From the NCBI RefSeq assembly GCF_002310375.3, contig NZ_CP023315.3, positions 1,984,001 to 2,048,000 on the forward strand: a stretch of DNA of 64,000 bases, written 5' to 3'. The DNA is from Caulobacter vibrioides. GTDB taxonomy: Bacteria; Pseudomonadota; Alphaproteobacteria; Caulobacterales; Caulobacteraceae. The first letter of the stretch is position 1. Each line of letters opens with the position of its first letter. The position numbers and the translations under genes are program-made. Of this stretch, positions 1-64,000 are shown in pieces. Below the pieces are notes generated by a model. That model saw nothing but the letters and a program-made list of their open reading frames with translations, made no database searches and was not told where the DNA came from.

Positions 1-74
1 TCGCCTAGCTTGCGTCCAAGCCGTCGTCTCGACGGATCAGGGCTCGCAGCGTCAACGAAAGGGAGCGGCATTAA

Positions 75-500
75 GTGCCTTTGAAGCTGTCGCTGAAGCC
101 TGGAGAAAAGTTCGTTCTCAACGGCGCCGTCGTTCAGAACGGAGACCGGCGCGGTGTGCTGGTGCTCCAAAACAAGGCCTCCGTCCTTCGCGAGAAGGAC
201 ATCATGCAGCCGGATCAGGTGACGACGCCCGCGCGTCACATCTACTTCCCGGTGATGATGATGTATCTCGACGAGATCGGCGCCGAGAAGTTTTACGAGG
301 AATTCGCCACGCGCCTTAACGAATTTATGGGTGTTGTGCGTAACCCTGTGGTCCTTCAGGACTGCATCGCCATCTCGAAGCACGTGATGGCGCGAGAATA
401 CTACAAGGCTCTGATGTTGAGCCGGAAGCTTATCGAGTACGAAGACGAGAGGTTGGGGCATGTCTCTTCGGGCGTATCAGCAGGCGGCGACGCGGGCTGA
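75..500 (+). CDS. flbT: Flagellin translational regulator FlbT
   Basis: 141 residues, the usual FlbT length. FlbT is known in Caulobacter to bind flagellin mRNA leaders and repress translation until the hook is complete. The N-terminus ([20 protein letters not shown]) and the central [11 protein letters not shown] segment are typical of the family. The start is GTG at 75, preceded by an AAAGGGAGCGG ribosome site at 58-68. The 3' end overlaps flaF by 41 bases, so the two are translationally linked. Bases 1-74 hold only this leader; a stop at 6-8 in one frame could be the end of an upstream gene, but that cannot be judged here. Confidence 0.95.
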
Positions 501-822
501 GAATCCCCGTGAAATGGAGTACCGCCTGTTCGGGCAGGTGACGCGCGCCCTGATGGACGCGTCGCAGGCCCCGGCGGACGACATCGCCACGCGGATCGAT
601 GCGCTGGACTGGAACCGCAAGGTCTGGTCCGCGCTCGCGACCGATTGCTCGCTTCCCGAGAACCAGCTTCCGATGGAACTGCGGGCCAGCATTATTTCGC
701 TGAGCCTTTGGGTTGGTCGTCACTCCAGCGCGGTGATGCGCAAGGAGGAGGACTTTGAGCCCCTCATCGAGATCAACCGGATGATCATGCAAGGGTTGGC
801 GGGTCGCGCAGACGCTGCCTGA
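460..822 (+). CDS. flaF: Flagellar biosynthesis regulatory protein FlaF
   Basis: 120-residue FlaF. In Caulobacter FlaF acts opposite to FlbT and is needed for flagellin synthesis or secretion. Recognised by the N-terminal [20 protein letters not shown], the central [14 protein letters not shown] and the [12 protein letters not shown] segment, all family hallmarks. ATG at 460 lies inside the end of flbT (41-base overlap), implying coupled translation. A strong hairpin follows about 50 bases after the stop, so flbT-flaF end as a unit before the separately promoted flagellin genes. Confidence 0.93.
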
Positions 823-875
823 TTCTTGATTTCGGCAAGACTGAAGGTCTTGCCTAGCGCCTCTGGAAAAAGCTG

Positions 876-915
876 CCGCCCGGCGAATCTTGCATTCGCC
901 GGGCGGTTTTGTTTT
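876..915 (+). terminator. Rho-independent terminator after flaF
   Basis: Perfect 13-bp inverted repeat CCGCCCGGCGAAT (876-888) and ATTCGCCGGGCGG (894-906) with a 5-base loop, followed by TTTTGTTTT at 907-915. It separates flbT-flaF from the sigma-54 promoter of fljM. Confidence 0.92.
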
Positions 916-982
916 CGGCGCTTCGGCGAAAAAATATGAATAAAAACAAATAGATGATTTGGCATCGCGTTCTGGCCTGAGT

Positions 983-998
983 TGGCCCGCCGCTTGCG
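983..998 (+). promoter_or_regulatory. Sigma-54 promoter of fljM
   Basis: TGGCCCGCCGCTTGCG has the GG (984-985) and GC (996-997) dinucleotides exactly 10 bases apart, matching the -24/-12 consensus. It is about 70 bases upstream of the fljM ATG. Caulobacter flagellins are class IV genes transcribed by sigma-54 with the activator FlbD. Confidence 0.88.
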
Positions 999-1068
999 AT
1001 GGTTCGCGCGGGCAAAACGCCAGCCCGGCAATACGCCGGAAAAATCCCACCAAAACGGTAGGTATCAA

Positions 1069-1890
1069 ATGCTGAACTCGATCAACACCAATCCTGGTGC
1101 GCTGCTGGCGCTCCAGAACCTGAATTCAACTAACACGGAGCTCGCCGCCACTCAGGGCCGTATCAACACCGGCAAGAAGGTCGCTAACGCCAAGGACAAC
1201 GGCGCGATCTGGTCGATGGCCAAGATGCAGAGCGCGACCGCGTCATCGTTGAACTCCGTGAAGGACTCCCTCCAACGCGGTCAGTCGACGATCGATGTGG
1301 CGCTCGCTGCAGGGGACACCATCACCGATCTGCTCACGAAGATGAAGGAAAAGGCCCTGGCCGCTTCCGACACCTCGCTGAACACCGCCTCGTTCAACGC
1401 GCTCAAGGCGGACTTCGAGTCTCTTCGCGACCAACTTGAAAAGGCCGCGACGAACGCGAAGTTCAACGGCGTCAGCCTCGCTGACGGCAGCACCACGAAG
1501 TTGGACTTCCTCGCTAACGAGGATGGCAGCAACTTCACGGTGACTGCGCAGACCCTGTCCCTCACGGGCATCGGTCTGACCGCGACCTCGACCTTCACCG
1601 ACGCCGCTACGGCCAAGACCATGATCGCGACGATCACGACTTCGTTGCAGACGGCCACGAACAAGCTGTCGTCTCTCGGTACGTCCTCTGTCGGTCTGGA
1701 TACTCACCTGACCTTCGTGGGCAAGCTGCAAGACAGCCTGGACGCCGGTGTCGGCAACCTGGTCGATGCGGATCTGGCCAAGGAAAGCGCCAAGCTCCAG
1801 TCGCTGCAAACCAAGCAGCAGCTGGGTGTTCAGGCTCTTTCGATCGCCAACCAGACGCCGCAGACGATCCTGTCGCTGTTCAAGGGGTGA
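1069..1890 (+). CDS. fljM: Flagellin FljM
   Basis: 273-residue flagellin, a short alphaproteobacterial form that keeps the conserved N-terminal helix ([18 protein letters not shown]) and the C-terminal helix ([20 protein letters not shown]) with a small middle domain. It is a filament subunit exported by the flagellar type III apparatus. I chose ATG 1069 although the frame is open upstream, because the flagellin N-terminus begins MLNSINTN and the sigma-54 promoter lies at 983-998, inside the upstream extension. First of three tandem flagellins and very similar to the next (fljN). It ends in ILSLFKG and is followed by two strong hairpins. Confidence 0.95.
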
Positions 1891-1898
1891 TCCCGATA

Positions 1899-1928
1899 CG
1901 CCGGACGGCCGTCAAAAGCCGTCCGGCG
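1899..1928 (+). terminator. Hairpin downstream of fljM (first)
   Basis: Perfect 11-bp stem CGCCGGACGGC (1899-1909) / GCCGTCCGGCG (1918-1928), starting 8 bases after the fljM stop and followed by a pyrimidine run (CCTCTTTCCT). Probable terminator or 3' stabiliser. Confidence 0.75.
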
Positions 1929-1978
1929 CCTCTTTCCTGCTGGGTGCGCAGATAGTGCCCGGCAACAATTTCCCATGG

Positions 1979-2013
1979 CGAAGGCTCCCGGCAGAAATTG
2001 CCGGGAGCCTTCG
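1979..2013 (+). terminator. Hairpin downstream of fljM (second)
   Basis: Inverted repeat GAAGGCTCCCGGCA (1980-1993) / TGCCGGGAGCCTTC (1999-2012), one further C-G pair outside it, 5-base loop. No clear T run follows. It lies between the first hairpin and the fljN promoter, so it could act as a transcription barrier or RNA-stability element. Confidence 0.6.
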
Positions 2014-2077
2014 TCGTTAATGGAACTATAACGCATATTTTTCAGTGATTTAGCGCGGCGTTGCCGGTGGGCAGAAT

Positions 2078-2093
2078 TGGCCCGGCAATTGCT
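2078..2093 (+). promoter_or_regulatory. Sigma-54 promoter of fljN
   Basis: TGGCCCGGCAATTGCT: GG at 2079-2080 and GC at 2091-2092 with a 10-base spacer. It sits 73 bases upstream of the fljN ATG, a spacing close to that of the fljM promoter. Confidence 0.9.
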
Positions 2094-2165
2094 ACAGGTC
2101 CTTCCGAGCAAAATGCTCCCGGCAGCCAAAATGGCGTCGGACACCTTGAAAAGGACTCTTTCGTT

Positions 2166-2987
2166 ATGGCGCTGAACAGCATCAATACGAACGCGGGCGC
2201 TCTGATCGCCCTGCAAAACCTGAACACGACCAACACCGAGCTGACCACCGTCCAGCAGCGCATCAATACCGGCAAGAAGATTGCCAGCGCGAAGGACAAC
2301 GGCGCCATCTGGGCGACCGCCAAGAACCAGTCGGCCACCGCCAACAGCATGAACGCCGTGAAGGACTCGCTGCAACGCGGCCAGTCGACGATCGACGTCG
2401 CGCTCGCCGCCGGCGACACCATCACCGACCTGCTCGGCAAGATGAAGGAAAAGGCTCTGGCCGCTTCCGACACCTCGCTGAACACCGCTTCGTTCAACGC
2501 CCTGAAGTCGGACTTCGACTCGCTGCGCGACCAGATCGAAAAGGCCGCGACGAACGCCAAGTTCAACGGCGTCAGCATCGCTGACGGCACGACCACCAAG
2601 CTGACCTTCCTGGCCAACTCGGACGGCACCGGCTTCACCGTCAACGCCAAGACCATTTCGCTCGCCGGCATTGGTCTGACCACGACCTCGACCTTCACGA
2701 CGGCCGCCGCCGCCAAGACGATGATCGGCACGATCGACACCGCTCTGCAGACGGCGACCAACAAGCTGGCCTCGCTGGGCACCAGCTCGGTCGGTCTCGA
2801 CACCCACCTGACCTTCGTCGGCAAGCTGCAAGACAGCCTGGACGCTGGTGTGGGCAACCTGGTGGACGCCGACCTCGCCAAGGAAAGCGCCAAGCTGCAG
2901 TCGCTGCAAACCAAGCAGCAGCTGGGCGTCCAGGCGCTGTCGATCGCGAACCAGTCTTCGTCCTCGATCCTGAGCCTGTTCCGTTAA
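2166..2987 (+). CDS. fljN: Flagellin FljN
   Basis: 273-residue flagellin, the same length as FljM and near-identical over long stretches (for example [30 protein letters not shown] and the whole C-terminal 90 residues). Filament subunit. ATG 2166 gives the family N-terminus [20 protein letters not shown]; the open frame upstream contains the sigma-54 promoter and is untranslated leader. It has its own promoter at 2078-2093. It ends [11 protein letters not shown], and a GC hairpin follows from 3000. Confidence 0.95.
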
Positions 2988-2999
2988 GGGGCAGGGACG

Positions 3000-3025
3000 G
3001 GGGCGGGCCATCCGGCTCGCCCCCG
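3000..3025 (+). terminator. GC hairpin downstream of fljN
   Basis: GGGGGCGGGC (3000-3009) pairs with GCTCGCCCCC (3016-3025) with one G-U pair, followed by GCCTTCTCC. It starts 12 bases after the fljN stop. Likely an intrinsic terminator with a weak U tract. Confidence 0.65.
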
Positions 3026-3100
3026 CCTTCTCCGGTTCGGTTGCTGGACTATCCTCAACAGAAAAGGAGGGCCGACCGATAAAACGTCGGCGTTTAAGAA

Positions 3101-3469
3101 ATGGAACCTAAAGCCGCACTGTCGGCCATCAGAGACTTTATTGCCCCTGTCGCGCCGTCGAACGCCCCGGAAGTCTCCGAGGGCGCAAAAGTCGTTGTGG
3201 ATCAGTCCGCGAAAGCCGGAGAGGTCGAGACGTCGCTCAAGGCTGAGCGCGCCGCGGCGGCCGAGGTCGAAAAGCCGGTCGATGATGGGCCGCAGCCGGG
3301 TGACCTTCGCTTGGTGATTGAGCACGACGACGCATCAGGCGCCTTTGTCTACAAGACGGTTGATCGCCGTACGGGTGAGACGCTTCAGCAGTTCCCCCGC
3401 GAAGAGGTCCTGAAGATGCGTGATGGCCCTGACTACGAGACGGGCGACGTTTTTGACGGCCAGGCCTGA
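3101..3469 (+). CDS. flaG: FlaG-family flagellar protein
   Basis: 122 residues. The C-terminal half reads LRLVIEHDDASGAFVYKTVD followed by RRTGETLQQFPREEVL, the classic FlaG pattern (conserved I/V-D-x-x-T-G-E-x-x-x-Q-F/I-P). FlaG proteins are small flagellar accessory proteins linked to filament length and assembly; their exact role is not settled. The N-terminal 60 residues are Ala/Glu-rich and probably disordered. It lies between fljN and fljO in the same orientation. No sigma-54 motif was found directly upstream. The symbol follows the family name and is not the historical Caulobacter flaG locus. Confidence 0.85.
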   Translation: MEPKAALSAIRDFIAPVAPSNAPEVSEGAKVVVDQSAKAGEVETSLKAERAAAAEVEKPVDDGPQPGDLRLVIEHDDASGAFVYKTVDRRTGETLQQFPREEVLKMRDGPDYETGDVFDGQA

Positions 3470-3650
3470 GATCGGCTGACAATCACCGGCCATGCCGGCG
3501 TGCGGCCGCCTGTCACAGGCGTAAACAGACATGGTTTATAAGCGTTAACCATAATCTTACTTTCTGAGACCATCTTGGGCGGCGATTAGATCGCTCGCCG
3601 AATCGCGCGCGATCGCAACCAACGGCAAAATCGCCGATCGGAGGCCGCGC

Positions 3651-4484
3651 ATGGCGCTTAGCGTCAACACGAACCAGCCCGCGCTGATCGCGCTGCAAAA
3701 TCTCAACCGCACCAACGACGACATGCAGTCGGTGCAGACCCGTATCAACACGGGTGAGGCCATTTCGACCGCCAAGGACAACGCGGCCGTCTGGTCGATC
3801 GCTCAGGCGCAGCGCGCCGACATGAGCGCCCTGAGCGCCGTGAAGATGAGCCTGGATCGCGCGACATCGATCGCTGACGTGGCGCTCGCGGCGGGGGAGT
3901 CCGTTTCGGATCTGCTCAAGCTGATGCGCGAAAAGGTCGTGGCCGCCAAGGATACCTCGCTGACCACCACCTCTCGCCAAGCCCTCAACGCCGACTTCCA
4001 GGGCCTGGTCAAGAACCTCAATCAGGTGATCAGCAGCGCGACGTTCGACGGCGCCAACCTGCTCAATGGCAGCCAGGCCGCCGACATGGCGTTCCTCGCC
4101 GACGCGGATGCTGGCCAATCGATCACCCTGGCCCTGCAGAACCTGTCGCTGGGCGGCACGATCAATACGCTGACGGCCACGGACGACATCCTGACGACCA
4201 CGACCGCCGCCGACGTGCTGACGCGCCTGGACGCGACCCTCAGCGCGGTGAACCAGGCCGTGGGCAATATTGGCACCCAGGCCAAGCAGATTGACGCCCA
4301 CAACACCTTCGTCGCCAAGCTGACCGACGTGCTGGAAACCGGGGTCGGAAACCTCGTCGACGCCGACCTCGCCAAGGAAAGCGCGCGCCTCCAGGCGCTG
4401 CAGGTCAAGCAGCAGCTGGGCGCCCAGGCCCTTTCGATCGCCAATAGCGCGCCTGAGATCATCCTGTCCCTGTTCAAGGGCTAG
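3651..4484 (+). CDS. fljO: Flagellin FljO
   Basis: 277-residue flagellin and the most divergent of the three: N-terminus [21 protein letters not shown]-terminus LQVKQQLGAQALSIAN then APEIILSLFKG. Filament subunit. A Shine-Dalgarno-like CGGAGG lies about 6 bases before ATG 3651. The middle region differs clearly from FljM/FljN (DANLLNGSQAAD-like segment instead of the shared [10 protein letters not shown]-type segment). Unlike the other two, I could not find a GG-N10-GC sigma-54 element in the 181-base upstream gap. Confidence 0.93.
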   Translation: MALSVNTNQPALIALQNLNRTNDDMQSVQTRINTGEAISTAKDNAAVWSIAQAQRADMSALSAVKMSLDRATSIADVALAAGESVSDLLKLMREKVVAAKDTSLTTTSRQALNADFQGLVKNLNQVISSATFDGANLLNGSQAADMAFLADADAGQSITLALQNLSLGGTINTLTATDDILTTTTAADVLTRLDATLSAVNQAVGNIGTQAKQIDAHNTFVAKLTDVLETGVGNLVDADLAKESARLQALQVKQQLGAQALSIANSAPEIILSLFKG

Positions 4485-4552
4485 TAGAGCTAGGTCCCGC
4501 CGCGCCCAGGGGCTAAGCTGCCGCTGGGCGAACCGGGGATTCGGCTACGAGC

Positions 4553-5107
4553 ATGATCGAACTGCGCGACTTGTTGGACGAGGACGAGGCGATCCTCTTT
4601 CAGTGGCGGTCCGAACCCGAGGTCGACCGCTGGATGTCCGACGCCGATCTTCCCAGCCGCGAAGCGCATGCTGCCTGGTTTCAGGCGCTGCGCAGCGACC
4701 CTGATATGCGCGGCTGGATGATCACCCGGGGCGGAGCCCCGATGGGTCTGCTGACGCTGACCGGGCTGACCAGTCACCATCGTCGCGCGAGCTGGAACTG
4801 GTTCCTCGGTTCGGCGGAGGCGCGGGGCAGGGGCGTTGGTCGCGCCGCCCAGGTGCTGGGCCTGGATCACGCCTTCCAGGAGCTGGGCCTGCACAAGGTC
4901 TTCGCCGAGGTCATGGCCGACAATGACGCGGCCCTGAAGGCGCAATCAGCCGCCGGTTTCCGCCGCGAAGGCTACCTCCGCGGTCACGTGCTGAAGGACG
5001 GCCTGCCACGGGACGTCGTGCTGCTTAGCATCCTGGCCTCGGAGTGGTCGGAACTGCGCGAGGCGGCCCGTCGGGCCCTTTCCGACGCAAACCTTATCGC
5101 GGCTTAA
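4553..5107 (+). CDS. GNAT acetyltransferase, PseH/FlmH-like (flagellin sugar modification)
   Basis: 184-residue GNAT-fold acetyltransferase. It opens with IELRDLLDEDEAILFQWRSE and carries the acetyl-CoA loop region ARGRGVGRAAQVLGLDHAF, then a C-terminal HKVFAEVMADNDAALKAQSA segment. This arrangement matches PseH, which N-acetylates the amino-sugar intermediate of pseudaminic acid, the sugar attached to Caulobacter flagellins. Its place directly after fljO supports that role and suggests it could be flmH, but a RimJ/RimL-type enzyme cannot be excluded from sequence alone. ATG 4553; no strong ribosome site is visible. Confidence 0.72.
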   Translation: MIELRDLLDEDEAILFQWRSEPEVDRWMSDADLPSREAHAAWFQALRSDPDMRGWMITRGGAPMGLLTLTGLTSHHRRASWNWFLGSAEARGRGVGRAAQVLGLDHAFQELGLHKVFAEVMADNDAALKAQSAAGFRREGYLRGHVLKDGLPRDVVLLSILASEWSELREAARRALSDANLIAA

Positions 5108-5186
5108 GCTGAAGTCTTAACGAGTCGTCAGCGATCCTGGGGCAAGGATAACAGCGGGGAGATTCGCGCCCCGGTCGGGACTCGCC

Positions 5187-8051
5187 GTGATCACTTTCGA
5201 TTCCAGCGCGCTGCTCAGCTACTATCAGGCCCGTACGGGCCTGACGGGCGCTGGCGCGTCTGGTGTTTCGACCACGTCGTCACGATCCAAGGCCGTCGTG
5301 CCCAACGCGCCCTGGCTGAGCAACGCCTCGCCGCCGGCCAGCGATCTCGTCCGAACCGCTCTGGCCGGCCGAAAGTTCATCGACGAGGGCGCCAACACAT
5401 CGAGCCTGAAGGGCGTCAGCGCCGACTACAAGAAGCTGTTCGCCACCTATCAGGCGCTCAACACGCTTTCGGCGCTCGCGACGCGCGCCGGCGAGAAGGG
5501 CGTCACCGACGGCGAGGTCTCCCGCCTGCAGACCGCCCTGACCAAAGGGCTCGGGGAGATCAGCGGCTACGTCCAGAACCTGTCGCTGGATCAGATGCGC
5601 CTGACGACGGGCGCGGTCATGACCACCGACAAGGGCACGGTCGGCGTGCCGAAGGCCACCTACAGCTACACGACCGACAAGCTCTACAGCGGCCAGTTCG
5701 ACGACGAGGTTCCCCGCTTCCAGGGCAATGTCGCGTTCGATGTCTCCGTAAAGAGCTTCGGCGTCACGTCGACGGTCACGATGGACCTGTCCGAGATGGG
5801 CGCGACGCCGCGGACCATGTCCAACGTCGTCACCTACATGAACGGCAAGATGAAGGCGGCGGGTTTCAACACCGACTTCTCCGTTCAGCGCACGCCGGGC
5901 GAGGAGCGCACCGTCCAGGTCAACGGCAAGCCCGTGAAGTTGCCGGCCACCGGCGATGACTTCGCCCTACGGGTCAATGGCGACTCCGTTGAGCAATTGA
6001 CCTTCTCTGCGCCGACCACGGCGCCGGCGGTCTATGTCACGACGCGAGCCGGCGATCCGGATCCCGACAAGAAGACCGAGACCGACGACGGCGTCTTCGA
6101 AACGACCCTCACCAAATACAGCGCGGCCGGACCGGCCGGTGGCCCCGGTGCGGGCGCGCCGGGCGGCAAGGTCTTTAGCGAGACGCTGCAAGGAACGATT
6201 TCCAGCGTTCGCAAGTCGGTTACCGGCGCGGACGGCTCGATCTACATGCTGGCGGACGTCGCCACTGAGGTCGATGGCAAGACAGACATCAATGGCCAGC
6301 CGATCAAGGGCGAGAGCGATGTCGCGCTGCTGAAGTATGACAGCGCCGGTCACCTTCTGTACGCGCGCTCGCTTGGCGCCACCGACAACGCCAGCGGCCT
6401 TTCGCTGGCGGTCGCCGATGACGGAAGCATCGCCGTGGCCGGGTCGGTCAGCGGCAGGCTGCAGGGTGCGGTCAACGGGCCGATCAACAACAGCGACAGC
6501 TCGACCACCACCGACAGCTTCGTCACGCGCTACGACGCCAAGGGCGACGAACAGTGGACGGTGCGTCGTGGCGGCCTGCAGGAGGACGAGGCTACGGCCC
6601 TGGCTTTCGGCGCCAACGGCGTTCTCTATGTGGGCGGTCGCAGCAAGTCTGACCTTCCCGGCGCGGTGGGCACGGACCCAGCCGGCGGCTGGGACGCCTA
6701 TCTTTCGGCCTTCGCGACGGATGCGAATGGTCAGCCTAAGGCGCTGTTCACCCAGAAGTTCGGCACCGCCGAGAACGACTCCGTCTCGGACATTGTCGTC
6801 AACGGTTCGCAGGTCATCGTCGGGTCCAAGGAAAACGGCCAGGCGATGCTTCGCAGCTTCGAGGTCAATCCGTCGGTCGTGACCGAGAATGTCACCAAGC
6901 TGAACCAGTACGGCGCCTATGAAAGCGTGCCCGTCACCTACACCAAGACCGCGACCCTGACGGCGGGCGCGACCCGCGACCTCGGCTCGCTGAAGGGCGG
7001 CGACATCGTCGGCCTGAAGATCGACGGCGGCCAGCTCTATGTCGGCGGCTACACGGCCAATAACCTGATGTCGATCGGAGGCGCGACGACCGCGCCGTCG
7101 GGCGGCATGGACGGTTTCGTGGGCCGGATGTCGCTCGACATCTCGAACACCACCAGCGACACGCTGACCTATTACGGCGGGACCGGCGACGACACGGTCA
7201 CGGGCTTTGCGGTCTCCAACGGTACGGCCTGGTTGGTCGGCGCGGCCGGCAAGAACCTGGACGGTGAAGAGACGGTCGGGACCAAGGACGGCTATGTCGC
7301 CCAGGTCAATGTCGGCACTGGCGCCGTCGACTGGAGCCAGCGCGTCACCGGCAAGGATGGCTACGCTGCGCCGACCTCGGTTGCGGTCTCATCATCCGGC
7401 GCCTCGTCTCTCGACGCGTTTGGCCTGCCCAGCGGCGCGATGGATTTCAGCCAATCCAACCGCATCGTATCGGCCACCTCGGCGCGGCCTGGCGACACTT
7501 TTCAGATTCGGACGCGGGAGCGCGGCGCGCTCACGACGGTCACGATCGACGCCAACGACACGCTGGAGACCTTGGCCGACAAGATCAAGCGCGCCTCGGG
7601 CTTCCGCGCCAAGGTCGAGACCGCCACCAGTGGCAACAGCCGCGTTCTGAAGATCAGCCCCGCGTCCAACAACGCCACCCTCGAGATCGTGCCAGGCAAG
7701 GGTGGGACCGATGTTCTGCGCTCGCTGGGCCTAGCGGGCGGCGTGGTGCGCGCGACGAAGACCGAAGACGGCAAGACCGTATCGGCCGACGGCAGCGGCC
7801 CTGTTTACGGGCTGCAACTGCCGCCGGAGCTGGACCTGACGTCCGAGGCCGGCCGAAAGAACGCCAACATGGTGATCACCCGGGCGATGTCCCAGGTGCG
7901 CACGGCGTATCGCGAAATCGCCGATACGGCCCTGGGGATCAAGACCGACACCACGTCGGGCTCTGGCAAGACGGGCGGGACGGTTCCGGCCTATCTGAAG
8001 AACCAGGTGGCGAACTATCAGGCCGCGCTCAATCGCCTGACGGGCGGCTAA
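5187..8051 (+). CDS. Large beta-propeller (SBBP-repeat) flagellar protein, FlaEY-like
   Basis: 954 residues, GTG start at 5187. The N-terminal ~170 residues are Ser/Ala-rich and helical with no signal peptide. From about residue 290 come repeated blades with G-x-I-x-V-A-G-x-V / GVLYVGGRS / QLYVGGYT motifs, as in seven-bladed SBBP repeat propellers. A region near residues 770-850 (DTFQIRTRERGALTTVTIDA, then DTLETLADKIKRASGFRAKV) resembles the flagellin hook IN motif of FliD and flagellins. The C-terminus is helical (MSQVRTAYREIADTALGIKT). No signal peptide plus the hook-IN-like part suggest export through the flagellum. It recalls Caulobacter FlaEY (similar size and context), but I cannot tell FlaEY from a paralogue. 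Confidence 0.65.
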   Translation: MITFDSSALLSYYQARTGLTGAGASGVSTTSSRSKAVVPNAPWLSNASPPASDLVRTALAGRKFIDEGANTSSLKGVSADYKKLFATYQALNTLSALATRAGEKGVTDGEVSRLQTALTKGLGEISGYVQNLSLDQMRLTTGAVMTTDKGTVGVPKATYSYTTDKLYSGQFDDEVPRFQGNVAFDVSVKSFGVTSTVTMDLSEMGATPRTMSNVVTYMNGKMKAAGFNTDFSVQRTPGEERTVQVNGKPVKLPATGDDFALRVNGDSVEQLTFSAPTTAPAVYVTTRAGDPDPDKKTETDDGVFETTLTKYSAAGPAGGPGAGAPGGKVFSETLQGTISSVRKSVTGADGSIYMLADVATEVDGKTDINGQPIKGESDVALLKYDSAGHLLYARSLGATDNASGLSLAVADDGSIAVAGSVSGRLQGAVNGPINNSDSSTTTDSFVTRYDAKGDEQWTVRRGGLQEDEATALAFGANGVLYVGGRSKSDLPGAVGTDPAGGWDAYLSAFATDANGQPKALFTQKFGTAENDSVSDIVVNGSQVIVGSKENGQAMLRSFEVNPSVVTENVTKLNQYGAYESVPVTYTKTATLTAGATRDLGSLKGGDIVGLKIDGGQLYVGGYTANNLMSIGGATTAPSGGMDGFVGRMSLDISNTTSDTLTYYGGTGDDTVTGFAVSNGTAWLVGAAGKNLDGEETVGTKDGYVAQVNVGTGAVDWSQRVTGKDGYAAPTSVAVSSSGASSLDAFGLPSGAMDFSQSNRIVSATSARPGDTFQIRTRERGALTTVTIDANDTLETLADKIKRASGFRAKVETATSGNSRVLKISPASNNATLEIVPGKGGTDVLRSLGLAGGVVRATKTEDGKTVSADGSGPVYGLQLPPELDLTSEAGRKNANMVITRAMSQVRTAYREIADTALGIKTDTTSGSGKTGGTVPAYLKNQVANYQAALNRLTGG

Positions 8052-8112
8052 GCGCATCTTTTCCACGACCGCCGCGCTTGAAAGCGTCATCGTCGCGTCG
8101 TAGCCAAGAGTC

Positions 8113-8802
8113 ATGGACTTTTTGAACGATCGACGGATCATCCTGGGCGGCGGAGCAGCGCTTGCGCTCGTCGCGGGTCTCGGCATCGCCGTGGCCTTGA
8201 TGTCGGGCCACGACAAGAAGCCCACGGAAGAGCCGCCGGCCTCGCGCGCGGGCCTGATCGTCGAGACCGGCCGCGCTGACGACACCAAGCTGGATCCCGC
8301 CCGTCCGCTACGCTGCTTCGTCGGCGGCGCCTTTGTCGGCGAGATCACCTTGGCCGAATGCGCCAAGAAGAATGGGGTCGCCACAGGCGCTCTGGACGTC
8401 GGCGTCGACGAAACCGGGGCCTTGGCCGCCGCCGATCAGGCCGGCATGGTTCTGACCCCGCTTCCGCCGACCCCGACCGAGACGACGCCGGCGGCCACCA
8501 CGCCCGCAGCGACCACCACGCCGGCGACCCCGTCGTCCAGCTCGGCGACCGCGCCGCTGGCGGCGTGCTGGCGCTACGCGGGCAACGAGTGGCGGCGACT
8601 GCCCGGAGACATCACCCTGAACGCCTGCGCCCAGCAGCTGTTCGGCGGGCGATGCGAGAAGACGGGCGGCGCGACCTATGGCCGATGGGGCGAGGAGACG
8701 TTGCGCCTGGTGCCGGGTCGCGTAGAGATTTCGTCGGATAACCGCAGCTTCCACACCGCGTTCGAGCAGGCCGCAAACTGCTCTATCCCGAACGCCGGAT
8801 AG
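8113..8802 (+). CDS. Membrane-anchored hypothetical protein
   Basis: 229 residues. One N-terminal membrane segment (about 9-30, GGAALALVAGLGIAVALM) is followed by a charged stretch, a domain with RPLRCFVGGAFVGEITLAEC, a Pro/Thr/Ala/Ser-rich linker (about 118-150) and a C-terminal domain with four Cys residues (ACWRYAGNEWRR, NACAQQLFG, RCEKTGG, ANCSIP). Both halves have a 'Cys, short strand, ECA/NACAQ' layout, perhaps a duplicated fold. Likely periplasmic. Function unknown. It is 62 bases downstream of the propeller gene and 17 bases before the next gene. Confidence 0.75.
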   Translation: MDFLNDRRIILGGGAALALVAGLGIAVALMSGHDKKPTEEPPASRAGLIVETGRADDTKLDPARPLRCFVGGAFVGEITLAECAKKNGVATGALDVGVDETGALAAADQAGMVLTPLPPTPTETTPAATTPAATTTPATPSSSSATAPLAACWRYAGNEWRRLPGDITLNACAQQLFGGRCEKTGGATYGRWGEETLRLVPGRVEISSDNRSFHTAFEQAANCSIPNAG

Positions 8803-8819
8803 GTTTATAAGTGTAATCC

Positions 8820-9218
8820 ATGAAGAAGACTGTCCTCGCCGCCGCCGTCCTCGCCGTTTCGGGTCTCGTGCTCGCCGGTTGCCAGAAGCAGACCAAGGCG
8901 CCGTTCGAGAAGGGCGTCTGCTTCCATGTCGCCACCAACAAGGACGAGACTCTGCGCTTCAATCCGGTCAGCCGGAATGTGCCGCAACTCGAGGAATGCG
9001 CGGCCACGCTCGAGGGCATGCGCATGCGGTTCGTGCGCTTGGGCCAGTCCAACAGCCGCAGCATGGTCGGCGCCTATCAGGGGTCCTTCATCTTCATCGA
9101 GAAGGAAGGGATCTATGTGGGCCAGTCCTACGAAGGTCCGCGCTTCATGTCGCTGGTGCGCACGGGCGATGGGCGTTTGGCGGTGCCGGGCGCCATTAAG
9201 CGCGTTCCCGCACAGTAG
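8820..9218 (+). CDS. Putative small lipoprotein
   Basis: 132 residues. The signal peptide ends with the lipobox LAGC (Cys21: VSGLVLAGCQKQ), so it should be lipid-anchored in an envelope membrane. The mature domain has two Cys (GVCFHVATNKDE, LEECAATLEGMRM) and short beta-like strands (GAYQGSFIFIEKEGIYVGQ). No family recognised. It follows the previous exported protein by 17 bases, so the two probably form a transcription unit. Its GVCFHV...LEECAATL layout echoes the CF...AEC layout of that neighbour, suggesting related domains. Confidence 0.78.
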   Translation: MKKTVLAAAVLAVSGLVLAGCQKQTKAPFEKGVCFHVATNKDETLRFNPVSRNVPQLEECAATLEGMRMRFVRLGQSNSRSMVGAYQGSFIFIEKEGIYVGQSYEGPRFMSLVRTGDGRLAVPGAIKRVPAQ

Positions 9219-9270
9219 GATGTTCGCGGCCTAACCACCGGCCGTCCACAAGCGCCTTGCTTGCCCACAA

Positions 9271-9285
9271 GAACGTTACGAGAAC
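9271..9285 (+). promoter_or_regulatory. LexA (SOS) box upstream of ssb
   Basis: GAACGTTACGAGAAC is GAAC-N7-GAAC, the reverse complement of the alphaproteobacterial LexA operator GTTC-N7-GTTC. It lies 86 bases before the ssb start codon in a 153-base intergenic gap. The family and operator type are established in Caulobacter; regulation of this gene is inferred from the site. Confidence 0.85.
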
Positions 9286-9371
9286 AAAACTTGCGTCTGG
9301 ATTAGCGGGTCGTTAACGTCTCGCTCCAGATTCCGGCGCATGGGTCGCCGGGCGAGAGCAAGGTCCAAGCG

Positions 9372-9878
9372 ATGGCTGGCAGCGTCAACAAGGTCATTCT
9401 GGTGGGCAACCTCGGGGCCGATCCCGAGATCCGCAGCCTCGGTTCGGGCGACCGCGTCGCCAACCTCCGCATCGCGACGTCCGAGACCTGGCGTGACCGC
9501 AGCAGCGGCGAGCGCAAGGAAAAGACCGAGTGGCACCGCGTCGTCATCTTCAACGACAACCTGGTCAAGGTCGCCGAGCAGTACCTGCGCAAGGGCTCGA
9601 CCGTGTACATCGAGGGCGCTCTGCAGACCCGCAAATGGACCGACAACACCGGCCAGGAAAAGTATTCGACCGAGATCGTGCTGCAGAAGTTCCGTGGCGA
9701 ACTGACCATGCTGGGCGGTCGCGGCGGTGAAGCCGGCATGTCGTCGGGCGGCGGCGACGAGTACGGCGGCGGCTATTCGGGCGGCGGCGGCTCCAGCTTC
9801 GGCGGCGGTCAGCGCAGCCAGCCCAGCGGCCCGCGCGAGAGCTTCTCGGCGGACCTGGACGACGAGATCCCGTTCTAG
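9372..9878 (+). CDS. ssb: Single-stranded DNA-binding protein
   Basis: 168 residues. N-terminal OB-fold (residues 1-110) with [26 protein letters not shown] and [13 protein letters not shown] motifs, then a Gly/Ser-rich linker, then the acidic tail DDEIPF that recruits replication and repair partners. Coats single-stranded DNA during replication, recombination and repair. Preceded by an SOS box at 9271-9285 and followed by a strong terminator, so it is a single-gene unit. Confidence 0.97.
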
Positions 9879-9927
9879 GACGCGAGCTGCGGCGGGATTT
9901 TCGATCCCGCGCCCGTCTGAAAACGCG

Positions 9928-9961
9928 CGGCGGATGGTCCGGAGGGAGCATCCGCCGTTTT
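9928..9961 (+). terminator. Terminator after ssb
   Basis: Stem CGGCGGATG (9928-9936) / CATCCGCCG (9949-9957), 12-base loop, followed by TTTT at 9958-9961. Confidence 0.82.
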
Positions 9962-10035
9962 CATGCTCGCGGGAAAGTGACCTCGACATCGTTCCTGGGT
10001 TGTGTTTCAGCTTCGTGCTGAAGCGGAGGACGATC

Positions 10036-10716
10036 ATGAAGAACGTGATTTTTGGTCTCGCAGTCACAGCCGCCGTCGCGGTCGCGTCCGGAGTCTCGGC
10101 GCGGCAGGCGGACACCCTCATGGGCGACGCCCGACGACAGAACGGGCTTGAGGCGGAGATGTCTCGGCTTCGGCAAGCATCACCCGGCAGCGCCCGCGAA
10201 GGGGTGTGCCCCCTGGTTCGCGGCGCCTCTGCGGACGTGAACGCCTATGTCGCCGCGCGGATGCACCAGGTCGCCCGGCAAGCCGGCGCGACCTACGCCA
10301 AGCGCGCCTGCGAACCCAACGTCGTGGTGCTGTTCTCGGCCGAGCCGGACGTGCTGATCCGCGAGGCCTCGCGCGCCAAGCGTTTCAACTACCGAGGCGT
10401 GCCCGCCGAGGCGGCTGAGGCCTTCAAGGCGGATGGCCGTCCGGTGCGCTGGGTGCATGGCGGCGATGTGCGCGGCTCGGCCGCCGGCGACGCACGGCCG
10501 CACAACGCCTTGATTGTTGTCGACGCGGCAAAGGCGCAGGACGTTAAGGTGTCCGCCTTGGCGGACTACCTCGCTATGGTTTCCTTGGCGGATGTTCGCG
10601 TTCGCCCTGCGCCGGCGGACTCGATCATGACCTTGTTCGACGCCAGCCACGGAACGCCCAAGGCTCTGACCGAGGCGGATCAAGCCTACCTGCGCAGCGT
10701 CTACCGCGCCCGATAG
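10036..10716 (+). CDS. Secreted hypothetical protein
   Basis: 226 residues with an N-terminal signal peptide (FGLAVTAAVAVASGVSA-RQA, cleavage near residue 22). ATG 10036 is chosen because GCGGAGGA lies about 6 bases upstream and the signal peptide starts there, although the frame is open further 5'. The mature part has two Cys (REGVCPLVRG and AKRACEPNVVVLF) and alternating helix/strand. No catalytic motif recognised. It stands alone between the ssb terminator and a convergent gene; 238 bases with nothing recognisable follow it. Confidence 0.8.
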   Translation: MKNVIFGLAVTAAVAVASGVSARQADTLMGDARRQNGLEAEMSRLRQASPGSAREGVCPLVRGASADVNAYVAARMHQVARQAGATYAKRACEPNVVVLFSAEPDVLIREASRAKRFNYRGVPAEAAEAFKADGRPVRWVHGGDVRGSAAGDARPHNALIVVDAAKAQDVKVSALADYLAMVSLADVRVRPAPADSIMTLFDASHGTPKALTEADQAYLRSVYRAR

Positions 10717-10954
10717 AGGCGGCTGTCCAGGTCGGTGCGAGCGGACAGCTGGACGAGCGTCCGTGTGCGAAACGTCACATCTCGGCGACTCTGCAGCGGT
10801 TACGACAGGTTGTCTGCTCTTGTGGGAGTCGGACCGGTGGGGCGATGGGCTTCGCGTGCAATGGCCGTCAGAGTCAAAGACGCGAACCGATCGGGGGCGA
10901 GCGACGGATGCCTTTAAGGGTTCCGTCGTTCTCTTCGCGTGTTGCGCCTGACGG

Positions 10955-11491
10955 TCAGGCCAAAAGATCTTTTGGTCGCGACCACCGGAAGCGAGCGACC
11001 TCAACCTCGCGTCCGCCGGGCGGAGTTTCGCGATAGCGCGCCACCTCCACGCCGCCCTTGCGCGCGTAGAAGCCCAAGGCTTCGGCGTTCGGCGCATAGA
11101 CCTCCAGATGCAAGGCCGCGCCCGCGTGCTCATCGCGCAGCCACCGGGCGACCGTCGTCAGCAGCCGCGAGCCCAGGCCCTGGCCCTTCCGTTCAGGGGC
11201 GACGTGGAGGTTGTCGACCAGGAGACCGACGGCGGGATTCACCCGGAAAGAGGCGTAGGCGAGGGCGACAGGTTCTGCGTCGTCCATGGCGGCCAGGATC
11301 AGGTCGGCGCCGGGCGCGTAGTCCTGAAAGCGCTCGCGCCAGACCGCGCGGGAAATGGCGGGGAGTTGATGGTCCAGATAGTGGTCGCCGTAGAGGCCGC
11401 GATAGGCGTCCTGACGGCTGCGCGTGTGCAGGTCGGCGATGGCGTCCGCATCACTCAATAAGGTCCCGAGTCGGATGATCCGTGCGGCCAT
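10955..11491 (-). CDS. GNAT family N-acetyltransferase
   Basis: 178 residues. GNAT fold with the acetyl-CoA pyrophosphate loop VAPERKGQGLGSRLLTTVAR (the R/Q-x-x-G-x-G/A motif) and the C-terminal EVYAPNAEALGFYARKGGVE. Start placed at ATG 11491 (MAARIIRLGTLLSDADAIAD); a longer open frame runs upstream but shows no family similarity. Substrate unknown. Divergent from ppdK across a 321-base gap. Confidence 0.88.
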   Translation of the reverse strand: MAARIIRLGTLLSDADAIADLHTRSRQDAYRGLYGDHYLDHQLPAISRAVWRERFQDYAPGADLILAAMDDAEPVALAYASFRVNPAVGLLVDNLHVAPERKGQGLGSRLLTTVARWLRDEHAGAALHLEVYAPNAEALGFYARKGGVEVARYRETPPGGREVEVARFRWSRPKDLLA

Positions 11492-11812
11492 GGGACGATC
11501 GAAGGCGTTTCGCAGCGCGAAGACAAGGCCCTGCAATCGTTCGGTCCAGGTCCAAGTCGAGCGATTGAGCCGGGTTTGCCAAGAACATCGCCAGCCGCCC
11601 CCAGCGGACAACGTTGTCATTGGAATTATTTGCCGAATTCTCGCGTTGGCGCTTGGAAAGCGAACGGCCAGTGGACGCGTTCTTGACCGAAGTGCTACTG
11701 AGGCCCCCGGATATTGCACTGCGGGATTACAACAAAGCAGCGCTGTTCCAAGGCGAGACGACCCCCAAAAGAGGGGCGCAGCCTTTTCACTTATCGCAGG
11801 GTGAATTCAAAG
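11492..11812. other. Divergent intergenic region between a GNAT gene and ppdK
   Basis: No convincing gene. It must hold the promoters of both genes. The part near 11610-11700 is AT-richer than its surroundings (TTGGAATTATTTGCCGAATTC), consistent with promoter DNA. No known operator recognised. Confidence 0.6.
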
Positions 11813-14503
<2,691 letters not shown>

Positions 14504-14543
14504 AAAACGACGTTATCCAATCGTCGTTGACTGGGTTTAACCT

Positions 14544-14575
14544 CCCTTCGCCCCCGCGTGAGACGGGGCGAAGGG
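14544..14575 (+). promoter_or_regulatory. Hairpin after ppdK that includes the next gene's ribosome site
   Basis: Perfect 11-bp stem CCCTTCGCCCC (14544-14554) / GGGGCGAAGGG (14565-14575), 10-base loop. No T run follows, so it is a weak terminator at best. The purine-rich AAGGGGG (14571-14577) that should serve as Shine-Dalgarno for ATG 14587 sits in the 3' arm, so folding would hide it. Confidence 0.6.
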
Positions 14576-14586
14576 GGAAAACGACA

Positions 14587-14946
14587 ATGCGTATTGCGAT
14601 CCTCGCCGCCGCGGCGGTGATGGCGGCGGCCAGCGCCGCTGCGGCCGACCCCATGGCCAGCGCCTACAACAACACCGTGACCATCACCTATCCGAACGGC
14701 GCGATGACAAAGATGCACATCGACGCCAACGGCTCGTATGTCGCTAAGGCGCCGGATGGGTCGACGGCCAAGGGGAGCTGGAAGATCGAGAATGGATCGA
14801 CCTGCTTTACCCAGACCGAGCCCGCGCCGCCGGCGGGGACGCCCGCCAATTGCAGCCCGACCGTCGAGCGTAAGGTCGGCGAGACCTGGACGGCCCCGGG
14901 GCCGAACGGATCGACGCTCAACGTCAGCATCGTCGCTGGCCGATAG
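14587..14946 (+). CDS. Small secreted hypothetical protein
   Basis: 119 residues. Signal peptide MRIAILAAAAVMAAASAAAA-DP cut near residue 21. The mature domain is strand-rich (NTVTITYPNGAMTKMHIDAN; GSWKIENGSTCFTQ) with two Cys (Cys77/Cys89 region: STCFTQTEP, ANCSPTVE) that could form a disulfide. This looks like a small lipocalin-like or META-type beta domain, but no family is claimed. ATG 14587 fits the signal peptide; its ribosome site overlaps a hairpin. A GC hairpin follows the stop. Confidence 0.78.
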   Translation: MRIAILAAAAVMAAASAAAADPMASAYNNTVTITYPNGAMTKMHIDANGSYVAKAPDGSTAKGSWKIENGSTCFTQTEPAPPAGTPANCSPTVERKVGETWTAPGPNGSTLNVSIVAGR

Positions 14947-14968
14947 GCGCGGGCGATCAACGCTGTCG

Positions 14969-14998
14969 AGGCCCGACGCTCCACGGGGCGTCGGGCCT
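14969..14998 (+). terminator. Terminator hairpin after the small secreted protein
   Basis: Perfect 11-bp stem AGGCCCGACGC (14969-14979) / GCGTCGGGCCT (14988-14998) with an 8-base loop, followed by TCCGCC. Weak U tract. Confidence 0.65.
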
Positions 14999-15090
14999 TC
15001 CGCCTAATTTGGCCAGACCGCATTGTTCGTTTTGGCTAGACCAATCGACCTTGGGCCGTCTATCGAAGGGCGTGCGGAGGAGGATGGCGG

Positions 15091-15990
15091 ATGATTGAAG
15101 GGCTCGCCCTTGCGGCTTTTATGCTGGCCATGCCGGAGCAGATGCGTCCGGATGGACGCCTGAATCCGCCCGCTGCGGAGCAACAAGCGCCACGCGCAGC
15201 GGTCACCTTGGCGCCGTATCGCTTCAACGACATCCTCTGGGAGAACGACCGCACGGCGCATCGCATCTATAGCCGTGACCTGGAGAAGGCCGAGCCGCCG
15301 TCGACCTCGGGCATCGACGCCTGGGGCAAGAGCGTGCGCTGGCCGTACATGGATCGCCAGCTGCGCACCGGCGACCAGCACACCAACCATGGCGAAGGCC
15401 TGGATTTCTACGATGTCGGCACGGCGCGTGGCGCGGGCGGCCTGGGCGTGTGGCACGACAACAAGCTCTGGACGTCGCGGAACTGGAGCGACGTGAAGAT
15501 CCTCAAGAACGGTCCGGATGTGGCCGCGTTCAGCGTGGACTACGCGCCCTGGCCGGTCGATGTGGACCGCAAGGTCTGGGAGACGCGGACATTCTCGCTG
15601 CCGATGGGGACCAACTTCACCCGCATGGTGTCGACGATCCGCTCCGACAAGCCAGGGCCCCTGGTCGTCGGCATCGGCATTTCCAAACGCAAGCGCGCCA
15701 CCGGCTCAGGCGAGTTCCTCAAGGATCTTGCGCCCGGTCGCGTCACATTCTTCGAGCCTGCCGATCCTCAAAAGGGCTCGATGGCGATCGCCCTCATGGT
15801 CGACCCGAAATCCGTGGTCGAGGTGCGGCAGGACTTCGACAACTACCTGATGCTGATCAAGGTCGAGCCCGGCAAGCCGTTCGTCTACTACATGGGCGCG
15901 GCGTGGGACAAAGGCCTCGATTTCCATAGCGCCGCCGAATGGAACGCCTATGTCGCGGCCCAGAAGCCCGACTTCGATCCTGCAAACTGA
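15091..15990 (+). CDS. DUF4861 family protein
   Basis: 299 residues. It matches the DUF4861 pattern: RFNDILWENDRTAHRIY near the N-terminus, GIDAWGKSVRWPYMDRQL, HTNHGEGLDFYDVGTARGAG and FVYYMGAAWDKGLDF near the end. Members often occur beside polysaccharide-degrading enzymes and are thought to be carbohydrate-related, but no activity is established. The N-terminus (LALAAFMLAMPEQ) is hydrophobic and short, perhaps a weak signal sequence. The ribosome site GGAGGAGG sits at 15077-15084. It converges with pirin across a strong hairpin. Confidence 0.8.
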   Translation: MIEGLALAAFMLAMPEQMRPDGRLNPPAAEQQAPRAAVTLAPYRFNDILWENDRTAHRIYSRDLEKAEPPSTSGIDAWGKSVRWPYMDRQLRTGDQHTNHGEGLDFYDVGTARGAGGLGVWHDNKLWTSRNWSDVKILKNGPDVAAFSVDYAPWPVDVDRKVWETRTFSLPMGTNFTRMVSTIRSDKPGPLVVGIGISKRKRATGSGEFLKDLAPGRVTFFEPADPQKGSMAIALMVDPKSVVEVRQDFDNYLMLIKVEPGKPFVYYMGAAWDKGLDFHSAAEWNAYVAAQKPDFDPAN

Positions 15991-16004
15991 CGGCCAAACG
16001 AAAG

Positions 16005-16036
16005 GCCGCCCCGAGGCGAGGGATCCTCGGGGCGGC
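16005..16036. terminator. Bidirectional terminator hairpin between convergent genes
   Basis: Perfect 12-bp stem GCCGCCCCGAGG (16005-16016) / CCTCGGGGCGGC (16025-16036), 8-base loop, in the 98-base gap between the convergent DUF4861 and pirin genes. Confidence 0.72.
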
Positions 16037-16088
16037 GCGTGGCCGTCCGCCATGGGGGGAGGGCGCGGACAGCCAGTTCGATACGGGG

Positions 16089-16787
16089 TTAGGCGGCGTC
16101 GACCAGAACCAGTTCGGCGTCTTCCAGGGCGGTGATGGTGATCACGTCCTCGTCCTTGATGCCGGCGCCGTCGCGGGCGTTCAGCTTGACCCCGTTGACC
16201 TCAACAGTTCCGACGGCCGGAACCAGATAGCCGCTACGGCTCTTGCCCAGAGCGTAGGTGGTGGTCTCGCCCGCCTTCAGCGTCGCGCCCAACACGCGGG
16301 CGTCGGTGCGGATCGGCAGGGCGTCGGCGTCGTCAGCGAAACCGCTGGCCAGCGTCACGAACTTGCCCGAGCGGTCGCCCTTGGGGAACGGCTTGGAGCC
16401 CCAGGAGGGCGCGCCGCCGAACGACTTCGGCTCGATCCAGATCTGGAAGATCCGGGTCGTTTCCGGCTCGAGATTGTACTCGGCGTGGCGGATGCCCGTG
16501 CCTGCGCTCATCACCTGGACGTCGCCGGCGACAGTGCGACCCTTGTTGCCCAGGTTGTCCTGGTGGGTGATCGCGCCGTCGCGGACATAGGTGATGATTT
16601 CCATGTCGCTGTGCGGATGCGGCGGAAAGCCCGTGTTGGGGGCGATCTCGTCGTCATTCCAGACCCGCAGGGCGCCCCAGTTCATGTTGTTAGGGTCGTA
16701 GTAGCTGGCGAACGAGAAGTGGTGCTTGGCCTTCAGCCAACCGTGGTCGGCGCCGCCAAGCTTGTCGAACGGTTTGCGGTCGATCAT
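16089..16787 (-). CDS. Pirin family protein (bicupin)
   Basis: 232 residues. N-terminal pirin cupin with the metal-binding set FPPHPHSDMEIITYV (His, His, Glu) and GTGIRHAEYN, followed by a second, degenerate cupin. Pirins bind Fe(II); some act as quercetin 2,3-dioxygenases, others as regulators. Here a detoxifying dioxygenase or redox sensor are both possible. Start at ATG 16787, with AAAGGTAGA 8 bases upstream. Divergent from a LysR regulator across 127 bases, a common arrangement in which the LysR protein controls the pirin gene. Confidence 0.92.
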   Translation of the reverse strand: MIDRKPFDKLGGADHGWLKAKHHFSFASYYDPNNMNWGALRVWNDDEIAPNTGFPPHPHSDMEIITYVRDGAITHQDNLGNKGRTVAGDVQVMSAGTGIRHAEYNLEPETTRIFQIWIEPKSFGGAPSWGSKPFPKGDRSGKFVTLASGFADDADALPIRTDARVLGATLKAGETTTYALGKSRSGYLVPAVGTVEVNGVKLNARDGAGIKDEDVITITALEDAELVLVDAA

Positions 16788-16881
16788 GGCTCTACCTTTC
16801 AAGTCTCTCTGGCGCGCCGCGTCGGCGCGTCCTGTTGAGGAGAAGATAGGGTCGGCTGCGCGATTATAAATGGAAACTGTT

Positions 16882-16896
16882 GAAACTCATTGTTTC
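16882..16896. promoter_or_regulatory. Inverted repeat, possible LysR operator
   Basis: GAAAC-TCATT-GTTTC, a perfect 5-bp inverted repeat with 5-base spacer, preceded by another GAAAC at 16873-16877. It lies in the divergent pirin/LysR gap, 18 bases before the LysR ATG. Being an operator is inferred from position and symmetry. Confidence 0.5.
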
Positions 16897-16914
16897 TATA
16901 TCTAGGCTAATCGC

Positions 16915-17811
16915 ATGTCCAAGCTCCCTGACCTCGAAGGCCTCGCCGTGTTCGCCAAGGTGGCGGAGCTACGCTCGTTCGCCGCCGCCGCCGAGACCCT
17001 GGCCATGTCGAAGGCGACCGTGTCGAAGGCGGTGACGCGGCTTGAGCTGCGCCTTGGGGCCAGGCTCTTCAACCGCACGTCCCGGCGTCTGGCCCTGACC
17101 GACGCCGGCCAGGCGCTTGTCGAACGCGCCAGCCGTGTGCTGGCGGAGGCCGAGGCGGCCGAGGAGGAGGCCTCCAGCCAGTCCGCCTCGCCCCGCGGGC
17201 TTGTTCGGATGGCTGCGCCGATGTCGCTGGGCGTCGCCAGCCTGGCCCCGGTGTTGCCGGCCTTTCTTGAAGCCTATCCCGATGTCTCGATCGACCTGCA
17301 CCTGTCGGATGCGACCGTCGACCTGATCGGCATGGGGTTCGACATCGCGCTGCGCGTCGCCGACCTGCCAGACAGTTCGCTGGTGGCGCGGCGGCTGCGG
17401 GCGGTGCAGCGCCATGTGGTGGCCGCGCCAGCCTACTGGACGGCGCATGGGCGTCCGACCCATCCGGCGGACCTCGCTGAGCATCGTGGGCTGACCTACG
17501 GCCACCAGGCGTCACCGGAGACCTGGCGTTTCCAACGGGGGGGCGGAGAAGAGGCGGCCGTCCGTCCGCGTTCGGTCATCCGGGCCAACAACGGTGATGC
17601 GCTTTTGCCCGCGCTGCTGGCGGGCTCCGGCGTGGCCATGCTGCCCGACTTCATCGTGGGCCCGGCCTTGGCTGACGGACGGCTGGAGGCGGTGCTGAGC
17701 GAGTGGAGCGCCGCGCCGATCGCGCTGCACCTTGTCATGCCCCCTGGCGGGCCGCGCCCGGCGCGCGTCGAGGTGCTGGCCAACTATCTGGCCAAGACGC
17801 TCGGGCGCTGA
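16915..17811 (+). CDS. LysR-type transcriptional regulator
   Basis: 298 residues. N-terminal winged helix-turn-helix (FAAAAETLAMSKATVSKAVT, then RLELRLGARLFNRTSRRLAL) and a C-terminal periplasmic-binding-like effector domain with the AAPAYWTAHGRPTHPADLAEH segment typical of the CrgA/PecT-like subgroup. Probably autoregulates and controls the divergent pirin gene. Stops 6 bases before the convergent end of the repeat protein gene. ATG 16915; no strong ribosome site. Confidence 0.93.
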   Translation: MSKLPDLEGLAVFAKVAELRSFAAAAETLAMSKATVSKAVTRLELRLGARLFNRTSRRLALTDAGQALVERASRVLAEAEAAEEEASSQSASPRGLVRMAAPMSLGVASLAPVLPAFLEAYPDVSIDLHLSDATVDLIGMGFDIALRVADLPDSSLVARRLRAVQRHVVAAPAYWTAHGRPTHPADLAEHRGLTYGHQASPETWRFQRGGGEEAAVRPRSVIRANNGDALLPALLAGSGVAMLPDFIVGPALADGRLEAVLSEWSAAPIALHLVMPPGGPRPARVEVLANYLAKTLGR

Positions 17812-17817
17812 TCTTCG

Positions 17818-20256
17818 TTAGCCCAGGCTCTCGACCTGAGCCGGGGTGAACGCCCCAACCTGAAGCGGCGTCATGGCGGCGATATTGGTGGTCGAGAGCC
17901 AGTCCAGTTGATTGATGGTCAGGCCCGGGATCTGGGTCGGCGCCAGGTAGCCGACCTGGGTCGTGGTCAGGCCGGCGATCACGGCGGTCGACAGTGAGCC
18001 CAACTGACTGGCGTTCAGCGCCTGGATCTGACTTTCGCTGAATTGGCTGAAAGCGCTGGGCGACAGATTGCGCAACTGGAACGAGGACAGCCCCTTCAAG
18101 GAGTCAGGCGTCAAGGCCGCGTACTGCTCAGTCGAAAGGGCCGCCAGATTGGTCACGGAGATCGCGACCACCTGGCTCGCCGTCAGCGCGGCGACCTGGG
18201 TGGTGGTGAAGTCGGCGATGTCCGTCTGAGACAAGGCGCTCAGCTGATTGGGGCTCAAGCCCGAGATCTGCCCGGCGGTCAAAGCCTGGAAGGCCGTACG
18301 GTCCAGGCCGGTGAGATGTCTGGTCGAAAGCCCGCCGACCTGGGTTCCGGTCAGGGCGGCGAACTGGGTTGTCGAAAGTTCGGCGAGATCGGTGTTGGTC
18401 ATGCCGCCCATCTGGGTCGCGCTCACCCCCGCCAGCTGGGTGGCCGACAGCGCCGCAATCTGGGTCTGGCCAAGGCCGTTAAAGTTGGTGATCGACAGCG
18501 CACCGATCTGCTCGCCGCTGAAGCTGGCCACCTGGGTCGGCGTAAAGCGGGCGAAGTCGATGTCGCTCAAGGCGCTGATCTGGGTGGTGGTGACCGCCGC
18601 CAGCTGCGACGCGGACAGGGCCTGGATCGCGTTGGCGCTCAAGCGGTTGAAGTTGGTGGTCGCCAGCGCCGTCAACTGCGAGGGCGCGAAGGCCTTGATC
18701 TGGGTGGTGGAGAACTTGTCGAAGCCGGTTGTCGACAGCCCCGCGATCTGCGTCGTGGTCAGTGCGGCGAGTTGCGTTTCGGTCAGGGCCTGAACCTGGC
18801 TCACAGCGATCGCGTTCAGGGTCTTGGTGGCCAGAGCCGCGATCTGGACGCCGTTCAAGACTGCGGCCTGATCCGGCGTGAACTCTGCGAAATCGGCCTC
18901 GGTCAGGCCGGCGACCTGGGTCGTGGTCAGTCCGGCCAACTGCGTCGCGGTCAGCGCCTGGATCTGACTGGCGCTGAGACTGTTGAAGGCGGCGGGCGAC
19001 AAGGCGCTCATTTGCGTGGTGCTGAAGACCTGCACCTGATCGGGCGTGAAGGCGCCGAGGCTTGTTTCCGACAAACCACCGATCTGGGTCTTGCTGAGGC
19101 CCTTCAACTGGGTTGCGGTCAGCGCCTGGAACTGGTCGCGGCCAAGACTGTTGAGGCTGGTCGGCGACAATACGGCCAGTTGCGTCGTGGCCAGCACTTC
19201 CACCTGGGCCGGCGTGAACTCGGCCAGATCGTCGCCAGTCAGGCCCGCGACCTGGGTGGTGGTCAGCGCCGTCAACTGGGTCGCGTCGAAAACCTGGACC
19301 CGGTCCGCGGCAAGGCTGTTCAGGCCCGTCGTGCTCAAGGCCGAGAGCTGAGCGGCGCTGAAATGGCGCATCTGGGCGGCCGTAAACTCGGCCAGATCGT
19401 TCTCGCTCAAGGCCCGCAGCTGGGTCGGCTTCAGGCCGGCCAACTGCGTGCCGGTCAGGCCCGCGACCTGGGTCGCAGACAGCCCCGACAGGCCCTCGGC
19501 GCTGAGCGCGCCAAGCTGGGTTCCGCTCATGCCTTCGACGACGGCGTCTGAGAGCACGGCGGCCTGAGCCGCGGACAGGGCGGTGAGTTGCGAGGCGCCG
19601 AGCGACGTGATGCTGGTGCTCAGGCTGCGCAACTGGGTTGTCGACAGCGCAGCGACCTGAGTGGCGGTCATGCGCTGGAGTTGGGTGGTGCTCAGGGCCG
19701 CTAGGCGTGAGCCTTCCAGAGACGGGACCAGGTCGACGGGCAGGGCGGCGATCTGCGTTCCGGTCAGCGCGGAGATCTTCTCCAGCGAGAGCTCCTCCAG
19801 ATCGGTCGCGCTGAAGGCGGCGATCTGAGTGGTGGTCAGTTGCGCCAGCTGCGTCGTGCTCAGGGCCGCGATCTGGGTCGCGTCCAACGCCGTGAAGTGG
19901 GTGGCGTCCATGGCGCCGATCTGGACGGCGCTCAGCGCCTGCAACCTGTCCGAGTCGAGCTTGGCCAGCTGGGTCGAGGTCAGGGCGTTCAGCTGGACGC
20001 CGCTGAAGGCCTGAAGTTGGTCGACATCGAACAAGAGGTTCTGGGCGAAGGCCGGGATCTGGGTCGCCGTCAGGCCCTTGACCTGGGTCGACGAGAGCGC
20101 GGAGACCTGACTGGCGTCCAGAGTACCGATCGCTGCGTCCGACAGCGCGCCGACCTGGGTCTTGGTCAGCGACTCCAGTTTGGTGGTCGACAGGGTCTGT
20201 ATCGTCGTCGTCGCCAGGGCGGCGATCTGGGCGGCGGACAGGTACGAAATCGGCAC
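17818..20256 (-). CDS. Octapeptide-repeat solenoid-like protein of unknown function
   Basis: 812 residues, GTG start at 20256. Nearly the whole protein is an uninterrupted array of about 99 eight-residue units with consensus (L/F)-(S/T)-x-T-Q-(L/I/V)-x-(A/G). From residue 267 to 770 the units are grouped in nine super-repeats of exactly seven units (56 residues): unit 3 often ends D-L-A-E or similar, unit 4 starts F-T, and unit 6 often carries N near its end. The only breaks are an irregular stretch near residues 70-83 and one seven-residue unit near 212. No signal peptide, membrane segment, Cys or enzyme motif. It lies 89 bases downstream of an Hsp70-like gene on the same strand. An octad with one large hydrophobic position suggests a beta- or alpha/beta-solenoid; an adhesin or structural role is speculation. 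Confidence 0.85.
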   Translation of the reverse strand: MPISYLSAAQIAALATTTIQTLSTTKLESLTKTQVGALSDAAIGTLDASQVSALSSTQVKGLTATQIPAFAQNLLFDVDQLQAFSGVQLNALTSTQLAKLDSDRLQALSAVQIGAMDATHFTALDATQIAALSTTQLAQLTTTQIAAFSATDLEELSLEKISALTGTQIAALPVDLVPSLEGSRLAALSTTQLQRMTATQVAALSTTQLRSLSTSITSLGASQLTALSAAQAAVLSDAVVEGMSGTQLGALSAEGLSGLSATQVAGLTGTQLAGLKPTQLRALSENDLAEFTAAQMRHFSAAQLSALSTTGLNSLAADRVQVFDATQLTALTTTQVAGLTGDDLAEFTPAQVEVLATTQLAVLSPTSLNSLGRDQFQALTATQLKGLSKTQIGGLSETSLGAFTPDQVQVFSTTQMSALSPAAFNSLSASQIQALTATQLAGLTTTQVAGLTEADFAEFTPDQAAVLNGVQIAALATKTLNAIAVSQVQALTETQLAALTTTQIAGLSTTGFDKFSTTQIKAFAPSQLTALATTNFNRLSANAIQALSASQLAAVTTTQISALSDIDFARFTPTQVASFSGEQIGALSITNFNGLGQTQIAALSATQLAGVSATQMGGMTNTDLAELSTTQFAALTGTQVGGLSTRHLTGLDRTAFQALTAGQISGLSPNQLSALSQTDIADFTTTQVAALTASQVVAISVTNLAALSTEQYAALTPDSLKGLSSFQLRNLSPSAFSQFSESQIQALNASQLGSLSTAVIAGLTTTQVGYLAPTQIPGLTINQLDWLSTTNIAAMTPLQVGAFTPAQVESLG
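17947..19458 (-). repeat. Nine tandem 168-bp (56-codon) super-repeats
   Basis: Coding repeats for residues 267-770 of the octapeptide-repeat protein. Each 168-base unit contains seven 24-base subunits. Copies are diverged, but the order of marker subunits is kept in all nine. Confidence 0.8.
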
Positions 20257-20345
20257 TGGATTCGTTGCCCCACAAGGTCGCGACGCGAATCGTTCGCGTT
20301 AACCCTAAGCCAAAGCGCCGGGCGCCACCATGCGGCGAATGGGGC

Positions 20346-21686
20346 CTAGCCTGCGCGCATGGTCCAGAGATCCAGGTCCGCTTCGCGACCGATCAGGGCC
20401 AGGCCCGAGGCGATCGACTCGAACTCGCCGCCGCTCTCGATCTTGTCGGCGCCGAAGCGACGCAGGAAGATCTCGCGCACCGCCGGCACGAACGAGCTGC
20501 CGCCCGTGAGGAACACGCGATCGACGCCGGCTTCAGTGAGGTTGGCCTGAGCGAGGGCCTGGCCCACGGCCGTCTCGATCGCCGCGAGTTCGGGCGCGAT
20601 CCAGGCTTCGAACTCGGACCGCGCCACGGGCTTTTCGATCCGCACCGAGCCGGCCTCGAACCGGAACGTCGCTTCGTCCTGGCTCGACAGCGCCTCCTTC
20701 AGCGCCGAGACCGAGCGATACAGCGCATAGCCGTGATTGCCGTCCAGCACCTCGATCAGCGCGGCGATCTTGTCGGGCTCGACCGCCGTCCGTTCCAGGG
20801 CGCGGATGTCGCGCATGTCCTTGGAGGCGCGCAGCAGGGCCAGCTGGTCCCAACGCGCGAAGGCGGCGTAGTAGCGCTGCGGGATCGGCAGGCTGTTGGA
20901 GAACGACCGGTAGTCCGAACCCTTGCCCAGCTCCGGCGAGACCAGCTGGTCGATGATCCGATAGTCGAAAGCGTCGCCTGCCACGCCGACGCCTGAGCGC
21001 GATAGCGGTGTGGAACGCAGCGTCCCGTCCGTAGCGCGCTCGAACCGCACCAGCGAGAAGTCACTGGTGCCGCCGCCGAAGTCGGCCACCAGCACGGTGG
21101 CGTCCTGCTTCAGTTGCCGGGCGAAGAAGAAGGCCGCGCCGACCGGCTCATAGGCGTAGCGGATATCGGTGAAACCCAGACGCTGGAAGGCGGCCTCATA
21201 GCGCGTCAGCGCCAGGGCCTCGTCCGGCGAGGAGCCCGCGAAGGTCACCGGACGGCCGACGATGATGCGCGGTGGCAGGTCCGACAGTTGCGCGCCCGCA
21301 TGGTCGCGCAGGCGGAGCAGGAAGGCGGCCAGCAGGTCTTCGAACTGGTAGCGCTTGTTGAGAATGCGCGTCTCGGTAAAGGCGGCCGAGGCGGCGAAGG
21401 TCTTGAACGACTGGATGAACCGCGTCTCCAGCGGATCTTCCAGATAGGACTCGATCGCCCAGGGGCCGGCCTCGACCACCCGCTCGTTCGCCGCCTCGCC
21501 CACGCCCTGGACGCTATGAAAGCTGAGCGCCGAGCGGAAGGCGAAGAGGTCGCGGTTGTTGATCGCATAGCGGACCAGCCGCGCCTGATCATCGCCCAGG
21601 GTCAGCGAGACCACGGTGTTGGTGGTGCCGAAGTCGACGCCGATGGTCGGCGCGCCAGCGGCCGAAACGGAGGAAGCGGCCGTCAT
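20346..21686 (-). CDS. Hsp70-family protein (YegD-like)
   Basis: 446 residues, comparable to E. coli YegD and shorter than DnaK (~640): it has the actin-like ATPase domain but not the full substrate-binding and lid domains. Motifs: IGVDFGTTNTVVSL (phosphate 1), VLVADFGGGTSDFSLVRFE (phosphate 2), VFLTGGSSFVPAVREIF (adenosine). Function of this subfamily is unclear. ATG 21686. The octapeptide-repeat gene follows on the same strand after 89 bases, so this could be a chaperone for that protein, which is inference. Divergent from the flavoprotein gene. Confidence 0.9.
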   Translation of the reverse strand: MTAASSVSAAGAPTIGVDFGTTNTVVSLTLGDDQARLVRYAINNRDLFAFRSALSFHSVQGVGEAANERVVEAGPWAIESYLEDPLETRFIQSFKTFAASAAFTETRILNKRYQFEDLLAAFLLRLRDHAGAQLSDLPPRIIVGRPVTFAGSSPDEALALTRYEAAFQRLGFTDIRYAYEPVGAAFFFARQLKQDATVLVADFGGGTSDFSLVRFERATDGTLRSTPLSRSGVGVAGDAFDYRIIDQLVSPELGKGSDYRSFSNSLPIPQRYYAAFARWDQLALLRASKDMRDIRALERTAVEPDKIAALIEVLDGNHGYALYRSVSALKEALSSQDEATFRFEAGSVRIEKPVARSEFEAWIAPELAAIETAVGQALAQANLTEAGVDRVFLTGGSSFVPAVREIFLRRFGADKIESGGEFESIASGLALIGREADLDLWTMRAG

Positions 21687-21837
21687 GGGGGGCTCGATCG
21701 TGCGGTGCGGGAGGGGGCGAGCGTCGTAACGCCTTCCGCTGGAAGGTCAAGCCGATGTGGCGGTTCGCCGCCCTTGGATCAGTTGACTTGCGCGGCCGCC
21801 TCCGCTCGAAGGAGGGCCAGCAGAGAACGGATAAACC

Positions 21838-23019
21838 TTGGAAACCTTCGACGTTGTGGTGATCGGCGCGGGCGCGGCCGGCATGATGTGCGCCATCGAG
21901 GCGGGCAAGCGCGGGCGCTCGGTCCTGGTGGTCGACCACGCCAAGGCGCCGGGCGAGAAGATCCGCATCAGCGGCGGCGGGCGCTGCAACTTCACCAACA
22001 CCGGCGCGACGATCCATAACTTCCTGTCGGCCAATCCGAAGTTCGCCCTGTCGGCGCTGCGTCGCTATCGCCCGCGCGACTTCATCGCCCTGGTGGAGCG
22101 CTACGGCATCGCCTACCACGAGAAGGCCCTGGGGCAGCTGTTCTGCGACGGCTCGGCCAAGCAGATCATCACCATGCTGCTGACCGAGATGAAGGCCGCC
22201 GGCGTGACGCTGCGGCTGGAGACCAGCGTGGAGAGCGTGGCCAAGGCCGCGTCTGGATTCGAGGTCTCCCTCTCTTCAGGCAAGGTCGCCTGCGCCTCGC
22301 TGGTGGTGGCCAGCGGCGGCAAGTCGATCCCGAAGATGGGCGCGACGGGGCTGGGCTATGACATCGCCAAGCAGTTTGGCCTCAACATCATCGAGACCCG
22401 CCCAGCGCTGGTGCCCCTGACCTTCGAGGCCGGCATGCTGGCGCGTTTGACGCCCTTGTCGGGCGTGGCGCTGGACGCCGTGGTCGGCCACGGCAAGACC
22501 AAGTTCCAGGAAGGTATGCTGTTCACGCACCGGGGGCTTTCGGGTCCCTCGATCCTGCAGATCTCGTCCTACTGGCGTGAAGGCGACGAGATCCGGGTCG
22601 ACATGGCGCCGGGCGTCGACGCCTTGGCGGCGCTGAAGACCGCGCGCACGGCCACGCCGCGTCAGGCGGTGGCGACGGTGCTGGCGACCCTTCTGCCCAA
22701 GCGCGTCGCGCAGGCGATCGCCGAGGAAGAGGCGCCCGATAAGGGCAATATCGCGGACTGTTCGGACAAGGTGCTGGGACGGCTAGCCTCAGCGGTCAAC
22801 GCCTGGACGTTCAAGCCGGTGGGCTCGGAAGGCTATCGCACCGCTGAAGTGACGCTGGGCGGGGTCGACACCGAAGCGCTGGACTCCCGCACCCTGGAGG
22901 CCAAGGCCGTGCCCGGGCTGTTCTTCATCGGCGAGGTCGTGGACGTCACCGGCTGGTTGGGCGGCTATAACTTCCAGTGGGCCTGGGCGTCGGGCTGGAG
23001 CGCGGGGCAGTCGGTTTAG
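21838..23019 (+). CDS. BaiN/HI0933-type FAD-dependent oxidoreductase
   Basis: 393 residues with a TTG start (ETFDVVVIGAGAAGMMCAIE). The Rossmann FAD motif is at residues 8-13; the family signature KIRISGGGRCNFTNTG is present, and the C-terminal FIGEVVDVTGWLGGYNFQWA segment is diagnostic of the HI0933/YhiN ('aminoacetone oxidase family') group. Physiological substrate uncertain; in clostridia BaiN acts on bile acids, which does not transfer here. Converges with the helicase gene across an extragenic repeat. Confidence 0.92.
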   Translation: METFDVVVIGAGAAGMMCAIEAGKRGRSVLVVDHAKAPGEKIRISGGGRCNFTNTGATIHNFLSANPKFALSALRRYRPRDFIALVERYGIAYHEKALGQLFCDGSAKQIITMLLTEMKAAGVTLRLETSVESVAKAASGFEVSLSSGKVACASLVVASGGKSIPKMGATGLGYDIAKQFGLNIIETRPALVPLTFEAGMLARLTPLSGVALDAVVGHGKTKFQEGMLFTHRGLSGPSILQISSYWREGDEIRVDMAPGVDALAALKTARTATPRQAVATVLATLLPKRVAQAIAEEEAPDKGNIADCSDKVLGRLASAVNAWTFKPVGSEGYRTAEVTLGGVDTEALDSRTLEAKAVPGLFFIGEVVDVTGWLGGYNFQWAWASGWSAGQSV

Positions 23020-23023
23020 CCAC

Positions 23024-23133
23024 TTGCCCCCTCCGCGCTTCGCGCTCCTCCCCCAGAGGGGGAAGAAGGCACGCGCACACCTTCCGCCCCCTCTGGGGGC
23101 GGACGACCTGCGAAGCAGGTCAGGTGGGGGCAA
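23024..23133. repeat. Extragenic palindromic element
   Basis: Nested inverted repeats between convergent genes: outer arms TTGCCCCC (23024-23031) and GGGGGCAA (23126-23133); inner hairpins CCCCC-AGA-GGGGG (23050-23062) and GCCCCC-TCT-GGGGGC (23086-23100). Reminiscent of dispersed extragenic repeats of Caulobacter; it may also terminate both genes. Confidence 0.7.
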
Positions 23134-23147
23134 AGTGACCGCTTAGG

Positions 23148-25376
23148 CTACTTCTTCTTGAACGGCTTGCCGCCGGCCTTGGCGTCGAAGCTCTTGGCCT
23201 TGAAGGGCTTGGGGCCCCGGAAGGGCTTGGCGGGGCCGTCGGCGTCGCGCTTGCCGGCATAGGGCTTGGCGTACGGCTTGGGACCGGCGGCGTTGTCGCT
23301 GAAGGCCTTCTTGAAGGGCTTCTTGGGCGCGTCGCCGTCAGCGCGCGGGGCGCGGGGCTTGAACTCACGCGGCTTGAACTCGCCGGGCGCGGAGTCGCCG
23401 GCCTCGTGACGCGGCTTGAAGGCGCGCTTGGGAGCGCCTTCGGAGTCCTGCGGCGAGTACGGACGCGGCGCGTCGGTGTCGCGCGGGGCGCGGCGCGGCT
23501 TGTAGTCGCCCTTGGGCTCTTCGCCCCGGCTGTAGGGTTTGGCGTTGCTGAAGCCGTCGTCGCCGAAGCTGGACGGGCGCGGGGTGTGATCGCGCGAACC
23601 AGGGGCGTTGGCGCGCGGCGAGCGCGGCGCGTCGTCGCGGTCACGCGGCGGGCGCGGCTTGTACTCGCGTGGGCCGTCGTTGTCGCCCCTCGGCGGACGC
23701 GGCGTGAAGTCCCGGCGCGGACCCGCTTCGCGCGCCGCCGGCGCCGTGGTCGGGGTGATCGAGACGTCTTCGCGCACGGTCGTCTGGACCGCCGCGCCGA
23801 ACTTCACCGCCGCCTCGTTCGAGATCTCGAACTTGGTGTCGTAGTCGAAGATCCTGATCGCGCCGATGTCCTTCTTGGTGATGTGGCCCAGGCGGCAGAT
23901 CATCGGGATCAGCCACTTGGGATCGGCGTTGCCGCGACGGCCAACGCTGATGCGGAACCACTCCGAGCCTTCCATGCTGACGCGCGGTTCGCGCTCGGGG
24001 CGCTCTCCAAACTCGCGCGGCTCACGCGGCTCACGCGAACGCGGACCCGGATCGGCGCCGTGGCGCGGATCGTCATAGATGTCTTCCGGCGAAGGCAGCT
24101 TGGCGCGGCGGGTGCGGATCAGCGCGGCGGCGATCTCGACCGGCGTGCGCTTGGCCAGCATGGCCTCGGCCAGGGCGACATCCTCTTCGGTCGAGGCCTC
24201 GCTGAAGATCGGATCCTCGAGCAGACGCTCCTGGTCCTTCTCGCGGATCGAGTCGGCGCTGGGCGCGCCGCCCCAGTCGGCTTCGACGCCGGCGGCGAAG
24301 AGCAGCTGCTCGGCCTTGCGGCGACGGGTGTAGGGGACGACCAGGGCGCTGACGCCCTTCTTGCCGGCGCGGCCGGTGCGGCCGGAACGGTGCAGCAGGG
24401 TGGCCTTGTTAATCGGCAGCTCGGCGTGGATCACGAGGCCGAGATCCGGCAGGTCGAGACCGCGCGCGGCGACGTCGGTGGCGACGCAGACGCGGGCGTG
24501 GCCGTCGCGCAGAGCCTGCAGGGCGTCGGCGCGTTCACGCTGCGACAGCTCGCCGGACAGGCCCACGACCGCGAAGCCGCGCTCGCGCAGCTTGGCGTGC
24601 ATCGAGCGGACGCTTTCGCGGGTGTTGGCGAACACCAGGGCGCCGGGGGCTTCGAAGAAGCGCAGCAGGTTGACGACCGCGTGCTCGACCTCGTTGGGGG
24701 CCACGCGCACGGCGCGATACTCGATGTCGCGGTGCGGTTCGTTGCGGCCGATGGTGTCGATGCGGACGGCGTCGTTCTGATAGCGCTTGGCCAGCTCGAC
24801 GATGTCGCGGGCCAGGGTGGCCGAGAACAGCAGGGTGCGACGCTCGGCCGGGGCGGCGTCGAGGATGAACTCCAGATCCTCGCGGAAGCCCATGTCCAGC
24901 ATCTCGTCAGCCTCGTCGAGGACGGCGACCTTCAGCTTGGAGAGATCAAGGTGACCACGCTCGATGTGGTCGCGCAGACGGCCGGGGGTGCCGACGACGA
25001 TATGGGCGCCGTAGTTCAGCGCGCGCTGCTCGCGGCGGGCGTCCATGCCGCCAACGCAGTTGATCACTGCGGCCTTGGCTTCGGCATAGAGCCAGCCCAG
25101 CTCGCGATTGACCTGCATGGCCAGCTCGCGGGTCGGGGCGATGACCAGGGCCAGCGGTTCGGCGGCCTGGCCGAAGGTTTCGGCGTCGCCGAGCAGAGTC
25201 GGAGCAGCTGCGAGGCCGAAGGCGACGGTCTTGCCAGAGCCCGTCTGGGCGCTGACCAGCAGGTCGCGGTCGGCGGCGTCGGCGGCCAGCACGGCGGCCT
25301 GAACGGGGGTGGGCTCGGCATAGCCTTGAGCGGCGAGAGCCCGCTCAAGAGCGGGGTGGGAGGCGGGGAAGGGCAT
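23148..25376 (-). CDS. DEAD-box RNA helicase with DbpA-type RNA-binding domain and long basic tail
   Basis: 742 residues from ATG 25376 (MPFPASHPALERALAAQGYA); an in-frame ATG at 25409 would add 11 residues. RecA-like core: motif I AQTGSGKT (43-50), PTRELAMQV (81-89), DEADEML (154-160), SAT, and motif VI HRSGRTGRAGKKG. Then a DbpA/CsdA-like RRM (SEWFRISVGRRGNADPKWLI) and a roughly 240-residue low-complexity Arg/Pro/Lys/Gly tail ending KPFKKK. Most like the DeaD/CsdA group, which remodels structured RNA in ribosome assembly and mRNA decay, especially in the cold. The tail suggests RNA binding or condensate formation. Monocistronic. Confidence 0.93.
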   Translation of the reverse strand: MPFPASHPALERALAAQGYAEPTPVQAAVLAADAADRDLLVSAQTGSGKTVAFGLAAAPTLLGDAETFGQAAEPLALVIAPTRELAMQVNRELGWLYAEAKAAVINCVGGMDARREQRALNYGAHIVVGTPGRLRDHIERGHLDLSKLKVAVLDEADEMLDMGFREDLEFILDAAPAERRTLLFSATLARDIVELAKRYQNDAVRIDTIGRNEPHRDIEYRAVRVAPNEVEHAVVNLLRFFEAPGALVFANTRESVRSMHAKLRERGFAVVGLSGELSQRERADALQALRDGHARVCVATDVAARGLDLPDLGLVIHAELPINKATLLHRSGRTGRAGKKGVSALVVPYTRRRKAEQLLFAAGVEADWGGAPSADSIREKDQERLLEDPIFSEASTEEDVALAEAMLAKRTPVEIAAALIRTRRAKLPSPEDIYDDPRHGADPGPRSREPREPREFGERPEREPRVSMEGSEWFRISVGRRGNADPKWLIPMICRLGHITKKDIGAIRIFDYDTKFEISNEAAVKFGAAVQTTVREDVSITPTTAPAAREAGPRRDFTPRPPRGDNDGPREYKPRPPRDRDDAPRSPRANAPGSRDHTPRPSSFGDDGFSNAKPYSRGEEPKGDYKPRRAPRDTDAPRPYSPQDSEGAPKRAFKPRHEAGDSAPGEFKPREFKPRAPRADGDAPKKPFKKAFSDNAAGPKPYAKPYAGKRDADGPAKPFRGPKPFKAKSFDAKAGGKPFKKK

Positions 25377-25612
25377 ATGGGTCCAGTTCACGTCTGCGAC
25401 CGCGCACATAAAACGCGCGGCTCGCGCCATGACCAAATCGGGCCCCTTTGAAGCCTTGAACGCTTCCCTCGGACCGCTTCTTGGTCGAATTCCAACAAAA
25501 ATAGCCCCCTTCCGCCGCCGAAGCGACACGAAGGGGGCCCGATGAGCGGCCTTATGCGCTTGCTGCGGTGCAAAAAGCAAGCGTGGTTCTGTTACGCGCG
25601 GTTTTGTCGCGG

Positions 25613-26065
25613 CTAGGCGAGGCTCGTCTCGCCCTTGCGCCGTGCGGTCAGTTCGCCCGCCAGGCGGGCGACGCCGGCGGTCAGCAGGCCAAGCATGGCC
25701 ATCATCAGCGCTTCGGCCATGCCGGGCGCCATGACCGCCAGGCTGGGCGTGGCCCCGAGGTTGGCGATACCCACCGCGCCGGCCAGGAGTGTATAGGTCG
25801 CTGCGGCGAAGCCGAGGGGCAGGGCGCTCTTGTTGATCGCCGTCAGCCAACGGGTTTCGGGTCGGATGGCGGCCATGACAGGGGCGACAACCAGGCCGGC
25901 GGCCAACAACAAGGCGATCAATTGCACGGGCGCCGCCGCGTTAGCGAAGATCGCCAACAGGGTCAGCGGCTCGCGGCCCGACGGCGCGACCGCGGTCGAC
26001 GCCAAGGCGGGCGTGGCCAGAATCGCAGCGGCGACGGCGATGAGGGAAAGGTGGCGTAGGCGCAT
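25613..26065 (-). CDS. Small ExbB/TolQ-like membrane protein
   Basis: 150 residues: signal-like N-terminus (HLSLIAVAAAILATPALAS), then three hydrophobic segments at roughly 45-68, 82-105 and 118-140. The block LAVMAPGMAEALMMAMLGLL resembles the conserved 'PGIAEALxxTAxGL' pore helix of MotA/TolQ/ExbB proton-channel proteins, but the protein is shorter than ExbB (~240) and no ExbD or TonB partner is adjacent. Function is therefore uncertain. ATG 26065; two operator-like palindromes lie just upstream. The 236 bases between this gene and the helicase hold nothing I recognise. Confidence 0.7.
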   Translation of the reverse strand: MRLRHLSLIAVAAAILATPALASTAVAPSGREPLTLLAIFANAAAPVQLIALLLAAGLVVAPVMAAIRPETRWLTAINKSALPLGFAAATYTLLAGAVGIANLGATPSLAVMAPGMAEALMMAMLGLLTAGVARLAGELTARRKGETSLA

Positions 26066-26080
26066 GGTCGGTTCCCGTTG

Positions 26081-26118
26081 ATTACGTTTGTAATATGCAT
26101 GACAATTACGAACGTAAT
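26081..26118 (-). promoter_or_regulatory. Tandem BlaI/CopY-like operators over a promoter
   Basis: Two 14-bp palindromes, ATTACGTTTGTAAT (26081-26094) and ATTACGAACGTAAT (26105-26118), spaced 24 bases centre to centre, 16-53 bases upstream of the ExbB-like gene. TTGACA on the minus strand (26125-26130) could be the -35 box, putting both palindromes over or just after the promoter. The form resembles TTACA-N2-TGTAA operators of BlaI/MecI/CopY repressors. The regulator is not encoded nearby. Confidence 0.6.
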
Positions 26119-26167
26119 ATCCGATGTCAAGCCGGCGCGTATCCCCGGCGAAGGATGGGAACAGAAT

Positions 26168-26350
26168 CCCTCTCTCTGAGAGAGAGGGAGGGGCCCGCCG
26201 CGCAGCGGTGGGAGGGTGAGTGGTTACGGTGATAGCCGTGAAAGTACCGCCTTTTCAGTCGCTTGTCAGTCCCTGCCTTGTCCGGAAGGGGTGGAACCTC
26301 TCACCCTCCCAAGATTTGCTTGGGCCCCTCCCTCTCTCTAAGAGAGAGGG
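26168..26350. repeat. Pair of inverted extragenic repeats (CCCTCTCTCT type)
   Basis: Copy 1 at 26168-26220 reads CCCTCTCTCTGAGAGAGAGG then GAGGGGCCC...GGGAGGGTGAG. Copy 2 at 26297-26350 is its inverted counterpart (CCTCTCACCCTCCC...GGGCCCCTCCCTCTC). Only the 10-base loop between GGGCCC and GGGAGG differs greatly. About 76 bases separate them. Confidence 0.75.
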
Positions 26351-26806
26351 AATTGGGTGGGCGTTCGCAGGGTTTCATCCCCGGCCTCAAAACCTGTCGT
26401 AGTCTTTATCCACCTCGTCGCGAGGAAAGGGCGCATGGCCAGCGACCATTTGCGGCGGCGGGGGGCGGTCGAGCGGGGACAGGTTCGAGGGGGATACTCG
26501 GACGGTCCGGGGATCTGGTTGCTGGCCAGACCCGCCCGCCGTCGGCGTGGTTGGAGGCAAAGGGATGTGTCTTAGCCTGGAGTGGCTCGTCCTCTTCGAC
26601 CGCTGGGACTTCCGGAAACAGAAGCGCCCAGGTCCCGGTAGGGCCTGAACAGGGCCACCTGACGGGACGCTGACGCATAACGGCTGCGCGGAGCGCTGGG
26701 CTTCGTCGAAACGGTAACAACACACTCAAACTCCGGACGGACGTCCGGCGCTCCGCGTCCTTTTCCATGACTTCAGCGAGCGATCGCGTGAAGCCGACAG
26801 GTCACG

Positions 26807-26925
26807 CCCCCTCCCCTTGATGGGGAGGGGTAGGGGTGGGGTCATAACAGCGTCCGATGCCGCGCAAAGCCGCTAGCTCAGCAGTCACCCCATCCCCGGC
26901 CCTTCCCCATCAAGGGGAAGGGAGG
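26807..26925. repeat. Pair of inverted extragenic repeats (CCCCTTGATGGGG type)
   Basis: Copy 1 at 26807-26854 contains CTCCCCTTGATGGGGAGGGG then TAGGGGTGGGGTCA. Copy 2 at 26885-26925 is inverted: TCACCCCATCCCC then CTTCCCCATCAAGGGGAAGG. The core CTTGATGGGGA also occurs near 60050. Confidence 0.72.
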
Positions 26926-26962
26926 CTTCTTGGGAGTTCTAAGCGGGAACGCGGCATGGATT

Positions 26963-27084
26963 CCCCCAATCCCCCCCCAGCGGGGGAGGTGTCGGCTCGG
27001 AGAGACGACGGAGGGGGAAGGGGCAAGCTCAGCAGAACTTCCCCCTCCGGCCTTCGGCCACCTCCCCCGCTGGGGGGAGGATTT
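26963..27084. repeat. Dispersed extragenic element, copy 1
   Basis: About 120 bases bounded by CCCCCCCAGCGGGGGAGGTG and its inverted end CACCTCCCCCGCTGGGGGGA. The reverse complement matches 60067-60189 almost throughout, including the internal GGAGGGGGAAG...CTGCTGA...CCCCCTCCGTCGTC. The element lies at the 3' end of the GNAT gene. Confidence 0.82.
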
Positions 27085-27092
27085 TCAGCTTC

Positions 27093-27608
27093 CTACAGCC
27101 TCAACACATAAACCCGCCGGTCGCGGCGTTCGCCGTCGCGGTGCACGGCGCCCTTCATGTAGCCGTCGGCGCGAAAGCCCAGCTTGGCCATCAGGCGCTC
27201 GGCCGGGGCGTCGCCGACATGGACCCGGGCGGTGATCGTCTTCAGCCCGTCGGCGGCCACCTGGGCGAGCAGGGCGCTCAGGGCCTCCAGGCCAAAGCCC
27301 TGGCCCCAACCCTCACGGGCGACGGCGAAGCGGATCTCGGCGCTGTCGCGGCGGCGGTCGATGTCGAAGATCTCGCAGAAGCCGATGAAGGCGTCGTCGG
27401 CGGCGCGGCGGATCGCCCAATAGGCCGCGTGGTCGCCGGCCATCTCATCGACCTGGGCCCCGACGCGGTTGGCCACAGCGTCGGGATCCTCGATGGGCTC
27501 CTGATCGAGGGTGGACATCACCTCCGCGTCGCTGAAGAACGGATAGATCAACGGCGCGTCGTCGACCGTCAGGGGAGCGATGGTGAGGCGTTCGGTCTCG
27601 AGGATCAT
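27093..27608 (-). CDS. GNAT acetyltransferase, RimJ/RimL type
   Basis: 171 residues from ATG 27608 (MILETERLTIAPLTVDDAPL), the typical start of the RimJ/RimL group; a TTG nine bases upstream is also possible. Acetyl-CoA loop in VAREGWGQGFGLEALSALLA, followed by ARVHVGDAPAERLMAKLGFR. It may acetylate a protein N-terminus or a small amine; the substrate cannot be predicted. Divergent from secG. Confidence 0.88.
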   Translation of the reverse strand: MILETERLTIAPLTVDDAPLIYPFFSDAEVMSTLDQEPIEDPDAVANRVGAQVDEMAGDHAAYWAIRRAADDAFIGFCEIFDIDRRRDSAEIRFAVAREGWGQGFGLEALSALLAQVAADGLKTITARVHVGDAPAERLMAKLGFRADGYMKGAVHRDGERRDRRVYVLRL

Positions 27609-27749
27609 GCGGTCCAAGGGATTGGCTTCAGGGCTTGCGTTCGCGAGGACGCTTCCCAGCTATGGCGTGCAGCCGCCTCTAGTGGTAGAGGGGCCGCTTC
27701 GTTTTTCGCGCGGGGTTTGGCCCGCGCCCGGATCGAGAATACATTCGTC

Positions 27750-28217
27750 ATGCTCATCGGCGTTCTGCTGGCCATCAACATCGTCGTCTGCCTCGGCCTG
27801 ATCGGGGTGGTGCTGCTGCAGCGCTCCGAGGGCGGCGCCCTGGGCATGGGCGGCAACTCGGGCGGCTTGATGACCGCGCGCGGCGCCGGCGACCTGCTGA
27901 CCCGCATCACCTGGATCCTGTTCTCGATCTTCCTGGTCATCAGCCTGACCCTGACCATCCTGACCGGCCGCCTCGACAAGAGCGGCTCCGTCGCCGACCG
28001 CCTGGACATCCAAGGCCTCGATTCGAAGAGCCTGCAGAACGTTCCGGCGCCGACCCCGGCTCCGGGCTCGCTGAACTCGCTGCCCTCGACGGCGCAGCCG
28101 GGCGGCATCCAGGCTCCGGCCCCGCAGATCAACACGCCAGCGCCGGCCGTCCAGCAGCCCGCGCTTCTGGCGCCCGCCGAGCCGGCCCCGGCCCCGGCGA
28201 GCCAGCCCAAGCCCTAA
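27750..28217 (+). CDS. secG: Protein translocase subunit SecG
   Basis: 155 residues. Two membrane helices (2-20 and about 52-72) around the conserved cytosolic loop LLQRSEGGALGMGGNSGGLM, as in all SecG. SecG assists SecYE/SecA translocation. The C-terminal ~80 residues are a Pro/Ala/Gln-rich extension (PAPTPAPGSLNSL, QQPALLAPAEPAPAPAS), making it longer than E. coli SecG (110). ATG 27750 starts the first helix. Followed by a good terminator and then pyrG, the usual alphaproteobacterial neighbour. Confidence 0.94.
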   Translation: MLIGVLLAINIVVCLGLIGVVLLQRSEGGALGMGGNSGGLMTARGAGDLLTRITWILFSIFLVISLTLTILTGRLDKSGSVADRLDIQGLDSKSLQNVPAPTPAPGSLNSLPSTAQPGGIQAPAPQINTPAPAVQQPALLAPAEPAPAPASQPKP

Positions 28218-28241
28218 CCGTCACCGACGGCGCTTTCACCG

Positions 28242-28267
28242 ACCCCCGAGGGCCACCTCGGGGGTTT
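28242..28267 (+). terminator. Terminator after secG
   Basis: Perfect 10-bp stem ACCCCCGAGG (28242-28251) / CCTCGGGGGT (28256-28265) with a 4-base loop, followed by TTTAATCTT. Confidence 0.85.
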
Positions 28268-28326
28268 AATCTTGTTGATGAACGCGGGTCTTTTCTCCCC
28301 GCGTCCACGAATCACGGGTAACCTGA

Positions 28327-29985
<1,659 letters not shown>

Positions 29986-30109
29986 GGCTGTTCGATCACA
30001 AGGTTGCATCTTCGATCAGATTCGGGCATAAGCCCGCCCTCACGCGGCGGCTCGGGCGTTCCCAGGCCGCCGCTCTCGATTTTCACGCTCAGCGAGCAGA
30101 GTCACTTCG

Positions 30110-30292
30110 ATGGCCGTTCCTAAAAGAAAAACTTCGCCTTCTCGCCGGAACATGCGCCGGTCGCACCACGCCCTGGGCGCTAACTCGTTCATTGAGGACA
30201 AGGACACGGGCGAGCTGCGCCGTCCGCACCATGTCGATCTGAAGACCGGCATGTACAACGGCAAGCAGATCCTGACGCCGAAGGAAGACTAA
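30110..30292 (+). CDS. rpmF: 50S ribosomal protein L32
   Basis: 60 residues with the L32 N-terminus [20 protein letters not shown], then CPTC-like positions absent as in the zinc-free form ([20 protein letters not shown]). The lack of Cys residues means this L32 does not bind zinc. Followed by a strong terminator; single-gene unit. Confidence 0.96.
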
Positions 30293-30317
30293 GTCTTCTT
30301 TCGTCTCTGACGGTTTG

Positions 30318-30351
30318 AAAGCGCCGCCGGGCTCGTTCCGGCGGCGCTTTT
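30318..30351 (+). terminator. Terminator after rpmF
   Basis: Perfect 13-bp stem AAAGCGCCGCCGG (30318-30330) / CCGGCGGCGCTTT (30338-30350), 7-base loop, ending in TTTT. Confidence 0.93.
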
Positions 30352-30402
30352 CGTCGTGTGCGTCGAAAAACGGTGTTAGCCTCCTGGCCGGAGGAAAACC
30401 CG

Positions 30403-31404
30403 ATGTTCACACGCCGCGCACTGGCCGGGGGACTGGGATCGATACTGGCCGGGCCGAGCCTCTCGGCTCTGCCTACGCACGCCGAGGCGGCAAGCCAAAC
30501 GCCCCCGATCGTCACGACCGACGAATTGGCGGGCAAGGCCGGCCAAGAGCCGATGATCATCCTTGACGCATCCCTCGACAGCGACGCCCGGCTCACGGTG
30601 GCCACGACGATCAATGGCGTGGCGGGGTTCCGATTCGTGGTCGACACCGGCGCCGACAGGACGGTTCTGACCCCTGGCCTGGTCGAGCGCCTTGGGCTGC
30701 TGCGAGGGCCCGATGTGGTCGTCCACGGCGCCACCGGCGCGGTCACATGTCCGACGGCGCTGGTGCGTACGCTGCGCGCCGGCGAGACCGGACTGACCGA
30801 CAGCATTCTTCCGGTCCTGCCCTACGATCGGATTGGCGCCGATGGCCTGCTCGGCGTCGACGCTCTTGAGGGGCGGAACGTGGTCATCGACTTTCGCAAG
30901 AACCAGCTTGAGGTCCGCCGTAGCGCGCCCAGCTTCGAGCCCTACACCAGCTCGCGTGAGGTCTCGGTCTCGGCGAATTCGCGATACGGGCGGCTAACGC
31001 TGGCCGACTCTCGGATCGCGGGGGCCAAGTCGCTGGCCTTTATCGACTCCGGGGGCGGGGTCAGCATCGGCAACATGGCGCTGGCCCGCTCGATCGCGGC
31101 GAAGCGACGCCGATCTTCGGATCAGGTTCAACGGATCCGCTTGCTCACCGCCAGCGGCGAAATTCAGTTGGGCGAGTTCCGCATCATCCCCACCATCAAG
31201 ATGGGCGACTTACGGCTGACCAACGCGCCGATGGCGTTCGCGGATCTGCACGTCTTCAATCACTGGGGCCTCAACGAGCGGCCCGTAGCCCTGTTCGGGG
31301 TCGACCTGCTCAGGCTCTTCGCGCGGGTAGAATTGGATTTCGGCGCCGGAAAGGTGCTGTTCCGCCTGGGGCAGGGCGGCTTTCCGACCGTGCTCCAGGC
31401 GTGA
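30403..31404 (+). CDS. Exported two-domain retropepsin-like aspartyl protease
   Basis: 333 residues from ATG 30403, with GGAGG at 30390-30394. The N-terminus MFTRRALAGGLGSILAG looks like a signal peptide with twin Arg. Domain 1 has FRFVVDTGADRTVL (Asp81) and the later LLGVDAL flap-like segment; domain 2 has LAFIDSGGGVSIGN (Asp215) and LFGVDLLRLF. Two D-(T/S)-G sites in one chain suggest a fused pseudo-dimer instead of the usual single-domain homodimer. Likely periplasmic. Substrate unknown. It ends 12 bases before the convergent enoyl-CoA hydratase gene. Confidence 0.86.
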   Translation: MFTRRALAGGLGSILAGPSLSALPTHAEAASQTPPIVTTDELAGKAGQEPMIILDASLDSDARLTVATTINGVAGFRFVVDTGADRTVLTPGLVERLGLLRGPDVVVHGATGAVTCPTALVRTLRAGETGLTDSILPVLPYDRIGADGLLGVDALEGRNVVIDFRKNQLEVRRSAPSFEPYTSSREVSVSANSRYGRLTLADSRIAGAKSLAFIDSGGGVSIGNMALARSIAAKRRRSSDQVQRIRLLTASGEIQLGEFRIIPTIKMGDLRLTNAPMAFADLHVFNHWGLNERPVALFGVDLLRLFARVELDFGAGKVLFRLGQGGFPTVLQA

Positions 31405-31416
31405 GGGCGATGCGTC

Positions 31417-32187
31417 CTACTGGCCTCGACCGCGCTCCATGACCTGGCGTCGCCGCTGTTCGACAGCCTCGGGCGTCACCGCGCGATTGCGAGCGCTTGA
31501 TCGCTTGTGCTCGAGCGACAGCCCGTCGCCGAACGCCAGGGCGTATCCGTCGTCGATCAGGGCCTTGTAGAAGGACAGGGCGTCCACCGGGATGCTGGCC
31601 ATTTCATCGGCCATCCTTAGCGCCGTCGGCATGAGGTCGCTGGCGGTCGTCACCCGATTGACCAGCCCCCAGTCGGCGGCGGTGCGGGCGTCCAGGAAGT
31701 TGCCGGTCAGGGACAGCTCTTTGGCGCGGTAGGGACCGATGAGGCGCGAGAGCTTTTGCGAAAGTCCCCAGCCCGGCATGATGCCGACGCGAGCATGGGT
31801 GTCGGCGAACCGCGCGTTCTCCGAGGCCAGCAGGACGTCGCAGGCCAGCGCCAGCTCAAAGCCGCCCGTGATCGCTACACCGTTGATCGCTCCGATCACG
31901 GGTTTGCGGCAGGTTTCAACCGCGCGAACTGGGTTCGAGCGCGCGTCCTGATCGTTCGCCGCGCCCATAGCGGCGGGATCGCCACCGAGTTCCTTCAGAT
32001 CCAGTCCGGCGGTGAAGGCCCGATCGCCGGCGCCCGTCAGGATCACCACGCTGACGTCCGGATCCTGGTCAAGCTGGATCATGGCGTCATGGAGCGCCAA
32101 GCGGAGGGCCTTGGAGAGCGCGTTCATGGCTTCAGGTCGGTTCAGCGTCACAACCGCCACCGATCCGCGTCGTTCGATCAACAGCAT
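31417..32187 (-). CDS. Enoyl-CoA hydratase/isomerase family protein
   Basis: 256 residues from ATG 32187, with AGGGAGGG just upstream. Crotonase fold: AVVTLNRPEAMNALS, the oxyanion segment GDRAFTAGLDLKELGGD, and AINGVAITGGFELALACDVL; the second catalytic region is DTHARVGIMPGWGLSQKLSR. Such enzymes hydrate trans-2-enoyl-CoA in beta-oxidation; other crotonase activities are possible. Divergent from eno across 113 bases. Confidence 0.92.
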   Translation of the reverse strand: MLLIERRGSVAVVTLNRPEAMNALSKALRLALHDAMIQLDQDPDVSVVILTGAGDRAFTAGLDLKELGGDPAAMGAANDQDARSNPVRAVETCRKPVIGAINGVAITGGFELALACDVLLASENARFADTHARVGIMPGWGLSQKLSRLIGPYRAKELSLTGNFLDARTAADWGLVNRVTTASDLMPTALRMADEMASIPVDALSFYKALIDDGYALAFGDGLSLEHKRSSARNRAVTPEAVEQRRRQVMERGRGQ

Positions 32188-32267
32188 GGAGCCCTCCCTA
32201 GGATTATCGACGATCACGCGGCCTCCCATGGGGAAGTCAAGTTGCGCCTTGGACGCTTGGCGGCTAA

Positions 32268-33581
<1,314 letters not shown>

Positions 33582-33609
33582 GACGGTCCAGAATAGCCAA
33601 GACGGAAGG

Positions 33610-33640
33610 AGCGTGTTCGCCAAAGCGGACACGCTTTTTT
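33610..33640 (+). terminator. Terminator after eno
   Basis: Stem AGCGTGTTCGC (33610-33620) / GCGGACACGCT (33625-33635) with one G-U pair, 4-base loop, followed by TTTTTT to 33640. Confidence 0.9.
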
Positions 33641-33935
33641 CATGTGCGATTCCTGGCCACGGCGCGTTCGGGCCTGCGGAGATAGGCCTCGTCGAACGGT
33701 GTTTACCCACAAATTTTCTAAAAGCGGGCCGGTCGTTTCAAACGAGACCATCTTTCCCGTGTTCGCGGCCGCGAAATAGCTTCGGCGGCGCGGTATCTAG
33801 ATGCGGATGAAACGATCTCAGATGAAAGCATCGTTCGCCTGTCGGGCGATCCGCCGATAACCCTCCCCAACGCCCAGATTTAGAAGGCGTTAAGGCCAGT
33901 CGGCGATCCTGCGAATCCCTCTTTGGGACGCCAAG
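33641..33935. other. Intergenic region eno-ftsB
   Basis: No gene found. A near-palindrome, TCGTTTCAAACGA (33733-33745), is the only structured feature; its role is unknown. The promoter of the division gene should lie near its 3' end. Confidence 0.5.
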
Positions 33936-34238
33936 ATGTTCGCCCGACTGCAACCCTTCCTGCCGACTGCGGCGATCTTTTTCCTGATTTTCTACTTCGC
34001 CTTTCACGCTCTGACGGGTGATCGGGGGCTGCTTTCCATTTCGCAGCGCAATGCGGACCTCGCAGCAAAAACGAGAGAACTCAGGAAGATACGCGCAGAG
34101 AGGATGGACCTGGAGGCCCGCGCTCGTCTATTACGCAGCGGCAGTCTGTCGGCTGATCTTTTGGAGGAGCGCGCGCGCTCGCTTCTAGGATACGCCGATC
34201 CGAGGGACTATGTGATCCGGGTCAAGCGCTCGCGCTGA
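33936..34238 (+). CDS. ftsB: Septum formation initiator, FtsB/DivIC type
   Basis: 100 residues with one membrane helix (about 8-26, FLPTAAIFFLIFYFAFHAL) and a coiled coil (about 38-70, QRNADLAAKTRELRKIRAER), ending LGYADPRDYVIRVKR; this is the FtsB/DivIC layout. It bridges FtsL and FtsQ in the divisome. The eno-ftsB-pdhA order is conserved in alphaproteobacteria, which supports the call despite the short length. Confidence 0.87.
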   Translation: MFARLQPFLPTAAIFFLIFYFAFHALTGDRGLLSISQRNADLAAKTRELRKIRAERMDLEARARLLRSGSLSADLLEERARSLLGYADPRDYVIRVKRSR

Positions 34239-34402
34239 TCCGTCGCTACTCTGGGGAACGACGGCGCATCGCGCGGGAATCGCTAAGGTTCGCGTTCGGT
34301 TTGAGTGAACATCAGGGCGTGACCTTCGCGGGACCGACGAATTTTCGGCGGGAAGCGCTCATCGGATGAAGGCCGCGATGAAGATTGGCCAGGGAGATTT
34401 GA

Positions 34403-35434
34403 ATGGCGCGCACGCGCAAGGCTGATGCCTCCGAGGGGAAGGCGCCGGAAACCGGTGTCAACGCCTTCGTCGGCAAGGACGAACTCCTGAAATTCTATCA
34501 GGACATGCTGCTCATCCGCCGCTTCGAGGAGCGTGCTGGACAGCTGTACGGCATGGGCCTGATCGGCGGCTTCTGCCACCTGTACATTGGCCAGGAAGCC
34601 ATCGCGGTCGGCATGCAGTCGATCTCGCAGAAGGGCGACCAGATCATCACGGGCTACCGTGACCACGGCCACATGCTGGCCGCGGGCATGGATCCTCGCG
34701 AAGTGATGGCCGAGCTGACCGGCCGAGCCGGCGGTTCGTCCAAGGGCAAGGGCGGGTCGATGCACATGTTCGACATCGCCACCGGCTTCTACGGCGGTCA
34801 CGGCATCGTCGGCGCCCAGGTGGCGCTCGGCACCGGTCTGGCGCTGGCCAACAGCTACCGCAACAACGGCAACGTCTCCTACGCCTATATGGGCGACGGC
34901 GCGGCCAACCAGGGTCAGGTCTACGAGAGCTTCAACATGGCCCAGCTTTGGAAGCTGCCGGTCGTGTACGTGATCGAGAACAACCAGTACGCCATGGGCA
35001 CCGCCGTCGAGCGCGCCGCCTCGGAAACCGCGTTCCACAAGCGCGGCGTCTCGTTCCGCATCCCGGGCGAGGAAGTCGATGGCATGGACGTCATCGCCGT
35101 CCGCGAAGCCGGCGCCCGCGCCACTGAGCACGCCCGCAGCGGCCAAGGTCCCTACATCCTCGAGATGAAGACCTATCGCTATCGCGGCCACTCGATGTCG
35201 GACCCGGCCAAGTATCGCACCAAGGAAGAGGTCGACGAGGTCAAGACGACCCGCGATCCGATCGACCACATCAAGGAACGCCTGGCCAAGGCCGGCGTCA
35301 CCGAAGACGACCTGAAGGGCGTCGACGCCGAAGTGAAGCGCATTGTCGCCGAGGCCGCCGAGTTCGCCCGCACGAGCCCCGAGCCCGATCCCTCGGAACT
35401 GTATACCGACGTCTACCTGGAGGCCGCCGAGTGA
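34403..35434 (+). CDS. pdhA: Pyruvate dehydrogenase E1 component, alpha subunit
   Basis: 343 residues. Thiamine-diphosphate site in [20 protein letters not shown], and [19 protein letters not shown]; the C-terminal [20 protein letters not shown] contains the phospho-loop-like Ser region. With PdhB it decarboxylates pyruvate and passes acetyl to the E2 lipoyl domain. Its stop overlaps the pdhB GTG by 4 bases (GTGA), so the two are coupled. Confidence 0.97.
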
Positions 35435-36786
35435 CGGACATCCTGATGCCCGCGCTTTCCCCGACGATGGAGGAAGGCACCCTGGCCAAGTGGCTGGTGA
35501 AGGAAGGCGACACCATCAAGGCCGGCGACGTGATCGCCGAGATCGAGACCGACAAGGCGACGATGGAAGTCGAAGCCGTGGACGAGGGCGTGATCGAAGC
35601 CATCCTGGTTCCGGCCGGCAGCGAGAACGTCAAGGTCAACACCCTGATCGCGCGTCTGAAGGGCGAGGGCGAAGCTGCGGCTCCTGCTGCGGCCGCCGCG
35701 CCCGTCGCCGAGGCCGCCCCGGTCGTCGTCGCGGCTCCGGCCGCCGGTGGCCCGATCTCCGCCGCGTCGACCTTCGCCGATCCGGAAATCCCGGCCGGCG
35801 CGGCGCTGAAGAAGATCACGGTCCGTGACGCCCTGCGCGACGCGATGGCCGAGGAAATGCGCCGCGATGACCGCGTGTTCCTGATGGGTGAGGAAGTCGC
35901 CCAGTACCAGGGCGCCTACAAGGTCAGCCGTGAGCTGCTGCAGGAGTTCGGCGACCGTCGCGTCATCGACACCCCGATCACCGAGCACGGCTTCGCCGGC
36001 ATGGGCGTCGGCGCGGCCATGGCCGGCCTGAAGCCGATCGTCGAGTTCATGACCTGGAACTTCGCCATGCAGGCGATCGACCACATCATCAACTCGGCGG
36101 CCAAGACGCTCTACATGTCGGGCGGCCAGATCAAGTCGTCGATCGTGTTCCGCGGCCCGAACGGCGCGGCCTCGCGCGTCGGCGCCCAGCACAGCCAGGA
36201 CTACGCCGCCTGGTACGGCAACGTCCCGGGCCTGAAGGTCATCGCGCCTTACGACGCCGCTGACGCCAAGGGTCTGCTCAAGGCCGCCATCCGCGATCCG
36301 AACCCGGTCGTCTTCCTCGAACACGAGATGATGTACGGCCACGAGTTCGACATCCCGGACGTCGAGGACTGGGTCGTGCCGATCGGCAAGGCCAAGGTCC
36401 GTCGCCAAGGCTCGGACGTCACGCTGGTGGCCTACAGCCGTATGGTCGGTTTCGCCCTGAAGGCGGCCGAGGAGCTGGAAAAGGAAGGCATCGCCGCCGA
36501 GGTCGTCGACCTGCGCACGATCCGTCCGATGGACCACGCGACCATCCTGGAAAGCGTCAAGAAGACCAACCGTCTGGTCACGGTCGAGGAAGGCTGGGGC
36601 CCGATGGGCGTCGGCGCCGAGATCGTCGCCCGCATCACCGAGTTCGGCTTCGACTACCTGGACGCCCCGCCGCTGCGGGTCTGCCAGGAAGACGTGCCGC
36701 TGCCTTATGCGGCGAACCTGGAAGCCCTGAGCCTGCCGTCGGTCGAGAAGATCGTGAAGGCGGCCAAGGCGGTCTGCTACCGCTAA
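35431..36786 (+). CDS. pdhB: Pyruvate dehydrogenase E1 beta subunit with N-terminal lipoyl domain
   Basis: 451 residues, GTG start. Residues 1-80 are a lipoyl domain with the lipoylated Lys in [17 protein letters not shown], then an Ala/Pro linker (about 84-125), then the transketolase-type E1 beta domain ([40 protein letters not shown]). The extra lipoyl domain on E1 beta is typical of alphaproteobacteria. The lipoyl coding region shares a 64-base identical block with pdhC. Confidence 0.97.
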
Positions 36787-36927
36787 GAGATCGCGGCCCT
36801 CGCCCCTGGCGGGGGCCGCTGCTCTTGGCCAAGACATTCATCCCGCCCCAAAGCGGGGTATCGTGGACGCCGGCCCTCGCAGACGAAAGGGTTCGCGACC
36901 GTCCCGAAGGATTGAGGAACAAGCTCA

Positions 36928-38217
36928 ATGTCGATCGACATCCTGATGCCCGCCCTGTCGCCCACCATGGAGGAGGGAACCCTCGCCAAGTGGCACGTGA
37001 AGGTCGGCGACACCGTCAAGGCCGGCGACGTGATCGCCGAGATCGAGACCGACAAGGCGACGATGGAAGTCGAAGCCGTCGACGAAGGCGTCGTGGAAGC
37101 CATCCTGGTTGAGGCCGGGACCGAGAACGTCAAGGTCAACGCCCTGATCGCCAAGCTGGCGGGCGAGGGCGACAGCCCCGCGCCGGCTCCGAAGGTCGAA
37201 GCCCCGAAGGCCGCCGCCGCTGCGCCGGTTCCGGCCGCCGCCCCGGCTCCAGCCGTCCCCGCGCCGGCCGCTCCGGTCGCCGCTGACGGCTCGCGCGTCC
37301 TGGCCTCGCCCCTGGCTCGCCGTCTGGCTTCGGCCGCTGGTCTCGACTTGAAGGCCATCAAGGGCACCGGCCCGCACGGCCGCGTGATCAAGTCGGACGT
37401 CGAAGCCGCCAAGTCGGGCGCGCCGGCCGCCAAGGTCGCTCCGGCTGCGGCGCCTGCCGCCGTCGCTCCGGCCGCCGCCGCCGCGCCGCGTCAGATCCAG
37501 TCGCTGGAGCAGATGGGCATCCCCGCCGGCTCCTACGACCTCGTCCCGCTGGACGGCATGCGCAAGACGATCGCCCGTCGTATGACGGAAAGCTTCCGCG
37601 ACGTGCCGCACTTCCCGCTCACGATCGATCTCGAGATCGACGCGCTGCTGGCCGCCCGCGCCAAGATCAACAGCCTGCTGGAAAAGCAGGGCGTGAAGGT
37701 CTCGGTGAACGACATCGTCATCAAGGCCGCCGCCGTGGCCCTGAAGCAGGTGCCGGAAGCCAACGCCAGCTACACGCCGGAAGGCATCGCCATGCACCAC
37801 CACGCCGACATCGCCGTCGCCGTGGCGGTCGATGGCGGCCTGATCACGCCGATCATCCGCAAGGCCGAGACCAAGGGCCTGGCGCAGATCTCCGCCGAGA
37901 TGAAGGACCTGGCCCAGCGCGCCAAGGACAAGAAGCTGAAGCCTGAGGAGTTCCAGGGCGGCACCTTCTCGATCAGCAACCTTGGCATGTTCGGCATCAA
38001 GTCGTTCGCCTCGATCATCAACGAGCCGCAGGCCGCGATCATGAGCGTCGGCGCCGGCGAGCAGCGTCCGGTCGTCAAGAACGGCCAACTGGCCGTTGCG
38101 ACGGTCATGACCGTGACCCTGACCTGCGATCACCGCGTGGTCGACGGCTCGGTCGGCGCCAAGTTCCTGGCGGCCTTCAAGCCGCTGATTGAAGAGCCGC
38201 TGACCCTGATCGTCTGA
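36928..38217 (+). CDS. pdhC: Pyruvate dehydrogenase E2 (dihydrolipoamide acetyltransferase)
   Basis: 429 residues. Lipoyl domain (1-80, [17 protein letters not shown]), Ala/Pro linker, E1/E3-binding domain (about 128-165, [20 protein letters not shown]), a second linker, and the C-terminal catalytic domain with the active-site [14 protein letters not shown]. Transfers acetyl to CoA and forms the complex core. A 141-base gap after pdhB may hold a promoter. Confidence 0.97.
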
Positions 38218-38235
38218 TCGGGGCGCGGGGAAGGT

Positions 38236-38718
38236 ATGGCCATGTCGATCTACGACTATTCCGCCAAGACGCTGGACGGCCAGGACGTGAGCCTGGCCGA
38301 CTATCGCGGCCAGGTGCTGCTGATCGTGAACACCGCCAGCAAGTGCGGGTTCACGCCGCAGTACGAGGGCCTGGAAGCGCTCTACAAGGCGCACAAGGAC
38401 CGTGGCTTCACGGTCCTGGCCTTCCCCTGCAATCAGTTCGGCGCTCAGGAGCCGGGCGACGCCGCCGAGATCGCGAACTTCTGCTCGCTGACCTACGACG
38501 TGAGCTTCCCGGTGATGAGCAAGATCGACGTCAACGGCGCCGATGCTCACCCGCTCTACAAGTTCCTCAAGAAGGAACAGAAGGGCGTTCTGGGCACCGA
38601 GGCGATCAAGTGGAACTTCACCAAGTTCCTGATCGGCAAGGACGGCCAGGTCGTCGATCGGTTCGCGCCGACCGTGAAGCCCGAAGACCTGAAGGTCGCG
38701 GTCGAGGCGCTGCTCTAG
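38236..38718 (+). CDS. Glutathione peroxidase family protein (Cys type)
   Basis: 160 residues. The catalytic NTASKCGFTPQYEGLE has Cys37 where animal enzymes have selenocysteine; also FPCNQFGAQEPG and the KWNFTKFLIGKDGQVVDRF Trp motif. Bacterial members often use thioredoxin instead of glutathione as the reductant. ATG 38236 or the in-frame ATG 38242 are both possible; GGGGAAGG lies just before. It sits between pdhC and lpd in the same direction, so peroxide defence may be co-expressed with the complex. Confidence 0.93.
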   Translation: MAMSIYDYSAKTLDGQDVSLADYRGQVLLIVNTASKCGFTPQYEGLEALYKAHKDRGFTVLAFPCNQFGAQEPGDAAEIANFCSLTYDVSFPVMSKIDVNGADAHPLYKFLKKEQKGVLGTEAIKWNFTKFLIGKDGQVVDRFAPTVKPEDLKVAVEALL

Positions 38719-38800
38719 TTTCTCCCAGACCGGTTTGCAGACTGGTCGATCGGCGCCGCGCGCTCCCTCGTGCGATCGCCAAAGTCAGGGTTAGAAGATC

Positions 38801-40201
38801 ATGTCCACGGAATTCGATGTCGTCGTCATCGGCGCCGGTCCTGGCGGCTATGTGGCCGCGATCCGCGCCAGCCAACTGGGCCTGAAGACGGCCATCATCG
38901 AGCGTGAAAATCTGGGCGGCATCTGCCTGAACTGGGGCTGCATCCCGACCAAGGCGCTGCTGAAGTCCGGCGAGGTCTACGAGCAGCTGTCGCATCTGGG
39001 CGGCTATGGCCTGTCGGTCGAGAAGGCCTCGTTCGACTTCGGCAAGATCATCGAGCGCTCGCGCGGCGTGGCCAAGAACATGTCGGGCGGCATCGCCTTC
39101 CTGATGAAGAAGCACAAGATCGAGGTGATCGAGGGCGAGGCCAAGCTTGAGAAGGGCGCGCCGGCTCCGAAGGTGGTCATTGCGCTGAAGGCCGGTGGCA
39201 GCCGCACGGTGCAAGCCAAGAACGTGATCCTGGCCAGCGGCGCCCGCGCCCGCGAGATCCCGGCGATCGGCGCAGTCTCGGACGGCGACAAGATCTGGAC
39301 CTACCGCGACGCCCTGGCGCCGAAGTCGATGCCCAAGTCGCTGGTCGTGATCGGCTCAGGCGCCATCGGCATCGAGTTCGCCAGCTTCTATCGCGCGCTG
39401 GGCGCCGAAGTGACCGTCGTCGAAGCCATCGACCGCATCATGCCGGTCGAGGACGAGGAAGTTTCCAAGGCCGCCCAAAAGGCGTTCGAGAAGCGCGGTA
39501 TCAAGTTCCGCGTCGGCGCCAAGGTCAGCAAGATCGAGAAGACCAAGGACGGCGTCGCCGTCACCGTCGAAGCCGGCGGGAAGATCGAACAGCTGACCGC
39601 CGAGAAGTGCATCGTCGCGGTCGGCATCGCGCCGAACAATGACGGCCTGGAAGCGCTGGGCGTGAGCCTGGATCGTGGCCACGTCGTCACCGACAAGCAC
39701 TGCCGCACCAACGTGCCCGGCCTTTACGCCATCGGCGACATCGCCGGCGCGCCGTGGCTCGCCCACAAGGCCAGCCACGAAGGCATCCACGCCGCCGAGG
39801 CGATCGCCGGCTACAAGACGCCGAACGTCCACTCGCCGATCCCGGGCTGCACCTACGCCAATCCGCAGGTCGCCTCGGTGGGCTACACCGAAGCCGCCGC
39901 CAAGGCGGCGGGGATCGAGGTCAAGGCCGGCCGCTTCCCGTTCCGCGTCAACGGCAAGGCCGTGGCGTCGGGCGAGACCGAGGGCTTCGTCAAGACCGTG
40001 TTCGACGCCAAGACGGGCGCCTTGATCGGCGCGCACATGATCGGCCACGAAGTGACCGAGATGATCCAGGGCTTTGTCACCGCCATCACCCTGGAAGCGA
40101 CCGAGGAAGACCTGCACGGCGTCGTCTACGCCCACCCGACCATGTCGGAAGCGATGCACGAAGCCGCTCTGGACGCCTACGGACGCGTGCTGCACATCTA
40201 G
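38801..40201 (+). CDS. lpd: Dihydrolipoamide dehydrogenase (E3)
   Basis: 466 residues. FAD motif VVVIGAGPGGYVAAIRASQL, redox-active pair Cys42/Cys47 in GGICLNWGCIPTK, NAD motif VIGSGAIGIEFASF, and the C-terminal dimer-interface EDLHGVVYAHPTMSEAMHEA containing the His-x4-Glu base. Reoxidises the dihydrolipoyl groups of E2 and makes NADH. It completes pdhA-pdhB-pdhC-lpd; other 2-oxoacid dehydrogenase complexes may share it. Confidence 0.97.
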   Translation: MSTEFDVVVIGAGPGGYVAAIRASQLGLKTAIIERENLGGICLNWGCIPTKALLKSGEVYEQLSHLGGYGLSVEKASFDFGKIIERSRGVAKNMSGGIAFLMKKHKIEVIEGEAKLEKGAPAPKVVIALKAGGSRTVQAKNVILASGARAREIPAIGAVSDGDKIWTYRDALAPKSMPKSLVVIGSGAIGIEFASFYRALGAEVTVVEAIDRIMPVEDEEVSKAAQKAFEKRGIKFRVGAKVSKIEKTKDGVAVTVEAGGKIEQLTAEKCIVAVGIAPNNDGLEALGVSLDRGHVVTDKHCRTNVPGLYAIGDIAGAPWLAHKASHEGIHAAEAIAGYKTPNVHSPIPGCTYANPQVASVGYTEAAAKAAGIEVKAGRFPFRVNGKAVASGETEGFVKTVFDAKTGALIGAHMIGHEVTEMIQGFVTAITLEATEEDLHGVVYAHPTMSEAMHEAALDAYGRVLHI

Positions 40202-40220
40202 GGCAGCTTAGGGAGTCTGG

Positions 40221-41678
40221 ATGGCGCGCAAGGCCGCCGCGACAGCGGGTGAAAAGCCGAAGGTGCGGAAGGGGTCGAAGACGACCCTTTCCGAAGCCAA
40301 TCTGGCCGATCTCGGCGCGGAACGGCTCGCCGCCATCCTGCTCGACCTGTCCAGCGACAGCCACGTCAAGCGGGTGCTTCGGCTAGAGCTGTTCGCCGAA
40401 GCCAGCAGCGAAGGCCTGGCGCTGGAGATTTCCAAGCGCCTGGCGACGATCGGCAAGTCTTCGTCGCGCATCCACTGGCGCAAGCGTCCGGCTTTCGCCC
40501 GCGATCTGGACCTCCATCGTCAGATGATCGAGCGGCTCGCTCAGGACGATGCGACCGCCGCGCTCAACCTCATGCTCGATCTACTGGATCTGGCGTCTCC
40601 GACCCTAGATCGGCTCAGCCAGCCCGATGGTCCGATCGGCGATGTCTTCCTGGCGGCCCGTGACGCCATTGGCGCCATCGCCGAGAAGGCCGTGCCCGAG
40701 CCGATCGCCCTGGCGGAGCGGACCGCCAAGATCCTGGCGACCGACTATCACGCCCAGATGGGATCGCTCGCCAGCGCCCTGGCCCCCGCCATGGGACCGC
40801 AGGGGCGGGCTCATCTGCGCGAGGTGCTGGAAACGGTCCTGGCGATGAACGCCAAGCGGCTGCGGGGCGCTGACCCGATGGCGGCGGTCTACAAGGACGC
40901 CTTGCGGCGCCTGGCGGACGCCAGCGGCGATATCGACGCCTTCGAGGCGACCTTCGCGCCGGAGCTTCGGCGCACGCCGCTGGTCTCGGCCGAGATCGCC
41001 CGGCGCCTTCTCGCGGCGGGCCGTGGCGAAGACGCCCTGGCTACGCTGCAGGCCGGTGCGCCCGGTGAAGCACGGGGCCGCCATCAGACGTCCGTCGAGG
41101 AGCGTGCCGCCTGGGAAGAGGTGATGCTGGAGGCGCTGGAGGCCACAGGACATCATCAGGAAGCGCAGAAGCGTCGTTGGGCTGAGTTCGAGCGCACGCT
41201 CTCCATTCCGCTCCTGAGGGCCTATCTGAAGAGCCTTCCGGATTTTGACGACGTCGAGGCCGAGGATCAGGCCAAGGCGGTCGTGCGTCGCTTCCCGCGC
41301 TTTGACACCGCGCTAGCCTTCTTCGTGTCGTGGCCCGACTTCCAGGCGGCGTCGCGTCTGGTCCTGTCGCGCTCCGGCGAGATCAACGGCGCCGACGACG
41401 TTCTGATCACCGAGGCGGCGCGGCGCCTGGAGGGAAGCTATCCGCTGGCGGCCACTTTGCTGCTGCGCGCCTCGATCCAGCATGTGCTGTCCTACGGCGT
41501 CGCGACGCGGTACGCCGACGCCGCGCGCCAGTTGCTGGAGGCCGAGTCCCTGGCGGCCATGATCGCGGATTTCGGCGAGTATCCGGACCACGCGAGCTTC
41601 GCTGCCGACCTTCGGGCGGCGCACATCCGCAAGCAAGGTTTCCGCGCCGAGCTTGAAGCGCTCGGCGCGACGTTCTAG
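40221..41678 (+). CDS. DUF6880 family protein
   Basis: 485 residues, mostly helical (Leu/Ala/Asp/Glu-rich, TPR- or armadillo-like). The N-terminus is basic (MARKAAATAGEKPKVRKGSK), and the segment LLDLSSDSHVKRVLRLELFA followed by EISKRLATIGKSSSRIHWRK matches the DUF6880 group. No catalytic motif. Located 19 bases after lpd, so probably co-transcribed. Function unknown; the basic N-terminal helix hints at nucleic-acid or protein binding, which is inference. Confidence 0.8.
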   Translation: MARKAAATAGEKPKVRKGSKTTLSEANLADLGAERLAAILLDLSSDSHVKRVLRLELFAEASSEGLALEISKRLATIGKSSSRIHWRKRPAFARDLDLHRQMIERLAQDDATAALNLMLDLLDLASPTLDRLSQPDGPIGDVFLAARDAIGAIAEKAVPEPIALAERTAKILATDYHAQMGSLASALAPAMGPQGRAHLREVLETVLAMNAKRLRGADPMAAVYKDALRRLADASGDIDAFEATFAPELRRTPLVSAEIARRLLAAGRGEDALATLQAGAPGEARGRHQTSVEERAAWEEVMLEALEATGHHQEAQKRRWAEFERTLSIPLLRAYLKSLPDFDDVEAEDQAKAVVRRFPRFDTALAFFVSWPDFQAASRLVLSRSGEINGADDVLITEAARRLEGSYPLAATLLLRASIQHVLSYGVATRYADAARQLLEAESLAAMIADFGEYPDHASFAADLRAAHIRKQGFRAELEALGATF

Positions 41679-41692
41679 CCGCCGGAGCTTGA

Positions 41693-43246
41693 TCAGGCTG
41701 CTTGGGTGTCGGTTTCCGCCATGCGCTGGATCGCGACATAGTCGGTCTTGCCGCTGCCCAGCACCGGCACTTCAGTGACCCTCAGGATCTTGCGGGGCAC
41801 CGACAATTCAGGCGCGCCGATCGTCTGAGCGTGCGCGACCAGCGGGCCGACGTCGGCGTCATGCCGGTCGGTGACCAGGATGAGCTTCTCGCCCTTTTTC
41901 TTGTCGGGCATCGAGATCACGGCGTGGCGTCCGTCCGGCCAGACCGCTGCGGCCAGGTCCTCGGCGGCGGTGAGCGAGACCATTTCGCCGCCGATCTTGG
42001 CGAAGCGCTTCACGCGGCCCTTGATCGTGATCCACTGGTCGTCGGTCATGCTGACGACATCGCCGGTATCGTGCCAACCCCCTTCCGGGGCGTCTATGCC
42101 GCCGTCCTCGCGCAGATAGCCGGCCATGATGTTGGGGCCTCGCACGAACAGACGGCCCCCTTCAGGGATGCCTTCGACGGGCTCGATGCGGACGTCCTGA
42201 CCTGGCAAGAGGCCGCCCACCGTTCCAAGACGGTTGTCCTTCGGCTTGTTCACGGCGATCACCGGCGAAGCCTCGGTCGCGCCGTAGCCTTCGAGCAGCG
42301 GTACGCCGCCGAAGCGCTCCTTGATCAAGGTATGGGTTTCGTCTCGCACCTTCTCGGCGCCGCACACCACGAACTCCAGGCCCGACAGTTCGTCAGACTC
42401 CGCCGCCCGGGCGTACTGGTTCACGAAGGTGTCGGTCGCCAGCAGGACCGAGGCCTTGGCGTCCTTGATCAGCGGCGGGATCTGCTTGGTGTGCAGCGGC
42501 GAGGGATACTGGAACGCCTTCATGCCGGTAAGGATCGGCAGGATCACCCCGGCGGTCAGACCAAAGCAGTGGAAGACGGGCAGCGGATTGAACATCACCC
42601 AATTGGAATCGAGCTCGATGTGAGCCGCGACCTGCATGGCGTTCTGAACAAGATTTTCCTGGCTCAGCACCACACCCCGGGGCGCGCCGAAGCTGCCCGA
42701 GGTGAAGAGCACCACGCCCTTGTCGGAGGGCTTGGCCGGCGCGCGGAACTGGCGCGGGAACATGCCCGCCGCGGCGGCGAACAGCTTGTCGGGCAGGCCG
42801 ATCGTGCCGCGGACGTCCTCAAGATAGATCACCTGCGCCTGCTCGCCGATCGCGTCGACGATATCGTGCAGCTTGCCCAGTTCGATGAACTTGTGCGCGG
42901 TCAGGACCCGGTTGATCTTGGCCAGCTTACACGCGGCCTTGATGTTCCGAATGCCGGCCGTGAAGTTCAACATCGTCGGCACGCGCCCGAAGGCGTGCAG
43001 GGCGAAGAAGGTGACCACCGAGCCCGCGCCTGAAGGCAGAAGCACGCCGACGTGCTCACCCGGCTTGGTCATGGCGGCGATCTTGCGGCCCAGGGCGAAG
43101 CTCGCCCGGATCAGATCGGTATAGGTCAGCGGATTGCGATCCTGGTCCTCCAGGATCGGCTTCTTGGCGCCGAACTTGTCGCGGGCGTCGATGAGGGCGT
43201 CGAAGATGGCCTTTTGGCCGTTCCGCACGTCGTAAGCTACCGGCAT
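41693..43246 (-). CDS. AMP-forming acyl-CoA/acyl-ACP synthetase
   Basis: 517 residues. ANL-superfamily core motifs: VVLFTSGSFGAPRGVVLSQE (P-loop; the usual TSGTTGxPKG is altered to TSGSFGAPRG), LLEGYGATEASPVIAV, and GWHDTGDVVSMTDDQWITIK. The C-terminal catalytic Lys region is GSGKTDYVAIQRM. The closest family feel is the synthetase half of Aas (acyl-ACP synthetase), used in phospholipid acyl recycling, but without the acyltransferase half. Substrate not predictable. It converges with the DUF6880 gene 14 bases away. Confidence 0.88.
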   Translation of the reverse strand: MPVAYDVRNGQKAIFDALIDARDKFGAKKPILEDQDRNPLTYTDLIRASFALGRKIAAMTKPGEHVGVLLPSGAGSVVTFFALHAFGRVPTMLNFTAGIRNIKAACKLAKINRVLTAHKFIELGKLHDIVDAIGEQAQVIYLEDVRGTIGLPDKLFAAAAGMFPRQFRAPAKPSDKGVVLFTSGSFGAPRGVVLSQENLVQNAMQVAAHIELDSNWVMFNPLPVFHCFGLTAGVILPILTGMKAFQYPSPLHTKQIPPLIKDAKASVLLATDTFVNQYARAAESDELSGLEFVVCGAEKVRDETHTLIKERFGGVPLLEGYGATEASPVIAVNKPKDNRLGTVGGLLPGQDVRIEPVEGIPEGGRLFVRGPNIMAGYLREDGGIDAPEGGWHDTGDVVSMTDDQWITIKGRVKRFAKIGGEMVSLTAAEDLAAAVWPDGRHAVISMPDKKKGEKLILVTDRHDADVGPLVAHAQTIGAPELSVPRKILRVTEVPVLGSGKTDYVAIQRMAETDTQAA

Positions 43247-43350
43247 CCCGGCGAAACCTCCCCGATGAGCGGTGGGCGCTCTCGTTCTTCAAACGATGAG
43301 TCTGCCGAGGAAGGTCCAGCTTTGCAAGGAAGAGTCACAATCCGTGACGT

Positions 43351-44412
43351 TCATCCGTTGCGGGGCTGAGCTTTGACAGGCCTTGGGGGCGCGGCGAAGT
43401 CGGTTACGGCCGCCAGCCAAGCGCTGCGCAGCGCGTCCGATTCCATGTGAAGGTCGTGACCTGCTTCGGCGTACCGAATCTCGCGACAGGCCTTCATCTC
43501 GGCGCACAGTCGGGTTTGCGGTGTCGTCGTGACGACGCGGTCGCGACCCGCGCCGAACATCAGAACAGGAACCGTTGTGCTGCGGATGTCGCGCGCGGCG
43601 CTCTCTGAAGCGTCGAAGAAGGCGGCGAACCAGCCAAGGCTCCGCCCGCCCATGCGAAGATCCGGGTTCGCCAGCATCCATGCGGCCTGCACCTTGCCGC
43701 GCGTGGCGTCGTGGGTGAGGCCTGCGGCCTTTCCATCTGGCGCATCCCGCCGCCAACCTTGCTGGTCCGGCGATCGAACCCATCCCAGCCGAAGCGTTCT
43801 GAGCGCCGGCGTGAACCTGGCGAAGTCCGAGCGGGGGCGGGGAAGGTTCTTCAGGCCGAACGCGGGCGATGAGAGCGCCAAGCCTTGCATGGGAAGCCCT
43901 GTCTGCGCCGCCCTCAGCGCAACCAGCCCTCCTTCGCCGTGGCCCAGCACGATCAGGGGGATGTCGCCTCGGGGACGGATCACGGTCCTGACCAGCGCTT
44001 TGACAGCCGCAACATCCGGATCAAAGCTGTCGATGTGACCGAGGTCGCGCCATGGCGTGAGCCGCTCGGAGCCGCCTTGGCCCTGGCGTTCGAGAACCCA
44101 GACGCTGAAGCCTTGCCGCGTGAGATCGGAAACGGTTTCGAACCATTTTTCGGCTGTCTCGCCATACCCCGGGAGAACCAGGATCGTCGCGCGGGGCGCC
44201 ACCGGTGGCGATGCGACGCCGTAGCGCTGCACGGAGGCGTTTCCGGTCTTCACATATCCCCAGGCCCAGCCCTGCGGCGGATAGAAGCGTGAGGTCAGGG
44301 CCGGAGGCGTGCGACTCTCGGCGAAAGGCGCGCGGGAGGCCCCGTCACCGCAGGCGGAAACGGCCAGGCTGAGCGCGATAGCCGGGACGGCTGCAAGGAG
44401 ACGGCGACGCAT
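43351..44412 (-). CDS. Alpha/beta-hydrolase lipoprotein with a degenerate nucleophile
   Basis: 353 residues. Signal peptide with lipobox VSAC ([21 protein letters not shown], Cys21). Serine aminopeptidase S33 / monoacylglycerol-lipase-like fold: [12 protein letters not shown] (oxyanion), [10 protein letters not shown], and the nucleophile elbow. The elbow reads [11 protein letters not shown]: Gly159 stands where the Ser of GHSxGG should be (codon at 43936-43938 is GGC). The later acid and His segments ([22 protein letters not shown]) are kept. It is either catalytically dead or altered. Divergent from lipA. Confidence 0.85.
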
Positions 44413-44494
44413 ATGCGCCAGTCATTTCGCGCCTTGCCGCCTTACGCAAGATCAAGCGCTTGATCCGGAGAGCAAGAAGACCGATTTAGGCGCC

Positions 44495-45472
44495 ATGGCC
44501 ACGGTGATCGACACGCTGAAGGCTCGCGGCTCGGAAGACCGGGCGGCGCGCCATCCCGAAAAGCAAAACCGCCCGGATACGCCGGTGCTCCGCAAACCGG
44601 AGTGGCTGCGCGTGCGGGCTCCCGGCTCGGGTCAGTACAACGAGACCAAGGGCATCGTGCGCGAGCACAAGCTGCACACGGTCTGCGAGGAAGCCGCCTG
44701 CCCGAACATCGGCGAGTGCTGGAGCCAGAAGCACGCGACCATGATGATCATGGGCGAGATCTGCACCCGCGCCTGCGCCTTCTGCAACGTCACGACGGGC
44801 CTGCCGACGCAACTGGATCCGGACGAGCCGCGCCGCGTGGCCGAGGCCGTCGCCAAGATGGGCCTCAAGCACGTGGTCATCACCTCGGTGGACCGCGATG
44901 ACCTTCTGGATGGGGGCGCGCGCCACTTCGCCGAGGTGGTCACGTCCATCCGGGCCGCCGCCCCGGGCACGACGATCGAGATCCTGACGCCGGACTTCCT
45001 GCGCAAGGAGGGAGCCGAGAACGTGGTGATCGACTCCAAGCCGGACGTCTTCAACCACAACCTCGAAACCGTGCCGCGGCTGTATCTCAAGATCCGTCCC
45101 GGCGCGCGTTACTACAACTCGCTACGCCTGCTCGACCGCGTCAAGCAGCGCGACCCTTCGCAGTTCACCAAGTCGGGCCTGATGGTCGGTCTGGGTGAAA
45201 CCAAGGAAGAGGTCATGCAGGTGATGGACGACATGCGCTCGGCCGGCGTCGACTTCATCACCATCGGCCAGTATCTGCAGCCGACCCGCAAGCACGCGGC
45301 GATCGACCGCTTCGTGACGCCTGAAGAGTTCAAGGCCTATGAGGCGATCGCGCGGGCCAAGGGCTTCCTGATGGTGTCGTCCAGCCCGCTCACGCGCTCG
45401 TCGCATCACGCCGGCGAGGACTTCGCCAAGCTGCAGGCGGCGCGGCGCGCCCTCGACGCCCGCACGGCGTAA
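44495..45472 (+). CDS. lipA: Lipoyl synthase
   Basis: 325 residues from ATG 44495 ([20 protein letters not shown]). Radical SAM cluster in [14 protein letters not shown] (Cys90, Cys94, Cys97) and the auxiliary cluster in the N-terminal Cys64/Cys69/Cys75 segment ([13 protein letters not shown]); the C-terminal [10 protein letters not shown] is diagnostic. Inserts two sulfurs into octanoyl groups to form the lipoyl cofactor used by PdhB/PdhC in this window. Three bases before the next gene. Confidence 0.97.
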
Positions 45473-45475
45473 GCC

Positions 45476-45922
45476 TTGCATCGACACGTTGTCACGCGGG
45501 TGCTGCCTTACACCCCTGAGCAGCTGTTCGAGCTGGTCGGCGATGTCGAGGCGTATCCGAAGTTCGTGCCTTGGATCACAGGGATGCGGACCTGGAACGG
45601 CCGTGTCGACGGCGCGGTCAGCACGGTCGACGCTGAGGCCCAGGTCGGCTTTTCGTTCCTGCGTGAGAAGTTCGCCACCCGCGTTCGGCGCGATCGCGAC
45701 GCCCTGTCGATCGAGGTCAGCCTGCTCTATGGGCCCTTCAAGCGTCTCAGCAACGGCTGGCGGTTCCTGCCCGAGGGCGAGGCCACGCGCGTCGAGTTCG
45801 TGATCGACTTCGCCTTCAAGTCAGCGCTTCTGGACGCGATGCTGGCCGCGAACGTCGACAAGGCGGCCGGTAAGCTCATCGCTTGCTTCGAACAGCGCGC
45901 GCGCCAACTCCACGGCGGCTAG
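45476..45922 (+). CDS. COQ10/RatA-type START-domain protein
   Basis: 148 residues, TTG start at 45476. Lipid-binding START-like fold: VLPYTPEQLFELVGDVEAYP, FVPWITGMRTW, then the hydrophobic VEFVIDFAFKSALLDAMLAA. Homologues include mitochondrial COQ10, which binds ubiquinone, and bacterial RatA, which was reported to block ribosome-subunit joining. Linked to lipA by a 3-base gap, a common alphaproteobacterial pairing; a respiratory lipid-binding role is more likely here than a toxin. Confidence 0.87.
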   Translation: MHRHVVTRVLPYTPEQLFELVGDVEAYPKFVPWITGMRTWNGRVDGAVSTVDAEAQVGFSFLREKFATRVRRDRDALSIEVSLLYGPFKRLSNGWRFLPEGEATRVEFVIDFAFKSALLDAMLAANVDKAAGKLIACFEQRARQLHGG

Positions 45923-46034
45923 AGCGCGTTAGGTTTAAGTGTGAGCGGTCAAACCGTTCGAACGCGCTCTAAGTCTATGAATTAGAGCCTGTTTATCTGG
46001 TTTAGATGTGTCCATCTAAACCAGACAGGCTCTA
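45921..46034. repeat. Two large palindromes between convergent genes
   Basis: First: AGAGCGCGTT (45921-45930) with inverted AACGCGCTCT (45961-45970). Second: left arm 45983-46008 and right arm 46013-46034 pair as TAGAGCCTGT...CTGGTTTAGATG against CATCTAAACCAG...ACAGGCTCTA, with a 4-base TTAT bulge in the left arm and a 4-base loop. The second overlaps the stop of the pncC gene. Probably a dispersed Caulobacter element that also terminates both genes. Confidence 0.78.
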
Positions 46035-46523
46035 GGCCACCGCCTCTCGGAGCATCTCGAGCGCTGTGCGGATGGCGGCCAGTTGTACCGCTTCGCGGGT
46101 TTCGCCATCGAAGCGCTCAAGGCGATGAACCACCGAGCGATTGGCGCGGGCGACTGCGAAATGAACGGTGCCGACGGGCTTCATCGGCGTACCGCCGCCA
46201 GGACCTGCAACGCCCGTGATGGCGACCGCCACATGCCCGTTGCTTTCGCGCAAGGCGCCCTCGGCCATCATGCGGGCGACAGGCTCTGAGACGGCGCCAT
46301 GGTCGGCGATCAGGTCGCCCGGGACGCCGAGCATCTCGGACTTGGCGCGATTGGTGTAGGTCACGAAGCCGCGCTCAAAGACATCGGACGCGCCTGAGAT
46401 CGAGCAGATCGCCCCGGCGACGAGACCGCCGGTGCAGCTCTCGGCCGCGACAAGGCGGAGGGATCGCGCGCGCGCCTCGTCGATCAGCAAGCGCGCCAAG
46501 GTCTGGATTTCTAGGGGGAACAT
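46032..46523 (-). CDS. pncC: CinA-family nicotinamide-nucleotide amidohydrolase
   Basis: 163 residues. CinA C-terminal domain alone: LVAAESCTGGLVAGAICSIS (with the catalytic Ser/Cys-Thr), GFVTYTNRAKSEMLGVP, ITGVAGPGGGTPMKPVGTVH. Deamidates NMN to nicotinate mononucleotide in pyridine-nucleotide salvage. The N-terminal competence domain of full-length CinA is absent, as in E. coli PncC (YgaD). Followed by ispDF on the same strand upstream. Confidence 0.93.
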   Translation of the reverse strand: MFPLEIQTLARLLIDEARARSLRLVAAESCTGGLVAGAICSISGASDVFERGFVTYTNRAKSEMLGVPGDLIADHGAVSEPVARMMAEGALRESNGHVAVAITGVAGPGGGTPMKPVGTVHFAVARANRSVVHRLERFDGETREAVQLAAIRTALEMLREAVA

Positions 46524-46561
46524 GAGGACCTCCGATCGCGGGGACTTGCAGACTAGCCCAA

Positions 46562-47710
46562 TCAGGCGGGGGTCTCGACCGAGACGACCGCGGAGGCCGC
46601 AAGACCTTCGCCGCGGCCCGTGAAGCCCATCTTCTCGGTGGTGGTCGCCTTGACGCTGACCCGATCGATGGGAAGCGAGAGAATCTCGGCCAGACGCTCG
46701 CGCATCGCTTGACGGTGCGGTTTGATCTTGGGGCGCTCGCAGATCAGCGTGACGTCGACATTCACCAGCGCGCCGCCCTTGGCGACGACGAGGTCAACCG
46801 CGTGCTTGAGAAACTGGTCCGAAGACGCGCCCTTCCACCGTGGGTCGGTGGGAGGGAAGTGGTCGCCGATATCACCTTCGCCGATCGCGCCCAGGATCGC
46901 ATCGGTCAGGGCGTGCAGGCCCGCGTCGGCGTCGGAATGCCCGATCAGCGTCTCGTCGTGCTTGATGGCGACGCCGCAAAGCCAGACCTCCTCGCCGGGG
47001 CCCCAGCGGTGCGCATCGAAGCCTTGGCCAACACGGGTGACGCGCGCGGCGTCGGCGAGACGTTCGGCCATGGCGAAGTCCTCTGGGTAGGTGAGTTTTG
47101 TGAGAAGCGGATCGCCAGGCGTGATGGCGATGCGGCCGCCTGCGGCCTCGACCACCTGGGCGTCATCGGTCGGCTCACCGCTCGCCCATGCGGCATAGGC
47201 GGACAGAAGTTTGTGGCGCGGCGCGACCTGGGGCGTCTGGGCGCGCCAGAGATGCTCTCGCGACACTGTCCGCAGCGGGGCGCCGGGCGCGCTCAGCTTG
47301 AGGGTGTCTGCGACGGCCAAGGCGGGCAGGGCGAGGTCGGCGTTGGCCAGCGCCTCAAGGAGATCATCAACGATCTTTCGCGTGACGAACGGCCGGGCCG
47401 CATCATGGATCATCACGGGCTCGTCATGGGGGCGATCGCACAGCGCCGCGAGGCCCGCTTGGACGGACAGCGCCCGTGTGGCGCCGCCGCGAGCGGCGCG
47501 CCAGCCGCGCAGGCCGCTCAGCACATGCGCGAGCGCATCCTCGCCGTCCGCTGTCGTGACGATCACGATTTCCGCGGCACCGGCCGCCAGGAAGGCTTCC
47601 ACCGACCAGCGCAGGACTGGCTTGCCGGCTAACGGCCGCCACTGTTTGGCCTGGCCTGGACCCGCTCTGGTCCCGGCGCCGGCGGCCACGATCACGACGG
47701 AAAAAGTCAT
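46562..47710 (-). CDS. ispDF: Bifunctional IspD/IspF, MEP-pathway enzyme
   Basis: 382 residues. N-terminal IspD (1-220): VIVAAGAGTRAGPGQAKQWR (CTP site) and MIHDAARPFVT. C-terminal IspF (from ~225): RVGQGFDAHRWGPGEE with the zinc ligands Asp232/His234, GHSDADAGLHALTDAILGAI and VSVKATTTEKMGFTGRGEGL. Catalyses cytidylyl transfer to MEP and the cyclodiphosphate step of isoprenoid synthesis. The fusion is common in alphaproteobacteria. Divergent from dusB. Confidence 0.97.
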   Translation of the reverse strand: MTFSVVIVAAGAGTRAGPGQAKQWRPLAGKPVLRWSVEAFLAAGAAEIVIVTTADGEDALAHVLSGLRGWRAARGGATRALSVQAGLAALCDRPHDEPVMIHDAARPFVTRKIVDDLLEALANADLALPALAVADTLKLSAPGAPLRTVSREHLWRAQTPQVAPRHKLLSAYAAWASGEPTDDAQVVEAAGGRIAITPGDPLLTKLTYPEDFAMAERLADAARVTRVGQGFDAHRWGPGEEVWLCGVAIKHDETLIGHSDADAGLHALTDAILGAIGEGDIGDHFPPTDPRWKGASSDQFLKHAVDLVVAKGGALVNVDVTLICERPKIKPHRQAMRERLAEILSLPIDRVSVKATTTEKMGFTGRGEGLAASAVVSVETPA

Positions 47711-47809
47711 CCCGGCTGTTTAGTCCGGCCTCGCCGCTTGTCTAGTCGATACGGGCTTTACTGCGCCGCACAATATGCCTAAAAAGGTGGCTGTGGGGAT
47801 GATTACAAA

Positions 47810-48817
47810 ATGAGCAAAGCGCTCGATATTGGTGGCGTCGAGGTACCGGGACGGGTGTGGATAGCACCCATGACTGGCGTGTCGGATCTGCCCTTCAGAG
47901 AAACGGCCTCAGCGCTCGGAGCGCCCTATGTGGCCACCGAAATGGTCGCCAGCGCGGAGTTCGCGAAAGGGCGTCCCGATGTGGTGCGCCGCGCAGCGGT
48001 CGGCGAAGGCTTGCCGCTGACGGTTATTCAGCTGGTAGGCCGCGACGTCGACTTCATGGCGCAAGGCGCACGAATGGCCCAGGAGGCCGGCGCCGAGATC
48101 ATCGATCTGAATTTCGGTTGCCCAGCCAAGGAGGTCGCGGCCGGCGCCGCTTGCGGTTCCGCCCTGATGCGCGAACCAGACCTCGCTGAAGCCTTGGTCG
48201 CAGCCGCCGTCGAGGCCGTCGACGTGCCCGTAACCGTCAAGATGCGGCTGGGCTGGGATGTCGACTGCCTGAACGCGCCGGACATCGCGCGGCGCGCTGA
48301 AGCGGCCGGCGCAAAGGCCGTCACCGTGCACGGGCGTACCCGAAATCAGTTCTATAAGGGCGTCGCCGATTGGTCCGCCGTCGCGGCGGTCAAGAATGCT
48401 GTTTCCGTGCCGGTTCTGGTCAACGGCGACATCGTCGATGGAGACAGCGCTCGCAAGGCGCTCGAACAGTCTGGCGCCGACGGGGTCATGATCGGTCGCG
48501 GCGTCTATGGCCGGCCTTGGATCGCCGGCGCGATCGAGGCCGCGCTCGAAGGCCGCGGCTTCCAGGAACCAGCCGCCGAGGAGCGTCTGGCGATCGCGAT
48601 CACGCATTTCCGGCGGAGCCTGTCCTTCTACGGTGAGCGCCTGGGGCTGAAGATGTTCCGCAAGCACCTGGCGTCCTACATCGAGGCGGCGCCGTGGCCG
48701 GAGACCCCCGAAGCCCGCCGCGCGGCGCGGGCGAGCTTGTGCCGGCTGGAGGACCCCGACGCCGTGGAAAGTGCGTTGCGTGAGTTGTGGCTGCTGACGG
48801 GGAGGCAGGCCGCATGA
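47810..48817 (+). CDS. dusB: tRNA-dihydrouridine synthase (DusB/NifR3)
   Basis: 335 residues. FMN-binding TIM barrel: WIAPMTGVSDLPFRETASAL, INFGCPAKEVAAGAACGSAL with the catalytic Cys, VTVKMRLGWD, TVHGRTRNQFYKGVADW. Reduces specific uridines in tRNA. First gene of the dusB-ntrBCYX operon, as in Rhodobacter (nifR3) and Brucella. Its stop overlaps the ntrB ATG (ATGA). Confidence 0.96.
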   Translation: MSKALDIGGVEVPGRVWIAPMTGVSDLPFRETASALGAPYVATEMVASAEFAKGRPDVVRRAAVGEGLPLTVIQLVGRDVDFMAQGARMAQEAGAEIIDLNFGCPAKEVAAGAACGSALMREPDLAEALVAAAVEAVDVPVTVKMRLGWDVDCLNAPDIARRAEAAGAKAVTVHGRTRNQFYKGVADWSAVAAVKNAVSVPVLVNGDIVDGDSARKALEQSGADGVMIGRGVYGRPWIAGAIEAALEGRGFQEPAAEERLAIAITHFRRSLSFYGERLGLKMFRKHLASYIEAAPWPETPEARRAARASLCRLEDPDAVESALRELWLLTGRQAA

Positions 48818-49935
48818 CCGACCGTGCTCGCGTTCTCGGCGGCGTCGCCACTGAAGCCCTGAAGGCGGCGGCCTTCGACCTGAGCCCGGAACCGGCCTTG
48901 GTCGTGGATCATGACGGGGGGCTCGTTGCAGTCAACGAAGCCGCCGAGGCCTTGTTTGGCCACGGTTTATCCCTCCTGGCGCGCGGGCGCTTCCGGGCGG
49001 CGCTGCCGCCGGGTTCGGTGCTTGTTTCGCTGCTCGATCGAGCCGTGTTCGAGGGCGCTCTGGTCCGAGAGCACGGCGTCGAAGTCAACCTCTTCGGCCA
49101 GCCGCCCTTCGAGGCGGATGGCGCAGCGGTCCCGCTCGGCGACGGCTCGGTCCTACTGACCTTGCACGTCAAGGGCGTGCTGGGCGTGGATCGCAGCGCC
49201 GACGCGGCGGGACTTCGCTCGGTCGTGGGGCTGGGCAAGATGCTGGCCCACGAGATCAAGAACCCCCTGGCCGGCATCCGAGGCGCGGCGCAGCTGTTGA
49301 AGACAGGCGCGAGCGCTGTCGACCAGCCGCTCGCCCAGTTGATCGTCGACGAGACGGATCGGATCCGGCGCTTGGTGGATCGCATGGAGGCGTTCTCGGA
49401 GCAGGCGCCGACGTTGCGTGAGCCCGTCAATATCCACCAGGTGCTGGATAGGGTTCGCGCACTGGTCGCCAACGGTGTCGCCGATGGGCTGACGCTGAAG
49501 GAGAGCTACGATCCCTCGTTGCCGCCGGTTTGGGGCGATGAGGATCACCTGATCCAGATTTTCCTGAACCTGATGAAGAACGCCGCCGAGGCCGCTCATA
49601 TGCGAGGCGACGATCGTGGCGTGCTGTCGATCCACACAGCCTGGCGCCCGGGCGTGCGCGTGCGCGGGGCTGACGGGAAGGCCGCGAGCGGGGCCCCAAT
49701 CGAGGTCCGGGTCATCGACAACGGACCTGGCGTGCCATCCAGCCTGCGCGACCATCTCTTCCAGCCGTTTGTCACCACCAAGTCCAACGGTACGGGGCTC
49801 GGCCTGGCTTTGGTCACAAAATTGGTCACCGCACATGGCGGTTTGATTGATTTTGAATCGGAGCCGGGTCGCACGGTCTTCCGTGTGTTGTTGCCTGTTG
49901 CCCCTGAAGTCGCATCCGGAGACGTCCGAGCATGA
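48814..49935 (+). CDS. ntrB: Nitrogen regulation sensor kinase NtrB
   Basis: 373 residues. Cytosolic PAS domain (about 20-120, [20 protein letters not shown]), phospho-acceptor His146 in [20 protein letters not shown], and the ATPase domain ([50 protein letters not shown]). It phosphorylates NtrC according to glutamine/PII status. Start at ATG 48814 by 4-base overlap with dusB; overlaps ntrC likewise. Confidence 0.96.
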
Positions 49936-51353
49936 ACGCCGCGAGCAAGAAAATCCTGATCGCCGACGACGACAGCTCGGTCCGTCTCGTCCTCAGTCAA
50001 GCCTTTACGCGCCTGGGATACCAGGTCCGCGCCACGGGGAACGCCACCACGCTCTTGAAGTGGGTGACAGACGGTGAGGGCGACCTTGTCGTCACCGACG
50101 TGATGATGCCCGACGAGAACGTCTTCGACGTCCTGCCGCGGATTCGAAAGGAGCGTCCAAAGCTCCCGATCATCGTGATGAGCGCGCAGAACACGCTTCT
50201 GACCGCCGTCAACGCCGCCGATGCGGGCGCTTTTGAGTATGTCTCCAAGCCGTTTGACCTGGACGACGTCACCGCTGCGGCGCGGCGGGCCTTGTCGCGG
50301 CCGGCGGACGCCGAGGCCTCGAAGGCGCAGGCGCGTGCGATGCGCGACGAGCGTCTGCCTCTGATTGGCCGCTCCGCGCCGATGCAGGAGGTCTACCGCA
50401 CGATCGCGCGGCTGGTCGGAGCCGACCTTACGGTTCTGATCCTCGGCGAGAGCGGTACGGGCAAGGAGCTTGTGGCGCGCGCGCTCCACGAGCTTGGGCG
50501 CCGCCGTGACGGCAAGTTCGTGGTCATCAACCTCGCCGCCGTGCCGCGTGAGCGCGTCGAGGCCGAGCTGTTCGGTCGCGGCGAGGGCGACAACGGCCGT
50601 TTGGTCGAGGCTGACGGTGGCACGCTGTTCCTCGACGAGATCGGTGACATGCCCCTCGACGCCCAAACGCGTCTGCTGCGGGTGATCGATGGCACCGAGC
50701 CGGTGATCAATCCGAAAACCGGTCGTCGGCCGAACGTGCGCATCATCGCCGCGACCAATCGTGATCTGCGCGGTTTGATCCAGCAGGGCCTGTTCCGCGA
50801 GGATCTGTTCTTCCGCCTGAACGTCGCGCCGGTTCGCTTGCCGCCGCTGCGTGATCGCGCTGAAGACATCCCCGATCTGGCGCGCACGTTCCTTCTTCGG
50901 GCGGCCCGCGAGGGTCTGCCCGCCAAGACGATCGACCAAGGCGCTCTGGATCGCCTCAAGAGCCATCCTTGGCCCGGGAACGTCCGCGAACTCGAGAACC
51001 TGATGCGTCGGATGTGCGCGCTCTACGCCGAAGAGCTGATCACCGCGCGCATTGTGGATCGTGAACTGCAGGACCACGCACCGGCGGTTCGCGCCGAGGA
51101 GGGGCCGGTCACGCTGTCAATGCTCGTCGAGCGTCATCTGGCGTCGCACTTCGCCGATCAGCCGGATGGTGTTCCGGCGCCAGGCCTCTACGACCGGATC
51201 CTGGAAGAGGTGGAGCGGCCGCTGATCCAGCTGACGCTTTCGGCGACGCGAGGCAATCAAGTCCGCGCCGCCGAGATCCTCGGCCTGAATCGCAACACGC
51301 TCCGCAAGAAGATCCAGGACCTTGGCGTGGAAATGACGCGCGGTCGTCGCTGA
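49932..51353 (+). CDS. ntrC: Nitrogen response regulator NtrC, without the GAFTGA loop
   Basis: 473 residues. Receiver domain with phospho-Asp56 ([12 protein letters not shown]) and Lys106; AAA+ domain with Walker A GESGTGKE (172-179) and Walker [12 protein letters not shown] (229-239); C-terminal Fis-type helix-turn-helix ([20 protein letters not shown]). Between AELFG and the Walker B strand the usual GAFTGA loop is missing: the sequence runs [19 protein letters not shown]. It therefore probably cannot remodel sigma-54 holoenzyme and should work as a sigma-70-type activator or repressor. Confidence 0.96.
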
Positions 51354-51416
51354 CCCTGCAGCTTTCCCGGCACATAACTGTTGAATTTGGGCCACACGCT
51401 CCTAAAGTCCGGAGCG

Positions 51417-53660
51417 ATGTCTTCAGTGGCTTACGCGACGGAATCCGACAGCCCGCCGACCCGGTTTAGCCGGGCCTGGTGGCGGGGCGTGTTGCGGTCA
51501 CGCTATCTGATCGGCGGTGGCTATGCGCTGGCGGTAATCTTGACGGTCGCCGGCGTCGCCTTGGCCTCGTCCCCGCCACGTACGGACTCGATCGGCGCCG
51601 CCAGCACGGTCATCCTCGTCGTGCTCGGCTTCAATCTTGTCCTGATCTTGGGGGTGGCGACCGTCGTCGGCCTGCGGCTCTACGAGCTGATCGACGCACG
51701 CGCGAGTGACGCCGGCGCCCGCTTGCACCTTCGGTTCGTGGGTCTTTTCTCCCTCGCCGCCGTGGCGCCCGCGGTGATCGTCGCGCTGTTCTTCGGCGTG
51801 CTCGTCAATCGCGGGGTCGATGGCTGGTTCAGCGAACGGGTTCAGACGGTGGTCGGGAACTCGGCCAAGGTCGCCAACTCCTACGTCGAACAACAAAAGA
51901 ACTACATCTCCGAACATATTGGCCCCATGGCGGCCAGTCTGAACCAAGCCGCACCCGCGCTGGCGCAATCCCCCGTCGCCTTTGGTCATTTTCTGGCGGG
52001 CCTGACCCAGGACAACGGCTTTTCGGCAGCCTATGTGCTCGATCGTGACGGCCGGATCCTGGCCCGCACCGAGTCCGAAGGCGCGCCGCCGTTTCTTGCG
52101 CCGCCGCCGGCCAGTTTCGATTGGGCGGATGGCGGAGAGGCCAGCGCGCAGCGCTTTGTCTCCACCGACCTTTTTCGAACGCTCTACAAGCTCAAGGGCT
52201 TTGACGACGGGTACCTCTACGTCGTTCGACCGATCGAAAAGGGCATCCTCAACCACCTGATCGAGACGCAGGACGCCCTGATCTCGTATCGCGACGCCGA
52301 GCGCAGTCGTGGACGGATTCAGGCCATCTTCGGCCTTAGCTATCTGGAGACGGCGCTCCTGGTGCTCGTGGCCGCCATCTGGGTGGGGATCGCGGCGGCG
52401 AACTCGATCGCCGGTCCGGTCGCGGGTCTGGTCGAGGCTGCGGGGCGCGTGTCCGGTGGCGATCTCGACGCCCGCGTCGAGGTTGAAAGAGGCCCCGAGG
52501 AGATCCGGGCGCTATCCAACGCCTTCAACATGATGACCAGCGAGCTTCAGCTTCAGCAGGCCGCGCTGAAAGCCGCCAGTCTTGATGCGGAGAGCCGCCG
52601 GCAGTTCATCGAGACGGTGCTGTCGGGCGTCAGCGCGGGCGTTGTCAGCCTGGACGATCGTGGCACGATCTCTGCGGTGAACCGGCGCGCGGTCACGCTG
52701 CTGGGCTTGCCGAATGACGCACTTGGCGTCGATCTGATCCAGTTGGCGCCCGAGTTCGAAACGGTGATGACGGCGCTTCTGGAGAGTCGGCCCGACACGG
52801 ATGTCGAGGTCGACATCATGCGCGAAGGCGAGACGCGGCGGCTGCGCGTCCGCGCGGCAGGCCATTTCGCCGAAGGCCTCGTGCTCACCTTCGATGATAT
52901 TACGCGGCTTGTGGCGGCCCAGCGCAACGCGGCCTGGAAAGATGTCGCGCGCCGTATCGCCCACGAGATCAAGAACCCACTCACCCCGATCCAGCTCTCC
53001 GCCGAGCGCCTGCGCCGCAAGTATCGCAAGGAGATCGCCAGCGATCTGGAGACCTTCGATCGTTGCACCGACACCATTATCCGTCAGGTTGGCGACATCG
53101 GGCGGATGGTGGATGAGTTCTCCGCGTTCGCCCGGATGCCGGCGCCGCGCTTCGAACCCGCGAACCTCACGGAGATGCTTCGGCAAGCGGTCTTCGCCCA
53201 ACGTTTCCAGGACGCCGAGATCGAGGTCAGGCTGGATGAGCCGGGCGATGGCGACGTCTGGATCACGAGCGACGAACGGATGATCGGCCAGGCGTTGACG
53301 AACATCCTCAAGAACGCCGGCGAGGCGGTCGGCGCGCGTCGGGCGAGCATGCCGGAGCTGAAGGGTCGTATCACCGCGACCCTGGTCTGCGACGCTGACG
53401 AGCTGTGCGTGACGATCGAGGACAATGGCGTGGGTCTGCCCGCCAAGGATCGTGACCGTCTGACCGAGCCGTATGTAACCACCCGCGAGAAGGGCACAGG
53501 CCTTGGCCTGGCCATCGTCAAGCGGATCATGGAGGACCATGGCGGCAGCCTGGCCCTCGTCGATGCGCGCGAGCCGCCTGGCGCGCGCGTCGTCATGAAG
53601 TTTCCAACCACCGCGCGCCTGCCCGTCGCGGCCCAGAGTGGCGTTGAGGAGATGATATGA
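51417..53660 (+). CDS. ntrY: Membrane sensor kinase NtrY
   Basis: 747 residues from ATG 51417 (GTCCGGAGCG upstream); a TTG at 51381 would add 12 residues. Membrane helices near 32-50, 62-88, 107-132 and 310-330, a periplasmic loop between the third and fourth, HAMP (332-385), PAS (about 395-500), His516 in [20 protein letters not shown], and ATPase motifs (ILKNAGEAVGARR; GTGLGLAIVKRIMEDHGG). Cognate kinase of NtrX. Redox and nitrogen signals have been proposed for orthologues. Confidence 0.95.
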   Translation: MSSVAYATESDSPPTRFSRAWWRGVLRSRYLIGGGYALAVILTVAGVALASSPPRTDSIGAASTVILVVLGFNLVLILGVATVVGLRLYELIDARASDAGARLHLRFVGLFSLAAVAPAVIVALFFGVLVNRGVDGWFSERVQTVVGNSAKVANSYVEQQKNYISEHIGPMAASLNQAAPALAQSPVAFGHFLAGLTQDNGFSAAYVLDRDGRILARTESEGAPPFLAPPPASFDWADGGEASAQRFVSTDLFRTLYKLKGFDDGYLYVVRPIEKGILNHLIETQDALISYRDAERSRGRIQAIFGLSYLETALLVLVAAIWVGIAAANSIAGPVAGLVEAAGRVSGGDLDARVEVERGPEEIRALSNAFNMMTSELQLQQAALKAASLDAESRRQFIETVLSGVSAGVVSLDDRGTISAVNRRAVTLLGLPNDALGVDLIQLAPEFETVMTALLESRPDTDVEVDIMREGETRRLRVRAAGHFAEGLVLTFDDITRLVAAQRNAAWKDVARRIAHEIKNPLTPIQLSAERLRRKYRKEIASDLETFDRCTDTIIRQVGDIGRMVDEFSAFARMPAPRFEPANLTEMLRQAVFAQRFQDAEIEVRLDEPGDGDVWITSDERMIGQALTNILKNAGEAVGARRASMPELKGRITATLVCDADELCVTIEDNGVGLPAKDRDRLTEPYVTTREKGTGLGLAIVKRIMEDHGGSLALVDAREPPGARVVMKFPTTARLPVAAQSGVEEMI

Positions 53661-55045
53661 GCGCCGACGTTCTTGTGGTGGATGACGAGGCCGACATCCG
53701 GGAATTGGTGGCCGGCATCCTCGAGGATGAGGGCTACGCCGTCCGGACCGCCGCAGACTCCGATCAGGCCCTCGCGGCGATCCGCGCGCGCAAGCCGGCC
53801 CTACTGGTGCTGGACATCTGGATGCAGGGCGGCGGCATGGACGGGCTTGAACTGCTCGACATGGTCAAGGCCTTGGACGCCGATCTGCCCGTCATCATGA
53901 TATCGGGCCACGGCAACATCGAGACGGCCGTCAGCGCCATCAAGCGGGGCGCCTACGAGTTTCTCGAGAAGCCGTTCAAGTCGGACCGTCTCTTGCTGGT
54001 CGTCGAGCGCGCGCTGGAAGCGGCCGGCCTTCGCCGCGAGAACCGCCGGCTCCGCGCGCAGACGCTGGCCCCGGATGGCCTGATCGGCAAGTCGGCGCCG
54101 GCCCAGGCGCTTCGTCAGCTGATCTTGAAGGTGGCGCCGGCGAACAGCCGCGTTCTGGTCACCGGTCCTCCTGGCTCGGGCAAAGAGCTCGTCGCACGGC
54201 TGATTCATGGGGCGAGCACGCGCGCGCGGCAGGAGTTCGTCGCGGTCAGCGCCGCAGGCATGGCGCCCGAGCGGCTGGATGTCGAACTCTTCGGTGAAGA
54301 AGGCGAGGGGGGGCGACCTCGGAAGATCGGCGTGTTCGAACGCGCCCACGGCGGGACGCTGTATCTCGACGAGGTCGTGGACATGCCTCGCGAGACACAA
54401 GGACGTATCCTGCGCGTCTTGGTCGAGCAGCGCTTCCGCCGGGTTGGGGGCGACAACGACGTTCAGGTGGATGTTCGCGTCATCTCGTCGAGCTCGCGCG
54501 ATCTGCGTGATGAGATCGCGGCGGGTCGGTTCCGAGAGGACCTCTTCCATCGCCTGAACGTCGTGCCCGTCCGTGTGCCGGGCCTTGCGGAACGGCGGGA
54601 AGATATTCCCGAGCTGATCACCTATTTCGTCGATCGCATCAGCGAGGCCACCGGGCTTGCGCGCCGTCGACTTGGTGAGGACGCTCTGGCGACGCTTCAG
54701 GTCCAGACCTGGCCGGGCAATGTCCGACAGCTCCGGAACAACGTCGAGCGCATGCTGATCCTGGCGTCGGGGGAACCGGGCGACGTGATCACGGCCGAGA
54801 TGCTGTCAGGCGCGGAGCAGCCGAGCGCGGGCAACGCCGGGGCCATCGGCGCGGAGCGCATTATCGCTCTGCCCCTGCGGGAAGCGCGCGAACTGTTCGA
54901 GCGTGAGTACCTGAACGCTCAGATCCTGCGGTTCGGCGGCAATATTTCACGCACCGCCAACTTCATCGGCATGGAGCGGTCGGCCTTGCACCGCAAGCTG
55001 AAGTCTCTCGGCGTCTCTGGCGCTCGGGGGGAAGAGGAAGAGTAG
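53657..55045 (+). CDS. ntrX: Response regulator NtrX, without the GAFTGA loop
   Basis: 462 residues. Receiver domain with Asp53 (LLVLDIWMQGGGMDGL) and Lys105 (FLEKPF); AAA+ domain with Walker A GPPGSGKE (170-177) and Walker B GGTLYLDEVVD; C-terminal HTH (NISRTANFIGMERSALHRKL). As in NtrC the sigma-54-contact loop is replaced, here by ELFGEEGEGGRPRKIGVFE. Orthologues in Brucella and Caulobacter also lack it and influence cell-envelope and cell-cycle genes. Overlaps ntrY by 4 bases; dat begins at the next base after its stop. Confidence 0.95.
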   Translation: MSADVLVVDDEADIRELVAGILEDEGYAVRTAADSDQALAAIRARKPALLVLDIWMQGGGMDGLELLDMVKALDADLPVIMISGHGNIETAVSAIKRGAYEFLEKPFKSDRLLLVVERALEAAGLRRENRRLRAQTLAPDGLIGKSAPAQALRQLILKVAPANSRVLVTGPPGSGKELVARLIHGASTRARQEFVAVSAAGMAPERLDVELFGEEGEGGRPRKIGVFERAHGGTLYLDEVVDMPRETQGRILRVLVEQRFRRVGGDNDVQVDVRVISSSSRDLRDEIAAGRFREDLFHRLNVVPVRVPGLAERREDIPELITYFVDRISEATGLARRRLGEDALATLQVQTWPGNVRQLRNNVERMLILASGEPGDVITAEMLSGAEQPSAGNAGAIGAERIIALPLREARELFEREYLNAQILRFGGNISRTANFIGMERSALHRKLKSLGVSGARGEEEE

Positions 55046-55909
55046 ATGTCGCGCTTTGCTTATGTGAACGGCCGCTTTGTCCGGCATGGCGACGCTGCGG
55101 TGCATATCGAGGACCGGGGCTACCAGCTGGCCGACGGCGTCTATGAAGTCTGGGCCGTTTTCGACGGCAAGCTGGCTGACGCCGAAGGGCACTTCGCCCG
55201 CCTTTGGCGTAGCCTCGACGAACTCCGGATCGCGCATCCGATGAGCGAGGCGGCCCTGACGATGGTTCTGCGCGAGGCGGTTCGGCGCAACAAGGTGCGC
55301 GAAGGCCTTTGCTATCTGCAGGTGACGCGGGGCGTGGCGCGGCGCGACCACGCCTTCCCGAATCCGGCGGTCTTGCCCTCCGTGGTCGTGACGGCCCGGT
55401 CGCTGGATCGTGCGGCCAGCGAGGCCAAGGCGGCGCAAGGCGCCTCGGTCATCTCCGTACCGGAGAACCGCTGGGGCCGCTGCGACATCAAGTCGATCGG
55501 TTTGCTGCCCAACGCCCTGGCCAAGCAAGCCGCCCGGGAGCGCGGCGCGATCGAGGCGTGGTTCGTCGACGACATGGGCCTGGTCACCGAGGGCGCGTCG
55601 TCCAATGCGTGGATTGTCGACGCCGAGGGGGCCCTGCGGACCCGCGACACCAACGCCAACATCCTGCGCGGCGTGACCCGCTATACGCTGCTGGACGTGA
55701 TCCGCGAGAGCGGCATGGCGGTGAACGAAAAGCCCTTCACCATCGCCGAGGCCCAGGCCGCCCAAGAGGCGTTCATCACGGGGGCGGGCTCTCTGGTGAC
55801 CCCGATCATTCAGATTGACGGGGTGAAGCTGGGAGATGGCAAACCGGGCCCCGTGGCGAAACGCCTCCGAGCTCTCTATATCGAGCGGGCGCGTCAAAAA
55901 GCCGTCTGA
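55046..55909 (+). CDS. dat: D-amino-acid aminotransferase (fold IV PLP enzyme)
   Basis: 287 residues. PLP Lys149 in CDIKSIGLLPNALAKQ; N-terminal YVNGRFVRHGDAAVHIEDRG and the DAT-like TRDTNANILRGVTRYTLLDV; SSNAWIVD. Transaminates D-amino acids (D-Ala/D-Glu), supplying cell-wall precursors. It abuts the ntrX stop with no gap, so it is in the ntr operon; the ntrX-dat-hfq order is widespread in alphaproteobacteria. Confidence 0.93.
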   Translation: MSRFAYVNGRFVRHGDAAVHIEDRGYQLADGVYEVWAVFDGKLADAEGHFARLWRSLDELRIAHPMSEAALTMVLREAVRRNKVREGLCYLQVTRGVARRDHAFPNPAVLPSVVVTARSLDRAASEAKAAQGASVISVPENRWGRCDIKSIGLLPNALAKQAARERGAIEAWFVDDMGLVTEGASSNAWIVDAEGALRTRDTNANILRGVTRYTLLDVIRESGMAVNEKPFTIAEAQAAQEAFITGAGSLVTPIIQIDGVKLGDGKPGPVAKRLRALYIERARQKAV

Positions 55910-56066
55910 GGCCGGAACAATCTCCGGACTTGGCGGCTTTCGGTCGCAAGGCTGGATGGAATTTTTCGCTGCGAGCGTGTCGCTTTCGGCGAAAAATCAT
56001 CTAGCATGACCTTGTTTGTGTGGGGGGCGTGTGGCCCTCCGAGAACAATGAGAGGGGAACCCCCGT

Positions 56067-56315
56067 ATGTCCGCCGAGAAGAAGCAAAACCTTCAGGACA
56101 CCTTCCTGAACAGCGTCCGCAAGTCGAAGACGCCGCTCACCATCTTCCTCGTCAATGGCGTCAAGCTGCAAGGCGTGGTCAGCTGGTTCGACAATTTCTG
56201 CGTGCTGCTGCGTCGCGACGGCCAGTCGCAACTGGTCTACAAGCACGCCATTTCCACCATCATGCCGGCTCAGCCCGTTCAGCTCTATGAGCCGAGCGCT
56301 GACGCCGACGACTGA
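56067..56315 (+). CDS. hfq: RNA chaperone Hfq
   Basis: 82 residues. Sm1 motif [40 protein letters not shown], and the Sm2 core [10 protein letters not shown]. Hexameric ring that pairs small RNAs with mRNAs. The C-terminus is short (PSADADD) compared with E. coli. Preceded by GAGAGGGG; hflX follows 12 bases later. Confidence 0.98.
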
Positions 56316-56327
56316 CCCTAGAGCCGT

Positions 56328-57668
56328 TTGTCCAAATCCAGTTCCAAGTCGATTGACCACGCTGCGCCGATCCTGAAGGCGCTCGTGATCCATCCCGTGC
56401 GCCCTTTGCGGGGCCAGGCCGCCCTCGAAGCTCGGGATCCGAACGCCCGGCTCGAGGAGGCCGTCGGTCTTGCCGTGGCGCTTGATCTCAACGTCGTGGA
56501 GGCGCTGGTTGCGCCTCTGCGCGTCGTCACGCCCGCCACCTTGTTCGGCAAGGGCAAGGTCGAGGAGTTCGCCTCGATCTGCGAGGTCGAGCACATCGAT
56601 GTCGCCGTCTTCGACGACCAACTGACGCCGATCCAGCAGCGCAACCTCGAGAAGGCGCTGGAAGTGAAGGTCGTCGACCGGACAGGCCTGATCCTCGAGA
56701 TCTTCGCCCGCCGCGCCCGGACTCGTGAGGGCCGTCTGCAGGTCGAGCTGGCCAGGCTCGACTATGAGCGCTCGCGCCTCGTGCGGACCTGGACCCACCT
56801 TGAGCGCCAGCGCGGTGGCACCGGCTCGACCGGCGGCCCCGGCGAAACCCAGATCGAAATCGACCGCCGCCTGATCGCCGGTACGATCCTCAAGCTCAAG
56901 AAGGAGCTGGAGGAGGTTCGGCGCACGCGGACCCTGCATCGCAGCGCTCGCAAGAAGGTCCCTTATCCGACGGTCGCCCTGGTCGGCTATACGAACGCCG
57001 GCAAGTCCACGCTGTTCAATCGGCTGACCGAAGCCGAGGTGCTGGCCAAGGACATGCTGTTCGCCACGCTGGACCCGACCCTGCGGACCGTGAAGCTGCC
57101 CGACGGTCGCCCGGCGATCATGTCCGATACGGTGGGCTTCATCTCGGACCTGCCGCACGAGCTGGTCGAGGCTTTCCGCGCCACCCTCGAGGAGGTGCAG
57201 GAAGCCGACGTCGTGCTGCACGTCCGCGACGTGGCCAATCCCGACAGCGAGGCCCAAGCCCGCGACGTCGAGACGGTGCTCTCCGAACTGGGCGTCACCT
57301 TCGACGAGGGCAAGACCGTCGTCGAGGTCTGGAACAAGGTCGACCTGCTGTCGGAAGACGATCGCGAGATCGTCGAGGGGCAGGCGCGTCGGAACGAAGC
57401 CTCGGCGGTTTCGGCGGTCACGGGCGAGGGGTGCGAGGCGCTGCTGCGGCGCATCGCGGGCCTCATTGATGACTCGCCTCCGGTTGAGGTGAGCCTCGCC
57501 GCGCAGGACGGGCAGGCCCTGGCCTGGATCTATCGCAACGGCCGTGTGCTCAGCCGCTATGACGGCCCAGGCGGCGAGGTGACGCTCATCGCCCGTCTCG
57601 ACGCTCAGGCCCTGGGGCGGTTCGAGCGCCAGTTCCCCGGCGCGCAGGTCTCGGCGGCGGTCGACTAA
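56328..57668 (+). CDS. hflX: GTPase HflX
   Basis: 446 residues, TTG start at 56328. N-terminal HflX domain (LRVVTPATLFGKGKVEEFAS; DDQLTPIQQRNLEKALEVKV), the helical RQRGGTGSTGGPGETQIEID linker typical of the family, and the G domain: G1 GYTNAGKSTLFNRLT, G3 DTVGFISDLPHELVEAF, G4 NKVD. HflX binds the 50S subunit and splits stalled ribosomes. Linked with hfq, as in many proteobacteria. Its end overlaps the convergent mazG stop. Confidence 0.96.
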   Translation: MSKSSSKSIDHAAPILKALVIHPVRPLRGQAALEARDPNARLEEAVGLAVALDLNVVEALVAPLRVVTPATLFGKGKVEEFASICEVEHIDVAVFDDQLTPIQQRNLEKALEVKVVDRTGLILEIFARRARTREGRLQVELARLDYERSRLVRTWTHLERQRGGTGSTGGPGETQIEIDRRLIAGTILKLKKELEEVRRTRTLHRSARKKVPYPTVALVGYTNAGKSTLFNRLTEAEVLAKDMLFATLDPTLRTVKLPDGRPAIMSDTVGFISDLPHELVEAFRATLEEVQEADVVLHVRDVANPDSEAQARDVETVLSELGVTFDEGKTVVEVWNKVDLLSEDDREIVEGQARRNEASAVSAVTGEGCEALLRRIAGLIDDSPPVEVSLAAQDGQALAWIYRNGRVLSRYDGPGGEVTLIARLDAQALGRFERQFPGAQVSAAVD

Positions 57669-58492
57669 ACCTTCTTCTCCGCGGCTTTGGCGTCGTTCCA
57701 GAGCCCGTCCATTTCGGCCAGATCCGACTGGTCGGGCGTCTTGCCGCGCTTGGCCAGTTCGGTCTCGACGAAGCCGAAGCGGCGCGTGAACTTGGCGTTG
57801 GTGGCGCGCAAGGCGTCCTCGGGATCCACGTCCAGCTTGCGGGCGAGGTTGGCGCAGACGAACAGGATGTCGCCCAGCTCTTCGCGCGCCTTGGCCAGAT
57901 CGCCAGCCTCGATCTCGACCGCGATCTCGTCGGTCTCTTCGCGCAGCTTGTCGAGCACCTCGTTGGCCGTCGGCCAGTCGAAGCCGACGCGAGCGGCGCG
58001 CTTGGTCAGCTTCACGGCGCGGGTGAGGGCGGGCAGGCCGGTCGGTACGTCATCCAGCACGCCCGTCTTGGCCTTGGCCTGGCGCTCCTGGGCCTTCAAC
58101 TGCTCCCAGCCGGCGACCTGGTCCGACAGGGTCTCGTAAGCGTGATCGCCGAACACGTGGGGATGCCGGCGGATCATCTTGTCGGAGATGGCGCGTGCGA
58201 CGTCCGCGATGTCGAAGGCCCCTTGCTCCTGCGCCATCCGCGAATGGAAGACGACCTGCAGCAGAAGGTCGCCCAGCTCTTCCTTGAGGTCCGACAGATC
58301 GCCGCGCTCGATGGCGTCGGCGACCTCATAGGCCTCCTCGACCGTATAGGGCGCGATCGTCGCGAAGGTCTGCTCCAGATCCCAAGGGCAGCCGCCCTCG
58401 GGGTTGCGCAGCGTCGCCATGATCTCGATCAGGGCGAAGAGCGGGTGCTGGTCGTCACTCGGCGGGGCCAAGGGCGGCGTTTGAGGGGACAT
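57665..58492 (-). CDS. mazG: Nucleoside triphosphate pyrophosphohydrolase MazG
   Basis: 275 residues from ATG 58492 (MSPQTPPLAPPSDDQHPLFA). Two MazG domains: GGCPWDLEQTFATIAPYTVE then EELGDLLLQVVFHS; and REETDEIAVEIEAG then EELGDILFVCANLARKLD, each carrying EExxD/ExxD metal motifs. Hydrolyses (d)NTPs to monophosphates, and ppGpp in some species. The 5' end overlaps the MFS gene by 38 bases, so they are coupled; the 3' end overlaps hflX by 3 bases. Confidence 0.94.
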   Translation of the reverse strand: MSPQTPPLAPPSDDQHPLFALIEIMATLRNPEGGCPWDLEQTFATIAPYTVEEAYEVADAIERGDLSDLKEELGDLLLQVVFHSRMAQEQGAFDIADVARAISDKMIRRHPHVFGDHAYETLSDQVAGWEQLKAQERQAKAKTGVLDDVPTGLPALTRAVKLTKRAARVGFDWPTANEVLDKLREETDEIAVEIEAGDLAKAREELGDILFVCANLARKLDVDPEDALRATNAKFTRRFGFVETELAKRGKTPDQSDLAEMDGLWNDAKAAEKKV

Positions 58493-59867
58493 GCGAATCC
58501 GACGGGGCTGAGGACTTGGACGCATCCGCCGCCGCCGCGTCCCGCGCCGCAAGCTGGCGCTGGATTTCGGCGAGACGGGTCGCGTCCAGCGGATAGCGCA
58601 TCATGATCGCGGCGACCACCAGTCCCAGCAAGGCCGGCGCGATCGCGTACATCCCGATCAGGGCCGCATCGCCTTCGGGCGTGGACACCTTGGGATCGAA
58701 GCCCATCCAGCCCAGGGCGATGAACACCGCCACCGCCAGCGCATAGCCCAGCTTCACCGTGCCGGTGACGATGGCGTAGAGCAGGCCCGTCTTGTCGACG
58801 CCGCTCTCCAGGCGCTCCTCGTCGCCGATGTCGGCCATCATCGAGCGCACCAGCACCGGCGCAGCGGAGTAGGGCAGGCCGGCGAAGACGAGCAGGATCA
58901 TGCCCATCACCGAGCTGCCGGCGGGCATGAACACCGCAGCGACCTGGACGAAGGCGTAGACGATCGCGGCGACGACGAGCGCCTTGTGCTTGCCCAGCTT
59001 CTTGGCCAGCATCGGCCACAGCGGCGCACCCGCCAGCGCGGCCAGGAAATAGACCAGCAGCAGCACGCCCGCCTGGGTCTTGTCGAAGCCCTTGATCCGC
59101 TCGAAGAAGAACAGGAACAGCGTGCCGGCGATGCCGGGGGCCAGGCCCATCAGCAGGTCCGCGAACAGCAGGCGCTGCACCGACGGACGCATCAACAGGC
59201 GCCCGTACTGCTTGAGGCCGGTCTTGCCATGCTGAGGCGGGGCCTGCGGCTCCTTCACCGTGGCGACGGCCAGCAGCACCGTGATCGGCAGCAGGATAAC
59301 GATGAACCAGCCCATCGCCCGGACGCTGTCGATGTGGTCGCCCTTGAGCACCCCGGTGATGAACGGCGGCAGGCAGAGCACCAGGATCATCCCGACGACG
59401 TTCGCCGCCTGCCACCAGCCATAGACACGCGAGCGTTGCTCGTAGTCGCTCGACAGCACCGCGCCCCAGGCGGTCTGGGACAGAACCACGATCGAGTAGC
59501 CGCCGTAGAGCACCGCCAGCCAGAACCAGAGATAGAGCGATCCAACGCCCGGCTCGGCCATGAACAGCGCATAGCAGCCTGCGGTCAGAATCGGCGCGCC
59601 GATCAGCATCCAGGGACGAAAGCGCCCCATCCGCATGCGGGTTCGATCCAGCAGGCCGCCGAAGAGCGGATCGAACAGGATGTCGATCAGCTTGACGATC
59701 AGGAACGCCGAACCGACGACGGTCAGCGAAAGGCCCAGGGAGTTGATGTAGTACTCGGGCAGGTACACCACGAGCGGCAGGCCCATGGCCGCCACCGGAA
59801 TGCAGGGCGCCGCGAACGCGGCCAGCGTCCAGGACGAGGTCCTCTGGGGTGACTGGGCCTTGGACAT
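58455..59867 (-). CDS. MFS transporter, GPH (glycoside-pentoside-hexuronide) type
   Basis: 470 residues from ATG 59867 (MSKAQSPQRTSSWTLAAFAA). Twelve predicted membrane helices; the motif FLIVKLIDILFDPLFGGLLD followed by RTRMRMGRFRPWM is the D-P-x-x-G-x-x-x-D-R-T signature of GPH sugar:cation symporters. The transported compound is unknown. Overlaps mazG at its 3' end. The cytoplasmic C-terminal tail (KSSAPSDSHVPSNAALGPAE) is hydrophilic. Confidence 0.9.
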   Translation of the reverse strand: MSKAQSPQRTSSWTLAAFAAPCIPVAAMGLPLVVYLPEYYINSLGLSLTVVGSAFLIVKLIDILFDPLFGGLLDRTRMRMGRFRPWMLIGAPILTAGCYALFMAEPGVGSLYLWFWLAVLYGGYSIVVLSQTAWGAVLSSDYEQRSRVYGWWQAANVVGMILVLCLPPFITGVLKGDHIDSVRAMGWFIVILLPITVLLAVATVKEPQAPPQHGKTGLKQYGRLLMRPSVQRLLFADLLMGLAPGIAGTLFLFFFERIKGFDKTQAGVLLLVYFLAALAGAPLWPMLAKKLGKHKALVVAAIVYAFVQVAAVFMPAGSSVMGMILLVFAGLPYSAAPVLVRSMMADIGDEERLESGVDKTGLLYAIVTGTVKLGYALAVAVFIALGWMGFDPKVSTPEGDAALIGMYAIAPALLGLVVAAIMMRYPLDATRLAEIQRQLAARDAAAADASKSSAPSDSHVPSNAALGPAE

Positions 59868-60260
59868 ACTCAAACTTCTCCCCGCGCCGTTGATCGCGCT
59901 TCGCGCCAAGCCTTGGATGGCCGTTTCAAACGAGTGTGCGAGGAATATGTGGCAAGCGCTAGCCTGTTCCTCGAAATGGGCGCGGCCGGGCCGCTTCACG
60001 CGGCTGGCCGGTTTGTGTCGTGAGTGGCGTTTGAACGCTCCCTTTCCCTTGATGGGGAAGAGCCGGGAAAATCCTCCCCCCAGCGGGGGAGGTGGCGCGA
60101 AGCGCCGGAGGGGGAAGTCCTGCTGACCCTGCTTCTTCCCCCTCCGTCGTCCCGTCGGGCCGACACCTCCCCCGCTTGGGGGAGGTTTTGACGCGCCGCA
60201 CCTGGAACCGCAGCGCTCCCCCCCGCAGCGTCACCCCAAGCTCCACATTGACCGTGTGCG
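59868..60260. other. Intergenic region upstream of the cobalamin riboswitch
   Basis: No gene found. It contains the promoter of the MFS gene near 59870-59950 and the dispersed repeat at 60067-60189. Otherwise nothing recognisable. Confidence 0.7.
60067..60189. repeat. Dispersed extragenic element, copy 2
   Basis: Bounded by ATCCTCCCCCCAGCGGGGGA and CACCTCCCCCGCTTGGGGGA, and matches the reverse complement of 26963-27084 along its length. Internally GGAGGGGGAAG pairs with CTTCCCCCTCC, so it can fold as a long branched hairpin. A CCCTTGATGGGGAAG tract just upstream (60048-60062) resembles another repeat of the 26.8-kb cluster. Confidence 0.82.
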
Positions 60261-60269
60261 GTGCGGCAT

Positions 60270-60450
60270 GTAGCTCTGGCCACGCGTCAGGCTCCTCGAA
60301 AGAGGATTAAAAGGGAACGAGGTTGAAGACCTCGGCTGCCCCCGCAACTGTAAGCGGCGAGCTTCGCGTCATATGCCACTGGGCCCTCAAAGGCCTGGGA
60401 AGGCGACGCCCAGAAGCATTGACCCGCGAGCCAGGAGACCTGCCCGGCGC
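60270..60450 (+). promoter_or_regulatory. Cobalamin riboswitch
   Basis: Conserved AdoCbl riboswitch blocks in order: AAAAGGGAACGAGGTTG (60310-60326), the B12-box core GCTGCCCCCGCAACTGTAAG (60335-60354), GCCACTGGG...TGGGAAGGCGACG (60375-60408), and GAGCCAGGAGACCTGCC (60428-60444). It lies 150 bases before the btuB start. Binding of cobalamin is expected to hide the ribosome site or end transcription, switching the transporter off. Confidence 0.95.
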
Positions 60451-60595
60451 GGTCGTTCATCGCTCGGCCGGGGTGCGCCGAACGAACGGGATTTCCCGAG
60501 AAACGACAGTCACAGGCCGCGCGGCGGCCTGAGCGTCCGCGTCCTCGCGGGCGTTCGAGACGTCGCGTGGGTCGTTCATAACGGGAAGACTGAAC

Positions 60596-62548
60596 ATGAT
60601 CCGAGCCCTCTTGAGCTCCACCGCCTTGGCCACCGCGCTGCTTGCCGCGCCCGCGTTCGCCGATGACCAGAAGGCCCCAGAAGCCGACGTCGCCGGCGCG
60701 ACCGGCGCCAACGGCGTCGCCGAACTGGTGGTCACCGCCACCCGCACCGTGCAACCGATAGAGAAGGTCGGCGCTTCGGTGACCGTCCTGACCCAGCCCG
60801 TGCTCGAGGCCAGCCAGGCGATCTCGGTCACCGAGCTGCTGGCCCAGACGCCCAGCGTGACCTTCGCCCGCAACGGCGGCGTCGGCACCGCGACCAGCCT
60901 CTATATCCGCGGCGCCGAGAGCCACCACACCGTCGTGCTGATCGACGGGGTCAAGCTGAACGATCCTTCGTCCACGCAAGGCGGCTTCAACAGCGGCAAC
61001 CTGCTGGTCGGCGACATCTCGCGCATCGAAGTGCTGCGCGGCGCGCAATCCACCCTCTGGGGCAGCCAGGCGATCGGCGGCGTCGTCAACATCGTCACCG
61101 CCGAGCCGACCACGCCGTTCACCAGCTCGCTGTCGGCCGAGGCCGGCGCGCGCAAGACCGGATATCTGCGCGGCGCCGTAGGCGGCGCTTCGGACAAGGT
61201 CACCTGGCGCGTCGCGGGCGGCTATTACACCACCGACGGCTTCTCGTCGTACAAGCTGGGCGCGGAAAAGGACGGCTACCAGAACGCCGGTGCGTCGGGT
61301 CGCCTGCGGGTGAAGCTCACCGATACGGTCTCGGTCGAGACCCGGGCGGTCTATTCGCGCGGCAAGAACGACTTCGACGGCTTCAACACCGATAGCCCCG
61401 AGTTTGGTCGCACCAAGGAGCTGGTGGTCTATCAAGGCCTGAACGCCGCCTTGCTGGACGGTCGCTGGAACAACCGCGTCGGCTTCGCCTACACCGACAC
61501 CGACCGCCAGAACTACAACCCCGCCCGCCCCGCCGTGCCGATGACGTTCGATGCGGCCGGCAAGAACAAGCGCTGGGAGTATCAGGGCGTGTTCGCGATC
61601 ACCGAGACCTGGACCGCGACCTTCGGCGCCGAGAGCGAACGCTCGCGCATGCGCACCCGCTCGCCGTCGGTGGCCAATCCGAACGTGGCGTTCCGCACCG
61701 GCAAGATCAGCGCCGACAGCCTTTACGGCCAACTGCAGGCCGATATCGCGCCTGGTCTGACGGTGACCGGCGGTCTGCGCTACGAAGACCACGACGCCTA
61801 CGGCGCCCACACGCTGGGCCAAGTCGGCGCGGCTTGGGCCCTGAATGACAACGCCACGGTGCTGCGGGCCGGCTACAGCCAAGGCTTCCGCGCGCCGGGT
61901 CTCTATGAGCTGTTCAGCGAGTACGGCAACGCCGCGCTCTCGCCCGAAGAGTTCGACAGCTGGGAAGCCGGCGTCGAGCAGCGCTTCCTCGATGGCAAGG
62001 TCCGCGCCTCGGCGACCGTCTTCCATCGCGAAGCCGACAACGAGATCCGCTTCTTCTCGTGCTCGTTCGGCGCGACCGACGCGCTCTGCGCGCCGGGCGG
62101 GGTCTTCCGCTTCGGCTACTACCGCAATCTGCAGAAGACCAAGGCCCAGGGGCTTGAGTTGATCGCCGAGGCGCGCCCGGTCGAGGGCCTGACGATCACC
62201 GGCAACTACACCTATACCGAGGCCGAACTGGCGGCGGGCGCGAACACCGGCAAGCAGCTGTCGCGTCGCCCGAAGGACCTCGCCAACCTGTCGGCGACCT
62301 ATCGCTGGCCGGTGGGGCTCTCGACCACGGTGGCGGTGCGCTATGTGGGCAAGACCTACAATAACGAGGCCAACACCGTGGCGGTGTCGGACTATGCGAC
62401 GGTGGATCTGCGGGCGTCCTATCCGATCAGCGAGACCCTGGAGGTCTATGGTCGGGTCGAGAACGCCTTGGACAAGGACTATCAGACGATCCTGAACTAC
62501 GGCACGCCGGGCCGTGGCGCGTTCCTGGGTCTGCGGGCGCGCTTCTAA
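60596..62548 (+). CDS. btuB: TonB-dependent cobalamin receptor
   Basis: 650 residues. Signal peptide ([20 protein letters not shown]), TonB box ELVVTATR (43-50), plug domain ([59 protein letters not shown]) and a 22-strand barrel ending in the outer-membrane motif [11 protein letters not shown]. Expected to import B12 across the outer membrane. Placed under the cobalamin riboswitch and before cobQ, which supports the B12 assignment over other siderophores. Confidence 0.94.
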
Positions 62549-62613
62549 GGAGGGCAGGGGCGGGAGACGGTGTCCCTCGCCCCCGGCCACCTTGTCTTGG
62601 AGGAGACCAGCGC

Positions 62614-64000
62614 ATGGCCGCCTTGATGATCCAGGGCTGCGGCTCGGATGTGGGAAAGTCGGTGCTGGTCGCCGGCCTGTGCCGGCTGTTCGCCAACCGC
62701 GGTGTCGTGGTGCGGCCCTTCAAGCCTCAGAACATGTCGAACAACGCCGCCGTCACCGCCGACGGCGGCGAGATCGGCCGCGCCCAGGCCCTGCAGGCCA
62801 TCGCCTGTCGGACGCCGCCGACGGTCGACATGAACCCCGTGCTGCTCAAGCCGCAGAGCGATATCGGCGCGCAGGTGGTGGTGCGCGGTCGGATGGCCGG
62901 CGCGTGGGCTGCGCGCGGCTATCAGGATCACAAGGCCAGCCTCCTGCCGACCGTGGTGGAGAGCTTTCGTGCGCTGGAAAGCCAGTGCGATCTTGTCATC
63001 GTCGAGGGGGCCGGCAGCCCGGCCGAGATCAATCTTCGGGCCGGCGACATCGCCAATATGGGCTTCGCCCGCGCCGCCGATGTGCCGGTGGTGCTGGTGG
63101 GGGACATCGATCGGGGCCACGTGATCGCCGCCCTGGTGGGGGCGCACGCCGTGCTCGATCCGGAAGATCGGGCGATGATCAAGGGCTTCCTGATCAACAA
63201 GTTTCGGGGCGATCCGGCCCTGTTCGACGACGGTCGGCGGGCGATCGTAGAGCGCACCGGCTGGGCCGACCTTGGCATGGCGCCGTGGCTGGCGGCGGCG
63301 CGCCGGCTCCCGGCCGAGGACGCGGTCGTGCTGGACGCCCGTTCGGCAGGCCGTGGTGGCAAGGTCCGGATTGTCGTTCCAATGCTGTCCCGCATCGCCA
63401 ATTTCGACGAGTTCGACGCGCTGCGCGCCGAGCCTGGAGTCGAATTCGCCTTCGTGCCGCCGGGCTCGGCGCTGCCGGGCGACGCGGACCTGGTGATCCT
63501 GCCTGGCACCAAGGCCACGCGGGCGGATCTCGACTTTGTTCGCGCCCAGGGCTGGGACATCGACCTGCAGGCTCATCTGCGGCGCGGCGGCCGCGTGCTG
63601 GGGCTCTGCGGCGGCTATCAGATGCTGGGCCGGCGCGTGGCCGATCCCGACGGCGTCGAGGGCGCGCCGGGGACTTCGGAAGGCCTCGGTCTGCTCAACG
63701 TCGACACCGTGATGACCGGTGACAAGACGCTACGGCCCGTCACGGGCCGCCTGGACGGCGGCGCGCGGTTCGAGGGGTATGAGATGCATGTGGGCCGCAC
63801 CACAGGCGCGGCCCGGCCGATGCTGACGTTCGATACGGGCGAAACGGACGGCGCCGTCTCGGCGGACGGTCGGATCAGCGGTTGCTACGTCCACGGCCTG
63901 TTCGATCGCGGCGAGGCCCGCGCGGCGCTTCTGGCGGAGCTGGGCGCGGCGTCGGACGCCGTCGATCAGGCCGCGCGCGTGGATCTGGCCCTGGACGAGA
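62614..64000 (+). CDS. cobQ: Cobyric acid synthase, 3' end beyond the window
   Basis: 462 codons visible from ATG 62614 (GGAGGAG at 62599-62605); the frame is open to the window edge. Only about 20-30 residues should be missing, since CobQ is ~485. N-terminal P-loop ATPase: [41 protein letters not shown]-terminal class I glutamine amidotransferase: Cys332 in [12 protein letters not shown] and His427 in GCYVHGLFD. Amidates the corrin ring side chains of adenosylcobyrinate diamide. With btuB it forms a B12 uptake and synthesis module. Confidence 0.96.

Follow-up and report, generated by a model that had tools for sequence, protein, structure and literature searches.

The window analyzed here, that is, the whole stretch of 64,000 nucleotides of Caulobacter vibrioides DNA, contains a gene for a protein that consists almost entirely of eight-residue units (octads), which themselves fall into larger blocks (Table 1). 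The locus raises three questions: whether such a protein belongs to a described family, what the order above the level of the octad means for its structure, and what function the protein may have.

Table 1. Features of the octapeptide-repeat locus (positions in the window; residue numbers refer to the 812-residue protein).
Feature	Positions	Strand	Remarks
LysR-family regulator	16915..17811	+	Convergent with the repeat gene at a distance of 6 bp; next to the empty site in G008
ALTTAQ octapeptide-repeat gene	17818..20256	-	812 aa, GTG start, TAA stop; basis: open reading frame, PF20080 match, and unit parse
Conserved C-terminal octads, residues 771-812 and stop	17818..17946	-	Basis: conservation in orthologues
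Nine 56-residue blocks of seven octads, residues 267-770	17947..19458	-	168 bp each block
N-terminal octads, residues 1-266	19459..20256	-	No clear 56-residue period; in orthologues, residues 1-120 rank with the most conserved parts
Seven-residue interruption, residues 212-218	19603..19623	-	Full octad instead in 4 of 21 orthologues (G016, G006, G469, G453)
Six-residue interruption, residues 70-75 (FAQNLL)	20032..20049	-	Interruption at the same place in all 21 orthologues read
Length-variable part in orthologues, about residues 281-520			Mid-gene
Hsp70-like (YegD-like) gene	20346..21686	-	89 bp upstream of the repeat gene, same strand; also in genomes without the repeat gene

The octad array and its family

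A dynamic-programming unit parser divides the protein into 99 octads that account for 792 of its 812 residues, in agreement with the approximately 99 units counted in an earlier note on this DNA. The octads follow the pattern L-[ST]-x-x-Q-[LIV]-x-[AG] and are arranged in tandem across most of the protein, the N-terminus of which starts directly in repeats; the 20 residues outside the octads are VPISY (residues 1-5), FAQNLL, LSTSITS (residues 212-218), and LG (residues 811-812). The protein has a calculated pI of 4.35, 202 Ser and Thr residues, and, as the same note had stated, no Cys. When compared with its orthologue in G001, the gene is clearly under purifying selection (dN 0.085, dS 0.55, dN/dS 0.154); in comparisons with the more distant orthologues in G032, G030, and G033, dN/dS is 0.44-0.51. 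As these ratios and the existence of orthologues with the same neighbors indicate, the repeat gene is real. No promoter-like site was found near the gene, and terminator-like sites are no more frequent near it than in shuffled sequences.

The earlier note had recognized no known family motif and knew of no described family with this organization; however, Pfam family PF20080 (ALTTAQ_rpt, ALTTAQ repeat) matches the protein with an E-value of 1.3e-88 (290.8 bits vs a cut-off of 26.4) in 32 stretches, and the same octad is found in PDB entry 9zem. The 812-residue protein is, then, a member of the known ALTTAQ octapeptide family, not of a new one. PF20080 was found in 28 of 398 genomes sampled across the phylum, in 25 of these above the cut-off. 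The family is catalogued as a repeat and little described: in a literature search that judged titles, its scope excluding subscription journals and preprints, we found nothing on the structure or function of ALTTAQ or PF20080. NCBIfam has no match for the protein, and PADLOC returned nothing for it. Six peptide patterns detected no ALTTAQ-type protein in viral contigs, and a tblastn search of phage records gave no match. Matches to Pfam CAAP1, LRR_EndoS, Sigma70_r4_2, and DUF4351 and to PHROG 15773 are likely to be chance matches of a periodic sequence; the Foldseek matches of the full-length model (described below) to long HEAT proteins (TM by query 0.08-0.18) and to viral proteins are likewise probably due to chance.

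Predicted fold, probable superhelical period, and growth of the array

The AlphaFold2 model of three blocks (168 residues) has exactly 21 helices for its 21 octads (pLDDT 91.9, pTM 0.82); the full-length single-sequence model (pLDDT 77.3, pTM 0.46) also has mostly one helix per octad, with some adjoining helices fused (e.g., residues 277-290 and 349-362). One short α helix per octad is, as judged from these models, well supported. Leucine-rich repeats are built from units of 20-30 residues (LxxLxLxxN) that include a β strand, and pentapeptide repeats (β-helices) from five-residue units that form a β coil. Matches to leucine-rich-repeat proteins in phmmer, profile, and Pfam searches, all of them weak, would favor a fold of the first kind for the window protein; we nevertheless regard such a fold, or a β-solenoid of the second kind, as very improbable, with a unit of eight residues and not 20-30 or five, no β strand in either model, a PF20080 match that far outscores every other Pfam match, and no match to a pentapeptide family in Pfam at an E-value of 1 or less.

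Residues 267-770 can be divided without a gap into nine blocks of 56 residues, as the earlier note had proposed. Within this region the identity between units is 0.444 at a lag of 7 units and 0.446 at a lag of 14 (z 7.8 and 7.5, respectively), as compared with 0.300 for shuffled whole units and 0.259-0.318 at the remaining lags between 1 and 13; neither value is reached in any of 2000 unit shuffles. The note had named the absence of an excess at 56 residues over other multiples of eight as the result that would speak against its blocks; the excess survives, at lags 7 and 14 only. The other result that the note had named as speaking against it, a match to a repeat family that already exists, was obtained with PF20080. 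When residues 1-266 are considered alone, no excess at 56 is observed (identity 0.224 at lag 7 vs 0.206-0.287 at lags 1-6). The unit-specific features that had been pointed out are also present: unit 3 contains 17 of the 29 acidic residues of the nine blocks, unit 4 begins with Phe in eight of the nine, and unit 6 contains nine of the 16 Asn; in addition, neither unit 3 nor unit 6 has Gln at position 5 in any block. The explanation that the note had favored for exact periodicity at two levels, a solenoid or superhelix, is likewise supported.

Each array was written as a string of units, and its power spectrum was compared with those of shuffled units. The spectrum of the window protein has its main peak at 3.52 units (z 12) and lesser ones at 6.94 and 2.34 units; residues 76-211 (17 units) taken alone have no 3.4-3.5-unit period. 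A peak at 3.40-3.48 units is found in all ten groups of relatives (including paralogues and proteins from other families of the phylum), and one at 3.38-3.44 units in all five plasmid-borne proteins. In eight of the 11 rows formed by the window protein and the ten groups, the peak at 3.4-3.5 units is the strongest; it ranks second in L130 and L138 and, at 3.40 units, in group f48 g122, where a period of 2.00 units (a two-unit alternation, which fell outside our first spectral scan of the groups because that scan started at 2.1 units) is the strongest. Ranked by z, the peak at 3.38-3.44 units is first in three of the five plasmid-borne proteins and third or fourth in two from Rhizobium, which have peaks near 8.5-8.8, 5.5, 4.2, and 2.4 units, which would fit a block about 17 units long. 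In the protein from Niveispirillum, the power ratio is higher at 2.00 units than at the 3.4-unit peak. Where the period of 3.4-3.5 units is not the strongest, it is surpassed either by a two-unit alternation or by the harmonics of some longer block.

The autocorrelation peaks differ among the groups: the long Caulobacter paralogues have theirs at 7, 14, and 17 units, g109 and G004 at 4, 10, and 14, and G445 at 17. Because all of these are near whole multiples of 3.4-3.5 units, a single pitch is the simplest account. The period read from the sequences would then correspond to one superhelix with approximately 3.45 octads (27-28 residues) per turn. Given a spectral period of about 3.5 units in both the window protein and its relatives, seven units most likely represent two superhelical turns, not one; the seven rungs per turn envisaged by the earlier note give way to an array period of 3.38-3.52 units across these proteins.

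The same 56-residue order could instead be a mere footprint of the tandem duplication of 168 bp of DNA, with no structural meaning. Agreement in synonymous codons is 0.563 at lag 7 and 0.571 at lag 14 (0.43-0.55 at the other lags less than 14), nucleotide likeness is likewise elevated at these two lags, TRF reports a 168-bp array with 2.5 copies, and the gaps between near orthologues (below) are exactly one block long. Because synonymous codon choice is more alike at lag 7, we conclude that duplication history contributes to the 56-residue period. As its entire explanation, however, duplication seems improbable to us: the peak at 3.4-3.5 units is also found in groups that have different autocorrelation peaks, and the period signal in the window protein is located mainly at position 5 of the octad (8.6 times the null, with 4.8 times at position 1).

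With a superhelix as the preferred reading, each octad would form one short helix, with Ser/Thr and Gln of the motif as probable capping residues, and the helices would stack into a narrow, one-chain superhelical rod. The two turns of a seven-unit block would place units 3 and 6 approximately 50 degrees apart. Together these two units, which carry Asp/Glu or Asn and lack Gln at position 5 in every block, would make up a single stripe running down the rod.

The length of such a rod may be changed by the gain or loss of blocks. Among the matches listed, at least 23 of 75 Caulobacter genomes have a window-type gene, and the lengths of 21 of these 23 were read (G483, with two frames, and G460, with a C-terminal match only, were left out): 812 residues in three genomes, 756 in one, 867 in two, 724 in one, and 527-532 in fourteen. 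The sole gap between the proteins from G000 and G001, and between that from G000 and those from G030 or G032, is exactly 56 residues. Allowing for up to two truncated units and the site at residue 212, 20 of the 21 orthologues have 7n+1 units (the exception, from G016, has 88 units), although these are not 20 independent events because most of the short forms were probably inherited. Both ends are conserved, with a pair identity of 0.65-0.72 in residues 1-120 and of 0.76 in residues 761-800; of 12 chosen orthologues, a fifth to a quarter contain residues 281-520. The comparison of these Caulobacter orthologues shows that the gene grows and shrinks in the middle, its ends being kept, by blocks of seven units, each of them probably two turns. 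The C. vibrioides genome encodes two further ALTTAQ proteins, in open frames of 2530 and 1373 residues. Gaps between long paralogues include 3, 7, 14, and 17 units but also 1, 6, 8, and 9, so among distant long paralogues they are not all whole-turn steps.

Genome context and proposed function

The repeat gene is flanked by the Hsp70-like and LysR-family genes, at orthologous loci as well as in the window. In G008, the genome of which has no ALTTAQ match, the Hsp70-like protein is 96% identical and the Hsp70-like and LysR genes are separated by 83 bp, that is, the site between them is empty. Of the 21 genomes searched, 20 contain the Hsp70-like gene with an E-value of 1.9e-186 or better, and among these 20 are all eight that had been included for their lack of an ALTTAQ match; this weakens the idea that the repeat protein is a dedicated client of the Hsp70-like protein.

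No GT41 glycosyltransferase or type I secretion gene adjoins the window gene or its orthologues at the loci examined. The long paralogue in the same genome, with 2530 residues, is beside genes for a TPR-GT41 glycosyltransferase and a protein with an FkbM methyltransferase domain, and GT41 adjoins the long ALTTAQ gene in all 14 of the long-paralogue Caulobacter loci examined. The 31 of 75 Caulobacter genomes that have ALTTAQ genes are exactly those that have one type of GT41 (E-value of 3.1e-200 or better; the next genome is at 3.7e-111), as determined by reading the two genome lists by eye and then comparing them; these 31 genomes are related to each other and, thus, are not 31 independent observations. 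Of the 44 Caulobacter genomes that lack a P0001 match, six were searched with PF20080 as well, and none of the six gave a match. Among the matches listed, window-type genes occur only in GT41-bearing genomes (23 of 23), and eight genomes have ALTTAQ genes and GT41 without a gene of the window type. With respect to the window protein as a possible GT41 client, what is observed is the shared presence of both kinds of genes in the 31 genomes, with adjacency for the long paralogues only. G000 has a second GT41, of 600 residues.

Outside Caulobacter, five plasmids were examined of the 57 plasmid records with an ALTTAQ match. In the four annotated loci (two from Rhizobium and one each from Pseudomonas and Rhodovastum) GT41 adjoins the ALTTAQ gene; in the unannotated record, from Niveispirillum, two GT41 genes are within 8 kb of the ALTTAQ gene, as is a gene for an ABC transporter with 27.7% identity to the type I transporter from Pseudomonas. 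Near the Pseudomonas ALTTAQ gene are genes for a type I ABC transporter, HlyD, and a TolC-family protein. HlyD is beside five of the seven g109 loci examined, two of which also have an ABC gene, and the relatives with type I secretion genes beside them include L139, L141, and L160; the HlyD matches in L140, L143, and L146 are located where the examined stretch ends and are incomplete. No GT41 was found in the stretches examined for g109, g122, and G445.

A type I secretion substrate has a C-terminal secretion signal that is not cleaved. Its gene is usually, not obligatorily, beside those for the ABC, HlyD, and TolC components, and the window gene has none of these beside it. In Caulobacter, the occurrence of type I secretion does not follow that of the family: G001 has ALTTAQ genes and no HlyD adaptor that scores above the curated cut-off, and such an adaptor is encoded in G008, G019, and G314, which lack ALTTAQ genes. 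These observations, together with the conserved position of the Hsp70-like gene on the same strand as the repeat gene, would suit a cytoplasmic α-solenoid that is a scaffold or client working with the adjacent Hsp70-like (YegD-like) protein and is never exported. We consider this rather unlikely, given that the Hsp70-like protein is also encoded where ALTTAQ genes are lacking, so is not dedicated to the repeat protein, and that, among the matches listed, the window-type gene is seen only in genomes with GT41.

The reading that we prefer, with a probability of roughly 0.55, is that the window protein is an O-glycosylated, exported α-solenoid rod of adjustable length that belongs to the ALTTAQ family. 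We propose glycosylation and export because of the links to GT41 and type I secretion genes in relatives and the precedent of FlmG (vide infra); for the window protein itself, both are most likely by analogy with its relatives. The protein would be made in the cytoplasm, the GT41 enzyme encoded beside the long paralogue is predicted to O-glycosylate its Ser/Thr residues, and the glycosylated rod would then be exported to the surface or the medium. More tentatively, ALTTAQ proteins in general may be widespread single-chain rods with one helix per octad that are glycosylated in the cytoplasm by a dedicated TPR-GT41 enzyme and exported, with lengths that change mainly in whole-turn quanta (seven units for two turns, about 17 for five) and with the stripe that lacks Gln serving as a face for binding or glycosylation; we see this as possible, with the balance tipped somewhat against it. 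If it is true, the sequence by itself would be enough to reveal the pitch of a natural fold, via its whole-turn length quanta.

The repeat itself was already in Pfam; the new findings are a pitch common to several lineages, growth of the gene by blocks, and a link with GT41. The ALTTAQ repeat thereby gains a testable geometry, approximately 3.45 octads per turn, and its genes a rule for growth; GT41 is a candidate partner enzyme that opens the function to tests in Caulobacter. A repeat this simple and highly regular, with one helix per unit, might also be used as a template in the design of rods.

Comparison with known systems

The PF20080 model describes the same octad, in tandem over the whole protein; however, it spans 38 residues (not quite five octads) and, thus, contains neither the seven-unit block nor the 3.45-unit period. 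The best sequence match in the PDB is 9zem_A, deposited as HeliScrew4 (E-value of 1.2e-14 with the protein as query, and 1.3e-25 with the block alignment, 108 residues without a gap). HeliScrew4 has approximately 14 octads of the same kind in 120 residues, as compared with 812 residues in the window protein; from its sequence and name, it reads like a designed protein. We found no paper that describes it, and it is absent among the fold-search matches listed.

ARM/HEAT (mesothelin-like) solenoids are right-handed superhelices with two to three helices and about 27-40 residues per turn. The best nine Foldseek rows for the 168-residue model are structures of mesothelin (8cx3, 8fsl, 7ued, and others), a human cell-surface protein that is described as a right-handed solenoid in which 24 short helices form nine layers, with 27-37 residues per repeat (PMC10035497); no passage on bacterial relatives was found in a word search of PMC2628672. 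The receptor-binding protein of the C. difficile phage CDHS-1 (7qlr) is a further structural match, with 12% identity and a Z-score that is middling for a helical repeat.

The closest precedent for the proposed modification is FlmG from Caulobacter crescentus, a cytoplasmic TPR glycosyltransferase that is reported to modify flagellins before their export (PMC7591256). Like the GT41 linked to ALTTAQ genes, FlmG combines TPR and glycosyltransferase parts; it differs in its substrate and in its length, reported as 596 residues vs 672 for the ALTTAQ-linked GT41.

GT41 and FkbM genes at the long Caulobacter paralogue

In the window's own genome, a TPR-GT41 glycosyltransferase gene follows the 2530-residue ALTTAQ (octapeptide-repeat, PF20080) frame, as does the gene of an FkbM-domain protein. 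The GT41 type found at this locus is present in 31 of 75 Caulobacter genomes, and these are exactly the genomes that have ALTTAQ genes.

In one C. vibrioides metagenome-assembled genome, the window-type gene is covered by two overlapping frames of 426 and 319 residues. Between the window's genome and G001, dS is 0.55 for the repeat gene, higher than the 0.214 for the neighbouring Hsp70-like gene.

Coordinates of the ALTTAQ features, within the window or the fetched stretch
Feature	Stretch	Positions
Repeat gene	window	17818-20256
Window-type gene in two overlapping frames	L100	5692-7718
TPR-GT41 glycosyltransferase; FkbM-domain protein (G000, near C1:2.737 Mb)	L060	2743-4761; 326-2746
Pseudomonas plasmid locus (ALTTAQ gene second)	L160	3525-8006; 10792-18858
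Rhodovastum plasmid locus	L161	1-8520
Successive ALTTAQ frames	L145	3-1211; 1215-5219; 5223-9998

Plasmid loci and two similar C-terminal tails

A Pseudomonas plasmid encodes an ALTTAQ protein of 2688 residues, annotated as hypothetical, with TolC-family, HlyD, type I ABC and GT41 genes nearby; on a Rhodovastum plasmid, a flagellar secretion gene set lies near the ALTTAQ and GT41 genes. The Pseudomonas protein, for which the Pfam families listed are repeats only, with none for its non-repeat tail, ends in a tail (..NDGxxQLLVAxxVHT..) similar to that of the ALTTAQ frame of a relative's genome (G427, L130). The latter frame has 5446 residues, and a GT41 gene starts after it.

Giant and successive frames

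Genus g122 (L131-L134, L142) has ALTTAQ frames of very great length, the longest among the matches listed reaching 6436 residues. In L145, successive frames are parted by single stop codons and contain sub-arrays of 8 units and 10 units. The g122 frames show a strong 2-unit (16-residue) alternation (z 183).
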